This document shows positions 1 through 64,000 of a DNA stretch of 64,000 bases, piece by piece. Positions within the stretch are counted from its first letter, which is position 1; every line of letters begins with the position of its first letter. The translations under genes were made by a program, and so were the position numbers. A model generated the notes under the pieces. That model did not search any database. It saw only the letters and a program-made list of their open reading frames with translations, and was not told the DNA's origin. The DNA comes from Klebsiella pneumoniae (GTDB lineage Bacteria; Pseudomonadota; Gammaproteobacteria; Pseudomonadales; UBA5518), in the NCBI GenBank assembly GCA_945862145.1, contig CAMAXE010000020.1:1-64000 (forward strand), read 5' to 3'.

Positions 1-443
1 AGCAGCGCTCCGGCGCCATCGCGCAGCACCTCCAGCGTCTCGTAGGCACCCGCGCCATCGGTGGAAATGTACTTGCCCGTTGCCGCATCCAGCGCGTACT
101 CGAACACCGAGCCCTCGCCGTAGCGCACCTGGTAGCGCGTGCTCGTGCCTGTGCCGATCACGCTAAGGCTCACCGTGCTCGACACACCCCAGCGCGCATC
201 GTTGAACGCCCCACCCGTGGTGACGGCACCGCGCGAGTTGTAAGTGCGCAGCAGCGAGTAGTCATCCCCCCGACTCGGCAGGTACGCGTCCTGGTGCGCG
301 TACAGCAGGTTGCCGCTCGCCACGTTGACGAAGAGCGCATCGCCCTTGTCGGTGGTGGCCGTGCTGGTCTGATCGTTGCGGCCGAGGAGTGTCTGGGAGC
401 TGTCGAGAAGGCCCGTGGGGGCGCCGCCGATGAGGATGGTCAT
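1..443 (-). CDS. RHS/YD-repeat-like large protein, N-terminal part only (runs off left edge)
   Basis: Open minus-strand frame from ATG at 443 to the window edge, missing from the ORF track because it is unterminated: MTILIGGAPTGLLDSSQTLLGRNDQTSTATTDKGDALFVNVASGNLLYAHQDAYLPSRGDDYSLLRTYNSRG...; RHS-like wording. Confidence 0.6.
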   Translation of the reverse strand, partial: MTILIGGAPTGLLDSSQTLLGRNDQTSTATTDKGDALFVNVASGNLLYAHQDAYLPSRGDDYSLLRTYNSRGAVTTGGAFNDARWGVSSTVSLSVIGTGTSTRYQVRYGEGSVFEYALDAATGKYISTDGAGAYETLEVLRDGAGAL

Positions 444-626
444 GAGATAGCCCTGAAAGTGGCGTCAAGAAAAGTGTCAGGCTATGGCCCGACCGAAATA
501 AGGGCCGCCTATACGTGCAACCCCTAATGGCAGCCTACCAGTCAGGAACGCCACTGTCGTTGCCCCAAAGGGCAATCGGCTGGGATAAATTCAAAAAGCG
601 CCGTTAATCCAGATACGCCCTGCCAG

Positions 627-1844
627 CTAGTCCCGCGTGGCCACGTCCGCGGGATCAGCCGGCGCCGGTGCTGGCCACGGCAGGCTGCGCGTCTGGCGCA
701 GGATCGGCTGATGCCACGCGAACACGCAGAGCAGCAGCGCGCACAGACCGGAAAAGAGCAGGGTGAACCGCAGCCCCGCATGCTCCGCGATCCAGCCGCC
801 GAGCAGCGCGCCGGGTACCGCCGGAATCAGTATCAGCCAGCGCACCGTGGTGGTCATGCGCCCAAGAAAATGCGCCGGCGTAACCGCCTGGCGCAGCGGA
901 ATGAATGTCACGAACAACAACGTGGCGCCAAAACCGAAGAGCACCAGCATGAAAACAAACATCGCCACACCCAGACCATTGGCCGGCGCAGCGGCGCCCG
1001 TGAGCCAGGCCACGCAGCAGATGCCGAAACTCAGTATCAGGGCCGGGCCCGGCCCGAGACGAATCGATATCCGGGTGCCCAGCGCGCTACCTGCGATGGT
1101 GCCCACGCCGAGCGCCACATAGCTCAGGCCCACACTGCTGGCATCAAGACCGAGCACACGGGTGGCAAACAGGATCTGCACCACCGTGGCCGCGCTGTTG
1201 CAGAGCTGCCAGATGCCGCAGCACAGCGACATGGTGCGCAACAGCGGGGTGCCCACCACAAAACGCAGCCCCTGGATCATCGACTGCAGAAAATGCGTCT
1301 GCACCGGTCGGAGCTCCTCCTCGATGCGAATTCCGCGAAGAATCAGCACGGAGAAACCGAGTAGCAGGGCATTGGCAACCAATGCAACCGGCGCACCTAC
1401 CAACCGAATCAGCACGCCCGCAAGGCCCGGCCCCACGACCTCCGCGGTCGAGGTAGCGAGCGCGTTCTTTGCGTGGGCTTCGACCAGCCGCTCACGGGGC
1501 ACCAGCTGCGTCAGCACGATCTGCGAGGCGCTGCCGGCGATGGTATGCACCGTGCCGATGGTAAAGCCGATGGCGTAGAGCCACGCCATGCCGAGCCATC
1601 CCAGCCACCAGGCAAGCGGCACGCTGAGCAGCGCAAGCGCGATCAGCGCTTCGCCCACGATGTACACGGGAAGCTTGCGTACCCGGTCGAGCCATACGCC
1701 GCCCGGCAGCGAGAAAAGCACGTAGGGCAGTATCTCCATGGCGGTCAGCAGGCCCATCTCGGTGGGGCTCGCTTGCAACAGCACCACCGCCGTAAGCGGC
1801 ACGGCAAGCAGCGTGACCTGCGCACCGAAGGAGCTGGAAAACAC
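627..1844 (-). CDS. MFS transporter (EntS-like)
   Basis: 405 aa with many TM segments, MFS-like motifs (LPGGVWLDR...); the GTG start is probably internal and the true start lies further upstream (frame reads LIPRLSSRDLLRDPVYRRLWIS before it). Confidence 0.85.
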   Translation of the reverse strand: MFSSSFGAQVTLLAVPLTAVVLLQASPTEMGLLTAMEILPYVLFSLPGGVWLDRVRKLPVYIVGEALIALALLSVPLAWWLGWLGMAWLYAIGFTIGTVHTIAGSASQIVLTQLVPRERLVEAHAKNALATSTAEVVGPGLAGVLIRLVGAPVALVANALLLGFSVLILRGIRIEEELRPVQTHFLQSMIQGLRFVVGTPLLRTMSLCCGIWQLCNSAATVVQILFATRVLGLDASSVGLSYVALGVGTIAGSALGTRISIRLGPGPALILSFGICCVAWLTGAAAPANGLGVAMFVFMLVLFGFGATLLFVTFIPLRQAVTPAHFLGRMTTTVRWLILIPAVPGALLGGWIAEHAGLRFTLLFSGLCALLLCVFAWHQPILRQTRSLPWPAPAPADPADVATRD

Positions 1845-1943
1845 CGAGATCCACAGCCGCCGGTAGACCGGATCGCGCAGCAGATCGCGGGATGACAGAC
1901 GCGGGATCAGGCGCAGGCCGGGGTCCCTCCGTGGCCCGGCATC

Positions 1944-2549
1944 TCAGCGACCGGCGCTGGCGCGCAGGCCATTGCAGACCGTGCGCACCACGCGGTTGAT
2001 GAAACGCCGGTCAACGCGCTGGCCCATCACCATGATGCGCTGCAGCACCGGCCCTATCAGCAGATCCTGGGCAAACTCGCAGTCGATGCCGGCGGGCAGT
2101 TCGCCGCGCGCCATGCCCGCCATCAGCACATCGGCGAGCGGCTGGCGACGCAGCTTCGTGAGCGAGGCGAGCGCATCGGCCAGTGCCGGATTATGGGTCC
2201 GTTCAGCCACCAGCGCCGGAAGCACGCCTCCGAGCGGCGTCTCCTGCATGTAGCGGGCGAACTGGGCGATGGTGGTTGCCAGTTGTTCGGTGAGATCGCC
2301 GCGCGCTGGCGGCACCAGCACCGGGGAGCGCGCGATCGCGGCGATCACGAGATTTTCCTTGGTAGGCCAGCGCCGGTAGATAGTCGCCTTGCTGGCGCCC
2401 GCCCGCGCGGCGATGGCATCCACGGTAACGGCGCGGTAACCGCAGGCGGCGAGCAACTCCGCGGTGGCATCGAGGATCGCGTCCTCGGAGGCCTGGCTGC
2501 GCGGACGCCCCCGCGAGCGGGGGCTCAGGCCAGAGGCCCTAGGAGGCAT
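1944..2549 (-). CDS. TetR/AcrR family transcriptional regulator
   Basis: Typical N-terminal HTH (AILDATAELLAACGYRAVTVDAIAARAGASKATIYRRWPTKENLV); start chosen at MPPRAS, overlapping the end of the upstream OYE gene. Confidence 0.88.
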   Translation of the reverse strand: MPPRASGLSPRSRGRPRSQASEDAILDATAELLAACGYRAVTVDAIAARAGASKATIYRRWPTKENLVIAAIARSPVLVPPARGDLTEQLATTIAQFARYMQETPLGGVLPALVAERTHNPALADALASLTKLRRQPLADVLMAGMARGELPAGIDCEFAQDLLIGPVLQRIMVMGQRVDRRFINRVVRTVCNGLRASAGR

Positions 2550-3702
2550 GCGCCTGCTCCACGAAACCCATTTCCCAGTCCATCCCGGCAACCAGATCAT
2601 CGCGGGTGAAGGCGCGCATCTCGGCGTAGCGTCCCTGCTCGAGCTTGCGCACCCACTCGGGGTCGCCGATCAGCGCACGCCCCACGGAGACCAGATCGAA
2701 CTCATCAGCCATGAAGCGGCGCAGGAGTTCAGCGCTGGCATCCGGACCGCTGGGACAGGCTTTGCTGCCGAAAAGATTGCTCATCAGGTCCTGATCCAGA
2801 CCCACGCTTCCGACCGTTACCACGGGCCGCGTGCCGAGCGCGCGGGTCCAGCCTGCAAGCCCCTTGCGGGAGCCTTCCCACTCGGGCGTGTCGAAGCGGC
2901 GGGTCGATACATGAAAGATGTCCACGCCCGCCAACTCCAGCGCCGCCAGCATGAGTGCGAGCTCCGCGGGTGTGTCGACCACGCGGGCGTCGAAATCGAC
3001 CTCTTTCCACTGCGAAAAACGAAACGAGATAACGAAGCCGGGCCCCGTGGCAGCGCGAATAGCCGCCACAATCTCGGCCGGAAAACGCACCCGCGCGCTG
3101 ATGTCATCACCGCCGTAGCCGTCAGCGCGCCGGTTGGTCTGCGCCCACAGGAACAAATCGAGCAGATAGCCGTGGCAGGCGTGTACCTCGATGCCATCGG
3201 CGCCTATGGACTGCGCAGCAAGCGCCCCGCGCACAAAAGATTCGCGGATCTGCGCGAGATCCTCCGCGCTTGCGGCAAGGCCGTTGTGTGTGCCTGCCTT
3301 CACCAGGCCCGAAGGACTGATGCTGTGCGCCTGCGGGTGCGGGCCACCATGGCCTTCCTTGCGCACCGCGCCCTCGTGCCAGAGCTGCATGAACATGGCA
3401 CCGCCCGCGCGATGCACGGTGTCGATGCAGACCGCCCAGCCCTCGAGGGCGGCACCGTGAATATGTCCTGCGGTCGACTGCGCCGTGGCAGCGGGATGGT
3501 CCACCGCGCAGGACTCACTGATCACCAGCGATACGCCACCCTCGACACGGCGGCGGTAGTAATCCTGCATGCGCGGCAAGGGCTTGCCCTCGGGGCACCA
3601 ATGGCGCTGCATCCCGGGCATGACGAAGCGGTTGCGCAGGCTGATGCCGCGCAGCGAAAACGGCATGAACAGCGGCGATAGATCGGGCAGCAAGGCAGTC
3701 AT
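2539..3702 (-). CDS. NADH:flavin oxidoreductase (Old Yellow Enzyme family)
   Basis: OYE-type TIM barrel sequence (GVSLVISESCAVDHPAA, GIEVHACHGYLLDLFLWAQTNRRADGYGG). ORF extends to 3723; inner ATG at 3702 follows GCGAGG. Confidence 0.88.
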   Translation of the reverse strand: MTALLPDLSPLFMPFSLRGISLRNRFVMPGMQRHWCPEGKPLPRMQDYYRRRVEGGVSLVISESCAVDHPAATAQSTAGHIHGAALEGWAVCIDTVHRAGGAMFMQLWHEGAVRKEGHGGPHPQAHSISPSGLVKAGTHNGLAASAEDLAQIRESFVRGALAAQSIGADGIEVHACHGYLLDLFLWAQTNRRADGYGGDDISARVRFPAEIVAAIRAATGPGFVISFRFSQWKEVDFDARVVDTPAELALMLAALELAGVDIFHVSTRRFDTPEWEGSRKGLAGWTRALGTRPVVTVGSVGLDQDLMSNLFGSKACPSGPDASAELLRRFMADEFDLVSVGRALIGDPEWVRKLEQGRYAEMRAFTRDDLVAGMDWEMGFVEQAHAS

Positions 3703-3712
3703 CGGGCCTCGC

Positions 3713-6700
3713 TCATGCAGCAAGGCTCCCCGCCGTCTCCCGCGCCGCGGCGAACTCAGTCAGCAACCGTTCCCGGAGTACGTCGGTCTCCGTGATGCTC
3801 TTTTCCTTGACCACATCGAAGCCGCGCACGCGCTCGGGGAGCGCGGCGAGCTTTACCGCGAGTGCGTGGTTGGCCGGCTCGAGCCCCGCGAGCAGACCCT
3901 CGAGCATCTGCTCGTACTGCGCGATCAGGGCCCGCTCCTGCCGGCGATGAGCGGAGTAACCGAAGATATCGAAGCGCGTGCCGCGCAGCCCCTTCAAGCG
4001 GGCCAGCAGGCGGAATACCGGCAGCATCCAGGCACCGAACTCGCGCTTGCGGTAACGGCCGGTGAGCGGATCACGCCGCGCCAACACAGGCGGCGCCAGG
4101 TTGAAGGCGATACGGTAATCCCCCTCGAACTGCGCCTCGAGCTGCCGCTGCAGCGCCTCGCCGCTCAACAGACGACCGACTTCGTACTCGTCCTTGTACG
4201 CGAGCAGCTTCGCGTAATTGCGCGCCACGGCCTCGGCCAGTGCGTGCGCGCCCGCGGCCTTGCCACGTTCTGCATCCGCCACCCGGCGCACCAGGGCCTC
4301 GTAGCGTTGCGCTAGCGCGTCGTCCTGATAATCACGCAGACGCGCAACGCCCGCAGTGATCAAGTCCTCGAGCATCGGTGGGGCTGCCGGATCCACCAGC
4401 CGCACGGGCTCAGCACGCGTCATCAATGCATCGAGGCGCTCCGGTGCGGCCACCGCAAGACGCCCCAGCGCGAAGGCACGCCGGTTCATCGTCACCTCGG
4501 TGCCGTTCAGTTCGATAGCACGCTCCAGACTCTGGCGCGACAGGGGGATCAAGCCGCGCTGCCAGGCGGCGCCCAGCAGGAACAGGTTGGCGCCGATGGC
4601 ATTGCCCAAGAGCGTAATGGCGATGCGGGTGGCGTTCATGCCCGTCACGCCGCCCGGACGCGATCGCGCCTCCAGCGACTGGCGCATGCCTGCGGTGCTG
4701 AAGTCGAGGTCGGGATTCACGGCGAAGGCGTTGGTGGGCGCCACGTGCGTGTTGTAGACCGTGGCGGCGCGGGTGGCCGAGAGCCGCGCCAGCACATCCG
4801 GCGAGGATGCCACCACGAGGTCGGCAGCCAGCAGCACGTGCACCGCGCCTTCGGGGATGCGCGAGGCTGCCTGCAGCTCGCTGCCGGCCACGAAGCGCAC
4901 GTGGCTGGTGACCGGCCCGTTGCGCTGCGACAAGCCGGTGATGTCGAGCACGCTGACGGGTTTGTCCTCCATGTGCGCGGCGATGCCGAGCAGCGCGCCC
5001 AGCGTGATGATGCCGCTGCCGCCGATACCCGCCACCAGCACGTTGCAAGCGCTGGCATCTGCCTGCAGCACGGGCTCGGGCAGATTCTGCAACAGAGATT
5101 CATCAAAGACCGCCCCGCCCTGCCCCGTCATGCTGCGCAGGCTGCCGCCATAGACGGTGACGAAGCTGGGGCACATGCCCTTCACACAGGAAAAATCCTT
5201 GTTGCACACCGTCTGGTTGATGCGGCGCTTGCGACCGAGCGCGGTCTCGGCGGGCTCCAGCGCCACGCAGTTCGACTGCTGCCCGCAATCGCCGCAGCCC
5301 TCGCAGACTTCCTCGCTGATCAGGTAGCGCTTGGCGATGTCGGGGTACTTGCCGCGCTTGCGCAGGCGCTTGCGCTCGGTGGCGCAGGCCTGTTCGTAGA
5401 CGATCGCCGAGACGCCCGTATGCTCGCGGATCTCACGCTGCACGGCGTCGAGATCATCGCGGTGGTGGAAGGTGGTGATGGCCGGGAACTGCGCGCGATC
5501 GGCGTGCCGGGACAGGTCCTCGGTGACCAGGGCGATGCGCTGCACCCCCTCGGCAAAAAGCTGGTGCGCGACGTGGGGGGCCGTGATGCCGCCGTCGAAG
5601 CTCTCACCCTCGATGGGTTGCCCGCCGGTCATGGAGATCGCGCCGTTCACCAGCACCTTGTAGGTGATGTTGGTGCCGGCCGCGACGTTGGCGCGGATGG
5701 CGAGCAGGCCGGAGTGGAAATAGGTGCCGTCGCCGATGTTCTGGAACACGTGCGTGTGCTCCACGAAGGGCGCCTGGCCGATCCACGCCGCGCCCTCGCC
5801 ACCCATGTGGTACATGGTCTTGGTGTTGCGCTCGGGCAGCCATATGGCAAGGCCGTGACAGCCGATGCCGCCGAGGGCCATCGAACCATCGGGCACGCGT
5901 GTCGAGGTGTTGTGCGGGCAGCCGGCGCAGAAGCTCGGCATGCGCATCAGGGCGCCCTGTCCGCCGGCAAAGCCCGCCACCTGCACGGCCTCGTGGAGTG
6001 CGGCGCAACGGCCGATCAGCGCGGCGTCGTCGCTGCCTGCCAGTAATTGCGCGGCAATCATGCGCGCCAGTATCTGCGGATTGAGCTCGCCGCCTGCTGG
6101 CACCAGCGCCGCGCCGTCCAGGGCGCGCTTGCCGGTGAGCCTCGGGCGCTCGGCATCCGGCAGGTTGAAGAGCAGCCCGGCGAGCTGTTCTTCCATGACC
6201 GGGCGCTTCTCCTCGATCACCAGCAACTGCTCGCAGCCCTGCGCAAAAGCGGTGATGGCCTGCGGCTCCAGCGGCCAGACCATTGCCACCTTGAGCACCG
6301 ACACACCGAGCTCGTGGGCGCGCGCCTCGTCGATGCCGAGCTGCGCGAGTGCGTCCATCACGTCGAGCCACGCCTTGCCCGCGGTCACGATGCCAAGGCG
6401 TTTGCGGGGCTGCGGCCAGATGACGCGGTCGAGACCATTGGCGCGCACATAGGCCCGCGCCGCATCGAGCCGTGCCAGCATCTGCGCCTCGGCGGCGAGC
6501 GGGAACATGCCGAGCTTCAGGTTCAGACCGGCCTCGGGCAGGACGAAATCCTCCGGGGTGCGGATATCAACGCGCGCATCGTCCACCGCCACCGAGGCCG
6601 AGCACTCGACCACGTCGGTCACGCACTTGAAGCCCACCCAGCAGCCGGCAAAGCGCGACAGCGCGAAGCCGTGCAGACCGAAATCCAGATACTCCTGAAT

Positions 6701-7219
6701 AGTGGCCGGGAACAGGATCGGCATACCGAAGTGAATGAGCGCGTGATCGCTCTGGTGGGCCACGGTCGAAGAACGCGCGCCGTGGTCGTCGCCGCAGAGC
6801 ACCAGCACGCCGCCATGGCGGGAGCTGCCGGCGAAGTTGCCGTGTTTCAGCGGATCGCCCGAGCGGTCGACGCCGGGGCCTTTGCCATACCACATCGCGA
6901 ACACGCCATCGTGGCGCGCGCCGCCCAGGGCATTGACCTGCTGCGAGCCCCACACCGACGTAGCCGCGAGATCCTCGTTGATGCCGGGCTGGAAGTGGAT
7001 ACGGTGCTCGCGCAGGAAGCGCTCGGCCTGCCACAACGCGAGGTCGTAGACGCCCAACGGCGAACCGCGGTAGCCGGATATGAACCCGGCAGTGTTCAAC
7101 CCCGCCGCGGCATCCCGGCGCGCCTGCATGAGCGGCAGTCGCGTGAGCGCCTGCGGCCCGCTGAGATAGACCCGCCCCGAGGTTGCGGTGTACTTGTCGT
7201 CCAGCGTGATGTCTCTCAA
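3713..7219 (-). CDS. Indolepyruvate ferredoxin oxidoreductase, fused alpha-beta (IorAB-type)
   Basis: 1168 aa; TPP-binding region (GIGCHGLAIWLPERNTKTMYHMGGEGAAWIGQAPF), Cys-rich segment (CEGCGDCGQQSNC...CNKDFSCVKGMCPSF), C-terminal gamma-type domain. Confidence 0.9.
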   Translation of the reverse strand: MRDITLDDKYTATSGRVYLSGPQALTRLPLMQARRDAAAGLNTAGFISGYRGSPLGVYDLALWQAERFLREHRIHFQPGINEDLAATSVWGSQQVNALGGARHDGVFAMWYGKGPGVDRSGDPLKHGNFAGSSRHGGVLVLCGDDHGARSSTVAHQSDHALIHFGMPILFPATIQEYLDFGLHGFALSRFAGCWVGFKCVTDVVECSASVAVDDARVDIRTPEDFVLPEAGLNLKLGMFPLAAEAQMLARLDAARAYVRANGLDRVIWPQPRKRLGIVTAGKAWLDVMDALAQLGIDEARAHELGVSVLKVAMVWPLEPQAITAFAQGCEQLLVIEEKRPVMEEQLAGLLFNLPDAERPRLTGKRALDGAALVPAGGELNPQILARMIAAQLLAGSDDAALIGRCAALHEAVQVAGFAGGQGALMRMPSFCAGCPHNTSTRVPDGSMALGGIGCHGLAIWLPERNTKTMYHMGGEGAAWIGQAPFVEHTHVFQNIGDGTYFHSGLLAIRANVAAGTNITYKVLVNGAISMTGGQPIEGESFDGGITAPHVAHQLFAEGVQRIALVTEDLSRHADRAQFPAITTFHHRDDLDAVQREIREHTGVSAIVYEQACATERKRLRKRGKYPDIAKRYLISEEVCEGCGDCGQQSNCVALEPAETALGRKRRINQTVCNKDFSCVKGMCPSFVTVYGGSLRSMTGQGGAVFDESLLQNLPEPVLQADASACNVLVAGIGGSGIITLGALLGIAAHMEDKPVSVLDITGLSQRNGPVTSHVRFVAGSELQAASRIPEGAVHVLLAADLVVASSPDVLARLSATRAATVYNTHVAPTNAFAVNPDLDFSTAGMRQSLEARSRPGGVTGMNATRIAITLLGNAIGANLFLLGAAWQRGLIPLSRQSLERAIELNGTEVTMNRRAFALGRLAVAAPERLDALMTRAEPVRLVDPAAPPMLEDLITAGVARLRDYQDDALAQRYEALVRRVADAERGKAAGAHALAEAVARNYAKLLAYKDEYEVGRLLSGEALQRQLEAQFEGDYRIAFNLAPPVLARRDPLTGRYRKREFGAWMLPVFRLLARLKGLRGTRFDIFGYSAHRRQERALIAQYEQMLEGLLAGLEPANHALAVKLAALPERVRGFDVVKEKSITETDVLRERLLTEFAAARETAGSLAA

Positions 7220-7962
7220 GGCGTATTGCTCCCGGTCGTGGATTCGGCGCGTATGCGCGCCATGAGCCGTTGCTCATTCTGGAGTGCGGCGGGCAGGTTG
7301 CCCTCCGCGCCCCGCATCAGTCCCTCGCGAAAGGCCGCGATCAGCTCACGCGGCAAGCCTGCCACGGCGCGCGCCCAGTCCTGGGCCACGGCCATCACCT
7401 CGGCCGCCGGCACCGCGCGATTCACCAGCCCCATGGCCGCCGCCTGCGCGCCGCTGAGGCGCCGCGCGCACAGCAACAGCTCGCGTGCCCGCGCGGGCCC
7501 CAGCAGCTGGGGCAGAAAAAGAGTCGAGCCAAGCCCGGGCATGATCCCCAGCTCGGCGAAATTCAGCACCAGTTTCGCGTCTTCTGCCGCCACCCGCAGG
7601 TCCATGCCCAGCGTGGCGGTGATGCCGATGCCCGCGGCCGCGCCGTTCATCGCCGCGATGGTGAGGCAGGGCAGCGCCACGAGCTCCTGCACAAAGCCCG
7701 TGATGAAGTGCTCCTCGCCGAGCAGCAGGCCGCAGCGCCCGCGCTGGCCGGCGAGCGAGGCACGATCGGCACCGGCACAAAAGGCGCGCCCGCTGCCGGT
7801 CAGGATAATCGCGCGGATCGCGGGATCTGCGCCCAGCACGCGGTAAGCATGCACGAGTTCCTCGCCCATGTCGGGCGTGTAGGCGTTCAGCGCGGCCTCG
7901 CGTGCGAGTTGCACCACGGCCACGGCTCCCTCGATCTCGACCCGGATGTCCTGATAGACCAT
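7216..7962 (-). CDS. Enoyl-CoA hydratase/isomerase family
   Basis: Inner ATG at 7962 of the longer 7216..8625 ORF: MVYQDIRVEIEGAVAVVQLAREAALNAYTPDMG...GSGRAFCAGAD; crotonase fold motifs. Confidence 0.9.
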   Translation of the reverse strand: MVYQDIRVEIEGAVAVVQLAREAALNAYTPDMGEELVHAYRVLGADPAIRAIILTGSGRAFCAGADRASLAGQRGRCGLLLGEEHFITGFVQELVALPCLTIAAMNGAAAGIGITATLGMDLRVAAEDAKLVLNFAELGIMPGLGSTLFLPQLLGPARARELLLCARRLSGAQAAAMGLVNRAVPAAEVMAVAQDWARAVAGLPRELIAAFREGLMRGAEGNLPAALQNEQRLMARIRAESTTGSNTP

Positions 7963-7964
7963 GT

Positions 7965-8762
7965 TCAGCGCTCGCTCGGGGGGCGCCAGCGCGGCGCGCG
8001 ACGCTCCAGAAAGGCACTGCCCCCTTCCTGCATGTCGGGGTGCGCGTTCTGCTCCATGATGAGCTGCCAGGCGTGCTCGAGACCCGCCGTCAGACCGCGC
8101 TCCGTCGCGCCCCAGATCGCCTGCTTGGTGCGCCGCAGCGCCGCCGGCGAGTGGCGCTTGATCATGTCGGCGACCTCGTGGGCGCGCGACAGCAGCAGCT
8201 CTGCCGGCACCACCTCGCCCACCAGCCCCAGCGCGTGCGCCTGCGCGGCATCGATGCGCTCGGCACCACCGACCAGGGCCATGCGCAGCACCGCCTCGAG
8301 CGGCATGCGCCGCGCGAGCGACACGGGCTCCAGTCCTGCCACCAGGCCGACTTTCACATGGGTGTCGAAGAAGGTGGCGTGCCCGGCCGCGATCACGATG
8401 TCGCTGTCGGCCACGAAGTGAAGCCCGCCGCCCACGGCCATGCCGTTCACGGCACAGATCACGGGCTTCCAGACCTGGTTCTGCAGCGGGCTCCAGCGGA
8501 TGCTCTGCAGGCTGCTCTCGGCGTCCATCTCCGGCAGGTCGCCGAGATCCGCGCCCACGCAGAACGCCTTCTCGCCGGCGCCGGTGATGATGGCAACGAG
8601 CGCCGCGTCGTCGTCCTCGAAGCAACGCCAGGCAAGCGGCAACTCGCGGCTCATCTGCGCGTTCACCGCGTTGTGCGCGGCGGGGCGATCGAGCGTGATC
8701 AGCGCCACGCCATCCTGCAGTTCATAGCGCAGCGTGGCGAAGTCGGGGCTGGCTGGCGTCAT
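7965..8762 (-). CDS. Enoyl-CoA hydratase/isomerase family
   Basis: MTPASPDFATLRYELQDGVALITLDRPAAHNAVN...GAGEKAFCVGADLGDLP...; start at 8762. Confidence 0.9.
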   Translation of the reverse strand: MTPASPDFATLRYELQDGVALITLDRPAAHNAVNAQMSRELPLAWRCFEDDDAALVAIITGAGEKAFCVGADLGDLPEMDAESSLQSIRWSPLQNQVWKPVICAVNGMAVGGGLHFVADSDIVIAAGHATFFDTHVKVGLVAGLEPVSLARRMPLEAVLRMALVGGAERIDAAQAHALGLVGEVVPAELLLSRAHEVADMIKRHSPAALRRTKQAIWGATERGLTAGLEHAWQLIMEQNAHPDMQEGGSAFLERRAPRWRPPSER

Positions 8763-8763
8763 G

Positions 8764-9660
8764 TCACTCGCTCGCGGGCGGCGGCAGCACGCCGCCGTGG
8801 AAAGGATAGGGCTTGCCGAGTATGCCCAGAGACCCGAACTCGGCGGGCATCTCGCGCTGGAAGCACTCGCGGATCGCCTCCACCGTCCAGCCGCCTTCGC
8901 GGGTGAGCGTCTTGCCATAGTGCGGCTGCACCATGTGGGCGAGCCGCTCGCCACCCACACCAAAGACCTGCCCACTCACGTTGGCCGCCTCGTCGCAGGC
9001 GAGATACACCACCAGCGGCGCGTTGCGCTCGGGCAGCCAGAGCTGTTCGGGCGCTTTGCCATCGACCGCGCTCATCAGCCCCTGCGTCATCTGCGTGGCC
9101 GCCACCGGGCCGATGGCATTCACCCGGATGCCGAGCCGCGCCAACTCGATGGCCCAGGTGTAGGTCATGGAGGCGATCGCCCCTTTCGCCGCGGCGTAGT
9201 TGCTCTGGCCGAAATTGCCGAAGTGCGAACCGGAGGTGGTGTTGATGATGACGCCGCCGCGACCCTGTCGCTGCATCTGCAACGCCGCGGCCTGCGTGCA
9301 CCAGAACGTGCCCTTGACGTGCACCAGCCAGACGGCGTCGAACTCCTCGTCCGTCATCTTGAGAAAAGACCGGTCGCGGAGATTACCCGCGTTGTTCACC
9401 AAAATGTCGATGCCTCCAAAGGCCTCGACTGCATGGGCGATCAGCGCCTCGGCGCCGGCGCGCGCGGCGATGCTCTGCCCGTCTGCCACCGCTTGGCCGC
9501 CGGCAGCCGCGATTTCAGCCACCACGGCTGCGGCCCGCGCGGCGTCGATATCGTTCACCACCACGCGCGCGCCGTGCGCGGCGAGCAGCAGTGCATGCCC
9601 GCGGCCGATGCCGCCGCCAGCACCCGTCACCACGGCCGTCCGATCCTGCAGGAGTGTCAT
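8764..9660 (-). CDS. SDR family oxidoreductase (HSD17B4/FabG-like)
   Basis: TGAGGGIGRGHALLL, NNAGNLRD, YAAAKGA motifs; start MTLLQDR at 9660. Confidence 0.9.
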   Translation of the reverse strand: MTLLQDRTAVVTGAGGGIGRGHALLLAAHGARVVVNDIDAARAAAVVAEIAAAGGQAVADGQSIAARAGAEALIAHAVEAFGGIDILVNNAGNLRDRSFLKMTDEEFDAVWLVHVKGTFWCTQAAALQMQRQGRGGVIINTTSGSHFGNFGQSNYAAAKGAIASMTYTWAIELARLGIRVNAIGPVAATQMTQGLMSAVDGKAPEQLWLPERNAPLVVYLACDEAANVSGQVFGVGGERLAHMVQPHYGKTLTREGGWTVEAIRECFQREMPAEFGSLGILGKPYPFHGGVLPPPASE

Positions 9661-9673
9661 GGCGCCTCCGTGC

Positions 9674-10084
9674 TCAGGCGTCATCATGCTGCATCAACTC
9701 GAGCGTGTTGCCATCGGCATCCTCGATCTGCGCCACGCGCACGCCGGGCCGTAACGCGCGCACCGGCACCGGCACGCGATAACCCGCCGCCGCCACCGCC
9801 GCCACCACCTCGTCCAGATTGCTCACCGCGAGCGTGAGGTAGCGGATGCCGGTCTGGCTGGCAAAGCCGTCGCGGCTGCCATCCTGCGCGGGCGGCGTCT
9901 CGGGCTGGAATACCCGCAGCGTGCTGCTACCTACCGCGTAACGGCGGATCAGCCCCACACCGGGCATGCGCAGTTCGCCGGCCGGCGGCAGGCCGAGCAG
10001 TTCACCGTAGAAACGCGAGGCCACATCGGCATCGCGGGTCACTATGCCCGCGTCGAGCCAGGCGTTCTGCAGTTGTAGCGCCAT
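9674..10084 (-). CDS. VOC family (glyoxalase-like) protein
   Basis: MALQLQNAWLDAGIVTRDADVASRFYGELLGLPPAG...VAQIEDADGNTLELMQ. Confidence 0.85.
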   Translation of the reverse strand: MALQLQNAWLDAGIVTRDADVASRFYGELLGLPPAGELRMPGVGLIRRYAVGSSTLRVFQPETPPAQDGSRDGFASQTGIRYLTLAVSNLDEVVAAVAAAGYRVPVPVRALRPGVRVAQIEDADGNTLELMQHDDA

Positions 10085-10153
10085 CGTGTATCTCCTGTGT
10101 TCAGCTGGGGTCAGGTCTTTCATTTTTCATCGGGGGCCCGCGTGACGCTGCGG

Positions 10154-10352
10154 GGCTGGCGTCGCGGGCATGGCCCGCTCCTACGGGGGGTGTGGCGTGT
10201 ACCGTCTGGTGTAGGAGCGCGCCATGCGCGCGATAAGGGCTGGCGTCGCGGGCATGGCCCGCTCCTACGGGGGGTGTGGCGTGTACCGTCTGGTGTAGGA
10301 GCGCGCCATGCGCGCGACCGGCGCGCGTGTCGCGGGCATGGCCCGCTCCTAC
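10154..10352. repeat. REP/BIME cluster: five REP hairpins in an 84-bp-period tandem array
   Basis: TCGCGGGCATGGCCCGCTCCTAC at 10162, 10246 and 10330 alternating with GTAGGAGCGCGCCATGCGCGCGA at 10211 and 10295. First 80 nt of the two full units (10154.. and 10238..) are identical. Confidence 0.92.
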
Positions 10353-10395
10353 GGGGGAAAGCCGGGCGCGGGGCAGGTGAGCTCGGGCACCCATG

Positions 10396-11595
10396 TCAGG
10401 CACCGGCCGCGCCGTGCAGTCGCAGCGGCACACGGGTGTAACCCGAGAGGTGCTCGCCATAAGCGCGTTCGCAACGCTCGCTGAGCACCGTGTAAGTTCC
10501 GGCGACGCGCAGGAATTCCTCGAGCAAGATCACCGCGCCCATGGTGGCCAGATGCATGCCAAGGCACTTGTGCCCGCCTGCTCCATAGATCAAGTCGCGC
10601 GGGGCACGGCGGAAAATGTCGAAGTGGTCGGCCTCGGGGAACTCGGCCTCGTCGCGGTTGGCCGAGGCATAGATGTACAGCAAGTTCTGACCAGGCTCGA
10701 TGCGCACACCACCGAGATCGAAGGCGCGCACGGCACGGCGACAGAGCATATTGGTCGGCTGGTCGTAGCGGCAGGTCTCGACATACAGCCTTTCGACAAG
10801 CTGGTGATCAGCGCACACCGCGGCCTTCTGGTCGGGATGCTGCTCGAGGTAATGCAACGCACCGGCCACCACCATGGGCGTGGTCTCGGAACCGAGCACA
10901 AGGAAATTGATCAGCAGGCTCACCATCCCCGCATCGTCGAGGCGTTCGCCGTCAATCTCGGCATTCAGATACAGGGCGGTGTGGCCGGTTGCCCCGCCGG
11001 GATCGGCCCGCAGGGTCTGCACATAATTGAAGAGGTAGCCGCCCAGCTGCATGCCGGCGGCCTGATTGCGCGCCGAAGAACCGCCACGCTGCCCAGGTTC
11101 GCGGTGCATGATCTCGTCGATCAGGGCCCGCCATGTGATGGCATCTTCTCGCGGCAGGCCGAGGTTATAGCCAGAGTTCAGGCAGAAAACGCGATTGCCA
11201 TAGTCCGCGTACGCATCGAAGGCGCCGCGCGCGATCAGCGGTTCGAGTGTTTCACGGGCGAGCGCCCGGAACCGGGCCTCGTGGGCCCGCGCACCGTCGG
11301 GCGTATATTCCTTGCGGATGACGCCGCGCCACTTGCGGTGCGCGGGTGCGTCCATCGTGGTGAATGCGTGCGGAACGGGCTCGCCGAGCAGGACTTGGGC
11401 CGGCGTGGCACCCGCCGTGAAGGTGACATCAGCCTCGTGATGCACGCTCGCTTCCCACACGTCCTCGAAACGCGTCAGCGCCCAGGCGTTGTAGCGCGGC
11501 ATGAAATGGGGCCGGCCCTCGGCGCGCATCGCCGCATAAAGAGGCGCCGGATCGCGCATGGCCTGTTCGGAGAAGGGGTCGTAGTCAAGCGGCAT
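10396..11595 (-). CDS. Cytochrome P450
   Basis: 399 aa; heme-ligand motif YGAGGHKCLGMHLA; I-helix-like LVLGSETTPMVV; ETCRYD (ExxR) segment. Confidence 0.92.
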   Translation of the reverse strand: MPLDYDPFSEQAMRDPAPLYAAMRAEGRPHFMPRYNAWALTRFEDVWEASVHHEADVTFTAGATPAQVLLGEPVPHAFTTMDAPAHRKWRGVIRKEYTPDGARAHEARFRALARETLEPLIARGAFDAYADYGNRVFCLNSGYNLGLPREDAITWRALIDEIMHREPGQRGGSSARNQAAGMQLGGYLFNYVQTLRADPGGATGHTALYLNAEIDGERLDDAGMVSLLINFLVLGSETTPMVVAGALHYLEQHPDQKAAVCADHQLVERLYVETCRYDQPTNMLCRRAVRAFDLGGVRIEPGQNLLYIYASANRDEAEFPEADHFDIFRRAPRDLIYGAGGHKCLGMHLATMGAVILLEEFLRVAGTYTVLSERCERAYGEHLSGYTRVPLRLHGAAGA

Positions 11596-11883
11596 CTGCT
11601 CGCTCCGCTTTCAGGAAAAATTCCGTCTGATGGGGCGGGGTGGCCCGGCATGCCCGGAACTATAGATACGCGCGGTACCGTATTTCAAGCCCTGCCACGG
11701 CACCAGGCATGCGACGTGAGCTGCGTCCACGCCGGGAGGGCGCGCATGTCGGCACAGCCGAGCCGCTCGGCCACCTCGCCGAGCTTCAGCCCTGCCGCCG
11801 GCAGCAAGAGTTCATGCGAAGAACGCCAAGGGCGCGGTCAGCCGCAGGACTGACGGCCGCGCCATTGGCGGGTGCTCAGGCCG

Positions 11884-14367
11884 TCAGAAGCTGTACTTGC
11901 CGCGCACCCCGAACACCGCGCCTTCCTGCATGAAGCGCGAGTGCGAACCGGCAAGAACCGGCGTGTCGAAGCTCTGGGAGAAATACTCCTCGTCGAAGAT
12001 ATTGCGCCCGTAGCCCATCAACTCCCAATTCTCGGCGCGCACGCCCAGACGCAGGTTGACCAGCGTGTAGTCCTTGACGAGGTCGATCGGGTCGTTGTCA
12101 CCGCTGGAGTAGAACTCGTCGCGGTAATTGACCTCGCCGCCGGCAAAAAGCTCGACGCTGCCCATCGGGTAGACGTAATCCCAGGTGAAGGATGCGCTGT
12201 AATCCGAGGAGTACTGCGTGGGCTCACCGGAAAGATCGTTGCTGGTCCGCCCGGTGGGCGTACCGCACAGCGGATCAGCATCAAGCTGGACCGCGTTGCA
12301 AGGCGCATCCGTGAAGTCGTCGTAGGTGGCATCGAGCCAGGCTGCGCTCAGGCCAACCGTGAGGTTCTCGGTGGCGCGCCAGCGTGTATCGACCTCGAGG
12401 CCCTTGATCTCCGAAGATCCGGCGTTGACGGTGGTGAATCCTACGCCCTTGAAGATCGCCGTTTGCAGGTTGTCGTATTGCGTGTAGAAGGCCGCCCAGT
12501 TGAAGGTCATAGCGCCGTCTAGCAGTGTGTGTTTGCCGCCGATCTCGAGCGCGTCTACGCTCTCGTCATCGAACTCGAAGTCCTTGTTGGGATTGGTCGG
12601 GTCGTAGCAGGAGGCGATCGGTTGGCCGGGCACGCAGGGGTAGGTGGCCACCGCCAGATCGCCGGGCTCGCCGTCATCGGCATCCGTGAAACCGCCGCTC
12701 TTGAAGCCCTGAGAGAAGCTCGCATAGAGCATGCTGTCGTCTGAGACGTCCCACTGCACGATAACGGCGGGAATCAGGTCGTCGGTGCTGCGATCTGCCT
12801 GATAGTCGAAGGAATACGCGTTGAAGCTCGTCGCCTGGATGCGGTGCAGGAAGTAATTATCGCTCGGCGTGTCGTAACCGAGAATGTCGTCGGACAGAAA
12901 CTGCAGGCTGTCGACGTCTTTGTCTTCCTTGGTGTAGCGCACACCAAGGGTCAAGCGCAGATCATCCGTGAAATTGACTGTGCCCTGGGCAAAGGCGGCC
13001 CAGGACTCGGATTCGAGTTCGTACTGGTGGTTGCGAGCGATCTGCTCCACGTTGTATTGGCGCGCCGTCAGCAGCGAGAACAGGCTGTTCAGGCCACCAT
13101 AGCCCTTCGGCACCAGGTCATCCATGTTCGCATCGAGCACGACCAGCCGGTCGATATCGACGTTGCTCTTGTCGTAGTAAGCGCCGACCATGAAATCAAA
13201 GAACTGGCCACCCGGAGAGGCAAAGCGCAGCTCCTGGCTGAACTGATCGAATTTCTGGTCATCATCGCGCGAGATGAACTGCAGCGGGAGCCAGTCGACG
13301 TCGGCACCGGCCTGGAATTTGTACTTCGACTCGCCCGTGATCGATGTCAGGGTGTATTCACCTATCTGGTAGTCGACCTTCAGCACGAGGTTGTCGACCT
13401 TGGTATCGGTGCTGTCGGGATAGCGGCCGATTTCCTGATTGCCGTCGTTGCCGTAGCCGCCGTCCTTGAAGGTCGTCCATTTGTCTGCGGCGTAGCTCTC
13501 GAAGCCGGGAAAGTTCTGGTCCATGAGGCTGTAGGCGATCCGCGCAAACGCAGAGCGTTTGGGCACCTGCGCAGTACGCTCGTCCGCATTCAGGAACAGC
13601 CAGCTCGAAGACGGCGCACCCACGATGTCCTCATCGGCATGGCTGTACTTGAGGTTGACGTCGAGGGCGGCGCTGGGCTGCCAGGCGAGCGTGAGGCGAA
13701 AGGTGCTGGCCTCGTTCTGCGGTTCCTGCTGACCCAGGAAGGTGTTGTCCACATAGCCGTCGGTTTCGCGGTACTTCATCGCCAGACGCGCGGCGAAGGT
13801 GTCGCTCAGGGAGCCGCTCACGAAACCCTCGGCTATATAGCCGCCGTTTTCTTCCGCTGAAACGGCGAGCTCGCCGCTGGTCTCGTCACCCGGGGTGGGC
13901 GAGGCCGTGGTGATGTTTACCGCGCCGGCGATGGTGTTGCGGCCGAACAGCGTGCCTTGTGGCCCGCGCAAGACCTCGACGCGCTCGATATCGAGGAAGC
14001 CGGTGCGGTACTGGTGGCCACGGCCCATGAAGATGCCGTCGATGTACATGCCCACCGACTGCTCGAAGCCCTGGTTGTTGCCCGAACCCGCGCCACGCAT
14101 GTAGATGTTGGTGTTGATCGCCCCGACGTCGATGTGCAGGTTCGGCACGTACTGGGCAATCTTGGTCATGTCCTGGATGCCGGCGGCCTTGATCTGCTCG
14201 CCCTGGATAGCGGTGAGCGAGATCGGCACGTCCTGAAGGCTCTCCTGGCGCTTTTGCGCGGTTACGATAATCTCGTCGAGTTCCAGCTGCGCGCGGGCAG
14301 TACCCGGCAGCAGGGAGGCCGCGATGGCGACTGCCAGGATGGATAAGCGAAGGTCAGGCTTGTTCAT
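11884..14367 (-). CDS. TonB-dependent receptor
   Basis: 827 aa; signal peptide, TonB-box-like DEIIVTAQKR, plug domain, terminal beta-strand ending in F (GVRGKYSF). Confidence 0.95.
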   Translation of the reverse strand: MNKPDLRLSILAVAIAASLLPGTARAQLELDEIIVTAQKRQESLQDVPISLTAIQGEQIKAAGIQDMTKIAQYVPNLHIDVGAINTNIYMRGAGSGNNQGFEQSVGMYIDGIFMGRGHQYRTGFLDIERVEVLRGPQGTLFGRNTIAGAVNITTASPTPGDETSGELAVSAEENGGYIAEGFVSGSLSDTFAARLAMKYRETDGYVDNTFLGQQEPQNEASTFRLTLAWQPSAALDVNLKYSHADEDIVGAPSSSWLFLNADERTAQVPKRSAFARIAYSLMDQNFPGFESYAADKWTTFKDGGYGNDGNQEIGRYPDSTDTKVDNLVLKVDYQIGEYTLTSITGESKYKFQAGADVDWLPLQFISRDDDQKFDQFSQELRFASPGGQFFDFMVGAYYDKSNVDIDRLVVLDANMDDLVPKGYGGLNSLFSLLTARQYNVEQIARNHQYELESESWAAFAQGTVNFTDDLRLTLGVRYTKEDKDVDSLQFLSDDILGYDTPSDNYFLHRIQATSFNAYSFDYQADRSTDDLIPAVIVQWDVSDDSMLYASFSQGFKSGGFTDADDGEPGDLAVATYPCVPGQPIASCYDPTNPNKDFEFDDESVDALEIGGKHTLLDGAMTFNWAAFYTQYDNLQTAIFKGVGFTTVNAGSSEIKGLEVDTRWRATENLTVGLSAAWLDATYDDFTDAPCNAVQLDADPLCGTPTGRTSNDLSGEPTQYSSDYSASFTWDYVYPMGSVELFAGGEVNYRDEFYSSGDNDPIDLVKDYTLVNLRLGVRAENWELMGYGRNIFDEEYFSQSFDTPVLAGSHSRFMQEGAVFGVRGKYSF

Positions 14368-14700
14368 GGTGAGATCCCCCGGCCGATTAGCGTTTTTGTA
14401 TTGAATCGCGGATGTCCGTTTCAGACTACGCGAGAACGCTGACTATAGAAATGCAATACACCGTTCGTCAACGCGACTTGGTCCGTCCCGGCCGAAGGCC
14501 GGCACCACCGATAGAGTGTGCAAGCTCCCAGCGACACGGGCCAACTGAACGGCAGTAGCCACAGGCCAGCGGGGATTTGAGCTTTTATGTCCCCCTGCTG
14601 GATCGCCTCGGCCTCCCGCGGGCCTCTGAAGAGTGCAGAATCCACACCCGGGATCGCGCGAGCGAACCAGAACCGCTACAGGACCCACAGGAGACCGCTC

Positions 14701-15924
14701 ATGAGACTCCCGCCCCGCCAGATCCGCTACGGCGGCGCCATGCTCGACCAGACGGAGATCGATGCCGTCGTGGGCGTGATGCAGACGGGCATGTCGGTAG
14801 GCGCGCAGGTACAGACTTTCGAAAAGCGCGCGGCCGCCCTGCTCGGCAAGGACTACGGGGTGATGGTGAACTCGGGCAGTTCCGCGCTGCTGCTTGCGGT
14901 GCGCCTGCTGGAGCTGCCGCCCGGCTCCGAGATCATCACGCCCACACTCACTTTCGGCACCGATATCTCCAGCATCGTGCTGAACGGCCACGTGCCGGTG
15001 CTGATCGACGTGGAGCCCGACACCTACCAGATCGATATCGACCGCATCGAGGCCAACATCACGCCGCTCACCAAGGCGATGCTGATACCGAACCTCGTAG
15101 GTGGCATGCCCGATTGGGATCGCCTGCGCGCCATCGCCGACCGGCACGGCCTGAAGATCATCGAAGACAGCGCCGACACCCTGGGCGGCACCTTCCGCGG
15201 CACACCCGCGGGCACGCGCTCTGATATCAGCATTACCAGTTTCTCGATCTTCCACATCATCACGTGTCTGGGCAACGGCGGCCTGGTGGCAGTGAATGAC
15301 CCAGCCCTCTGGGACCGCGCGCTGATGCTGCGCGCCTGGGGCCGCTCCTCCGAGAAATTCATGCACGGCTCGCGGCAAGACGACTCCGACGGCCGCTTCC
15401 TCGAGAACCTCGGCGACATCGAATACGACGGGATGTTCATCTTCGAGGAACTCGCCTACGGATTCATTCCCAACGAGGCGGGTGCGGCCTTCGGCCACGA
15501 GCAGCTGAACAAGCTCGACATGTTCACGGAACTGCGCCAGGGGCTCTTCGACAGCCACACGGCCTACATGGAAAAACACGCAGATGTCTTCATCAAGACC
15601 CGGGTGCACCCGGGGGTGTTCACCACCTGGATCTGTTACCCCGTGCAACTACGCCCCGAACTGGGCTGGAGCCGGCGCGCGCTGCAGATGCACCTGGAGG
15701 AGGCCGGCATCTTCACCCGCGTGATCTTCTCGGGCCACGCGGCGCTGCAACCGATGATGCACAAGGTGAAATTCCGTGTGGACGCATTCGGCTGCCCCAA
15801 CGCCGAGCGCGTGATGCGCCACGGCCTGATGCTCCCCTGCCACCCCACCATGACCGCGGAGGACTGCGCGTATCTCTACCAGACGCTGGACGATTTCATC
15901 GCCAAGCAGCGGGCTGTAGTCTGA
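14701..15924 (+). CDS. DegT/DnrJ/EryC1/StrS family protein; PLP-Lys position appears to be His (RfbH/ColD-like dehydrase candidate)
   Basis: Fold-type I signatures (GSSALLLAVRLL, EDSADTLGGTFRG, SFSIFHIITCLGNGG). Start ATG at 14701 chosen inside the longer ORF. Confidence 0.85.
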   Translation: MRLPPRQIRYGGAMLDQTEIDAVVGVMQTGMSVGAQVQTFEKRAAALLGKDYGVMVNSGSSALLLAVRLLELPPGSEIITPTLTFGTDISSIVLNGHVPVLIDVEPDTYQIDIDRIEANITPLTKAMLIPNLVGGMPDWDRLRAIADRHGLKIIEDSADTLGGTFRGTPAGTRSDISITSFSIFHIITCLGNGGLVAVNDPALWDRALMLRAWGRSSEKFMHGSRQDDSDGRFLENLGDIEYDGMFIFEELAYGFIPNEAGAAFGHEQLNKLDMFTELRQGLFDSHTAYMEKHADVFIKTRVHPGVFTTWICYPVQLRPELGWSRRALQMHLEEAGIFTRVIFSGHAALQPMMHKVKFRVDAFGCPNAERVMRHGLMLPCHPTMTAEDCAYLYQTLDDFIAKQRAVV

Positions 15925-15961
15925 CGCACAGGTTCCACACGGTGCGGCAGTAGAGGCACTT

Positions 15962-16159
15962 ATGAAAGTCGATGTAATTTCTGACGTGTGTCAGGGCCAT
16001 GCACGCTGCCAGGCGCGCTGTCCGGAAGTCTTCGGCACCGACGAGGTGGAGGGCAAATGCGTGATCCTGATGCCCGAAGTCCCGCCGGAACTCGAGCACA
16101 AGGCACGCCTCGCCGTGAAGAACTGCCCCGAAGGCGCGCTGGTTATCAGCAGTGACTGA
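15962..16159 (+). CDS. Small P450-type ferredoxin
   Basis: 65 aa MKVDVISDVCQGHARCQARCPEVFGTDEVEG...NCPEGALVISSD; next to a P450 gene. Confidence 0.9.
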   Translation: MKVDVISDVCQGHARCQARCPEVFGTDEVEGKCVILMPEVPPELEHKARLAVKNCPEGALVISSD

Positions 16160-16195
16160 GCACCGCCTTCACCACGCACCGGAAAATCACCGCTC

Positions 16196-17425
16196 ATGAG
16201 CACAGGCCGCTATTTCCCCGCGCCACCCGACCACGTACCAGCCGGACGGATGCACGAGTTCGACATCTACCGTTTCTCGCCCGGGGTGAACGATCCGCTG
16301 GAACAGTGGGGAAGCCTGCTCGCGAGCGACGCGCCTCGCATCTTCTACACGCACCACAACGGCGGCCACTGGGTGTTCCTCGACTACGAGGACGTGCGCG
16401 AGGCGTTCCGCAATGACAGCCTGTTCTCGACCTACCAGACGCCGATCCCGCCGATAGAACCCTACCCCGTGATGCAGCCGCAAGGCGTGGATCCGCCGGA
16501 ACACAAGACATTCCGCTCGCTGCTGGCACCGCTGTTCACGCCCGTGGCGGTCGAGAAGATGAAGGCCGAGTTGCACCGGCGCAGCAGCGTGCTGCTCGAT
16601 GCCTTCGCCGAGCGCGGCGCCTGCGAATTCGGCCGCGACTTCGCCTCCCTGCTGCCGACCGGGATGTTCCTGTATCTGATGGGCATGCCCGAAGACCGGC
16701 TGATGGAGTTCGTGCATCTGGCAGAAGTCTTCATGCGCAGCAACGACGACACCGAGCGCGCCACCAACATCCAGCAGATCTACACCGTGATCGGGGAATA
16801 CCTCGCGTGGCGCGCCACCCGCCTGGGCGATGACCTCGGAAGCGTGCTGGTCAGGGCACGCGACGAGAACGGCCAGCCTTTGGACCATCAGGACGTACTG
16901 AACTGTGGTTTTCTGCTTTTTGTTGCCGGGCTGGACACCGTCACCAGCACGATGACCTTCATCTGGCGCCACCTCGCACACAACCACGCGGCGCGGCGCG
17001 CACTCACCGCCATCATCGACGACCGCGAGAAGCTCTCGGTGGCCGTGGACGAACTGCTGCGCATGCACGCGGTGCCGAACATCTATCGCCGCGTGAAGAA
17101 AGACATGGTCTACCGCGGTGTCACGATGAAAGAAAACGACCGTGTGGTGCTGCCGGTGAGTGTGGCCAACCGCAACGAGAGCGTGTTTGCGCACGCCGAC
17201 ACCATCGACCTGCAGCGCGAGATCAACAACCATCTCACCTTCGGCGCGGGTCCGCACCGCTGCGTGGGCTCGCATCTCGCCAAGACCGAGGTCACCGTCG
17301 CGCTGCAGGAATGGCTGCGCCGCATTCCCGACTTCGAAGTACCGGCAGGCGCGGAGATCGTGGGTCACATGGGCCCGACGCTGGGCTTCAACCGCCTGCC
17401 GCTGGTCTGGACGCCCGCAGCATGA
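16196..17425 (+). CDS. Cytochrome P450
   Basis: 409 aa; FGAGPHRCVGSHLAKTE heme motif; GLDTVTSTM I-helix. Confidence 0.93.
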   Translation: MSTGRYFPAPPDHVPAGRMHEFDIYRFSPGVNDPLEQWGSLLASDAPRIFYTHHNGGHWVFLDYEDVREAFRNDSLFSTYQTPIPPIEPYPVMQPQGVDPPEHKTFRSLLAPLFTPVAVEKMKAELHRRSSVLLDAFAERGACEFGRDFASLLPTGMFLYLMGMPEDRLMEFVHLAEVFMRSNDDTERATNIQQIYTVIGEYLAWRATRLGDDLGSVLVRARDENGQPLDHQDVLNCGFLLFVAGLDTVTSTMTFIWRHLAHNHAARRALTAIIDDREKLSVAVDELLRMHAVPNIYRRVKKDMVYRGVTMKENDRVVLPVSVANRNESVFAHADTIDLQREINNHLTFGAGPHRCVGSHLAKTEVTVALQEWLRRIPDFEVPAGAEIVGHMGPTLGFNRLPLVWTPAA

Positions 17426-17571
17426 ACCTGCCCGCGCAGGCCGCACTGGAGGGTCTGCCACCCGCCGACCAGATCTGCCTGGTAGTGCGCGACATGGACG
17501 CGGCGCTGCCCTGGTGCTACCTCGAGCGCGATGGCGATCCCTTGATGATCGAGTTCGTGCAGTTCGGATGA
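17422..17571 (+). pseudogene. VOC/glyoxalase remnant with internal deletion
   Basis: 49 aa: ...PADQICLVVRDMDAALPWCYLERDGDPLMIEFVQFG, i.e. the first strand/helix of a VOC domain joined to its last strands. ATGA overlaps on both sides. Confidence 0.6.
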
Positions 17572-19190
17572 AGCACCCGGACTACGACTACCTGATCGTG
17601 GGCGGTGGCTCTGCCGGCTGCGTGCTGGCGGCGCGACTCTCGGAAGATCCCGCGGTGCGCGTGCTGCTGATCGAGGCGGGCGGCGGCGACGGCAGCCCGC
17701 TGATCCGCGCGCCCGGGGGGCTGCTGCCGATCATACTCTCGGGGGCGCACGCCTGGCGCTACACCTCGGTGCCGCAGCGCCATCTGGACAATCGCGTGCT
17801 CTACACGCCCCGCGGCAAGGTGCTGGGCGGTGGCAGCTCGATCAACGGCATGGTCTACGACCGCGGCTTCGCGAGCGACTACGACCGCTGGGCGGCGGAA
17901 GGCAACCCGGGTTGGTCCTTCCGCGAGCTGCTCCCGTATTTCCAGCGCTCGGAGCGCTTTCACCGCAACGATCCTGCTTTTCACGGTAACGCGGGGCCCG
18001 TCACAGTCAGCCGTCCCGGCCTCAGGCACCCCTTCGCCAAGGCCTTCGTGGAGGCGGGTGCGCAGGCGGGTTTCGGCTTCATGGACGACAGCAACGGCGC
18101 GCAGCGCGAGGGCTTCGGCCCGGTGGATGTGACCGTGAACAAGGGCGTGCGCGCCAGCGCCTCACGGGCGTATCTCGGGCCGGCCAGATCACGCCCCAAC
18201 CTGCGCATCCTGCTGCGCACACAGGTCGATCGGGTGCTTTTCGATGGGAATCGCGCCACGGGGCTCAGCTGCCGCCGGGGCGGCAAGGCGCTGGTTTTCC
18301 GTGCGCTGCGCGAGGTGATACTCGCCGCCGGTGCGATCAACTCGCCGCAACTCCTGATGCTCTCCGGCGTGGGGGATCCCGCGGAGTTGCGCCCGCACGG
18401 GATCGGGGTGCATCACGCGCTGCCCGGGGTCGGGAAGGGCTTACAGGACCATCTGGCGGTGGTGGTGAAATTCGGCGCCACGCAACCGATCTCGCTCTTC
18501 AAGTACTTCAGGCCGCTTGCCGGCGCGGCAGCACTGGGGCGTTACCTGCTGTTGCGGCAGGGCCCGCTCGCAGATCCCGGCATGGAGGCCTGTGCCTTCA
18601 TCAAGTCAGATCCTGCCCTCCCTGAGCCCGATATCAAGCTGCTGCTGGTCATGGCTCTCTACGCCAATCACGGGCGCGAACTCAACCCGCAGCACGGCTT
18701 TGCCGCGCACACCAACGTGATTCGCCCGCGCAGCCGTGGCAGCGTGCGACTCGCCTCGGCCAATCCTGCAGACGCGCCGCTGATCGACCAGAACTACCTC
18801 GAAGACCCGGACGATCTGCGGGTGGCCCGCGCGGCCGTGCGCGCCGCGAGGCGTGTTTTCGGTATGCCCGCCTTCGACGCCTTCCGGGGCGCGGAGCTAG
18901 AGCCGGGCCCCGCGGTGCAGAGCGATGCCGAGCTCGATGCCTTCATTCGCGCCAAGGCCGATGCCGATTACCACTCGACCAGCACCTGCCGCATGGGCGC
19001 GGATCCGCTGGCCGTGGTGGACACAGAACTGCGAGTTCACGGACTGCAGGGCCTGCGGGTTGTGGATGCCTCCGTGATGCCGCATCTGGTGGGCGGCAAC
19101 ACCAATATGCCGGTGATCATGATCGCGGAGCGCGCCGCGGACCTCATCTCAGGGCATTCACCGATGGCCGCGGCGTGTCACGCCGGGTAG
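17568..19190 (+). CDS. GMC family oxidoreductase (choline dehydrogenase-like)
   Basis: MKHPDYDYLIVGGGSAGCVLAARLSEDPAVRVLLIEAGG; GKVLGGGSSINGMVYDRG; C-terminal DASVMPHLVGGNTNMPVIMIAERAADLI. Confidence 0.93.
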   Translation: MKHPDYDYLIVGGGSAGCVLAARLSEDPAVRVLLIEAGGGDGSPLIRAPGGLLPIILSGAHAWRYTSVPQRHLDNRVLYTPRGKVLGGGSSINGMVYDRGFASDYDRWAAEGNPGWSFRELLPYFQRSERFHRNDPAFHGNAGPVTVSRPGLRHPFAKAFVEAGAQAGFGFMDDSNGAQREGFGPVDVTVNKGVRASASRAYLGPARSRPNLRILLRTQVDRVLFDGNRATGLSCRRGGKALVFRALREVILAAGAINSPQLLMLSGVGDPAELRPHGIGVHHALPGVGKGLQDHLAVVVKFGATQPISLFKYFRPLAGAAALGRYLLLRQGPLADPGMEACAFIKSDPALPEPDIKLLLVMALYANHGRELNPQHGFAAHTNVIRPRSRGSVRLASANPADAPLIDQNYLEDPDDLRVARAAVRAARRVFGMPAFDAFRGAELEPGPAVQSDAELDAFIRAKADADYHSTSTCRMGADPLAVVDTELRVHGLQGLRVVDASVMPHLVGGNTNMPVIMIAERAADLISGHSPMAAACHAG

Positions 19191-19230
19191 ACTGCTTGCC
19201 TTGATCAGAGTTGCAGGAAGGAATCCCGCG

Positions 19231-20196
19231 GTGGGCTACGACATCATCGGCGACATCCATGGCCACGCCGCCACTCTCGAGGCCTTGCTGGTCGAACTGG
19301 GTTATGCGCCGGTAGACGGGGTCTGGTGCCACCCCGAGCGTCGCGTCATCTTCCTCGGGGACTTCATCGACCGCGGCCCGCAGCAGCGCGGCGTGATCCG
19401 CATCGTCCGCCCCATGATCGACGCCGGTGCGGCGCTCGCCGTGATGGGCAACCATGAATTCAACGCCATCGCCTATGCCACCCCGCGCCCCGGCGGCGGC
19501 CACCTGCGAGAGCACAACGCCAAGAACTACCAGCAGCACAGCGCCTTCCTCGAGGCCTACGAATACACCCCCGAATACCACGAACTGATCGACTGGTTCT
19601 GCCGCCTGCCACTGTGGCTCGATCTGGGGAGCCTGCGCATCGTGCACGCCTGCTGGGACCAGACCGCCATCGACCGGCTGGCCATGGCCCACGACCGCCG
19701 CGGCGGCCTGAGCAACAGCCTCCTCTACGCCGCCACCGCTGAGGGCAACTGGGAGTTCGACGCGCTGGAAACCCTGCTGAAAGGCAAAGAAATCCCCCTG
19801 CCCCCCGGCTACAGTTTCTTCGATAAAGAAGGCACGCAGCGTCACCACATACGGGTGCGCTGGTGGGATGGCGAGGCCACCACCTACCGCACGGTCTTCC
19901 TCGGGCATGAGGAATCACAGACCCAGATCCCCGACGACGAGATCGAAGGCGATCACCTGATCGAGTACAGCCACGCCGCGCCGCCGGTGTTCATGGGGCA
20001 CTACTGGCTGAGCGGCACCCCGGAACCCCTCGCGGCCAACATCGCCTGCCTCGACTACAGCGTGGCCCGCCCGGGCGGCAAGCTGGTCGCCTACCGCTGG
20101 GACGGCGAAACCACCCTCAGGGCCGACAAGTTCGTTGCGATGCCCACGCAGGAATTCGGACTGATCGAAGAGTGCGGCCTCGGCGACACGCTCTGA
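19231..20196 (+). CDS. Metallophosphoesterase (calcineurin-like, PrpE/ApaH-like)
   Basis: DIIGDIHGHAATLEALL, FLGDFIDRGP, VMGNHEFNAIA motifs; GTG start after AGGAAGGA (longer ORF begins 19201). Confidence 0.9.
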   Translation: MGYDIIGDIHGHAATLEALLVELGYAPVDGVWCHPERRVIFLGDFIDRGPQQRGVIRIVRPMIDAGAALAVMGNHEFNAIAYATPRPGGGHLREHNAKNYQQHSAFLEAYEYTPEYHELIDWFCRLPLWLDLGSLRIVHACWDQTAIDRLAMAHDRRGGLSNSLLYAATAEGNWEFDALETLLKGKEIPLPPGYSFFDKEGTQRHHIRVRWWDGEATTYRTVFLGHEESQTQIPDDEIEGDHLIEYSHAAPPVFMGHYWLSGTPEPLAANIACLDYSVARPGGKLVAYRWDGETTLRADKFVAMPTQEFGLIEECGLGDTL

Positions 20197-20243
20197 AGCG
20201 GCGGCAACGCGCGACTCCCACCGCTTTCCCCGGGGCACCACCC

Positions 20244-21011
20244 ATGACACGCTACGATTTCACCGATCAGGTCGTGATGATCACCGGCGCCGGCAGCGGC
20301 TTCGGCAGACTGGCGGCCGGAGCCTTCGCCGATGCGGGCGCCTTGCTCGCTCTCTGCGATCTGGATCCCGAGACCCTCCAAGACACCGTGCGGCTGCACG
20401 GGCTGGACGAGGACCGGGTACTGACGATGGGCTGCGATGTGTCGGCTGCCACTGCGGTGGATGCCTTCGTGGCGGCCTGCGTGGCGCGCTTCGGCCAGAT
20501 CGACGTGGCCATCAACAACGCCGGCATCGGCCACGAGCTGAAGCGCATGGCGGACCTCGACGAAGCAACCTTCGACCGCAACATCGCGGTGAATCTGAAA
20601 GGCGTGTTTCTGTGCATGCGTGCCCAGCTGCCGCACATGGTGGCGCAGGGTGGCGGTGCGATTCTCAACGTGAGTTCGGTGGCAGGCCTGCTCGGTGCGC
20701 CCATGATGTCGGCCTATGCGGCTGCCAAGCACGGGGTGATCGGCCTCACCAAGACCGCAGCGCTGGAGTACGCCAGAAAGCATGTGCGCGTGAATGCGCT
20801 CTGCCCCGCTTTCACCCGCACACCCATTCTGGACCCGCTGGTCCAAAGCGGTCGGGGCAACACCCTGGACAACATGGCCGCCGCGATCCCGATAGGCCGC
20901 CTGGGCGAGCCCGCAGAAATCGTGCAGGCCATGCTGTGGGCCTGTTCGCGCGAGAACAGCTTCCTCACCGGCCAGGCCATTACCCTGGACGGCGGCATGA
21001 GCGCGGGCTGA
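20244..21011 (+). CDS. SDR family oxidoreductase
   Basis: MITGAGSGFGRLAAG, NNAGIGHE, YAAAKHGVIGLTK. Confidence 0.92.
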   Translation: MTRYDFTDQVVMITGAGSGFGRLAAGAFADAGALLALCDLDPETLQDTVRLHGLDEDRVLTMGCDVSAATAVDAFVAACVARFGQIDVAINNAGIGHELKRMADLDEATFDRNIAVNLKGVFLCMRAQLPHMVAQGGGAILNVSSVAGLLGAPMMSAYAAAKHGVIGLTKTAALEYARKHVRVNALCPAFTRTPILDPLVQSGRGNTLDNMAAAIPIGRLGEPAEIVQAMLWACSRENSFLTGQAITLDGGMSAG

Positions 21012-21075
21012 ACAAAGCAGCCCACCGTAACTAGTGCCCCGGCCCGGCGTGGCAGGCTAGAATGAGCGCTCTCGT

Positions 21076-21151
<76 letters not shown>

Positions 21152-21181
21152 TCAAATCGATACAAGCCGCTGATCAAGACT

Positions 21182-21742
21182 ATGAAAAAAATCATCCTGT
21201 CTGCAGTCCTTTTGGCGACGATGTACGGCTTTCCCGCCGCTGCTGAAACCGTGCTCGATTGGCGCTGGTTGAAAGGAACAACCTGGTACGTGCCCGCAAG
21301 CGGCTTGCCCGCTTACCTGTATGTTCCAGACCAAAACCAGCTAATACCCGTCAAAGACCAGACCGTGTACATGATTACCGGCTATCGCAACGGTTACTTC
21401 TGGGGAAGAACGGCGGCAAAGCTCAGCAGCGGCGAGATCTCCTGCTCGTCACTCGTGGGCTCGGTGACGCCCGAAGGCAGTGTGTACCTGACCTTCACCC
21501 CTTTCCCCTACACGGACGGAGCCGAAGCCACTGTCGGGATCGGCAAGATGACAATCAAAACCGGCAAGTGGTCGATGCTCAACCAGATGTCGACCAGCTC
21601 CGGCTCAGTGCAAGTGGGTCATTGGGCCTACATGCTGCAGACATATCCTGGCGCTTCGTCCTGGTCGTCGCTGCCCGGCGTCGGCATGTCGGTCCCTGAC
21701 TTCATCGCGCCCTGCATGGACGCCGCCCCCACAACGCCGTAG
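21182..21742 (+). CDS. Hypothetical secreted protein
   Basis: 186 aa, signal peptide MKKIILSAVLLATMYGFPAAAE; no family recognised; starts 31 bp after the tRNA. Confidence 0.75.
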   Translation: MKKIILSAVLLATMYGFPAAAETVLDWRWLKGTTWYVPASGLPAYLYVPDQNQLIPVKDQTVYMITGYRNGYFWGRTAAKLSSGEISCSSLVGSVTPEGSVYLTFTPFPYTDGAEATVGIGKMTIKTGKWSMLNQMSTSSGSVQVGHWAYMLQTYPGASSWSSLPGVGMSVPDFIAPCMDAAPTTP

Positions 21743-21827
21743 TGACACGCGCAGGCGGCGCAGGCGGTCGAGCATTCGGGGAAAAGCAAAGCTCGCGCGG
21801 CGCGAACGCGAAACACACCACGGCAAC

Positions 21828-22301
21828 TCACGAATTCTGTGCAGGCCAGCAGTCGGCAGGGAGTGTCTCGGCAAGCAACTTGGTGTCGAGATACACCGCA
21901 AGCTCTACGATCTGCGTACTCTCGAATGTCCACACTTGGCAGTAGGTGCCCTTGTATATCTGGCCGGCCAGGGTCGTGGCGCGGCCGAGTGTTTCGGTAA
22001 TCACGTGGTCGCCCGTCACGTATGCATTGACGATGGTATGGCTGAAGCCTGCCGGCAACTTCACCATGAAGGCCTCGAACAGTGCTTTCATTGCCGCCAT
22101 TCCGCGCCGGCTACCTGAGGCGCCCGTGTCGCCATTGATCCAGAAGTGGGCATCGTGGTGGAACGAGGCAAAAAACGCATCGGCGTTTCCCTCGCTTTCA
22201 GCGGACAAGGCGCCCATGACAGCAGCCAGATTCCGAGCATGTTTTTTTTGCTCCTCATCCCAGACCAGAAACCGCGCATATTGCGCGCTGTCGACTTCCA
22301 C
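21828..22301 (-). CDS. SnoaL-like/NTF2-fold nuclear transport factor 2 family protein
   Basis: NTF2-like pattern (NADAFFASFHHDAHFWINGD...GRATTLAGQIYKGTYCQVWTFESTQIVEL); GTG at 22301 follows AGGAGG (ORF extends to 22352). Confidence 0.7.
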   Translation of the reverse strand: MEVDSAQYARFLVWDEEQKKHARNLAAVMGALSAESEGNADAFFASFHHDAHFWINGDTGASGSRRGMAAMKALFEAFMVKLPAGFSHTIVNAYVTGDHVITETLGRATTLAGQIYKGTYCQVWTFESTQIVELAVYLDTKLLAETLPADCWPAQNS

Positions 22302-22475
22302 CGGGAACCTCCTGAAGGAGCTATTGGCGATCTCAGGATGACTGATTAACAAAAGGCAATATAACCCCTCGCGTCAGCGGCTGCCTACCTGCGTCTCAGG
22401 CTGACACTGCTGCCCGCCGCAGGCGCAGCAGAGCCTTGACCCAAAGGCACGACGGCAACTCGCCCTGGTCGGCAA

Positions 22476-23570
22476 TCAATCGTCCATCAGCAGCACGGGT
22501 TTCAGCGCACTCCCGCGCTTCGCGTCGCGGAATGCCTCGTTGATCTGCGCGAACGGGTAGGTGGTTATCAGCGCATCGACGGGGAATCGCCCCTGCAGAT
22601 GCAGCTCGATCAGTTTGGGAAGGAAGGCGCGGGGCGTCGCGGAACCCAGCATGATGCCTTGCAGTCGCGCGCCCTTCACCATCAATTCCAGTGGCGAAAA
22701 GGGAAAGGGCTGGCCGCCGTGCGGAACCGTCACGAGCGCGCAGGTCCCGCGCATGGCAAGACATGCTGTGGCTGTCCGGAACGCCGCTTCGTTGCTGCTG
22801 GTCTCGAGGCTGTACATAAAGCCTGCCGCACATATTTCACGCAGTTGCCCCAAAACATCGCTGCTGCCGGCGTCCACCACATGCGTGGCGCCAAGGCGCT
22901 GCGCGAGCTCCAGGCGCCCGGCGTGAATGTCCACTGCCACGATGACCCTGGCGCCTGCCAGCCGTGCGGCCATGATCGACGACAGGCCCACGGCACCCGC
23001 ACCGAACACCGCCAGCGTGTCGCCGGCCGCGATACCGAACACGTTCAGAACCGCCCCCGCTCCGGTCATCACGCCACAGGGCAACGCGGCCCGCAGGGCT
23101 GGCGGCAGGCCGGGTAGCACAACAACCGCATCACGAGCCGGGCACAGGGCGTGGGAGGCGAACGAGGATTGCTGGAAGAAAGCCCCCGAGATCGGATCGC
23201 CCGCACGCATGATGGTGCTCGAGCCATCGAAGCGCAGACCGCCGATGCTGCCCTCCACGCCACGCTCGCAGGTGTAGGCGTGGCCCGTGCGGCAGTTGCC
23301 GCATTCGCCACACCACCCATAGGACATGATCACGGAATCCCCGACATTCACGTCCCGCACAGCACTGCCACGGGCCACCACCGTGCCGGTGCCCTCATGG
23401 CCCAGCACCGCAGGCATGCGCATATGCACGCGGGCCGCGACATCCGTGTGGCAGACGCCGCAGGCCTCGACCTTCACCAGGATCTCGTCGGCCGCGGGGG
23501 CGTCGAGATCGAGCTCCTCCATATCGAATCCGCTTTCGATCGCGCTCACAACGGCGGCCTGGATTTTCAT
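22476..23570 (-). CDS. Zinc-dependent alcohol dehydrogenase (class III-like)
   Basis: MKIQAAVVSAIESGFDMEELDLDAPAADEILVKVEACGVCHTD...GHEGTGTV; structural Zn Cys CGECGNCRTGHAYTCE. Start at 23570. Confidence 0.9.
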   Translation of the reverse strand: MKIQAAVVSAIESGFDMEELDLDAPAADEILVKVEACGVCHTDVAARVHMRMPAVLGHEGTGTVVARGSAVRDVNVGDSVIMSYGWCGECGNCRTGHAYTCERGVEGSIGGLRFDGSSTIMRAGDPISGAFFQQSSFASHALCPARDAVVVLPGLPPALRAALPCGVMTGAGAVLNVFGIAAGDTLAVFGAGAVGLSSIMAARLAGARVIVAVDIHAGRLELAQRLGATHVVDAGSSDVLGQLREICAAGFMYSLETSSNEAAFRTATACLAMRGTCALVTVPHGGQPFPFSPLELMVKGARLQGIMLGSATPRAFLPKLIELHLQGRFPVDALITTYPFAQINEAFRDAKRGSALKPVLLMDD

Positions 23571-25231
23571 CGCGTGAATACCTGCAGGGAGTCGGGAGTG
23601 CCCGCTGCGACGGCCGCTGCCGCCATCGCGCTCAGGCGCTGGTAGTCGAGCTTGCCGTTCGGGCCGCGGTTGACGTCGTCGACCAGCACGAAGTGTCGCG
23701 GCACCTTGTAGTCGGCAAGGCTTTCGCGCAATTGCAGGGAAATGGCCTGAAGATCGAATACGTACCCGGGTTTGAGACTGACAAGTGCGGTAACCACACT
23801 GCCCCAGCGCGCATCGTCTACGCCCACCACGCAACAGTCGTCGATGCCTTCGAGCGACTTCAGAACCTGCTCGACTTCCTCGGGAAACACTTTCTCGCCG
23901 CCCGTGTTGATGCAGACATTCCCCCGCCCGAGAAACTTGATGGTCCCGTCGGCAAGGACTTCAGCCCAGTCGCCAAGCAGGCAATAACGCTCACCGTCGA
24001 TCACCGGGAAGGTGGCGGCGGTTTTCACCGGATCCTTGTAATAGCCCTCCGCGATCAGGCCGCTGCGCGCCACCATGCCGCGCTCGCCGCTGCCCGGCCT
24101 GAGCTCGCGCAGATCAGGCGAGAAAACCTTTACGCCCTCGCCAACCCGCAGCCTGAGCGCGCTGTCGTTGGCGTTAGCGCCGTGTGTGTCCGCGTTGGTG
24201 AGCGAGTTGCCCAGCGCCGCCGATTCCGAACCGCCGAGAATGTCGTTGATCACAAGATGCGGCACGATCTCGACCAGGCGCCGCTTGATATGCGCGCTGA
24301 ACACCGCCGCCGAGGAGATGATCATCTGCAGCGCATCCAGCTCACCCTGCATGGGATCGGCTTCCAGGGCTTCGAGCAGCGGTTTCGCCATGGCGTCACC
24401 CGGGATCTTGAACACATTGACACCGTGATCGGCAACGGCGCGCCAGGTATGTGGCGCGGAGAAGCGTGGCGCCGAACTGGTCACGACCGTGCCGCCGAAA
24501 GCGAGGGTACAGAGCACGCTGTAGACGCCCAGCCCATGCATCATCGGGGCGACAACGGCCTCGGTGTAGCACTCGTTGTTGCGGAGCATGCCGAGCAGGT
24601 CGTCGTTGTCTGCAGGGTAGCGGGGTCCGCCGCGCGCGAAATAGTTGACCCCGAACATCCTGAACATTTTTTCCTGTGTCCAGATGCTGCCCTTGGGGAG
24701 GCCGGTGGTGCCGCCCGTGTACATCAGGAAGCGGTCATCGGGGTCCTGCGAATACTGCGGCGACAGCGGCGCGGCGGCGGTCGCGGCATCGTGGCGCAGG
24801 CCGTGCATTCCCACAGGAATCTCCGCCTCGCCGATCAGGATGCAGGTCTTCAATTGGGGCAACTCATCGATGATGCCCGCCAGGCGCTCCGCGAACTCGG
24901 CACCGACGAACACCGCGCGGCTGTCGGAATTGGCAAACACATGGCGCAGTTCGCCGCTGGTGTAGCGGAAATTGACGTTGGCATGAACCGCCCCGATCTG
25001 CAGCACCGCAAGCAGCGCCTCGACATACTCAGGGCAGTTGCGCGAGTACAAGGCCACCGTGTCACCGCGCCGGATACCCAGCGCCTGCAGATGGGCGCAA
25101 AGATTGTGAACGCGCACGCGCAAATCGCCCCAGTGCGTCGTCTGTCCGGTATGGAAATCGATGATGGCCGCACGCTCTGAAGGAACCCGCTCCAGCGATT
25201 GACGCAACACCGTGCCGAGATGCCAACGCAT
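23567..25231 (-). CDS. Acyl-CoA synthetase (AMP-dependent ligase)
   Basis: LMYTGGTTGLPKGSIWTQ P-loop; GRGNVCINTGGEKVFPEEVE; 4-bp overlap with the next gene. Confidence 0.92.
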   Translation of the reverse strand: MRWHLGTVLRQSLERVPSERAAIIDFHTGQTTHWGDLRVRVHNLCAHLQALGIRRGDTVALYSRNCPEYVEALLAVLQIGAVHANVNFRYTSGELRHVFANSDSRAVFVGAEFAERLAGIIDELPQLKTCILIGEAEIPVGMHGLRHDAATAAAPLSPQYSQDPDDRFLMYTGGTTGLPKGSIWTQEKMFRMFGVNYFARGGPRYPADNDDLLGMLRNNECYTEAVVAPMMHGLGVYSVLCTLAFGGTVVTSSAPRFSAPHTWRAVADHGVNVFKIPGDAMAKPLLEALEADPMQGELDALQMIISSAAVFSAHIKRRLVEIVPHLVINDILGGSESAALGNSLTNADTHGANANDSALRLRVGEGVKVFSPDLRELRPGSGERGMVARSGLIAEGYYKDPVKTAATFPVIDGERYCLLGDWAEVLADGTIKFLGRGNVCINTGGEKVFPEEVEQVLKSLEGIDDCCVVGVDDARWGSVVTALVSLKPGYVFDLQAISLQLRESLADYKVPRHFVLVDDVNRGPNGKLDYQRLSAMAAAAVAAGTPDSLQVFTR

Positions 25232-25337
25232 GCGAAAATCCTGGGTGGTTGTCGTGACGGGAACGCTGATATCCTCGGACGAATACGGCGGCGCAGCGAA
25301 CTGACGCCATCGGCCTCTTACTCAGCACCCGGATCAT

Positions 25338-26888
25338 ATGGCCACACACGATAGAACTCCATTGCTCGTGGGCGTCGGTCAATACACCGACCACATGCAG
25401 GCCAGCAGCTATGCGGCGTTGTCGCCGCAAGCACTGGCCGCTCGGGCCTGCGCCGCTGCGCTCGCCGACACGGGCTGTACTGAACTGGCGCGGCATCTGG
25501 ACGTGATTGCGGCCGTACGCACCGTGGCCGATTCCGTGACCGAGCAGCAGCGCCGGGCGATGGCGCCCTTCGGCGGACCGGACAATTTCCCTCGCGCGGT
25601 CGCGCAGCGTATCGGGGCAAATCCGGCGCTCGCCATTTATTCGATCGCCTGCGGCGATGAGCCGCAGGTGCTGGTGGCGGAGATGTCACGGCGCATCCGC
25701 AACGGCGAATTCGAGGCCGCGTTGCTGTGCGGTGCCGAGGCAGCCGCCACCACGCGCAGCGCGCAGCGCGAGGGGCGCAGTATCGACTGGTCGGAAAACG
25801 TTGGCGGACAGTGCGAGGATCGCGGCCAGGGCACCGGGGACTTGCTGACGCCGGAGCTGGAAGCGCACGGCATGGACCTGCCGCTGTGGGTGTATCCGCT
25901 GTTCGAGAATCGCCGCCGTCACCTCTCCGGACAGCGCTCAGCGGACTATGCAGCCGGGATGGGCAGGCTGCTCGAGCGCTTCAATGCCGTGGCGGTGGGC
26001 AATCCGTATGCAACACACCGCGAGGCGCTGTCCGCGGAGCGGATAAGTACGGTCGCCCGCGACAACCGTCTGGTGTCGGAGCCGTACACGAAGTGGATGG
26101 TGGCCAAGGACGGGGTGAATCAGGGCGCGGCGCTGGTGCTGGTCTCGGCGGGTCTGGCGCGGCGCCTCGGCATTTCCGAGCAGCGCTGGGTCTACCCGCT
26201 CTCGCATGCGCAAGGGCTCGAACTGCCCATACTCGAACGCCCGGATCTCGCCGACTCTCCGGTGCTCAGGCAGGCCTACACGACGGCACTGGAGCGCGCG
26301 GGGATCATCGCCTCCGCCGTGAGCCATTTCGATCTCTACAGCTGTTTTCCTGTCGTCGTGTCATTGGCACTTGAAGCCTTGGGCATTGATGACACGGACC
26401 CGCGCGCGCTGACCGTAACGGGGGGTTTGCCGTTTTTCGGCGGGCCCGGGAACAACTACTCGATGCACGCGATCGCCTCCATGGCCGACGCCCTGCGGCA
26501 ACATCCGGGCGGTATCGGGCTCGTGGGCACCAACGGCGGCTATCTCTCGCGGCATGCGATAGGTGTATACAGCACGTCTGCACCGCGCCATGCGGATGGA
26601 TTCGAGCACAGCGAGTCTGCAATCAGCGTCAGCCAGAACCGGGCGCCGCCCTTCGAGCGCAGGCCCTTGGGAGACGGCATCATCGAGTCTTTCGTCGTAT
26701 TGCCCGGCGGCACCGGGCCAACGGGCGCGATCATTGGCAGGCTGGCGTCTTCCGGCAGCCGGTTTGTTGCGCGCTGCAGCGACACCAGCGCGGTGCGCCA
26801 GCGCATGCTCGAGGCGGACCCTATCGGCAAGCCGGTTACCGTGACGCAGAGCCGTGATCACGCGGAGTTTTCTTTCCTCGCCAACTGA
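25338..26888 (+). CDS. Thiolase-like protein (acetyl-CoA acetyltransferase-like, with extra C-terminal domain)
   Basis: 516 aa; GGLPFFGGPGNNYSMHAIASMADALR...NGGYLSRHAIGVYS; long C-terminal extension typical of TLP1-type proteins. Confidence 0.85.
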   Translation: MATHDRTPLLVGVGQYTDHMQASSYAALSPQALAARACAAALADTGCTELARHLDVIAAVRTVADSVTEQQRRAMAPFGGPDNFPRAVAQRIGANPALAIYSIACGDEPQVLVAEMSRRIRNGEFEAALLCGAEAAATTRSAQREGRSIDWSENVGGQCEDRGQGTGDLLTPELEAHGMDLPLWVYPLFENRRRHLSGQRSADYAAGMGRLLERFNAVAVGNPYATHREALSAERISTVARDNRLVSEPYTKWMVAKDGVNQGAALVLVSAGLARRLGISEQRWVYPLSHAQGLELPILERPDLADSPVLRQAYTTALERAGIIASAVSHFDLYSCFPVVVSLALEALGIDDTDPRALTVTGGLPFFGGPGNNYSMHAIASMADALRQHPGGIGLVGTNGGYLSRHAIGVYSTSAPRHADGFEHSESAISVSQNRAPPFERRPLGDGIIESFVVLPGGTGPTGAIIGRLASSGSRFVARCSDTSAVRQRMLEADPIGKPVTVTQSRDHAEFSFLAN

Positions 26889-26973
26889 AGCGCGAGCTCG
26901 GTGGAGCGATCCCGCAACACGCCGCTGGTGCTGACAGTGGAAGGCTAATAACGGCGTTCGAGAAAGAGAACAC

Positions 26974-27010
26974 AAAAAAAAGGGCGCCTGCCCGAAAGCA
27001 GACACCCTTG
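26974..27010 (-). terminator. Rho-independent terminator downstream of katG
   Basis: Minus strand AAGGGTGTCTGC-TTTCGG-GCAGGCGCCCTTTTTTTTG: continuous stem with G.U pairs and a T8 tract. A second GC hairpin (CCCCGGGCCGG GTG CCGGCTCGGGG) lies just upstream. Confidence 0.9.
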
Positions 27011-27054
27011 AAAATCACCCCCGAGCCGGCACCCGGCCCGGGGTTATCGCAACA

Positions 27055-29283
<2,229 letters not shown>

Positions 29284-29506
29284 GGAGTCCTCCTTTGTTT
29301 AGCGGGTTGCTCGACGAGCCTGCAGTCTATGCCGGCAGGCAAACGCAGGTGATCGATTGATCTGATGGACTTGATAGGCATCAATGATCGAAGCCGGACC
29401 GGCACACGCGGGTTCCTGAGTGTGACCTCAGCAGCGAGTGGTAATTTTCTAACTCATCGCGGTTGTGCGTGACACCGTAACACTTACGAAATAACCTGCC
29501 CTCATC

Positions 29507-29525
29507 GTGTTACTTCAGGTAACAC
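29507..29525. promoter_or_regulatory. Perfect inverted repeat GTGTTAC-N5-GTAACAC (operator candidate)
   Basis: GTGTTACTTCAGGTAACAC; further half-sites upstream (GTGACAC 29469-29475, GTAACAC 29477-29483). Confidence 0.5.
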
Positions 29526-29567
29526 ATAGGGCGGCAATACCGCTGCCAACCACTACCGAGGTGTCAA

Positions 29568-29699
29568 ATGGGATTCGCATTCGTCGCTCTCTTCGCCATG
29601 CTTGCCGCTTTCGACCGCCCCATCCCCCGCGGCCCGCAAGCAAGCAAATCCACCCCGGCGGCCGATCCGGCCACCGGCACCGGCACCGGGGGGGTCTGA
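29568..29699 (+). CDS. Small hydrophobic protein (43 aa)
   Basis: MGFAFVALFAMLAAFDRPIPRGPQASKSTPAADPATGTGTGGV; absent from the ORF track because of length. Confidence 0.4.
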   Translation: MGFAFVALFAMLAAFDRPIPRGPQASKSTPAADPATGTGTGGV

Positions 29700-29701
29700 C
29701 C

Positions 29702-29830
29702 ATGACCGCCCTCTTCGCCCTTCTGTTCGGGATGCTGATAGCGGGAGCTGGCATCGCACTCGGCATCATGGCCTATGATCGCTCTCACGACAGGCAACAA
29801 TTGGCAGCACCGTGTTTGGCGGACGACTGA
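29702..29830 (+). CDS. Small single-TM protein (42 aa)
   Basis: MTALFALLFGMLIAGAGIALGIMAYDRSHDRQQLAAPCLADD; ATG 2 nt after the previous stop. Confidence 0.45.
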   Translation: MTALFALLFGMLIAGAGIALGIMAYDRSHDRQQLAAPCLADD

Positions 29831-30810
29831 ACCCTCGCATAGCCGTTATCGGGGCCGGCATCGCCGGCTTGGCGGCCTCCCGCGAACTCGCCGGGCATGG
29901 ACGAGTGACGGTATTCGAGAAGTCCCGGGGTGTGGGGGGCCGCATGGCCTCCCGCCACCTCGAGCCGTGGCAATTTGATCACGGCACCCAGTTTTTCACC
30001 GCCCGCAAACCGGAGTTCCGCGCGCTCCTGGCACCGCTGCTCGATAGCGGTCTGGTGCGCGAGTGGACGGGCAGCGTGGTCTACCTGGAGGCCGCGGAGC
30101 GTCCGCGCAAGCGCCTCTGGTTCGAACCGCACTATGTGGCCTGCCCCGGCATGAATGCCCTGTGCAAAACCCTCGCTACCGACCTCGATATCCGGACGGG
30201 CATCGAGGTCGCGCCGCTCGACGCGCGGGGACCGGATGGCTGGGAACTCCTGAGCAGCACGGGCGAATCGCTGGGGCACTTCGACCTGGTGCTGTCCACC
30301 GCTCCTTCACCCCAGACAATCCGGCTGCTGGAGAATCATCTGCCAATCGATGCAGGCCTCCGCTCCGTGCGTTACCGCGCCTGCTTTGCGCTGATGGTCG
30401 GCTTTGCCGAACCGTGGCGGGCCACGTGGATTGCCGGCAAGGCGCGTGACAACCCCATCGAGTGGATCGCCGCACAGTCCACACGCCCGGGGCGCGAGAT
30501 GCCCGCAGCGCTGGTGGCGCACGCGAGCGCCGACTGGTCCGACGCCAACGTGGAGCGGGACCTGGCGCAGGTGCAGCAGGAATTGAGCGCTGCCACAGGT
30601 GCGCTCACGGGCCTCGACATGAACCGCAGCACGCATATGGCATTGCACCGCTGGCGCTATGCGCTGGTGGATGCCGAGACCGCAGCCACCGAGCCATTCA
30701 TCGATATGTCCGCAGGAATTGCCGCCACCGGCGACTGGTGCGCGGCCTCGCGCATCGAGGACGCCTGGTTGGCAGGACGGCATTTGGCGAAGGCGCTGCT
30801 CGCACGCTAA
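29812..30810 (+). CDS. FAD-dependent amine oxidase/renalase-like protein
   Basis: RIAVIGAGIAGLAASRELAGHGRVTVFEKSRGVGGRMASRH...FDHGTQFFTAR; GTG start. Confidence 0.88.
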   Translation: MFGGRLNPRIAVIGAGIAGLAASRELAGHGRVTVFEKSRGVGGRMASRHLEPWQFDHGTQFFTARKPEFRALLAPLLDSGLVREWTGSVVYLEAAERPRKRLWFEPHYVACPGMNALCKTLATDLDIRTGIEVAPLDARGPDGWELLSSTGESLGHFDLVLSTAPSPQTIRLLENHLPIDAGLRSVRYRACFALMVGFAEPWRATWIAGKARDNPIEWIAAQSTRPGREMPAALVAHASADWSDANVERDLAQVQQELSAATGALTGLDMNRSTHMALHRWRYALVDAETAATEPFIDMSAGIAATGDWCAASRIEDAWLAGRHLAKALLAR

Positions 30811-30849
30811 AACACGCCTTCCCGCATCAAGGCGCCGCGGCGCAACCGA

Positions 30850-31566
30850 TCACTCCGGCAATCGCTTCAGCGTACGCACCCGCCGCGCAGGCTTTGGCTT
30901 GGCGCCTACCGTCGTGCGCTTCAGTCGGCCGTAGGCGCGGTCCAGCCAGAGCAAAGACTCGGCGTGCGACAGGAAGTGACGCAGGTAATCCGGCGACAGC
31001 TCGCGCATCAAGGTGAGGGACCGCAGCATCAATTTGTGTCCGTTCAGCGGCCCGGCACCCTCGGGGCCACGGTCGATGGCAAGCTCCACGGCATCATCCG
31101 CACTGATTCTGGACCAAGCCTCCTTGAATCGCTGCGCATTTTTGAGCTCGGGCCACAGCTCCCCCGTTGCCGCAAGCGGAGCAGCGTCCGCGTCTTCTCC
31201 CGCAATCTCTGTGACATCACGGATATAGCGGTTCAGCACCGCCAAGGGCGCCTCTGGCGCCAGCCCCTGACCATCCGAGGGAACATCGGCCACGGCGGTG
31301 TCATCACCACGAGGGGCACCCCGTGACCGCTCAGCTACGCGCCGGGCGCAGTCGGCCAAGGCAACCCGGAGTTTGCCATGCAGGAGCCGACGCACCGCCT
31401 CGGGCGCCGCCTGCATACGCGACGCAAGCGCTTCGACGTACTGAAACAGCACCGGCTCGTATTGCGCAGCGTCCGCCTCGCGCAGAATCTGGAGCAACGC
31501 CAGCACGCTCGCCTCTGCATCCGCCGGCAGAAGTCCGGGCCCCTCGCCCGTCGCGCGTTCACTCAT
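30850..31566 (-). CDS. DUF2894 family protein
   Basis: C-terminal GPLNGHKLMLRSLTLMRELSPDYLRHFLSHAESLLWLDRAYGRLKR; start MSERATG at 31566 overlaps the OmpA stop. Family from memory. Confidence 0.75.
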   Translation of the reverse strand: MSERATGEGPGLLPADAEASVLALLQILREADAAQYEPVLFQYVEALASRMQAAPEAVRRLLHGKLRVALADCARRVAERSRGAPRGDDTAVADVPSDGQGLAPEAPLAVLNRYIRDVTEIAGEDADAAPLAATGELWPELKNAQRFKEAWSRISADDAVELAIDRGPEGAGPLNGHKLMLRSLTLMRELSPDYLRHFLSHAESLLWLDRAYGRLKRTTVGAKPKPARRVRTLKRLPE

Positions 31567-32212
31567 CGCCAGACACTCCCGCGGCGCGCGCACGGGGCAC
31601 TGGCGCCATTTCCACCCGGCGATTTCGCGCGCGGCCGGCCTCATCGCTGTTGGATGCCACCGGTTGCTCGGCGCCGAAGGCCGCACTGAACACGCTCGCG
31701 GCCGGCATCCCCGCCTCGATCAGCGCGCGTGTCACGGTGAGCGCGCGCTGGGCCGAGAGATCCAGGTTGTCGGTGAAACGCCGGTTGCCCTCGAGCACGG
31801 GTCGGTCGTCAGTGAAGCCGCTCACCATCAGCATGTCATCGCGCACACCGAGATATACCCGCAACGCCGGCACCAGGGTCTTCAACAACTGGCGGCCCTC
31901 CGGGCGCAGCGCGTCGGAGTTGACGGGAAACAGCACGCTGCCGCTGATACCGATGCGTCCGTTATCGAGCGTCACCCGGCCTGACTGCAGCGGGCCGGCC
32001 AGTGCTTGCTCCAGCGCCATGCGGCGCTGCTCCTCCTGCTGCCGCTTGGCCGTCTCGGCCGCCAGCGTGGCGCTGAGATCCATCTGCGCCACCAGCACGC
32101 CCATCAGGATCAGCACGAACACGCCAAGCAGGCCCGACATCAGGTCCCCGAACACGGCCCAGACCGGTGCGGCCTGCGCGATGCCGTCTTCGCTGTCGTC
32201 CGGATCCATCAT
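31559..32212 (-). CDS. OmpA/MotB-like protein: N-terminal TM plus C-terminal peptidoglycan-binding domain
   Basis: PVWAVFGDLMSGLLGVFVLILMGVLVAQMD (single TM with Asp) followed by an OmpA domain (LFPVNSDALRPEGRQLLKTL...GFTDDRPV...NRRVEM). Confidence 0.9.
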   Translation of the reverse strand: MMDPDDSEDGIAQAAPVWAVFGDLMSGLLGVFVLILMGVLVAQMDLSATLAAETAKRQQEEQRRMALEQALAGPLQSGRVTLDNGRIGISGSVLFPVNSDALRPEGRQLLKTLVPALRVYLGVRDDMLMVSGFTDDRPVLEGNRRFTDNLDLSAQRALTVTRALIEAGMPAASVFSAAFGAEQPVASNSDEAGRARNRRVEMAPVPRARAAGVSGDE

Positions 32213-34275
32213 CCGGCAGGTCCCTCATCGGATGCCGCCGGCCTGCCGTGCAGGCGACGCAGATCCTGGACGATGCCCTGCTGCGCACCGATGCTGAGGT
32301 CGATCACCTCGCGCGCCTGCGCCACGTAGTACGCGAGCTGCTCGTCGCTGCGCGTCATCGACTGGCCGATAGCGCGCTCGACGTGCTGCAGGCTCTCGAC
32401 CAGCTTCTCGTTGCTGGCACTGAAGAGCGCCGCGCCATGCGCGAAGGCCTCGCCGAGGGACGCGAGATCGATGGCGCTACCCGCGACTTGTACGGCCACC
32501 GCCTCGGTGCGCGTGGTCTGGATACCGAGCGTGTCAGCGAATTGGCGACCGACCTGCTCTAGCGTCCCCGAGGCAGAGGTCACGAGCGTCTCGATGGCCG
32601 CCCGTTGCTCGCCGGTGGCGAGGTGCACCGCCTGCAGCAGGGCACCGAGACCCTCGATCAGCGTGGCGCGCTCCTGCAGCGCCAGGTTGTCGCGCGCGGT
32701 GAGATGGCTCATCTCCTCACGCAGCTGCGCGATCACCTGGGCGGCGGCACGCGGCACCTCAGCCGCAGTTTGTAGCAGACGGGCAAGCGGACTTTCGAGC
32801 GCGCCACCGAGCGTGGCGAGTTGGACGGAGAGCGCGGCCTGCAGTTCGCCGAGCCGGATCACGGCCGCCTGCCCGCGCTCGGCCTCCTCGCCACGCAGCG
32901 TGCCGAGTTCGGCTCGCCACAGCGCGGCCAACTGGTCCATGCGCGCGCCCTGCTGCTCAACCCAGCGCGCCTCGGACTCGCGGTGCGAGCGCAACACGGC
33001 CTCGGACTGCTCCAGCAGGCGGGCCACATCACCCTGAATGCGAGCTGCCTGATCGCCGCTGCGTTCGGCAATGGAGGCCGCGGTGGATTCCAGCGTCTGG
33101 CACAACGCCTGCTGCCGTGCATCCGATGCGGTCGCCACACGCTCCCATTGCTCCTGCAGCGTGACGGCCGTGGACTCGAGGGACTGCACCCAGGCGTCTC
33201 TCGCCTGCTGGTCGGCATACGCCTGCTCCGCGCGCGCTTGCGCCAAGCTCTGCTGCACACCCAACAGCAAGGACGCAGTGCGCTGCTCGGCGCTGTCGAC
33301 CGATGCCTCCAGTGCGCCACCCACGCCAGCGACGAGCCGTTCATGCGCGTGGCGGGATTCCTCCGCGAGCGCCCGCATGGCGGACTCCACAACCGGCGCG
33401 ACGCTCTCTCCAGCCACCCGCGCACCGGCAGCGAGACTGTCGCGAAGGGACTGCTCCACGCTGCTCGCAAGCCCGGTGTAGGCCACGCTCGCCTCGCGGT
33501 GGAACTGCTCCTGCCGACCGAGGAGTTGTTCGTCGAGCCGCTGGCTGCGATGCTCGGTCTGCTCAATCAGTACGTGTAGCTGCCGGGCGACATCCGGCAG
33601 TACTTGCGCCTGCGATTGCAGGGCGCGATAGGTCTCCTGACGCTGGTGTAGCAGCGAAAAAGGCCGGAAAACACCAGCAATCTGTAGATCCAGCTGCTGC
33701 ACCACGGACAATCGCTCGCGGCGACTGATGACCGACATCAGCCCCAGCATGGCCGAGCTGGCCACCCCTGCCACGGAGGTGCCGAACGAAAACGCCAGCC
33801 CCTTGATGGGGCCCGCGAGCGCCTGACGTATCACCTGCAGATCGGCCGAGCCCTCCAGCGCGAGCACCGCACCCTTGAAGGTGACAACGACTCCCAGAAA
33901 GGTGCCGAGCATCCCGAGCATCACCAGCAGGCCAAGCAGATAGGGGGTGAGAACCAGCCCTGGCAAGGCAACACGCTCACCCTCGATACGCAGACCCACC
34001 GCAGCGCGCAACGACGGATCCACCCGGAACAGCCAGTCCGACAGCGCAGGCAGCGGCTGCGGCACCGCAGCCAGGGCCGCGGCAAGCGAATTCGTCTGGG
34101 CGCGAAAGCGGACAATCTCGGAGGCACCCAGCACATAGGCCGCACCGATCATCGCGGTGACGGCGAGCGCGATCACGCTGGAGCCAACGAAACCCACACC
34201 CACCCAGAGCACGGCTCCGAGCCCGAACACAAAGGCCGTGAGCACCGCAGTGATGCCGATGAGAGAGCTGATCAT
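32209..34275 (-). CDS. DUF802 domain protein, MotA/TolQ/ExbB-like with ~480-aa coiled-coil tail
   Basis: 688 aa; TM segments including LVLTPYLLGLLVMLGMLGTFLGVVVTFKGAVLAL and GPIKGLAFSFGTSVAGVASSAMLGLMSVISRRER, then a long Gln/Ala/Glu-rich helix. Family from memory. Confidence 0.85.
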   Translation of the reverse strand: MISSLIGITAVLTAFVFGLGAVLWVGVGFVGSSVIALAVTAMIGAAYVLGASEIVRFRAQTNSLAAALAAVPQPLPALSDWLFRVDPSLRAAVGLRIEGERVALPGLVLTPYLLGLLVMLGMLGTFLGVVVTFKGAVLALEGSADLQVIRQALAGPIKGLAFSFGTSVAGVASSAMLGLMSVISRRERLSVVQQLDLQIAGVFRPFSLLHQRQETYRALQSQAQVLPDVARQLHVLIEQTEHRSQRLDEQLLGRQEQFHREASVAYTGLASSVEQSLRDSLAAGARVAGESVAPVVESAMRALAEESRHAHERLVAGVGGALEASVDSAEQRTASLLLGVQQSLAQARAEQAYADQQARDAWVQSLESTAVTLQEQWERVATASDARQQALCQTLESTAASIAERSGDQAARIQGDVARLLEQSEAVLRSHRESEARWVEQQGARMDQLAALWRAELGTLRGEEAERGQAAVIRLGELQAALSVQLATLGGALESPLARLLQTAAEVPRAAAQVIAQLREEMSHLTARDNLALQERATLIEGLGALLQAVHLATGEQRAAIETLVTSASGTLEQVGRQFADTLGIQTTRTEAVAVQVAGSAIDLASLGEAFAHGAALFSASNEKLVESLQHVERAIGQSMTRSDEQLAYYVAQAREVIDLSIGAQQGIVQDLRRLHGRPAASDEGPAG

Positions 34276-34958
34276 GGCTGAGACTTCGCATCGGTGTTGA
34301 GGGCGTAGAGCATGCCGAGCAGGGGTTGCAGGCGCGTCTCGAGCTCGGCGAGCAGCGCCGCCTGCAGGTCCTGGCGAAAAGTATCGAGCCAGGCAAGGGG
34401 CAGCGGGACCAGTCCGAGGGCATCGGGCTGCTGCCGGTGTAACTGCTCGAAGCGCTCCTTGAGAAACAGCGGAACCGTGGACAGCAGTTTTTGTTCGCGC
34501 GCCCCGTAGAGCTGCTGCATCACGCCATCGAGCATTGCCAGCTGCGCCAGCGTGGGCGAGGCGGCGCTCAGGGCCTGGCGCAGACGGGCACGCAGGCCAT
34601 CGATGCTGCCCTGCATGCTGCGCTGCTGACCGAGATAGCGACGGTGATGGGGCGCAAAGCCCGCATCCGGATCCGGTTGGGCATAGGACTCACCGGCGCT
34701 GATCAGTCCTTGCAGCGAGACACGCAGCCGTCGCAGTTCCTCGGTCAACTCGGCGGCCGTTGCCCCGGCCACCGTCTCTGGAGCCGGCCCCGAGGCGATG
34801 GACTGCTGCGCCGCGTGCAGGGTGACCACGTCATGAACGCCGAGCCATTGCCCAAGGCGTTCGGCCACTTCCTGCCGTGAGGCCTCCGCATCCAGCGGGA
34901 TCCAGTTGTCGAGCAAGCGCACCAGTCGCGAGCTGCCGGCATTCCTGCGCAAAAACAC
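34272..34958 (-). CDS. DUF3348 family protein
   Basis: 228 aa; MFLRRNAGSSRLVRLLDNWIPLDAEASRQEVAERLGQWLGVHD...; heads an operon with ATGA-type overlap to DUF802. Family from memory. Confidence 0.75.
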   Translation of the reverse strand: MFLRRNAGSSRLVRLLDNWIPLDAEASRQEVAERLGQWLGVHDVVTLHAAQQSIASGPAPETVAGATAAELTEELRRLRVSLQGLISAGESYAQPDPDAGFAPHHRRYLGQQRSMQGSIDGLRARLRQALSAASPTLAQLAMLDGVMQQLYGAREQKLLSTVPLFLKERFEQLHRQQPDALGLVPLPLAWLDTFRQDLQAALLAELETRLQPLLGMLYALNTDAKSQP

Positions 34959-35136
34959 TCCCCGGCCCGCACATGGGGCTCGTCAGGCTATTGATGATTG
35001 TTAGCGGGCGCGCAGCCAGCACTTGCGCGCCCAACCGGCTGGCGCCGGAGCGGGCGGATTATAGAGGCGGAGCGCCTGCGAATCTCGATGTCGCCGCCTG
35101 CCGGAGGCAGGAAATACCCGGCGCCCTGCCCCGTCC

Positions 35137-35952
35137 TCAGTTCTTCAGCGCCAGCACACCATCCCCGTTGAACTCGGTGGCAAATCCGGCGCGCCGCAAA
35201 CGCTGCGCGACCTCGGCCGGCAGGTCGCGCCCGCTGCTCAGCTTGTTCGGCGATCCGGTGTAGTGGAACACGCGTCCCTTGCGCTTCAGCACCCGCGCCA
35301 TCTGATCGTAGAAGCGCTGCGAGTAGAGATCTCCGGCGATGCCGAACCGCGGCGGGTCGTGCAGGATGGCGTCGAAAGAACCCGTCGCAAGCTGCACTAT
35401 CTCTGCTGCCACATCGCCCTGGGTCAAGGACAGGCGCGCATCGGCGCCGGGCGACCAGGGGTTAAGCGTGCGCAGCCAGATGACATCGGGGTTCAGCTCG
35501 AAAGACACCACGCGCGCGGCCTGCCCGCGCAAACACCATGCCGCGAAGTACCCCAGCCCACCGCAGGTATCAAGGATGAGTTTGTCGCGCGGGCGGATGA
35601 GACCGACCTTGCGCTCGGCATCCGCGTAGGGCGAGACCTGCGCCGTGGGCAACATCTTGATGCCGTCGATTTCAAAGGTCGGGGGGCCCCACGGCGTGGG
35701 AACGAGCTTGATCAGGGAGCCCGTGAACCGCGCCACCGGCTCGAAGCTGCCGTCTGTCCAGTAGTAAACCGTCCGGTCCTTGCAGGCCTCCATCCACGGA
35801 AATCGCAGGCCTTGCCAGGTCCAACCCGCGCTATCGACCTCGACCGTGGTGATGGATCGGCCGAGATCGAGCGAGCACTCGGCCGTCAGCGCGCCGGATT
35901 CCACGCAAGCACGCATGGCCTCGTGCACCGTCTGCGTCAACAAGGGTCCCAT
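35137..35952 (-). CDS. Class I SAM-dependent methyltransferase
   Basis: LILDTCGGLGYFAAWCLR motif I; FDAILHDPPRF motif IV. Confidence 0.85.
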   Translation of the reverse strand: MGPLLTQTVHEAMRACVESGALTAECSLDLGRSITTVEVDSAGWTWQGLRFPWMEACKDRTVYYWTDGSFEPVARFTGSLIKLVPTPWGPPTFEIDGIKMLPTAQVSPYADAERKVGLIRPRDKLILDTCGGLGYFAAWCLRGQAARVVSFELNPDVIWLRTLNPWSPGADARLSLTQGDVAAEIVQLATGSFDAILHDPPRFGIAGDLYSQRFYDQMARVLKRKGRVFHYTGSPNKLSSGRDLPAEVAQRLRRAGFATEFNGDGVLALKN

Positions 35953-36076
35953 CGGTGTCGATCAGCCTGTACTGGATGTTGGAGCCTGCGCGAGGAGAAA
36001 GCGGGAGCCAGACCAGGCTCGGCCTAGCTCCGCAGGGAAGGGTAATAGTGTATGCGCAGAGCCCCGCCCCCGACGC

Positions 36077-36247
36077 TCAGGCGGCGGCATCCAGCAGTTC
36101 GAAATCGACCTTGGACACGCCGCACTCGGGGCAGGACCAGTCCTCGGGCACGTCCTGCCAGCGGGTGCCGGCGGGGATGCCGTCATCAGGCATGCCCAAG
36201 GCCTCGTCGTAAACAACATCGCAAACCACGCATTTCCAGATATTCAT
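36077..36247 (-). CDS. Rubredoxin
   Basis: 56 aa, missing from ORF track: MNIWKCVVCDVVYDEALGMPDDGIPAGTRWQDVPEDWSCPECGVSKVDFELLDAAA; two CxxC. Confidence 0.93.
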   Translation of the reverse strand: MNIWKCVVCDVVYDEALGMPDDGIPAGTRWQDVPEDWSCPECGVSKVDFELLDAAA

Positions 36248-36279
36248 CCGCATGTCTCCGTCAAGGTTGGTGAATGTGA

Positions 36280-36753
36280 TCAGGCCGCGACGCGTTCGAG
36301 AGCGCGTCGGTAGTTGCCAGCGTGACGCTCCTCTACCGTGGCAAGGGCCGCGAAACGTTTTGCCGCCTTGGCAAGCACCTCGCGGAATCGCCCGGCGTGT
36401 TCACGGGACTCGGCGATCTGCCCGTCCATCTCGGCCACCGCCGCCTCATCGCCTTCGGCAATTGCCGCAGCGCGGAAGCGCGGATACATCTCGCTGTACT
36501 CGTAGGTCTCACCCTCGATGGCGATCTCCAGCGCACGCGCGGGCGTCATGTCCGCCGGGGGGTAGAGAAGTTCGAGGTGACCGAAGGCATGCCGGAGCTC
36601 CTGCTCGGCGGTGTCCTCGAAGATCCGTGCCGTGTCCTCGTCTCCCGCATTACGTGCGAGCTTCGCAAACCAGCGGTACTTGGTGTGAGCCATCGATTCG
36701 CCGGCAAAAGCTGCCTCGAGGTTCTGCATGGTCTTGATCTCGGGTCGGTTCAT
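36280..36753 (-). CDS. Rubrerythrin family di-iron protein (no fused rubredoxin domain)
   Basis: MNRPEIKTMQNLEAAFAGESMAHTKYRWFAKLARNAG...TAEQELRHAFGHLELL; ExxH motifs. Confidence 0.93.
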   Translation of the reverse strand: MNRPEIKTMQNLEAAFAGESMAHTKYRWFAKLARNAGDEDTARIFEDTAEQELRHAFGHLELLYPPADMTPARALEIAIEGETYEYSEMYPRFRAAAIAEGDEAAVAEMDGQIAESREHAGRFREVLAKAAKRFAALATVEERHAGNYRRALERVAA

Positions 36754-36874
36754 CGTCGTGCTCCGTAGGATTGTGGGGTTGGTCGACGCAGCGGAGGATG
36801 AGCGCTTGCTCGATATCGATCCAACGAGTAATTTCTGTGATCGTGATCGGTAATTTCGATAACGGGAGAACCCA

Positions 36875-37855
36875 ATGGCCGCCCTGCCCTCGCTACGCCA
36901 GCTGCAGTACCTCGTGAAGCTCGCGGAGCTGCGCAATTTCACGCGTGCCGCCGCGGCCTGCCACGTCACCCAATCCACCCTGAGCTCCGGGCTGAAGGAG
37001 CTCGAGAGCTCGCTCGGCGCCCGGCTGGTCGAGCGCGATCGTCAGGGCGTGCTGCTCACCCCGGCGGGACAAGAGGTGGTGGAGCGGGCGCGCGGCTTAC
37101 TCGCAGGGGCCTCGGATCTCGCGCAGGCAGCCTCCAGTGCGGGCAGCCCGATGCGTGGGATCCTGCGCCTTGGCGCCATTCCCACCATCGCGCCATTCGT
37201 GCTCCCGCAGCTGCTGCAGCGCCAGCGCACGCAATATCCCGAGCTGCGCCTGGCGCTGCGCGAGGATCGCACCGAGAGCCTGCTCGAGCGTCTGGAAGAC
37301 GGGCGGCTCGACTTCGCGCTGCTTGCACTGCCCTATGACACCGGCAACCTGCTGGTGCGCGAGATCTGCCAGGACGAACTCCTGCTGGTCGCCCCTGCCG
37401 GCAGCGTGGTGTCGCCGTGGGGCATGGTTGTGTCACCGCGAGGCAATGTTGCGCTGAATGCCCGCACAGCCGAGCACTTGCTGCTGCTAGAAGAAGGCCA
37501 CTGCCTGCGCCAGCACACCCTGCAGGCCTGCAGGAGCAAGCGCTCCGGAGGCCGCACCGAAGGACTCGAAGCCACCAGCCTGCTCACGCTGGTGCACATG
37601 GCAGAGTCCGGACTTGGCCTTGCACTGGTACCCGAGCTTGCCGTGCGGCACGGGCTGCTGGCCTCCACGGGACTCACGGCGCACCGCGTCGGGCCGCCCG
37701 CACCGACGCGCGGCATCGCACTCGTGGCCCGCAGTTCCACCGCCCGCGAGATCGAGTTCACGGCGCTCGCCACGCTGATAGCGCAGGTCTGCGACGACCC
37801 GCCCGCAGCGAAAACACCACCTGCACGCGGGCGCTCACGCCCGCGCCCGCGATGA
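36875..37855 (+). CDS. oxyR: LysR-type regulator, OxyR
   Basis: LysR HTH; redox motif EEGHCLRQHTLQAC with the OxyR spacing of the two Cys. Confidence 0.88.
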   Translation: MAALPSLRQLQYLVKLAELRNFTRAAAACHVTQSTLSSGLKELESSLGARLVERDRQGVLLTPAGQEVVERARGLLAGASDLAQAASSAGSPMRGILRLGAIPTIAPFVLPQLLQRQRTQYPELRLALREDRTESLLERLEDGRLDFALLALPYDTGNLLVREICQDELLLVAPAGSVVSPWGMVVSPRGNVALNARTAEHLLLLEEGHCLRQHTLQACRSKRSGGRTEGLEATSLLTLVHMAESGLGLALVPELAVRHGLLASTGLTAHRVGPPAPTRGIALVARSSTAREIEFTALATLIAQVCDDPPAAKTPPARGRSRPRPR

Positions 37856-37934
37856 TCGCAGCGCAGGCTGCGCGCCGGACTGCTACCTTCCCATAGCCCC
37901 GAGCGACGCCGGGGCCCAAGGAGCCTTAGGCATA

Positions 37935-38705
37935 ATGACCAGATTCGATCTGCGCGATCGCCTGTACGTGGCACTGCTGCATGGGACGGGAAGCGTAGCT
38001 GTTGCCGGCTTAGGCTTCATACTGGCATTCCACCTGTGGCACCCCGGGCCTTATGCGCGCATCTCGGGCGGCATCGCCCTTCTGCAGTTGATCGTAGCCG
38101 CAGACCTCGCGCTAGGACCGCTCGCCGTGTTCGCCATCTTCGATCGCCGCAAAGGGTCGTCGGTGCTGCGACGCGATCTGGTGGTACTGCTGCTATTAAG
38201 GGCTGTCGCACTGGCCTACGGGCTGCTTGTGCTTTTCGAGGCGCGCCCCGTAGCGCTGGTGCTGGAGCACAACCGATTCCGCGTGCTGAGCGCCGGCGAG
38301 CTAATCACAACCGAGTTACCGCAAGCGCCGGAGGGCCTGCAGGAACTGCCCTTTGCCGGACCGATGCTGCTGCGCACCGAGGTTCCCGAGGATCCCACCG
38401 AGCGCTTCGAAGCGCTCACGGCGGCGCTGTCTTCGGGCGCTGATCTTGCGATGCGGCCGCGCTACTGGCGCGCCTGGGATGCGCAGGCGCGCGAGCAGGT
38501 GCGCGCGGAGGCCCGCCCGCTAGACGGACTGCTGGGGACACAACCTGACGCCGCGACCGTGCTCGCGGCCGCCGTCGCCGCCACCGGAGTGCCGCGCGAA
38601 CGCCTGCGCTATCTCCCTCTGCTCGCCCGCAAAGCCGAGTGGGTTGTGCTGATCGACCTCGAAAGCGGAGCGCCAGCAGGATTTGCCGCTCTGATCGGAG
38701 ATTAA
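37935..38705 (+). CDS. TfpX/TfpZ family type IV pilin accessory protein
   Basis: N-terminal TM region with ...HLWHPGPYARISGGIALLQLIVAADLALGPLAVFAIFDRRKG, typical of the family. Confidence 0.75.
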   Translation: MTRFDLRDRLYVALLHGTGSVAVAGLGFILAFHLWHPGPYARISGGIALLQLIVAADLALGPLAVFAIFDRRKGSSVLRRDLVVLLLLRAVALAYGLLVLFEARPVALVLEHNRFRVLSAGELITTELPQAPEGLQELPFAGPMLLRTEVPEDPTERFEALTAALSSGADLAMRPRYWRAWDAQAREQVRAEARPLDGLLGTQPDAATVLAAAVAATGVPRERLRYLPLLARKAEWVVLIDLESGAPAGFAALIGD

Positions 38706-38715
38706 AGCTGCCCGA

Positions 38716-39168
38716 TCAGGCATTCGCCGCGATGGTGCGCTGCAGCATACGCACCAACGCCCGACGATCCGTGGCGCTCAGGCTGGCGAAGGTTTCGGTC
38801 TCATGCGCGTTGGCCAGCGGAATCAAGCGCGAGGCCATCGCGCGGCCGCGTGGCAAGAGGCTCACCGTGACGCTGCGGCGGTTGGCGGCCTCGCGATCGC
38901 GCTTCAGCAAGCCATCGCGCTCCAGTCGGTCCAGCGCCTTGCTGAGGGTGGGCTGATTGAGCAACACACGATCGGCCAGTTCGCCCACCGGGCGCGGGCC
39001 ATCCTGCAGCACGGCAAGGATCCGCCACGTGGCAATCGACACACCCATTTCCTTCAACTGGCGGTGAAAACCACCACTTACGACATGACTCGCCTTGGCC
39101 AGCAGGAAGCCGAGATAGCGGTCGACGAAACCGTCTTCCGGAGCCGGCGAAGGGCGTGCACGCGCCAT
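38716..39168 (-). CDS. MarR family transcriptional regulator
   Basis: MGVSIATWRILAVLQDGPRPVGELADRVLLNQPTLSKALDRLERDGLLKRDR; start MARARPS at 39168 (ORF extends to 39198). Confidence 0.88.
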   Translation of the reverse strand: MARARPSPAPEDGFVDRYLGFLLAKASHVVSGGFHRQLKEMGVSIATWRILAVLQDGPRPVGELADRVLLNQPTLSKALDRLERDGLLKRDREAANRRSVTVSLLPRGRAMASRLIPLANAHETETFASLSATDRRALVRMLQRTIAANA

Positions 39169-39262
39169 TGCTTGAAGCCTCAAACTATGCCTTTTCATGT
39201 TTTCATGCCTGTGCTAGATTCGCAAGAGACCATCGCGGCGAGATCACGGGGCGCGCATCAGA

Positions 39263-40894
39263 ATGGCAGGCACGGTGCACCACGTTCTCGCCCGCAGCGC
39301 AGCGCGCTTCCCGTCGCGGCCTTTCCTGCACATCCCGGCGGCCGCCTGCAGCGGCTATCACGCGGGCCCCATCGAAATCAGCTACGCCACCCTCGCCACA
39401 CGCGTGGACGAACTTGCAGCTCTCTACCGCGACGCGGGCTACGGCGCCGGACAACGCGTTGCACTGATGCTGGCCAACCGACCCGCGTTCTTCGAGCACT
39501 GGCTGGCGCTGAACGCCGCGGGCGCGAGCGTGGTGCCGGTCAACGCGGAGCAACGCCCCGCCGAGATCGCCTGGCAGCTCGAGCACAGCGAGTCCTGCCT
39601 GCTGGTCAGCCTCGATGACCTGCTCCCTGTTGCGCAGCGGTCTCTCGCCCTGATGACTGCACCGCCCGCATTGAGCACTGAGGGCAACACAGCGATCCCC
39701 GGCGCACCTCACCCGGCACGCACGGAGGAGTCCGGGCCGCGCAGCGAGTGCGCGCTCCTCTACACCTCTGGCAGCACCGGCAAGCCGAAGGGCTGCATCC
39801 TGAACAATGACTACTTCACGCACTTTGGCGAGTGGTACGCAGGCCTCGGCGGGCTGTGTGCGCTGCGCCCCGGCGAGGAACGGCTGATCACACCGCTGCC
39901 GCTCAGCCACATGAACGCCATGGCAAGCTCCGCGATGGGCATGCTGGAAACCGGCGGCTGTATCGTGCAGCTGGACCGCTTCCATCCCTCGGGCTGGTGG
40001 GATGCCGTGCGCAGCTCAGGCGCCACGGTCGTCCACTACTTGGGCGTCATGCCCGCCATCCTGCTCGGCATGGACAGCAGCCCGCACGATGATTTTTCAG
40101 CACAACTGCGTTTCGGTTTCGGTGCTGGGATAAACCCGCGCCACCACGCGCCCTTCGAAGCGCGCTTCGGCTTCCCGCTGATCGAGGCCTGGGCCATGAC
40201 CGAGACCGGTTGTGGCGGCTGCATTATCGCCAATCACGAGCCGCGACACGTGGGCACGAGCTGCTTCGGCAAACCGACCGCCGCGGTGGCGTACCTGCTC
40301 GTGGACGAACAAGGCATCGAGGTGACAGGCGAGACCCCCGGCGAACTGCTGGTGCGCGCGAGCGGCCCCGATCCACGCGCCGGATTTTTTGCCGGCTACC
40401 TGAAGAACCCCGAAGCCACCGATGAAGCCTGGGCGGGCGGCTGGCTGCGCACGGGCGATGTGGTGCGAGCCGGCCCCGACGGCGCGCTCCATTTCGTCGA
40501 CCGGCGCAAGAACGTGATCCGCCGCAGCGGCGAGAACATCGCTGCACTGGAAGTTGAAGCCGCGCTCGCCGATGCACCGCAGATCGCACAGTTGGTAGTC
40601 ACGGCCGTCGACGACGAGATCCGCGGCGAGGAAGTGATGGCCTGCGTGGTGGCCAGCGCAGGCATGCCGCGCAACGCCGAGACCGCGCGCGCCATCCAGC
40701 AGCGCGCGCTCGGTGCGCTGGTGTATTTCAAGGCGCCCGGCTACGTGGTGTTCTTGGACGAGATACCCCGCACGGCCTCCCAGAAACCCCAACGCGGCGA
40801 GATCCGCAAGCTCGCACCCGGCTGGCGCGCATCGACCGCCTGCATCGACCTGCGCGAATTCAAGCGCCGCCCCAAAACGAGCCCGCTCGGATGA
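39263..40894 (+). CDS. AMP-dependent acyl-CoA synthetase/CoA ligase
   Basis: LLYTSGSTGKPKGCILNN; VDRRKNVIRRSGENIAALEVE. Confidence 0.92.
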   Translation: MAGTVHHVLARSAARFPSRPFLHIPAAACSGYHAGPIEISYATLATRVDELAALYRDAGYGAGQRVALMLANRPAFFEHWLALNAAGASVVPVNAEQRPAEIAWQLEHSESCLLVSLDDLLPVAQRSLALMTAPPALSTEGNTAIPGAPHPARTEESGPRSECALLYTSGSTGKPKGCILNNDYFTHFGEWYAGLGGLCALRPGEERLITPLPLSHMNAMASSAMGMLETGGCIVQLDRFHPSGWWDAVRSSGATVVHYLGVMPAILLGMDSSPHDDFSAQLRFGFGAGINPRHHAPFEARFGFPLIEAWAMTETGCGGCIIANHEPRHVGTSCFGKPTAAVAYLLVDEQGIEVTGETPGELLVRASGPDPRAGFFAGYLKNPEATDEAWAGGWLRTGDVVRAGPDGALHFVDRRKNVIRRSGENIAALEVEAALADAPQIAQLVVTAVDDEIRGEEVMACVVASAGMPRNAETARAIQQRALGALVYFKAPGYVVFLDEIPRTASQKPQRGEIRKLAPGWRASTACIDLREFKRRPKTSPLG

Positions 40895-42057
40895 GCAATA
40901 ACTACGCGGGCGTCGCGATCGCCGCCCCGGTGAGCGTGGGCTATGCACGCAACAGCGAACACGGCGCGCCGTGGTTCGTGGGTGCGGCGCTCGGTCAGAT
41001 GCTGGCAGACAGCGGCCTGCCGAAAGCCGCCATTGATGGGCTCGCCATTGGCAGCTTCAGCCTCGCGCCCGACAGCGTCGTCACCATGACGCAGTACTAC
41101 GGCCTGGAAACGCGATTCCTCGAAAGCCTGCCCTACGGGGGCGCCTCGGGTGTACTCGCGCTGCGCCGCGCCGCGCGCGCCGTACAGGCAGGCGACGCGG
41201 AGGTGGTCGCCTGCATCGGCGCCGACACCAACCGCCCCGAGGGCTTCCGCGAACTGGCAGCCAACTTCAGCGGTTTCTCGGTCGATGCCAGCTGGCCGTA
41301 CGGTGCGGCCGGGCCGAACCTGCCCTTCTCGCTCATCACCGCACGCTACATGGCGGAAACCGGCGCCACCCGCGAGGACTTCGGCCGCATCTGCGTATCC
41401 CAGCGCGCCAACGCGCGCGGCGTCCCGCAGGCACTGTTCGCGGACAAGCCACTCTCCATGGCGCAGTACCTCGGCGCGCGCGCGGTAGCTGGACCGCTAC
41501 ACCTGTTCGACTGCGTGATGCCCTGCGCGGGTGCCGAGGGATTCCTCGTGATGAGCGAAGAGCGCGCGCGCACACTCGGCATCCCCTACGCGCGGGTGCT
41601 GTCAGCGGAGGAACGCCACAACGCCTTCGCCGGCGATGACATCCAGCTGCGCGCCGGCTGGAACGCCTTCGCGCCGGAGCTCTGGGATCGCGCCGGCTGC
41701 GGACCGCAGGACATGCATCTGCTCGAAACCTACGACGACTATCCCGTGATCGCGATGCTGCAGATGGAGGCGCTGGGATTCTGCGCCGCCGGCGAGGCGC
41801 CGCGTTTCGTGCGCGAGACCGCGCTCACGGTGGACGGCGGCGGCGTGCCGCACAACACCTCTGGCGGGCAGCTCTCGACAGGGCAAGCGGGTGCGAGCGG
41901 CGGGTTCCTCGGGCTGGTCGAGGCGCTGCGCCAGGTGACCGGTCGCGCAGTGGGCCAACAGGTGACGCGCGCTCGCCGCGCCGTGGTAGGCGGCTACGGC
42001 ATGATCAATTACGACCGCGGACTCTGCGCCGCCGCCGTTGTGCTGGAGGGCGCATGA
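40891..42057 (+). CDS. Thiolase-superfamily protein lacking nucleophilic Cys (Ltp2-like aldolase candidate)
   Basis: 388 aa; LPYGGASGVLALRRAARAVQAGDAEVVACIGAD, NTSGGQLSTGQAGASGG. Confidence 0.88.
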   Translation: MSNNYAGVAIAAPVSVGYARNSEHGAPWFVGAALGQMLADSGLPKAAIDGLAIGSFSLAPDSVVTMTQYYGLETRFLESLPYGGASGVLALRRAARAVQAGDAEVVACIGADTNRPEGFRELAANFSGFSVDASWPYGAAGPNLPFSLITARYMAETGATREDFGRICVSQRANARGVPQALFADKPLSMAQYLGARAVAGPLHLFDCVMPCAGAEGFLVMSEERARTLGIPYARVLSAEERHNAFAGDDIQLRAGWNAFAPELWDRAGCGPQDMHLLETYDDYPVIAMLQMEALGFCAAGEAPRFVRETALTVDGGGVPHNTSGGQLSTGQAGASGGFLGLVEALRQVTGRAVGQQVTRARRAVVGGYGMINYDRGLCAAAVVLEGA

Positions 42058-42488
42058 GCTTGCCGCCAGCCAGACGCAGCGCGGTGAGTGCGCCGCTGCA
42101 GGACGCGCCGCGCCACGACGGTTTGCAGTTGCAGGTCTGCGCACGTTGCGACGCCACCCAATACCCGCCGCGCGAACGTTGCACGGAGTGCCTCGCAGAT
42201 GCGCTCGCCTGGCAGACCGTGGATGGGCACGGGACCGTGCTCGCCGTGAGCACGCTGGCACACAGCCTGGAGCCCTGGTTCGCCGAGCGATTGCCCTGGC
42301 AGGTGGCCTCGCTGCGCCTCGACGCCGGCCCCGTGGTCTTCGCGCACCTCGCAGCGCAGGCCTCGCCCGGGGATCGACTGCACGTGCACACCGCGCGCGA
42401 CGCCTCGGGCAGCTGGTGCCTGGTGGCCTGCGACGGGCAGCCCGACTCCCTGCCACACGCATTGATGCAACTGGAGATGTCCTTATGA
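42054..42488 (+). CDS. Zn-ribbon/OB-fold (DUF35, ChsH2-like) protein
   Basis: CARCDATQYPPRERCTEC zinc ribbon followed by an OB-like segment; overlaps the thiolase-like gene. Confidence 0.88.
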   Translation: MSLPPARRSAVSAPLQDAPRHDGLQLQVCARCDATQYPPRERCTECLADALAWQTVDGHGTVLAVSTLAHSLEPWFAERLPWQVASLRLDAGPVVFAHLAAQASPGDRLHVHTARDASGSWCLVACDGQPDSLPHALMQLEMSL

Positions 42489-43213
42489 GCGAATCCGTCG
42501 CCGTCGTGACCGGCGGCAGCACCGGGATCGGCCAGAGCATCTGCGAGCATCTGCTGGCCGATGGCTACCGCGTGATCAATCTCGCGCGCCGGCCGGCGGG
42601 CATCGAGCACCCACGACTCGAGAATATCGCGGTAGACCTTGCTGACCGCGAGGCCACGCGCGAGGCCGCAGCGGCCATCGCCGCGCGCCACGCAGTAACA
42701 GCCTTGGTGCACAACGCCGGGCTGATCCGCGCCGCACTCCTCGAAAACATCGACCTCGCAGACCTCGACTACCTCAGCAACGTGCACCTCGCCGCCGCCA
42801 TCACGCTCGCGCAGGCGTTTCTTCCGGCCATGAAAGCCGCACACCACGGGCGCATCGTGCTGATCGGCTCGCGCGCGGCACTGGGAATGCAGACCCGCAG
42901 CAACTACGCCGCCACCAAATGCGGCATGACCGGGCTCGCGCGCACCTGGGCCCTCGAACTGGGCCAGCACGGCATCACGGTGAACTGCGTGGCACCCGGC
43001 CCTATCGCCGCCACCGAGATGTTCCACTCGGTGATCCCCGAGGGCAGCGAGAAGATGGAAAAGATGGGAGCCAGCATCCCCGTACGCCGCCTTGGCGAAC
43101 CCGCAGATGTGGCGCGTGCCGTGATGTTCATGATCGCTCGTGACAACGGCTTTGTGACGGGGCAAACGCTGATGGTGTGCGGAGGCTCGAGCCTTGGCTC
43201 ACTCGCCCTGTAG
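42485..43213 (+). CDS. SDR family oxidoreductase
   Basis: VVTGGSTGIGQSI, NYAATKCGMTGLARTWALEL. Confidence 0.92.
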   Translation: MSESVAVVTGGSTGIGQSICEHLLADGYRVINLARRPAGIEHPRLENIAVDLADREATREAAAAIAARHAVTALVHNAGLIRAALLENIDLADLDYLSNVHLAAAITLAQAFLPAMKAAHHGRIVLIGSRAALGMQTRSNYAATKCGMTGLARTWALELGQHGITVNCVAPGPIAATEMFHSVIPEGSEKMEKMGASIPVRRLGEPADVARAVMFMIARDNGFVTGQTLMVCGGSSLGSLAL

Positions 43214-43243
43214 AAACGCGCGACCATGCCCGGAGGGCAGCCC

Positions 43244-44557
43244 ATGATCATCGGCACCGATTCCGCACTGGCAGGCCTCGTGGAGCCCTGCCGCCTCAAC
43301 CGCCGCATCTACACCGATCCGGCGATATTCGAGCTCGAGATGGAGCGCATCTGGGGCCGCGCGTGGATCTTCATCGGCCACCAGAGCCAGGTGCCGCAGC
43401 CGGGTGACTACTTCACCACCAACATCAACCACCGCATCCCGGTGGTGATGGTGCGCGACCGCGATGGCAGCGTGCGCGTGCTGCACAACCGCTGCGCTCA
43501 CAAGGGAGCCAAGGTGGTCGACAAGCGCTGCGGCAATGCGCGCGCATTCCGCTGCTGTTATCACGGCTGGACCTACGCCACCGACGGCACGCTGCTCAAG
43601 ATTCCCAACGAGAAGGGCTACGACGGCACCGGCATGAACCCGAAGGATCCGCAGTGGAACATGCAGCCAGTTGCGCAGTACGCCGCGTATCGCGGCTTCG
43701 TGTTTGCCACGCTGGACCCGCGCGCACCGGACCTGGTCACGTGGCTGGGCGGTGCAGCAGCCTGCTTCGACAATCTCTGCGAGCGCGCACCCGAGGGCGA
43801 GGTCGAGGTGGCAGGCGGCGTGCTGCGCTATGACCACGCCTGCAACTGGAAGCTGTTTCTCGAGAACCTGAACGACACCCACCATCCGCAGGCCACTCAC
43901 CAGTCGGTGGTGGACGCCGCGATGGACTACCTCGGCACGCTGCCGGCGGAGGCCACGAAGGAGCGCGCCGAGGCCGAGATGATCCCGCCGTTCGGGGGCT
44001 CCTACGAGAACTTCGAGAAAAGTGGTATCACCGGTTTCCGCTACGGTCACCACTACGACGGCGGCAAGACGAGCATCCACGCCAACTACTCGGTGAACCC
44101 GGTCTACCGCGATGCGATGGTCGCCGCCTATGGCGAGGCGCGCACGCAGGACATACTGAGCTTCAACACCCACAACACCTGCTACTACCCCTCGCTCACC
44201 ATAAAAACCGCCGTGCAGAATATCCGCGTGGTGCGTCCCATCGCCGCCAACCGCTGCGTGATCGAGACCTGGTCCTTCCGCCTGAAGGGCGCGCCGCCAG
44301 AGATGCTGCAACGCACCCTGCTCTACTCGCGGCTGATCAACTCGGTGGGTTCGATGGTGGGCGCGGACGATCTGGAGTCCTACATGCGCATCCAGGCGGG
44401 GCTTGAAGGCACGGGCTCGGAATGGGTCGAGATGTACCGCGAATTCGGCCGCGACCGCGACGAAGGTGACCGCACCGTGGGCACCGGCACCAGCGATCTG
44501 GACCTGCGCACGCAGTACCGCGCCTGGCGCCACTACATGCTGGGCGAGGTGGCCTGA
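43244..44557 (+). CDS. Rieske [2Fe-2S] aromatic ring-hydroxylating oxygenase, alpha subunit
   Basis: CAHKGAKVVDKRCGNARAFRCCYHGW Rieske motif; DTHHPQATH mononuclear iron region. ATG 43244 follows GGAGGG (ORF extends to 43226). Confidence 0.93.
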   Translation: MIIGTDSALAGLVEPCRLNRRIYTDPAIFELEMERIWGRAWIFIGHQSQVPQPGDYFTTNINHRIPVVMVRDRDGSVRVLHNRCAHKGAKVVDKRCGNARAFRCCYHGWTYATDGTLLKIPNEKGYDGTGMNPKDPQWNMQPVAQYAAYRGFVFATLDPRAPDLVTWLGGAAACFDNLCERAPEGEVEVAGGVLRYDHACNWKLFLENLNDTHHPQATHQSVVDAAMDYLGTLPAEATKERAEAEMIPPFGGSYENFEKSGITGFRYGHHYDGGKTSIHANYSVNPVYRDAMVAAYGEARTQDILSFNTHNTCYYPSLTIKTAVQNIRVVRPIAANRCVIETWSFRLKGAPPEMLQRTLLYSRLINSVGSMVGADDLESYMRIQAGLEGTGSEWVEMYREFGRDRDEGDRTVGTGTSDLDLRTQYRAWRHYMLGEVA

Positions 44558-44558
44558 G

Positions 44559-45047
44559 ATGCACACCGGCGACGCACTGCTGAAGGAATGCGAATCGCTC
44601 CTCTACGCGGAGGCCGACTGCCTCGACCGCGCCGACCTCGAGGGTTGGATGGCGCTCTACACACCCGATGGCACCTACTGGATGCCGGCCGCACCGGACC
44701 AGCAAGACCCGCTGAACCACATCTCGCACTTCTACGACGACCGCGTGATGATGGAAATCCGCCGCCGCAATTTCGTGCACCCGCGAGCGCCCTCCAAGGA
44801 TCACCCCGTGCGCTGCTCCCACCTGATCGGCAATATCCGGCTCGCCGCCAGCGATGCGGACGCCGGCAGCTGCACGGTGCTGTCTAACTTCCACGCGATG
44901 CTCTTCTACCGCGACGAGAAGCGCCTCTACGGCGGGCGCTACGAACACCGGCTGCAGCACACGCAGGCGGGGCTGCGCATACTGCAAAAACGCGTTGATC
45001 TGATCGACTGCGACGCGGCCCACAAATCGCTCGTGATCTACCTCTGA
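44559..45047 (+). CDS. Aromatic ring-hydroxylating dioxygenase, beta subunit
   Basis: MHTGDALLKECESLLYAEADCLDRADLEGWMALYTPDGTYWMPA...; cystatin-like small subunit right after alpha. Confidence 0.92.
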   Translation: MHTGDALLKECESLLYAEADCLDRADLEGWMALYTPDGTYWMPAAPDQQDPLNHISHFYDDRVMMEIRRRNFVHPRAPSKDHPVRCSHLIGNIRLAASDADAGSCTVLSNFHAMLFYRDEKRLYGGRYEHRLQHTQAGLRILQKRVDLIDCDAAHKSLVIYL

Positions 45048-45058
45048 GGACCGCTGGC

Positions 45059-45841
45059 ATGAACATCACGGCAACCCATCGTCCGCTCGCCGGACGCCAC
45101 GCGCTGGTGAGCGGCGCCTCGCGCGGGATCGGTGCGGCCATCGCACGGGAGCTAGACTCACTGGGCGCGCGCCTGACGCTGCTGGGACGCGACAGCGCCG
45201 CCCTCGCCCACGTGGCGGCAGGACTGGACGACGCCGTGGTGGCCACCGCCGATGTAGCCGACGCCGCCAGCGTCGAGTCGGCCGTCGCCGCCGCACGGGA
45301 GGCCGCGGGCCCTATCGCCATCCTGGTGAACAATGCCGGCGTCGGTCCCTCGGCGCCGTTCCTGAAAACCAGCGCCGAGACCTGGTCGAACGTGATGCGC
45401 ACCAACCTCGACGGCACCGTTAACCTCTGTCGCGCGGCGCTGCCGGACATGCTCACGCTGGGCTGGGGACGGGTGATCAATATCGCCAGCACCGCGGGCC
45501 TGCGCGGTTACCCCTACATCAGCGCCTATTGCAGCTCCAAGCACGCGGTGGTCGGCCTCACGCGCGCGCTGGCCATGGAGTTCGTACGCAAGAACATCAC
45601 GGTGAACGCGATCTGCCCCGGCTACGTGAACACCGAGCTGCTGGAGCGCTCGCTCGAGAACATCATGCAAAAGACCGGCTGCTCCCGCGAGCAGGCCGCA
45701 GCCCCGCTGCGTGCGACCAACCCGCAGGACCGTTTCGTTGAACCCGAGGAGGTGGCCGCGATGGTGCGGTTCTTGTGCCTGCCGGGCGCCGAGTCCATCA
45801 CCGGGCAATCGCTGGCGATGGCGGGCGGCGAACTCCAGTGA
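45059..45841 (+). CDS. SDR family oxidoreductase
   Basis: LVSGASRGIGAAIARELDSLGARLTLLGRD; YCSSKHAVVGLTRALAMEF. Confidence 0.92.
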   Translation: MNITATHRPLAGRHALVSGASRGIGAAIARELDSLGARLTLLGRDSAALAHVAAGLDDAVVATADVADAASVESAVAAAREAAGPIAILVNNAGVGPSAPFLKTSAETWSNVMRTNLDGTVNLCRAALPDMLTLGWGRVINIASTAGLRGYPYISAYCSSKHAVVGLTRALAMEFVRKNITVNAICPGYVNTELLERSLENIMQKTGCSREQAAAPLRATNPQDRFVEPEEVAAMVRFLCLPGAESITGQSLAMAGGELQ

Positions 45842-46383
45842 GCGCACGCCCCGTGCCAGCCGCAGCACCGCGCGCCAGTCGCGCCGAACAGTCCGTGCGT
45901 CTGTGGCTGCGACTACTCTCGCTGCACAACCTGATCGACAGCGAGCTGCGACGCCGGTTGCAGGAGCGCTTTGGCTGCACGCTGCCGCAGTTCGACGTAC
46001 TCTCGGAACTCCAGCGCGCCGCTGAGCCGCAGACCATGTCCCAGGTCTCGCGCCAGCTGATGGTCTCCAACGGCAACCTGACCGGCGTGGTAGACCGCCT
46101 GGAGCGCGAGGGTTCGGTGCGGCGCGAGGTGTCCGCAGGAGACCGCCGCGTGCAGCTCGTCTCGCTCACCAGCGCCGGCCACGCACGATTCGCTGCCATC
46201 GCGGCCGAGCATGCCGCCTGGCTGGAGGAGCTCTTCGGCGGCCTCGCGCGAAGCGCGCTCGATGGCGCAGTCGATGAGATCCACGCGCTGCGCGACAGCG
46301 TGCGGCAGCGCCACGCCAACTCTTCACCATCCCTTGCCCGCAAACAGCCGGGTCGCTCCACCGCTAAACCGAGGAACCCATGA
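45838..46383 (+). CDS. MarR family transcriptional regulator
   Basis: GTG start overlapping SDR stop; [15 protein letters not shown]...[31 protein letters not shown]. Confidence 0.88.
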
Positions 46384-47189
46384 ATCCCGCCGACTTCCAT
46401 CCCGAGCATTTCCTGTGGCACTTCGCGAACGGCGTTGCCACCATCACCCTGAACCGCCCCGAGCGGAAGAACCCCCTCACCTTCGAGTCCTACGCCGAAC
46501 TGCGCGACACCTTCCGCGCACTGTGCGTTGCAGACGCGGTAAAAACGGTAGTGATCACGGGTGCCGGCGGCAACTTCTGCTCCGGCGGCGATGTGCACGA
46601 GATCATCGGCCCGCTGACGCGGATGAACATGAAGGAACTGATGGCCTTCACCCGGATGACCGGCGATCTGGTGAAAGCCATGCGCGCCTGCCCGCAACCG
46701 ATCATCGCCGCGATCGACGGCATCTGTGTCGGGGCCGGCGCGATCATCGCCATGGCAAGCGACATGCGCTACGGCACACCGCAGGCGAGCGTGGCATTCC
46801 TGTTCACCCGCGTGGGTCTTGCGGGCTGCGACATGGGCGCCTGCGCGATCCTGCCGCGGATCATCGGCCAGGGCCGCGCCTCCGAACTCCTCTACACGGG
46901 CCGCGCAATGAGCGCCGAGGAAGGCGATCGCTGGGGTTTCTTCAACGCCATCGTCGAGAGCGAAATGCTGCAGGAGACGGCACAACAGGCCGCCGCCCGA
47001 CTCACCCGTGGCCCCACCTTCGCGCATGGCATCACCAAGACGATGCTGCATCAGGAATGGAACATGGGCATCGACCAGGCGATCGAAGCCGAGGCGCAGG
47101 CGCAGGCCATCTGCATGCAGACCGAGGACTTCCGCATCGCCTACGAGGCCTTCGTGGCCAAACACAAGCCGGTATTCATGGGGAAGTAA
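46380..47189 (+). CDS. Enoyl-CoA hydratase family protein
   Basis: [24 protein letters not shown]...[15 protein letters not shown]. Confidence 0.93.
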
Positions 47190-47190
47190 C

Positions 47191-48357
47191 ATGAGCGACA
47201 CGAGTTTCCTCGACTGGCCTTTTCTCGAGCCGCGCCACCGCGAGCTTGCTCTCGCACTCGATGCCTGGGCGGCCAAGGCCTTGGCCGAAGGCCGCATCGA
47301 CCACCACGACACCGACAACGCCTGCCGCGCGCTGGTGCGCCTGCTGGGCGAGGGTGGCTGGCTCACCCACGCCGCGCGCGACCCGGACGACGCCACCTCG
47401 ACACTCGACGTGCGTTCGCTCTGCCTGATCCGCGAAACCCTCGCCCGCCACGACGCACTGGCGGACTTTGCCTTCGCCATGCAGGGGCTCGGCAGTGGCG
47501 CCATCTCGCTCTTCGGTAGCGCCGCACTGCAGCAGGAATTCCTGCCCGCGGTACGCGCAGGACACAAGATCGCCGCGTTTGCGCTCTCGGAGCCCGAGGC
47601 GGGCTCTGACGTGGCGGCAATGGCCACCACCGCGCGCCGCGAGGGGGATCACTTCGTGCTCGACGGCGAGAAGACGTGGATCTCCAACGGCGGCATCGCA
47701 GACTTCTACACCGTGTTCGCGCGCACCGGCGAGGCGCCCGGGGCCAAGGGGCTTGCGGTCTTCGTGGTCGACGCGAATACGCCGGGGCTGGAGATCGCAG
47801 AACGCATCGAGGTAATTGCGCCACACCCGCTCGCACGGCTGCGCTTCACGGGCTGCCGCGTAGGTGCGGAGCGACTGCTCGGAAATCCCGGGGACGGTTT
47901 CCGCATCGCGATGTCGGTGCTGGATGTGTTTCGCTCCACCGTGGGTGCTGCAGCGCTAGGCATGGCCCGACGCGCGCTGGACGAGGCGCTTCGCCACAGC
48001 AGCTCGCGCCAGCTCTTCGGCGCGCCGCTGTCGGACCTGCAACTCACGCAAGCGGCAATTGCGGACATGGCGCTCGCCGTGGATGCGAGCGCGCTGCTCG
48101 TCTACCGCTCCGCATGGACCAAAGACTGCGTGGCCGAGCGCGTCACGCGGGAGGCCGCGATGGCCAAGCTCTTCGCCACCGAATCCGCACAGCAAGTGAT
48201 AGACACCGCCGTGCAGCTGTTCGGCGGCTTGGGCGTCAAGAGCGGCATGCCGGTGGAGCGCCTTTATCGCGAGATCCGTGCACTGCGGATCTACGAGGGT
48301 GCGAGCGAAGTACAGAAACTGGTGATTGCGCGGCAGACCATCGCGCGCGGCGCATGA
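47191..48357 (+). CDS. Acyl-CoA dehydrogenase
   Basis: [74 protein letters not shown]. Confidence 0.94.
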
Positions 48358-48412
48358 TTGCCCACGCGTCGAGCCCGCGAACAATGCACCCCTGATTTCC
48401 GAGGAACACACG

Positions 48413-48802
48413 ATGCGCAACCTCCAACCCGCCGGCTGGCCGCGCCCCAAGGGCTACGCCAACGGCATCGAGGCCACCGGCCGGCTGGTGATCGTGGGCG
48501 GCCAGATCGGCTGGGATGAAACCGAGACATTCCAGAGCGACGACTTCGTCGAACAGCTGCGCCAGACGCTGAAAAACACGCTCGCCGTGCTCGCCGAGGC
48601 CGATGCCGGCCCGGAGCACGTGGTGCGGATGACCTGGTACATCACCGACCGCAACGAATACCTCGCGCGCAGCCGCGAGATCGGTGCGGTTTATCGGGAA
48701 CTGATGGGAAAGAATTTCCCGGCGATGGCCATGGTGCAAGTGGTGGCGCTGATGGAATCACGGGCGAAGGTGGAGATCGAGACGACCGCGGTGGTGGGTT
48801 GA
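48413..48802 (+). CDS. RidA family protein
   Basis: GRLVIVGGQIGWDE...QTLKNTLAVLAEADAGPEHVVRMTWYITDRNEY. Confidence 0.92.
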   Translation: MRNLQPAGWPRPKGYANGIEATGRLVIVGGQIGWDETETFQSDDFVEQLRQTLKNTLAVLAEADAGPEHVVRMTWYITDRNEYLARSREIGAVYRELMGKNFPAMAMVQVVALMESRAKVEIETTAVVG

Positions 48803-48814
48803 CGCCGAGGGGCT

Positions 48815-50140
48815 TCAGCCCCTTCTGACCAACCGGTACGCAGGCCACGCTATGGCGAGCACCGCTACCGCCACCACACTGTCGCGCGGCGCACCGATGA
48901 TCACGCCGGCAAGCAAGGCGAGCCCACCGGCGAGCACCAGCCAGGTGCTCCACGGATACCACCACGCGCGGAACGGGCGTGGCAGCTCCGGGTGCCGCCG
49001 CCGCAGCAGGAGCAGCGAGACGAAACCGCCCACGTATGTGAAGACCGCAAAGAAAGCCCCGATCCCCAGCATCAGGTTCAGCACCCCGCCCGAAGCAAAC
49101 ACCAACAGGAGTGCGGCGCCCGCTACGCCAAGCAGCGCCGGCGTGGGCGTGCCGCGCGGGTTCACATCCGCAAGCCGGGCGGGCAAGAGTCCGTCGCAGG
49201 CCATCGCGTGTGCAATGCGCGAGGACACCATCAGCGTGCCGCCGAGCAGCGGCAAGAGCGAGAGCGCGGCAATCGCGGTCACCAATGTCGCGCCGCCCTC
49301 ACCCAGCCAGCGGCGTGCAGCATCCGCGACAGGCAAGGGTGAGGCTGCAAGTTCGTTGAACGGGAGCACGCGCAGCAGTGCCAGGTTCATCAGCAGGTAG
49401 ATCAGGATCACCAGCAGCAGCCCGCCGAGAATCGCGCGCGGCGGGTTGCGCGCGGGATCGCGGTCCTCACCCGTAAAATAGATGCCGCCAGCCCAGCCAT
49501 CGTAGGCACCCAGCACCAGTTGCATGGACAGCACCACAGCAACCGCACCGGGCAGCACGATACCCGCATCTGCAACGGCATCCGGGGGCGCAGCGGGGGC
49601 AAGGAACAATAGGCCTGCGATCACCCCGAGAAACAGCAGCGCCTTGAGCGACGCTCCCACCTGCTCCACCACGCTGCCCAGTCTCACACCGCCCCACTGC
49701 ACCGCCGTGAACGCAGCTACGGCGAGCACTGCGAGCGCGCTCTTCCACGGCTGCAGCGAAGGCCACAACAGGCCCACGAATTCCGCGAATCCAAGCGCCG
49801 CAAAAGCCGAACTGCTGCAGGTGGAGAACACATCGGCCCAGCCGAACAAAAACCCGCCGCCGTCACCCAGCGCACGGCGGGCATAGACGTAAACGCCGCC
49901 CGAGCGCGCGATGCTGGTGGCGAGATCGGCATACGAGGCCGCTGCGAGCAGCGCATAGACCCCACCCACGGTCCAGAGCAGCAGAACCATGGCCGGCGAT
50001 CCGGCCTGCGCTGCAACCACCGCGGGGGAGCGCAGGATGCCGAGCCCGACGGTGCCGCCGATAACCACCGCAAGGCCAAAGCCCACGCCGAGGATGCGGA
50101 GCAGTTCGCCGTGCGCTGATGCCAGGGCGGGTGTTTTCAC
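48815..50140 (-). CDS. APC family amino acid permease
   Basis: 12-TM; VGFGLAVVIGGTVGLGILRSPAVVA. GTG at 50140 (VKTPALASAHGELLRILG) preceded by AAGGAT; the longer ORF start lies inside a REP. Confidence 0.88.
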   Translation of the reverse strand: MKTPALASAHGELLRILGVGFGLAVVIGGTVGLGILRSPAVVAAQAGSPAMVLLLWTVGGVYALLAAASYADLATSIARSGGVYVYARRALGDGGGFLFGWADVFSTCSSSAFAALGFAEFVGLLWPSLQPWKSALAVLAVAAFTAVQWGGVRLGSVVEQVGASLKALLFLGVIAGLLFLAPAAPPDAVADAGIVLPGAVAVVLSMQLVLGAYDGWAGGIYFTGEDRDPARNPPRAILGGLLLVILIYLLMNLALLRVLPFNELAASPLPVADAARRWLGEGGATLVTAIAALSLLPLLGGTLMVSSRIAHAMACDGLLPARLADVNPRGTPTPALLGVAGAALLLVFASGGVLNLMLGIGAFFAVFTYVGGFVSLLLLRRRHPELPRPFRAWWYPWSTWLVLAGGLALLAGVIIGAPRDSVVAVAVLAIAWPAYRLVRRG

Positions 50141-50196
50141 GATGATCCTTGCAAAAGCCGCGTTTCTGGGGGACTTCGGTATCTCAGCCGCTCTCG

Positions 50197-50271
50197 TCGC
50201 GGGCATGGCCCGCTCCTGCCGCCATGCAGGCACAGTGTGACAACTGATGTAGGAGGGGGCCATGCCCCCGA
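50197..50271. repeat. Inverted pair of REP elements
   Basis: TCGCGGGCATGGCCCGCTCCTGC (50197-50219) and GTAGGAGGGGGCCATGCCCCCGA (50249-50271); same consensus as the 10.2-kb cluster. Confidence 0.9.
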
Positions 50272-50412
50272 CCCCCCAACCTGCCTCGCATCCTCTCTTG
50301 CCGCCGCAACATCGGACAGGGGCGGCAGGATTTCCCCTCACGAGAATTCCCCGCCCACAGCGGTTCTGCTGCACTATCGTGAGCTAATGCCTGCGCACGA
50401 AAGGAGTCCACG

Positions 50413-51804
50413 ATGGCCATTTCAGTCTTCGACCTCTTCAAGATCGGCATCGGCCCGAGCAGTTCGCACACCGTGGGCCCGATGCGGGCGGCACGGCTCT
50501 TCGTGATGCGACTCGCAGCCGATGGCGAACTGCCACGGACCTCGCGCATCCAGTGCGAGCTCTTCGGCTCGCTGGGCGCCACCGGCAAAGGTCATGGCAG
50601 CGACAAGGCCGTGCTGCTCGGCCTCTCCGGCCACGAGCCCGATACCGTGGATGTCGATGGCATCGACGCGCTGCTCGCCGAAATCCGCGGCAACCACGCG
50701 CTGAACGCGGCCGGCCAGCGGACCATCCGTTTCGAGGAGCGCACGGATCTGCTCTTCAATCGCAAGGACAGCCTGCCCTTCCACCCCAACGGCATGCGGT
50801 TGCGCGCCTTCGACGAGGCGGGCCTGATTTACGTCGAGCGCACCTTTTACTCGGTCGGTGGTGGTTTTGTGGTAACCGACGAAGTGGCGAACGACGGCTC
50901 CAGGCAAAAACGCATCGCACCGGATGCCTCGGAACTGCCGCTGCCCTTCCACAGCGGCAACGACCTCCTTGCCACGGCCAAGCGCGAAGGCAAAGGCATC
51001 GCCGGCGTGATGCGCGTGAACGAGCGGCACTGGCGCCCGGATGAGGACATCGACGCCGGGCTTCTCGCGATCTGGGACGTCATGCAGGCCTGTGTGCGGC
51101 GCGGCTGCAGCGTGGCGGGCGTGCTGCCAGGCGGCTACAAGGTGAAACGCCGCGCACCGGGGCTGCTGATCGCACTGACATCGAACCCCGAGGCAGCGCT
51201 ACGCGACCCGCTGCAGGTGCTCGACTGGGTAAACCTCTACGCGCTCGCGGTGAACGAGGAAAACGCTGCCGGCGGACGCGTGGTCACGGCTCCCACCAAC
51301 GGGGCGGCGGGCATCGTGCCGGCGGTACTCCATTACTACAGCCGTTTTGTGCCCGGCGCGAACAACGCCGGCATCGTCGACTTCCTGCTCACGGCCGGCG
51401 CCATCGGCATCCTGTACAAGGAAAACGCCTCGATCTCGGGTGCAGAGGTAGGCTGCCAGGGCGAGGTGGGCGTGGCCTGTTCCATGGCGGCCGGCGCACT
51501 CTGCGCGGTGCTGGGCGGCTCGCCCGAGCAAGTGGAGAACGCCGCAGAGATCGGCATGGAGCACCACCTTGGCCTCACCTGCGATCCGGTCGGCGGGCTG
51601 GTGCAGATTCCCTGTATCGAAAGAAACGCCATCGCCTCGGTGAAGGCCATCAACGCCGCGCGCATGGCATTGCGCGGCGACGGCACGCACTACGTGAGTC
51701 TCGACAAGGTGATCAAGACCATGCGCGAGACCGGCGCGGACATGATGAGCAAGTACAAGGAAACCTCCCGCGGCGGACTCGCGGTAAATATCGTCGAGTG
51801 CTGA
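50413..51804 (+). CDS. sdaA: L-serine ammonia-lyase (single-chain, iron-sulfur type)
   Basis: [69 protein letters not shown]. Confidence 0.95.
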
Positions 51805-51852
51805 CGCGGCGCCTGCGCAGGAGGGCCTGCGCTGTCACCTCACCATCGCCCT

Positions 51853-52479
51853 TTAGCTCATGGATTCCAGCAGAACGCCGGCAAGGGGCCTGGGAAGCGA
51901 GCCCTGGAGCAAAACAGCCGTGCGCGCATATTCGAGCGCTATCGAAAACAGGCTCGCCGCCACCAACGAAGGATTCTCGTCAAATTGCACGGTACCCGGT
52001 GCCTGACAGTGGGCAGCATTGGAGCTTATGGCTTTGCGACAGGCAGTAGGCCGCGCGGCATAGATCAGGCAACGCCCGGCCTCATCCAGCAGAGAGCACG
52101 GCTCGCGGTATTGCTCGGGATCGGGCGTGGCAACTTCCAGACGGGCCTGCCGGCGAAGCCGCTTCAGTACCTTTTTCCGGACCGCCCCGCCAAGCCTGTT
52201 GATCGCTCTGACGACATCAGGGACCTCGCTTTCCAGCAGTTCCACGCGCTGCGAGCAGCAGGCGGAACAGCCTGCCCCGCACGCCAGGCGACCTGCTTCG
52301 GCCTCTGCCTTGGAGAAACCCTCCACGCGGGAGCGATAAAGAATATCCACCTCGCGCACCAGCGATTGATAACTGCCCTCCCGGCCCATGATTTCACGAA
52401 AATCCCGTGTCATCTCATTGATGAGACCGGGATACATGCCCGCAATGGCGATCTCGACATCCTCGTGCTGTTCGGCCAT
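51853..52479 (-). CDS. YkgJ family cysteine-cluster protein
   Basis: CGAGCSACCSQRVELLESEV...PCSLLDEAGRCLIYAARPTACR. Start MAEQHED at 52479. Confidence 0.88.
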   Translation of the reverse strand: MAEQHEDVEIAIAGMYPGLINEMTRDFREIMGREGSYQSLVREVDILYRSRVEGFSKAEAEAGRLACGAGCSACCSQRVELLESEVPDVVRAINRLGGAVRKKVLKRLRRQARLEVATPDPEQYREPCSLLDEAGRCLIYAARPTACRKAISSNAAHCQAPGTVQFDENPSLVAASLFSIALEYARTAVLLQGSLPRPLAGVLLESMS

Positions 52480-52568
52480 GCCCCCCCCCTGCGATACGAC
52501 GTCATCGAGCCAACATATTTCCACGATTATAGTGACGGCGGTATTTCAACTGGGTCATCCGGCGCACC

Positions 52569-54155
52569 GTGAACAAGAGCGAAGACAAGAGATTCATCTA
52601 CGACGAGGTTTCCTACCCGGAACTCTGCTACAGCCTGACGCACCCGGGCAGGGTGGCCGCGATAGGTACGCTGCTGGGTCTACGCCCACCCGCTGTGGAG
52701 CACTGCCGCGTGCTGGAGATAGGTTGCGCCGGGGGCGGCAACCTCGTACCCATGGCCCACTCCCTGCCGGGCAGCAGCTTTGTGGGTATCGATCTTTCCG
52801 AGCGGCAAATCGACAGCGCCCGGCAGTTCGCAGCGGCGCTGGATCTGCACAACCTGCAGTTCAGGCATATGGACCTGATCGATCTCGATCCGGAACTTGG
52901 CGAGTTCGACTACATCATTGCGCACGGCGTCTATTCGTGGGTTCCCGGCCCGGTGCGCGACCGGCTGCTGGCGGCGTGCAAGCGTCACCTCGCGGCAGAT
53001 GGCATCGCCTACGTGAGCTACAACACGCTGCCGGGCTGGAACAACATTCTCACGGTGCGCGAGATGATCAATGTCCGCACCAGGCATCTGTCTGACCCGC
53101 GGGAGAAGGTCCGCGAGGGACGCGAATTCATCGCCTCGATCCTGGCAATGGTCCCCCACCCGGAGCAGTCACCTTTCGCACTGTTTCTGAAGGACTACAT
53201 CGCGACGCGGTTCCGCCGTTTCTCGGATCGCTCGGACTGGGAGGAATCGATGCTGTTGCACGACGAACTCAGCACGGTGAATGATCCCGTGTATTTCCAT
53301 CAATTCGCTACCCATGCAGCCGAGCACGGACTGCAATATCTTGCCGATGCGGATTTCCCGCGCGTGATGCCCAACGACATCGAGCCCGAAAACGCGGCCA
53401 AGCTCCAGCAGATGTCCCTGAGCGTGGTGGATTTCGAGCAGTACATGGACTTCGTACGTGACCAGACTTTCCGCGCCACTCTGCTCGTCCACGACAACGT
53501 TCAGATCATGCGGCAACTGGACGGCGAAAAAATCAGAGTACTGTACGTTTCTTCGCGGACTCGCTTCGTGCGCGATGAGGACGGCAACGAATTTTTCCGT
53601 ACTGCAGAGGATGCCCGATGGCCCGCAGAGGAATCCATCACCAGCGCCGCCCTGCTGCACCTCGAGTCCATCGCGCCGCGAGCCGCGCACTTCAACGATC
53701 TCTTCAAAGCTGCCTGTCAGATGCTGAACCTGAGCGGCACACCAGAGAAAGCCGCCAGCGTGCTCGCCGACGACCTCCTGGCGGCCTTCTGCGTCGACAC
53801 GCAGTTGGTGGAACTTCTGGCCTACGATCCCGCGTGTGCCTCGATTGCGCCGGAGCATCCAGAAATGAGCGCCGTGGCGCGCCATCAGGCAGGCCAGTCC
53901 CGCATCGTGAGCAATCTGCGGCATGAACAGATCGAACTGGACGACACGACCAGCGTGCTCGCCCCGCTGTTGGACGGACAACACGACCGCACGGCACTAA
54001 GCCAGGCGCTGGCGTCACGCACCCAAGGTGCTGTGACGATCACGGAGCAGGGTGCGACGAAGGTCCCGGAAGGCGCAACGGTTGATGAGGCGCTCGCCAG
54101 GGAACTCGAGCAGGGCCTCGCCAAGTTGAAGGGCGCGGCCCTGCTGCTTGCCTAG
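52569..54155 (+). CDS. Class I SAM methyltransferase with methyltransferase regulatory domain
   Basis: 528 aa; VLEIGCAGGGNLVPMAHSLPGSSFVGIDLSERQI, then a long C-terminal region as in MethyTransf_Reg/PKMT-type proteins. Confidence 0.85.
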   Translation: MNKSEDKRFIYDEVSYPELCYSLTHPGRVAAIGTLLGLRPPAVEHCRVLEIGCAGGGNLVPMAHSLPGSSFVGIDLSERQIDSARQFAAALDLHNLQFRHMDLIDLDPELGEFDYIIAHGVYSWVPGPVRDRLLAACKRHLAADGIAYVSYNTLPGWNNILTVREMINVRTRHLSDPREKVREGREFIASILAMVPHPEQSPFALFLKDYIATRFRRFSDRSDWEESMLLHDELSTVNDPVYFHQFATHAAEHGLQYLADADFPRVMPNDIEPENAAKLQQMSLSVVDFEQYMDFVRDQTFRATLLVHDNVQIMRQLDGEKIRVLYVSSRTRFVRDEDGNEFFRTAEDARWPAEESITSAALLHLESIAPRAAHFNDLFKAACQMLNLSGTPEKAASVLADDLLAAFCVDTQLVELLAYDPACASIAPEHPEMSAVARHQAGQSRIVSNLRHEQIELDDTTSVLAPLLDGQHDRTALSQALASRTQGAVTITEQGATKVPEGATVDEALARELEQGLAKLKGAALLLA

Positions 54156-54157
54156 CA

Positions 54158-55075
54158 TCACCGCAAGGCCGCCAGGGATTCGTCGGCGGCAATCTCGGCC
54201 AGCAGCCAATCGCGGAAGGCGAGGAACTTGGGCGCATCGTGCGATGAGACCCGACACGCGAGCAGCCACTGGTTGGGATTAAGCACTCGCCTGCCGGGAA
54301 AGAGCTCCAGCAGCGTGCCCGCCTTGAGGTCGCGCTCCATGTAGGGCTGCTGCCCCAGGGCAACGCCGATGCCGCGGACCGCACTGGCGAGCGCCACGTC
54401 ATAGCTCTCGAATCGCAGCCCCGCCGGCTGCGGCGGCACGGCAAGGCCATACGCGCGGAACCACACCTGCCAATCATCGGGCGAGGGATAGACCTGCAGC
54501 AGTTCCTGCCGCAGCAGGTCCGCGGGCTCGCGCAATTCCGGATGCAGGGCGAGATACGCCGGACTGCAGACGGGAAAAAGCTCAGCGCCGAACATCAGCT
54601 CGTAGTGGACACCGGCCTGCGACGGCTGGCCCACGATGATCGCCGCGTCTATATCCGATTGCAGGAACTGCGGGTCGGTCTGCGCGGTGTGCAGGTGCAC
54701 CCGAAATCCGGGGTTATCGCGCTGAAATCCCGCGAGCCGCGGCAAAAGCCAGCGCATCGTGAAGGTCGAATACGCCTGCAGCGTGAGCACGGTGTCGCTG
54801 CGCCCCTGACTGAGCCGTGCGGTGCCCTCGGCAATGCTGTCAAAGGCAACACTGAGCACCGGCAGATAGAGCCTGCCGGCGGCCGTTAACTCGACTGCAC
54901 GCACCCGCCGCACAAAGAGCGGGACGCCGAGCGAATCCTCGAGTCCCTTCACCTGGTGGCTGATCGCCGATTGCGACACGCAGAGCTCTTCGGCAGCGGC
55001 CTTGTAACTCATCAGGCGCGCCGCGGCCTCGAAGGCGCGCAGTGCGTTCAGTGATGGCAGGCGCCGCCGCGACAT
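54158..55075 (-). CDS. LysR family transcriptional regulator (GcvA-like)
   Basis: LPSLNALRAFEAAARLMSYKAAAEELCVSQSAISHQVKGLEDSLGVPLFVRR. Confidence 0.9.
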   Translation of the reverse strand: MSRRRLPSLNALRAFEAAARLMSYKAAAEELCVSQSAISHQVKGLEDSLGVPLFVRRVRAVELTAAGRLYLPVLSVAFDSIAEGTARLSQGRSDTVLTLQAYSTFTMRWLLPRLAGFQRDNPGFRVHLHTAQTDPQFLQSDIDAAIIVGQPSQAGVHYELMFGAELFPVCSPAYLALHPELREPADLLRQELLQVYPSPDDWQVWFRAYGLAVPPQPAGLRFESYDVALASAVRGIGVALGQQPYMERDLKAGTLLELFPGRRVLNPNQWLLACRVSSHDAPKFLAFRDWLLAEIAADESLAALR

Positions 55076-55078
55076 GGC

Positions 55079-56239
55079 TCAGACCTGCAGTGGCAGGCCG
55101 CGGGCGATGCGCTTCTCGGGATCGAAAAACGGCGGTTCCGTGATCACGCCCTGCTGCGCTCCGGCATCGGTAGCTACATCGATGCGCGTGCCAGGCGCGG
55201 GTACTGGGCCCTCGAAGCGCAGGTAACCAATGCCGCAGCCGAGTTGCGGCGAGCGCGCCGAGGCAGTGACATGCCCTGCCACACCGGAAGACGAACGCAC
55301 CGCAGCACCGCGCAGAGGCACGCCACCGTCGCAGCGCAGACCGGTCAGCCGCAGCGTCCGGTCGCACTGTGCGAGCGCCGCACGCCCGATGAAATCACTG
55401 CGCTCCATGTCCACGAAGCGACCGAGACCCACCTGCCAGGGATTCAGGCCGCGATCGAAGTCGGTGCCGTAATCGAGAATGCCAGCCTCGATGCGGCGCA
55501 TCGTCATGGACGCGAGCGCGCCGGACTGCAGGCCGAAGGGCGCACCCGCTGTCAGCAGTGTGTTCCACAGTGCCTCGTTGTGGGTGCCGTTGATGGACGT
55601 GTAGATCTCGAAACCCAACTCGCCCGTCCAGCCCGTGCGGGACAGCACCACCGGCTGCCCACCGATCACGCCCTGCGCCACGCCGAAATAGCGCCAGTCG
55701 GGCCCGGGCGCGGGTTCCGCCACCGCCTGCAGTATCTCGAGCGCACGGGCTCCCTGTACCTGCAGCGCCCAGACACCCGGGTCGAAAACCCGCACATCCA
55801 TGCCGATGGCCTGCGCCTCGAGCCAGGGCAGGAATTCGCCGTCGGCAATCACGTACCAGAAACGGTCCTCCGCAAGGCGCATCAGCACGCCGTCCATCAG
55901 CAATCCGCCCTGCACATCGCAGGCAAGGCCATAGGCCGCGCGATTGACACCAAGGCTGCCGGTACGGCGCACCAGCGCCTTGTCGAGAAATTTCACGGCA
56001 TCCGGTCCGCTGATTTCGAGCGGACGCTCCGGAACGTCGTAGAGCATGGCGTTGTGGCGCAGGCGCCAGTACTCGGCCAGCGCATCACCACCCAGATCGA
56101 GCGGGTAGAGCCGCTGGTTGTAGACGCCGTAGCGCGCCTCCGGGCAATCGTAGAAACGGAAGAACGGCGAGCGCAGGAAGCGGTGGCTGGAGACGTTCAA
56201 GACGCCGCCGGCGACCTTGGGTGCTGAAACGTGGCTCAT
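55079..56239 (-). CDS. GcvT-like aminomethyltransferase/THF-dependent demethylase family protein
   Basis: SRTGWTGELGFEIYTS..., RIEAGILDYGTDFDRGLNPWQVGLGRFVDM; start MSHVSAPK at 56239. Confidence 0.88.
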   Translation of the reverse strand: MSHVSAPKVAGGVLNVSSHRFLRSPFFRFYDCPEARYGVYNQRLYPLDLGGDALAEYWRLRHNAMLYDVPERPLEISGPDAVKFLDKALVRRTGSLGVNRAAYGLACDVQGGLLMDGVLMRLAEDRFWYVIADGEFLPWLEAQAIGMDVRVFDPGVWALQVQGARALEILQAVAEPAPGPDWRYFGVAQGVIGGQPVVLSRTGWTGELGFEIYTSINGTHNEALWNTLLTAGAPFGLQSGALASMTMRRIEAGILDYGTDFDRGLNPWQVGLGRFVDMERSDFIGRAALAQCDRTLRLTGLRCDGGVPLRGAAVRSSSGVAGHVTASARSPQLGCGIGYLRFEGPVPAPGTRIDVATDAGAQQGVITEPPFFDPEKRIARGLPLQV

Positions 56240-56252
56240 GGTGTGTGTCCTG

Positions 56253-57674
56253 TCAGATGCTGAAGCCGCCCAGCTTGGTCTCGAGGTATTCCTCGATGCC
56301 CTGCCGTGCACCCTCGCGGCCAAGGCCGCTGTCCTTGATGCCGCCGAAAGGCGCTGCCGCGCTGGTGGGGTTGATGTCGTTGATGCCGACCATGCCGAAC
56401 TGCAGACCCTCGAACATGCGCATGGCACGCGCGATGTTCTGCGTGTAGACGTAGGCGGCGAGCCCGTAGCGCGTGTCGTTGGCCATCGCGAGCACTTCCT
56501 GCTCGGTATCGAAGAGGATCACCGGTGCCACCGGCCCGAAGGTCTCCTCGCGGTAGATGCGCATGGCGGGCGTTACGGCGCTTAACAGCGTGGGCGCGTA
56601 GAAAAATCCGCGCTCGAGTCCGCCATCACTTAAACGCTTGCCGCCCGTGTGCAGCGTGGCGCCCAGCGCGAGCGCGTCCTGCACCTGCGCCTCCACCTTG
56701 TCGATGGCACGCTGGCTGAAAAGCGGGCCCACGGTGCTTTTTTCGTCCATGCCATCACCCGCACGCTGCGCCGCCACGCGTGCCTCGAGTGTCCGCAGGA
56801 AAGGCTCGGCGATGCTGCGCTGCACGAAGATGCGGTTGGGGCTGATGCAGGCCTGACCGGTGTTCAGGAATTTCACCGCGGCCGCGCCCTTGGCGGCGTG
56901 CACCGGGTCCGCGTCTTCGAACACGACGAACGGTGCGTGCCCGCCAAGTTCCAGCGACACCCGCTTGAATTGCGCGGCAGCAGCCTGATAGAGCCTGCGA
57001 CCCACCTCGGTGGAACCGGTGAAACTCAGCTTGCGCACCCGCGGATCAGTGCAGAACGCCTCGCCCACGGGGGCCGGGTCAGAGGTGGTGACGAGGTTGG
57101 CGACACCGGCGGGAATGCCCGCATCTTCCAGAATGCGGAAGACCGCCATCGCACAGAGCGGCGTGGATTCGGCGGGTTTCAGCACAATGGTGCAACCGGC
57201 GGCGAGGGCGGGCGCAACCTTGCGGGTGATCATCGAGACGGGGTAGTTCCAGGGCGTGATCGCACAGACCACGCCCACCGGTTCACGCCGCACCAGGAAA
57301 CGCTGATCAGCACGCGCCGAGGGGATCATCTCGCCATAGACACGCTTGGCTTCCTCGGCAAACCAGAGCAGGAAATCCGCGGCGTATTTCACTTCGGTGA
57401 GAGCCATTTTCAGCGGCTTACCCTGTTCGGCGGTCATCAGTCGCGCGAGTTCCTCGCGCTTGGCCATCATCAGCTCCCAGGCGCGGTAGAGCCTTGCCGA
57501 GCGCTCATAGGCGCCACAGCCTGCCCAGGCGGGGAAGGCTGCGGCTGCCGCCGCGATGGCCGCATCGGCCTCGGCTGCGCCGCCATCGGGTGCGGTGCCG
57601 ATCTGTTCGCCGTTAGCGGGGTTGAATACAGCGAACTCCCGCAACCCGCCCAGCCATTGGCCGTTGATGTACAT
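56253..57674 (-). CDS. NAD-dependent succinate-semialdehyde dehydrogenase-type aldehyde dehydrogenase
   Basis: ITPWNYPVSMITRKVAPALAAGCTIVLKPAE; SLELGGHAPFVVFEDAD; NTGQACISPNR. Confidence 0.93.
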   Translation of the reverse strand: MYINGQWLGGLREFAVFNPANGEQIGTAPDGGAAEADAAIAAAAAAFPAWAGCGAYERSARLYRAWELMMAKREELARLMTAEQGKPLKMALTEVKYAADFLLWFAEEAKRVYGEMIPSARADQRFLVRREPVGVVCAITPWNYPVSMITRKVAPALAAGCTIVLKPAESTPLCAMAVFRILEDAGIPAGVANLVTTSDPAPVGEAFCTDPRVRKLSFTGSTEVGRRLYQAAAAQFKRVSLELGGHAPFVVFEDADPVHAAKGAAAVKFLNTGQACISPNRIFVQRSIAEPFLRTLEARVAAQRAGDGMDEKSTVGPLFSQRAIDKVEAQVQDALALGATLHTGGKRLSDGGLERGFFYAPTLLSAVTPAMRIYREETFGPVAPVILFDTEQEVLAMANDTRYGLAAYVYTQNIARAMRMFEGLQFGMVGINDINPTSAAAPFGGIKDSGLGREGARQGIEEYLETKLGGFSI

Positions 57675-57754
57675 CTCTGAGATCTCCTCATCACTAAAAG
57701 CTGAACAGACGCGGTCTGCGATCGCAGCTTGAACCGATTTTTACCGCCCATTTT

Positions 57755-57767
57755 GCAATTTAATTGC
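57755..57767. promoter_or_regulatory. Perfect palindrome GCAATTTAATTGC (operator candidate)
   Basis: Lies in the divergent intergenic region 57675-58008; a second palindrome CTCATGCATGAG is at 57804-57815. Confidence 0.4.
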
Positions 57768-58008
57768 CCATAACCACAGAACTAGATGGATGATTTTCCT
57801 GATCTCATGCATGAGCTGACGTACGCCATTAAAAAATCATCGAGTGCTTGGCTGCCGGAAGCCTCGCCTCCTAGACTGCCCGAGCCATGACAGCCCGGAT
57901 CGCGTGCAGGCCGGCGTTGCGCGACAATCCCGAACGCCGGCGCGGGCCCTGGCAGCCACGCACCGAGCACGCCGCAAACCGGCGCCTGAGCAACCCACGG
58001 GAGAACCC

Positions 58009-58995
58009 ATGCAAGCAGCCCGCTTCGAGCGCTTCGGCGCTGCCGACGATGTACTGGTCATCGGCGAATTGCCGGATCCCAAGCCTGCACCGGGCGAGGT
58101 GCTGGTGCGCCTGCACACGAGTTCACCCAACCCCTCTGATGTGAAAAAACGCGCCGGGGCTGCACCCGGACTGCTGGACGGCGGCTTCATCGTGCCGCAC
58201 AGCGACGGTGCCGGGGTGATCGAATCCGTGGGCGTCGGGGTGTTACCCGCGCGCGTCGGCGAGCACGTGTGGGTGTATCAGGCGCAGCACGCAAGACGCT
58301 TCGGCACGGCCGCGCAGTACGTGACGATCGCCAGCGAACGTGCGCCCGTGCTGGCGCCAGAAGCGGATTTCGCGGCAGGCGCCTGCCTCGGCATTCCCGC
58401 CATGACCGCGCACCGCTGCGTCTTTGCCGACGGGCCCGTGGCCGGCCAGCATGTGCTGGTGACCGGAGGCGCGGGCCGCGTGGGCTGGTACGCGATCCAG
58501 TGGGCGCGGGATGCGGGCGCCACCGTTATCGCAACAGCATCCAACGAGACCGACCGCGCCGCCTGCCTGTCGCTCGGCGCGCAGGCCGTGGTGAATCACC
58601 GGGAACTCGACTGGGGCAAACAGGTGCTCGATGCCACCGGTGGCGCGCGCATCAACCGCGTGATCGACGTGGAATTCGGCGCCAACCTGCCGCAGGTACT
58701 GGAGTGCATCCGCACCAGCGGCACGCTGGTGAGTTATGGCTCGGTGCAAGTGCCCGAACCCGTGCTGCCCTTCCGCCGCATGATGTTCTTGGATCTGCTG
58801 CTGCGGCTGGTGATCGTCTACGACATGCCCGAGAGCGCCAAGCAGCAGGCAATAACGGACATCAACACCGCGCTCGCCGCCGGCACACTGCAGCACCGCA
58901 TCGCGGCGCGCTTTGCGTTGCAGGACGTCGCCGCCAGCCACCAGCTAATCGAGGCGGGCACGGCGCGCGGCTGTGTCGTGGTGGATATCGCATGA
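58009..58995 (+). CDS. NADPH:quinone reductase/zinc-binding dehydrogenase family
   Basis: MQAARFERFGAADDVLVIGELPDPKPAPGEVLVRLHTSSPNPSDVK; VLVTGGAGRVGWYAIQWA. Confidence 0.92.
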   Translation: MQAARFERFGAADDVLVIGELPDPKPAPGEVLVRLHTSSPNPSDVKKRAGAAPGLLDGGFIVPHSDGAGVIESVGVGVLPARVGEHVWVYQAQHARRFGTAAQYVTIASERAPVLAPEADFAAGACLGIPAMTAHRCVFADGPVAGQHVLVTGGAGRVGWYAIQWARDAGATVIATASNETDRAACLSLGAQAVVNHRELDWGKQVLDATGGARINRVIDVEFGANLPQVLECIRTSGTLVSYGSVQVPEPVLPFRRMMFLDLLLRLVIVYDMPESAKQQAITDINTALAAGTLQHRIAARFALQDVAASHQLIEAGTARGCVVVDIA

Positions 58996-60542
58996 GCGTA
59001 CTCCGCCGATTGGCCGGCGCGGCACTGATCACCGCACTGGCCGGCGGCTGTCTGGCAGATGACGCCACAGCGCCCCGCGTCACGCTGGGTGGCACCACAT
59101 TCGAGGGTATCGCCACCGGCGATGGTGAGGGCTCGGCTTTTCTCGGCATCCCCTTCGCGGCGCCGCCCGTCGGCGCGCTGCGATGGTCCGCGCCCACGCC
59201 CTGGCAGCCTACCGGTGCGCGCTACGCGGCAACCCGGTTCGCGCCAGGTTGCCTGCAGGATGAGCGCATGGTGGGCTGGTACCGCGACCTGATCCGCGCC
59301 TTTGACGGCGACCCGGCTGGCATGCCTGCCCCGTCCTTCAGTGAAGATTGCCTCTACCTGAACCTGTGGCGCCCCGGCCCCGCGCGCGCACCGCTGCCGG
59401 TGCTGGTGTGGATCCACGGCGGCAGCAACAAGGGCGGCTGGAGCTCGGAGCCCAACTACGCGGGCAAGATGCTCGCTCGCAAAGGGTTGGTGGTGGTGAG
59501 CATCGCCTATCGTCTCGGCGTGTTCGGTTTCTTCAGCCTGCCGGGGCTGCCGCAGTCGAATTTCGCGCTGCAGGACCAGATCGCAGCACTGCGATGGGTG
59601 CGCGAGAACATTGCGGCCTTCGGTGGAGACCCCTCGCGGGTCACGGTGGCCGGTGAATCCTCTGGCGCCAACGACATCGCCTACCTGCTCGCGTCACCCG
59701 CGGCACGCGGGCTGTTCCAGCGCGCGATCATGCAGAGCGGTGCCTCGGTGCTTAGCGATCGAGGCGGCCGTGAGGAGTCGCGCAGCCGCGGTCTCGCGCT
59801 GGCCTCGGCCCTCGGCGTCAAGGGCAAGCCGTCGTCGCTGGATGCGCTGCGCGCTATCGACGGGCGTCGCATCCTGGAAGCAGCCGATACCGTTTATGCA
59901 GGGCATTATTTCGATCCGGTGGTTGACGGCGACACCCTGAACGAGTCCCTGTCGCACGCCGTGGCGGCGGGACGCCTCGCCGCAGTACCGCTGTTGATCG
60001 GCACCAACGCCGACGAATGGCGCATGTATCTGAAGCAACCACTGGACGAAACCCGCTGGCTCGCCGAGCACGCCGCGGGACGCGAGCAGGCGGTGCGCAC
60101 CGCGCTCGCCACCGAGCACGATGCGATACGACGGATGGACCGCCTCGAGACCGCGCGCAACTTCGTCTGCAACTCGCTCGCGCTCGCCTCCGCCGTAACG
60201 CGCAACGGACAGTCTGCCTGGGTCTACCATTTCACCCGCGTGCGCTCAGGCATCGGCGGTGAACGACTGGGCGCCTACCACGGCGCGGAGATCGCATATG
60301 TGTTCGGCACGCACGATGCGTGGCTGCCCACCGCAGCCACTGATCACGCGCTGGGCCGGCAGATGATGGGTTACTGGAGCCGATTCGCCCGCGCCGGCAA
60401 TCCCGAAGACGGGATATCACCGCCGTGGCCACGCTGGTCGCCCGACACGTCGCAGACGCTGCAACTGGGCGATGACGTTACGTCGGTGACACACCCGGAA
60501 TCGGCACTGTGCACAGCGCTCTTGCCAGACGCCACCCACTGA
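58992..60542 (+). CDS. Type-B carboxylesterase, probable lipoprotein
   Basis: LAGGC lipobox; GESSGA nucleophile elbow; SEDCLYLNLWRP. Start at 58992 inside the longer ORF. Confidence 0.92.
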   Translation: MSVLRRLAGAALITALAGGCLADDATAPRVTLGGTTFEGIATGDGEGSAFLGIPFAAPPVGALRWSAPTPWQPTGARYAATRFAPGCLQDERMVGWYRDLIRAFDGDPAGMPAPSFSEDCLYLNLWRPGPARAPLPVLVWIHGGSNKGGWSSEPNYAGKMLARKGLVVVSIAYRLGVFGFFSLPGLPQSNFALQDQIAALRWVRENIAAFGGDPSRVTVAGESSGANDIAYLLASPAARGLFQRAIMQSGASVLSDRGGREESRSRGLALASALGVKGKPSSLDALRAIDGRRILEAADTVYAGHYFDPVVDGDTLNESLSHAVAAGRLAAVPLLIGTNADEWRMYLKQPLDETRWLAEHAAGREQAVRTALATEHDAIRRMDRLETARNFVCNSLALASAVTRNGQSAWVYHFTRVRSGIGGERLGAYHGAEIAYVFGTHDAWLPTAATDHALGRQMMGYWSRFARAGNPEDGISPPWPRWSPDTSQTLQLGDDVTSVTHPESALCTALLPDATH

Positions 60543-60567
60543 AAACGCCAAGACCCCCGAGACCGCC

Positions 60568-62097
60568 ATGCCAAACCCCCGGATCGACCCCGTTATGTTC
60601 GGCACTGCTTTCGCCATCATGGTGTGTGCCGCAGGCCCGATACTGCTGGCGCCACATGAGGCCGGCGAGATCATCATCGCCACCTACGACTGGATCGCCA
60701 ACACGCTGGGCCTGGTCTACCAGTGGGGCGTGTACGGGATGATGGGGTTTCTCGGATGGCTCGCCTTCGGGCCACACGGGCACCGCCGCCTTGGCAAACC
60801 CGAAGACCGTCCCGAGTTCAGCACCCGCAGCTGGATCGCGATGCTGTTCTGCGCCGGCGTAGGCGCCACACTGATCTACTGGGGCACCATCGAGTGGACC
60901 TACTACCTCGACACCCCACCATTCGGCGCCAAACCCGGCAGCCCGGAGGCATTCTCCTGGGCCACCACCTACGGGATGTTCCATTGGGGGCCCGTTGCCT
61001 GGGCGATCTACGCGCTGCCGACCGTGGCGATTGCCTGGGAGTACTACGGCCGTGGTGTGCCTTACCTGCGCCTCAGCACCGCCTGTCACACACTCTTCGG
61101 TAAGCGCGGGGAGCAGTCGGTGCCGGCGCGGATACTCGACGGGATCTTCATGCTCGCGCTGCTCTCCGGTGCCGGCACCTCCATCGGTCTGGCGGTACCG
61201 ATGATCTCTGCCTCGCTGGCGGATGCCCTGGGCATCACGCGGACGCTGGCGCTCGATATAGGAACGGTTGCCTGCTGCATGTCGCTGCTCGCGCTGGCGG
61301 CCTGGGCGGGCTTGTCCAAGGGTATCGCGCGGGCGGCAGAGCTGAACGTCGGGGTGGCGCTCGGGTTGCTCGTGCTGGTACTGATCGCAGGGCCCACGCT
61401 CTTCATCCTGCGCACCGGCACCGAAAGTCTCGGCTTCATGCTGCAGAACCTGATCCGCATGGTGAGCTACACCGACCCGGTGGCGCGCACGGGATTCGTC
61501 GAGGACTGGACGATCTTCTACTGGGCGTGGTGGATCGCCTACGGCCCCTTTGTCGGGCTGTTCGTAGCGCGGGTATCACGGGGCAGGACGCTGCGCGAAC
61601 TGATCGTCTCGATGTCGGTGTATGGCAGCCTGGGCTCGGCGGCGTTTTTTATCGTGCTCGGCAATTACGCGCTGTGGCTGGACCTGCACGGTGTGCTGCC
61701 GGTGCGGGAGATCCTGCGCACGCAGGATCCCGCAGAAGCGATCGCGGCGGTGATCGGCACGCTGCCGCTGGGGCGCGTGGCGCAGTTCATCTTCGGGGTG
61801 ATGGCGATCGTCTTCATCGCCGCCACCTACAACTCCAAGGTCTATGCGCTGGCGGCCTGCACCACGCAAAAACTTGCCGCCGGCCAGGACCCGGCGCGCT
61901 GGAACCGCATGTTCTGGGCCATCGGACTCGGCATGCTGCCGATCGCGCTGATGTCGGTCGAGGGCGGCATCAAGGTGGCCAAGTCCGCCGTGCTGGTGGC
62001 CTCGCTGCCGCTGCTGGTGGTATCGCTGCTCATGTGCATGAACCTGCGCAAGAGCCTGCGGGAAGTAGCCGCCGCAGAAGGCACGATTTCACCCTAG
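60568..62097 (+). CDS. BCCT family (betaine/carnitine/choline) transporter
   Basis: 509 aa; GTIEWTYYLDTPPFGAKPGSPEAFSWATTYGMFHWGPVAWAIYALPTVAIAW. Confidence 0.93.
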   Translation: MPNPRIDPVMFGTAFAIMVCAAGPILLAPHEAGEIIIATYDWIANTLGLVYQWGVYGMMGFLGWLAFGPHGHRRLGKPEDRPEFSTRSWIAMLFCAGVGATLIYWGTIEWTYYLDTPPFGAKPGSPEAFSWATTYGMFHWGPVAWAIYALPTVAIAWEYYGRGVPYLRLSTACHTLFGKRGEQSVPARILDGIFMLALLSGAGTSIGLAVPMISASLADALGITRTLALDIGTVACCMSLLALAAWAGLSKGIARAAELNVGVALGLLVLVLIAGPTLFILRTGTESLGFMLQNLIRMVSYTDPVARTGFVEDWTIFYWAWWIAYGPFVGLFVARVSRGRTLRELIVSMSVYGSLGSAAFFIVLGNYALWLDLHGVLPVREILRTQDPAEAIAAVIGTLPLGRVAQFIFGVMAIVFIAATYNSKVYALAACTTQKLAAGQDPARWNRMFWAIGLGMLPIALMSVEGGIKVAKSAVLVASLPLLVVSLLMCMNLRKSLREVAAAEGTISP

Positions 62098-62199
62098 ACC
62101 GACAGCGGGCGCGGCGGCGCGGCGGCTGTGGTCGGCAACGTCGCGCGAGCGGCACGCCACGCGGTAGATCAGCGTCGCCACCGGCAGTCCCACCGGGTA

Positions 62200-63123
62200 T
62201 CAACGCACCCCGAGTTCCGGATGCCGCGCCGCCACCATGCGCCGCACGCCCTCCCTCCACGGCACACCGCAGGGTCCCGCCAGTGCGATGCGGCGTGTGG
62301 GGTCGATCAGGGAGTGCTGGATGCCCTCGGGGGATTCGGGCATCGGGACCTCGCGGCCCGCGAGCTCACCCAGAAACCTGACCATGTCCCGCAGGTCCAC
62401 GGTTTCGTCGCCACCCCAGTTGGTGATGGTCGCAGGCACTGCCGCAGCGTTCAGCAGCCCCGGCACGTGGGCCAGGATGTCGTCTTCGTGTATGGGTGAG
62501 AGCAGCGAGGGGCGACCCGGGAACATGGGCACGGGATACCCGGCGAGGATCGCCTCCAGCAGCAGCGAGGGCAAACCGCCGTTGTCGCCATAGGCCGCGT
62601 TCATGCGGGCGATGGTGGTCGGCAGTCCGTAAGCCGCAGCTGTGAACTTGGCGACCGCTTCCTGCGCGATCTTCGAGACGCAGTAGGTGGGTGAATACGG
62701 CTGCATGCTGCCGCCCAGCGGGTCGGTCTCGAGGATGCGGCGCGTCGGATCCTCTGCCGGCAGGTACACGCCAGTGGTCGACATCACCAGACAGGCCTTG
62801 GCATCGCGGAAGCGGCGCATCAGGTTGCCGGTTCCCTCGGCGTTCACCCGCATGGTGGCATCGAAGTCCATGCCCGGCGGAATGATGGCCGCAAGGTGCA
62901 GCAGATAGTCGAAGTGCTCGGGCAACTCGTCCCATCGCGGATCCGCGAGATCCACGGTGCGGGCGTGGATACCGGCGCTCTCCACGCGCTCACGCGAGGT
63001 GGCGTCGCCGAAGCGGGCGATGCCCCAGACCTCGTTGTCACGGGCGAGCGCGCTCGCCAAGGGGAAGGCGATCTGACCGGCGGGACCGGTGACAAGGATG
63101 CGGTGGCCACGAAGTACGCTCAT
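62200..63123 (-). CDS. NAD-dependent epimerase/dehydratase family protein
   Basis: ILVTGPAGQIAFPLASALA; YSPTYCVSKIAQE; start at 63123 inside the longer ORF. Confidence 0.9.
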   Translation of the reverse strand: MSVLRGHRILVTGPAGQIAFPLASALARDNEVWGIARFGDATSRERVESAGIHARTVDLADPRWDELPEHFDYLLHLAAIIPPGMDFDATMRVNAEGTGNLMRRFRDAKACLVMSTTGVYLPAEDPTRRILETDPLGGSMQPYSPTYCVSKIAQEAVAKFTAAAYGLPTTIARMNAAYGDNGGLPSLLLEAILAGYPVPMFPGRPSLLSPIHEDDILAHVPGLLNAAAVPATITNWGGDETVDLRDMVRFLGELAGREVPMPESPEGIQHSLIDPTRRIALAGPCGVPWREGVRRMVAARHPELGVR

Positions 63124-63219
63124 CTGAAGTCTCCTGCTGGGGGGCTGCAGCATAAGCCCCTTAACCTCTGGCTGCGAAGCAGGCACCATGCCTGCAGACC
63201 GCCGCAAGAGAGCACGCGC

Positions 63220-64000
63220 ATGTCGACCCGCATCCACACCACGCTGCGCATCAACCTCACGGGGCAGGCGCCGGCCGGCGAGAGCGACGGCGAGCGCCTG
63301 CGCAGCGCGGTCGATATGGCCGTCTTCGCCGATCGCCACGACTTCTCGATCGTGAACCTCGAGGAGCATCACTGCGCGGAGGTGGGCTGGCTCTCGTCGC
63401 CGCTGGTGCTGGCCGGGGTCATGGCCGGCCGTACCGAGCGCATCCGCATCCGCATCTGCGCCCTGCTCGTTCCCCTCTACGATCCGCTGCGGCTTGCCGA
63501 GGAGATCGCCATCCTCGACCTCGCCAGCAACGGCCGCGCTCTGGTGGTAACCGGTCAGGGCTATAGACCCGTCGAGTACCACGCGATGGACAAAAACTGG
63601 GACAGCCGGGGCGCAGACACCGACTTCATCATCGAGACACTGCTGAAGGCCTGGACCGGCGAAGCCTTCGAGTACCGTGGCCGAACGGTGCGCGTAGGGC
63701 CCGTCCCCCAGACCAAGCCACATCCCCCGCTGTGGTATGGCGGCATGAGCAAGGCCGCAGCACGGCGTGCGGCACGTTTCGGCCTGCCCTTCTATCCGCC
63801 GGCAGAGATGCCTGATTTGATAAGTACTTACAGCGATGAGCTAATAAAGGTTGGCAAGACTGGCAGCGTGGATTGGCCACGCGAAGGTACCAGTCTTATC
63901 TTCATCGACGAGGATCCCGAGTGTGCCTGGCAGGAGATCGGACCCTGCCTGCTGGCCGAGGCTGCCGAATACGGCGGCTGGGCGCGGGAGGGGGTGGAGC
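63220..64000 (+). CDS. LLM class (luciferase-like) flavin-dependent oxidoreductase, partial at right edge
   Basis: Open frame from ATG 63220 to the edge, not in ORF track: MSTRIHTTLRINLTGQAPAGESDGERLRSAVDMAVFADRHDFSIVNLEEHHCAEVGWLSSPLVLAGVMAGRTERIRI... Confidence 0.85.
   Translation, partial: MSTRIHTTLRINLTGQAPAGESDGERLRSAVDMAVFADRHDFSIVNLEEHHCAEVGWLSSPLVLAGVMAGRTERIRIRICALLVPLYDPLRLAEEIAILDLASNGRALVVTGQGYRPVEYHAMDKNWDSRGADTDFIIETLLKAWTGEAFEYRGRTVRVGPVPQTKPHPPLWYGGMSKAAARRAARFGLPFYPPAEMPDLISTYSDELIKVGKTGSVDWPREGTSLIFIDEDPECAWQEIGPCLLAEAAEYGGWAREGVE

What the first reader, a model, noticed from the sequence alone, without database searches (positions are those of the whole stretch)
30850..34958. 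Motor-like four-gene operon (DUF3348 - DUF802 MotA/ExbB-like - MotB/OmpA-like - DUF2894) of unknown function
Seen: four minus-strand genes joined by short stop/start overlaps (34272/34275, 32209/32212, 31559/31566). The 688-aa protein has MotA/TolQ/ExbB-like TM segments (LVMLGMLGTFLGVVVTFKGAV; GLAFSFGTSVAGVASSAMLGL) followed by a ~480-aa helical tail. Its partner has one TM carrying an Asp (FGDLMSGLLGVFVLILM) and an OmpA peptidoglycan-binding domain. Established: a MotA-like protein with a long tail plus a MotB/OmpA-like protein is the layout of ion-driven stator motors such as Zorya ZorA/ZorB. Inference: this may be an ion-driven envelope motor with two dedicated accessory proteins in place of the Zorya nucleases, possibly for defence, envelope maintenance or signalling. 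From memory the DUF families co-occur in proteobacteria without an assigned function; this needs checking.
Basis: partly seen in the sequence, partly recalled or inferred. Interest (0 to 1): 0.85.

Follow-up and report, generated by a model that had tools for sequence, protein, structure and literature searches.

The report
Zorya type III anti-phage motor operon
Four adjacent bacterial genes encode a known but poorly understood anti-virus system (Zorya type III), a membrane motor anchored to the cell wall that probably detects an incoming phage; the find is ordinary as a type, though how its two helper proteins stop the phage is still unknown.

Summary
The four genes are real, at the stated coordinates, and overlap as described. 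The operon is not "of unknown function": all four proteins match the PADLOC models of Zorya type III (ZorA3 3e-227, ZorB3 8e-105, DUF3348 1e-62, DUF2894 2e-51). That four-gene system was named in 2021, and one member was shown to protect E. coli from phages. The motor residues are intact: ZorB Asp23 is invariant in about 80 relatives, and the ZorA Thr/Ser ring positions are invariant or nearly so. All four genes keep the same order in 73 of 79 related loci. The operon sits alone among metabolic genes: same site in three congeners, another site in a fourth, and not in a defence island.

Two small additions. Both accessory proteins are predicted all-helical, with no match to a solved fold and no nuclease signature. 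The ZorA tail varies in length almost only in its middle; residues 601-660 never gain or lose a residue in 81 proteins and carry a near-invariant motif, a plausible docking tip. New member of a known kind; modest interest.

The parts
34272..34958 (-). DUF3348 protein, 228 aa (ZorF in Payne 2021; labelled ZorG3 in PADLOC-DB). First gene, GTG start; all-helical accessory subunit
   Evidence: Pfam DUF3348 4.6e-56; PADLOC 1.1e-62; AF2 model pLDDT 87, eight helices
32209..34275 (-). ZorA3 motor subunit, 688 aa: N-terminal hydrophobic segments, TM pair 112-182 with invariant Thr125, Thr132, Pro156, Ser167 and near-invariant Thr166, ~484-aa helical cytoplasmic tail, conserved tip 639-662
   Evidence: PADLOC ZorA3 2.9e-227; profile's best match in PDB is 8VVN ZorA; conservation
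31559..32212 (-). ZorB3, 217 aa: one TM (about 19-42) carrying invariant Asp23, linker, OmpA/MotB peptidoglycan-binding domain 94-198
   Evidence: PADLOC ZorB3 8.5e-105; NCBIfam NF006547 9e-104; alignment A4; hydrophobic segment 24-42
30850..31566 (-). DUF2894 protein, 238 aa from ATG 31566 (ZorG in Payne 2021; labelled ZorF3 in PADLOC-DB); all-helical, conserved C-terminal GPLNxH...LSPDYL motif
   Evidence: Pfam DUF2894 8.9e-45; PADLOC 2.4e-51; AF2 pLDDT 77, pTM 0.43
32290..32361 (-). Tip of the ZorA tail (residues 639-662, SMTRSDEQLAYYVAQAREVIDLSI), proposed docking site; region 601-660 has no length variation in 81 proteins
   Evidence: docking itself is inference

Best explanation
The operon is a complete Zorya type III anti-phage system, gene order DUF3348-ZorA-ZorB-DUF2894. 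ZorA and ZorB very likely form a 5:2 ion-driven motor in the inner membrane. ZorB's OmpA domain grips peptidoglycan, ion flow past ZorB Asp23 and the ZorA Thr/Ser ring turns ZorA, and the five ZorA tails form a long rod in the cytoplasm. By analogy with types I and II, local damage or pressure on peptidoglycan during phage DNA injection switches the motor on, and the moving rod recruits or activates the effector at the injection site. In type III the effector role falls to the two helical proteins DUF3348 and DUF2894, which probably dock on the conserved tip of the tail. Shown here: family membership, intact motor residues, co-conservation, accessory folds without a recognisable nuclease, fixed-length tail tip. 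Shown by others: phage protection by a type III member (PMC8565338), and the structure and the need for ion flow, tail and peptidoglycan binding in types I and II (PMC11890865). Inferred: activation in type III, docking at the tip, and how phage is stopped. My estimates: type III membership 0.97; motor mechanism shared with types I/II 0.85; accessory docking on the tail tip 0.35.
For: All four PADLOC Zorya III models matched at 3e-227 to 2e-51. The ZorB profile matches solved Zorya I ZorB over its full length, TM included: 8VVN_B profile positions 6-200, 8QYD_F 7-199. The ZorA profile's best solved match is Zorya I ZorA 8VVN_C, 5.7e-7, through the TM pair with GTF and TS motifs aligned. ZorB Asp23, Trp18 and Phe21 are in 79 of 80 sequences, the last having a gap; ZorA Thr125, Thr132, Pro156, Ser167 and Ser174 are in 81 of 81 and Thr166 in 79 of 81. 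Same four-gene order in 73 of 79 loci; every one of 8 class genomes with DUF3348 has ZorB3 about 2-3 kb away on the same contig. Phage protection by a type III member, and loss of defence in D24, tail and PG-binding mutants of types I and II.
Against: No type III complex has a solved structure that I could find; the 5:2 stoichiometry is by analogy. Type III ZorB has Phe133 where types I/II have the peptidoglycan-site His (GFTD for GHTD; invariant), so its binding may differ in detail. The operon is not near other defence genes here and sits at one fixed site in three congeners, which is less mobile than many defence systems. No phage assay exists for this copy.
Confidence: 0.85

Rival explanations
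1. A housekeeping envelope motor (Tol-Pal or Ton-like maintenance or signalling) that also happens to affect phage when over-expressed.
For: Same chromosomal site among ordinary metabolic genes in three congeners; no defence island in the window or next to relatives; flanks in other taxa include gyrB and other core genes.
Against: Patchy distribution: 8 of 369 genomes of the class for DUF3348, 6 of 50 order-mates outside the genus, not found in one of six congeners and at a different site in another. Published phage protection in a heterologous host. A core envelope machine would be far more evenly spread.
Confidence: 0.1
2. Type III stops phage without any nuclease: the motor itself, or DUF3348/DUF2894 used as a plug, depolariser or DNA-entry block, is the effector. 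(This is a rival only on the effector step, not on identity.)
For: Neither accessory protein has a nuclease match in Pfam, NCBIfam or PADLOC, nor a solved relative by sequence or by fold; both are predicted all-helical.
Against: Foldseek misses novel catalytic folds; the DUF2894 model has low pTM (0.43); DUF2894 has invariant Asn175 and near-invariant His177 that could be catalytic. Types I and II work through ZorD/ZorE nucleases.
Confidence: 0.35
3. The accessory proteins only regulate ZorAB, which kills the infected cell by ion leak (the proposal of Payne 2021).
For: Proposed by the discoverers for ZorF/ZorG.
Against: Later work on types I/II points to nuclease effectors recruited by ZorAB; not tested for type III.
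Confidence: 0.2

Closest known systems
Zorya type III (Payne et al. 2021, PMC8565338)
   Same: All four genes, gene order, family models, motor residues, long ZorA tail
   Different: No difference found that would take it outside the type; ZorA is 93% identical to the nearest congener, 53-68% to the others and about 33-60% to relatives elsewhere
Zorya types I and II (ZorABCD, ZorABE; PMC11890865)
   Same: ZorA/ZorB motor core, Asp in the ZorB TM, OmpA domain, helical ZorA tail
   Different: No ZorC/ZorD or ZorE nickase; DUF3348 and DUF2894 instead; PG-site His replaced by Phe; ZorA similarity to type I only about 22 bits over the TM pair
Flagellar stator MotA/MotB, PomA/PomB
   Same: Ion-driven motor logic, OmpA domain in the B subunit
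   Different: Long helical C-terminal rod in the A subunit; no flagellar gene context
ExbB/ExbD and TolQ/TolR
   Same: Same broad superfamily of A subunits with the TM pair around a B-subunit Asp helix
   Different: Here the B subunit has an OmpA domain and the A subunit a ~480-aa tail

Membership tests
Zorya type III | ZorA3 (MotA/ExbB-like with long helical tail) | tested here: met
   PDLC00648 2.9e-227, residues 11-682
Zorya type III | ZorB3 (one TM with Asp, OmpA domain) | tested here: met
   PDLC00651 8.5e-105; Asp23 invariant
Zorya type III | DUF3348 protein in the operon | tested here: met
   PF11828 4.6e-56, PDLC00658 1.1e-62
Zorya type III | DUF2894 protein in the operon | tested here: met
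   PF11445 8.9e-45, PDLC00652 2.4e-51
Zorya type III | Protects against phage | not testable with these tools
   Shown for the S. nitritireducens member only (PMC8565338)
Zorya type I | ZorC and ZorD in the operon | tested here: not met
   Neighbours are an FAD oxidoreductase, a methyltransferase and a rubrerythrin; no ZorC/ZorD match
Zorya type II | ZorE HNH nickase in the operon | tested here: not met
   No ZorE match in the operon, its neighbours or the other window proteins scanned
Flagellar stator (MotAB) | MotA sequence family for the A subunit | tested here: not met
   No MotA family match for the 688-aa protein; the OmpA half matches MotB models only below their cut-offs
5:2 ion-driven rotary motor (mechanism class) | Asp in B-subunit TM plus Thr/Ser ring in A-subunit TMs | tested here: met
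   TM-pair alignment to Zorya I ZorA. Which Thr/Ser face the Asp is inferred from that alignment
5:2 ion-driven rotary motor (mechanism class) | 5:2 assembly and rotation | not testable with these tools
   Needs multimer modelling, cryo-EM or a single-motor assay

The most novel reading that the evidence does not exclude
Zorya type III is a nuclease-free Zorya: two all-helical proteins of new fold dock on a fixed tip of a length-variable ZorA rod and stop phage by a physical or membrane-level mechanism rather than by cutting DNA.
Probability: 0.3. Interest if true: 0.65.

Novelty: new member of a known kind. Interest (0 to 1): 0.3.

Why it matters
The system type is published, so this copy adds one more member, from a gammaproteobacterial genus. 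What remains open is how type III works without ZorC/D/E. The evidence narrows that question: no recognisable nuclease or known fold in either accessory protein, and a near-invariant ZorA tail tip as the obvious place to test for docking. If the effector is not a nuclease, Zorya motors would be general sensors to which unrelated effectors are attached.

Tried and rejected
Searching the own genome for Pfam DUF802 found nothing, even at the operon itself, because that 53-residue model covers only a piece of the coiled tail; absence by that model is meaningless. Single-sequence PDB search with ZorA returned only coiled-coil look-alikes (apolipophorin, tropomyosin); a family profile was needed to reach Zorya I ZorA. 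Foldseek on both accessory models gave no match at E<=0.001; the top full-length helical-bundle hits have low TM-scores with very large rmsd and were rejected. An empty-site comparison in congener G003 failed: neither of the two flanking genes tried (FAD oxidoreductase, MarR) was found at E<=1e-20 and its catalase-peroxidase is only 59% identical, so 'absent' there rests on a 93% complete draft. Recurrent neighbour genes: none in more than 7 of 85 loci. A simple sigma-70 scan found no promoter. The main structural paper on Zorya I that I looked for is not held.

Full report
What is there. The finding's coordinates and overlaps are right. On the minus strand the genes run DUF3348 (34958-34272), the 688-aa motor protein (34275-32209), the OmpA/MotB-like protein (32212-31559) and DUF2894 (best start 31566, end 30850). 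The overlaps of 4, 4 and 8 nt suggest one translationally coupled transcript. No sigma-70 consensus promoter was found, which says little.

What it is. All four proteins match PADLOC models of one published system, Zorya type III: ZorA3 2.9e-227, ZorB3 8.5e-105, DUF3348 1.1e-62, DUF2894 2.4e-51. NCBIfam gives a weak match of the motor protein to anti-phage ZorA (0.00041, below cut-off) and a strong match of the OmpA protein to NF006547. Payne et al. 2021 (PMC8565338) named this type from 6,401 loci, cloned the Stenotrophomonas nitritireducens operon into E. coli and saw reduced plaquing. Mariano et al. 2025 (PMC11890865) solved types I and II as 5:2 motors and showed that the ZorB Asp, the ZorA tail and peptidoglycan binding are needed; they mention type III but do not study it. 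I found no paper in the held library on how type III works. A naming trap: the 2021 text calls DUF3348 ZorF and DUF2894 ZorG, whereas the PADLOC-DB labels used here are the other way round.

Motor residues. Across about 80 relatives ZorB Asp23 is invariant apart from one gapped row, and ZorA Thr125, Thr132, Pro156, Ser167 and Ser174 are invariant, with Thr166 in 79 of 81. The ZorA family profile reaches the solved Zorya I ZorA 8VVN in the TM pair, with the GTF and TS motifs aligned. The ZorB profile reaches Zorya I ZorB (8VVN, 8QYD) over its whole length, TM included. In the peptidoglycan domain Arg156, Arg194 and Arg198/199 are invariant, but type III has an invariant Phe133 in place of the His that types I/II need (the correspondence is read from the G[HF]TD motif).

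The tail. From residue 205 the tail is 484 aa here, median 517 in 81 proteins, range 374-610. Segment 205-300 hardly varies in length (sd 2.6). Segment 301-460 carries most of the variation (66-284 aa, sd 40), segment 461-600 some (sd 19). Segment 601-660 shows no insertion or deletion in 81 proteins and ends in a near-invariant stretch, family consensus SDEQLAYYVAQAREIIDLS. The tail has a helical hydrophobic periodicity of about 3.6 residues. I read this as a rod of free length with a fixed functional tip; that the tip docks DUF3348/DUF2894 is inference. The alignment behind these numbers was an automatic MAFFT run, so lengths are approximate.

The accessory proteins. DUF3348: AlphaFold2 with 80 sequences gives pLDDT 87, pTM 0.83, eight helices, no strand. 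DUF2894: pLDDT 77, pTM 0.43, all-helical, so the domain arrangement is uncertain. Neither has a solved relative by sequence or a Foldseek match at E<=0.001. No nuclease, helicase or NTPase family matches either protein (the only other hit, DUF3348 to a Cmr3 model at 0.015, is chance level). DUF2894 keeps invariant Gly172, Pro173 and Asn175 and near-invariant His177, so a novel activity cannot be excluded.

Distribution and context. Loci found by ZorA similarity carry all four genes in the same order in 73 of 79 cases; four of the other six run into contig ends. That set is biased to close relatives. An independent draw of 369 class genomes gave 8 with DUF3348 (own genome included), all 8 with ZorB3 about 2-3 kb away; two further genomes have ZorB3 without a detected DUF3348. 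In the order outside the genus 6 of 50 genomes have ZorA. In the genus five of six have it. Three (G001, G004, G005) show the same neighbours as the window (FAD oxidoreductase, KatG, thiolase); in G002 it lies beside RND-efflux-like and short-chain dehydrogenase/hydrolase-like genes instead; in G003 it was not found. Relatives occur on large replicons of Burkholderiales and Azoarcus (27 plasmid records) and in no phage record. The rest of the window, and 80 proteins flanking 24 relatives, are mostly metabolic or core genes with almost no defence-model matches (no control set was run, so this is not an enrichment test). So this is a lone cassette, spread horizontally in the long run and stable at its site in most of this genus, not part of a defence island.

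Verdict. The interest lies in the unsolved effector step of type III.

Noticed in passing
window 27055-29283: Catalase-peroxidase KatG whose first ~30 residues look like a cleavable signal peptide ([20 protein letters not shown]), suggesting a periplasmic KatG; found at the same place in congeners.
   Followed up: partly
window 36280-37855: Rubrerythrin gene divergent from a LysR-type (OxyR-like) regulator next to the Zorya operon, present beside it in the closest relative but missing at that place in G004 (L096).
   Followed up: no
window 35137-35952: SAM-dependent methyltransferase upstream on the same strand, weak match (8.5e-11) to the PADLOC 'mad2' model; probably a generic methyltransferase match; not detected at the Zorya locus of congener G004.
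   Followed up: no
L095 (G002:C79): Within the genus the gene-by-gene identities are mosaic: G002 ZorA is closer to the window (68%) than G004 ZorA (56%), but its DUF3348 and ZorB are further (53% vs 64%, 77% vs 85%), suggesting recombination inside the operon.
   Followed up: no
PADLOC-DB models PDLC00652-00658: ZorF/ZorG labels in the database are swapped relative to the 2021 paper's text.
   Followed up: yes
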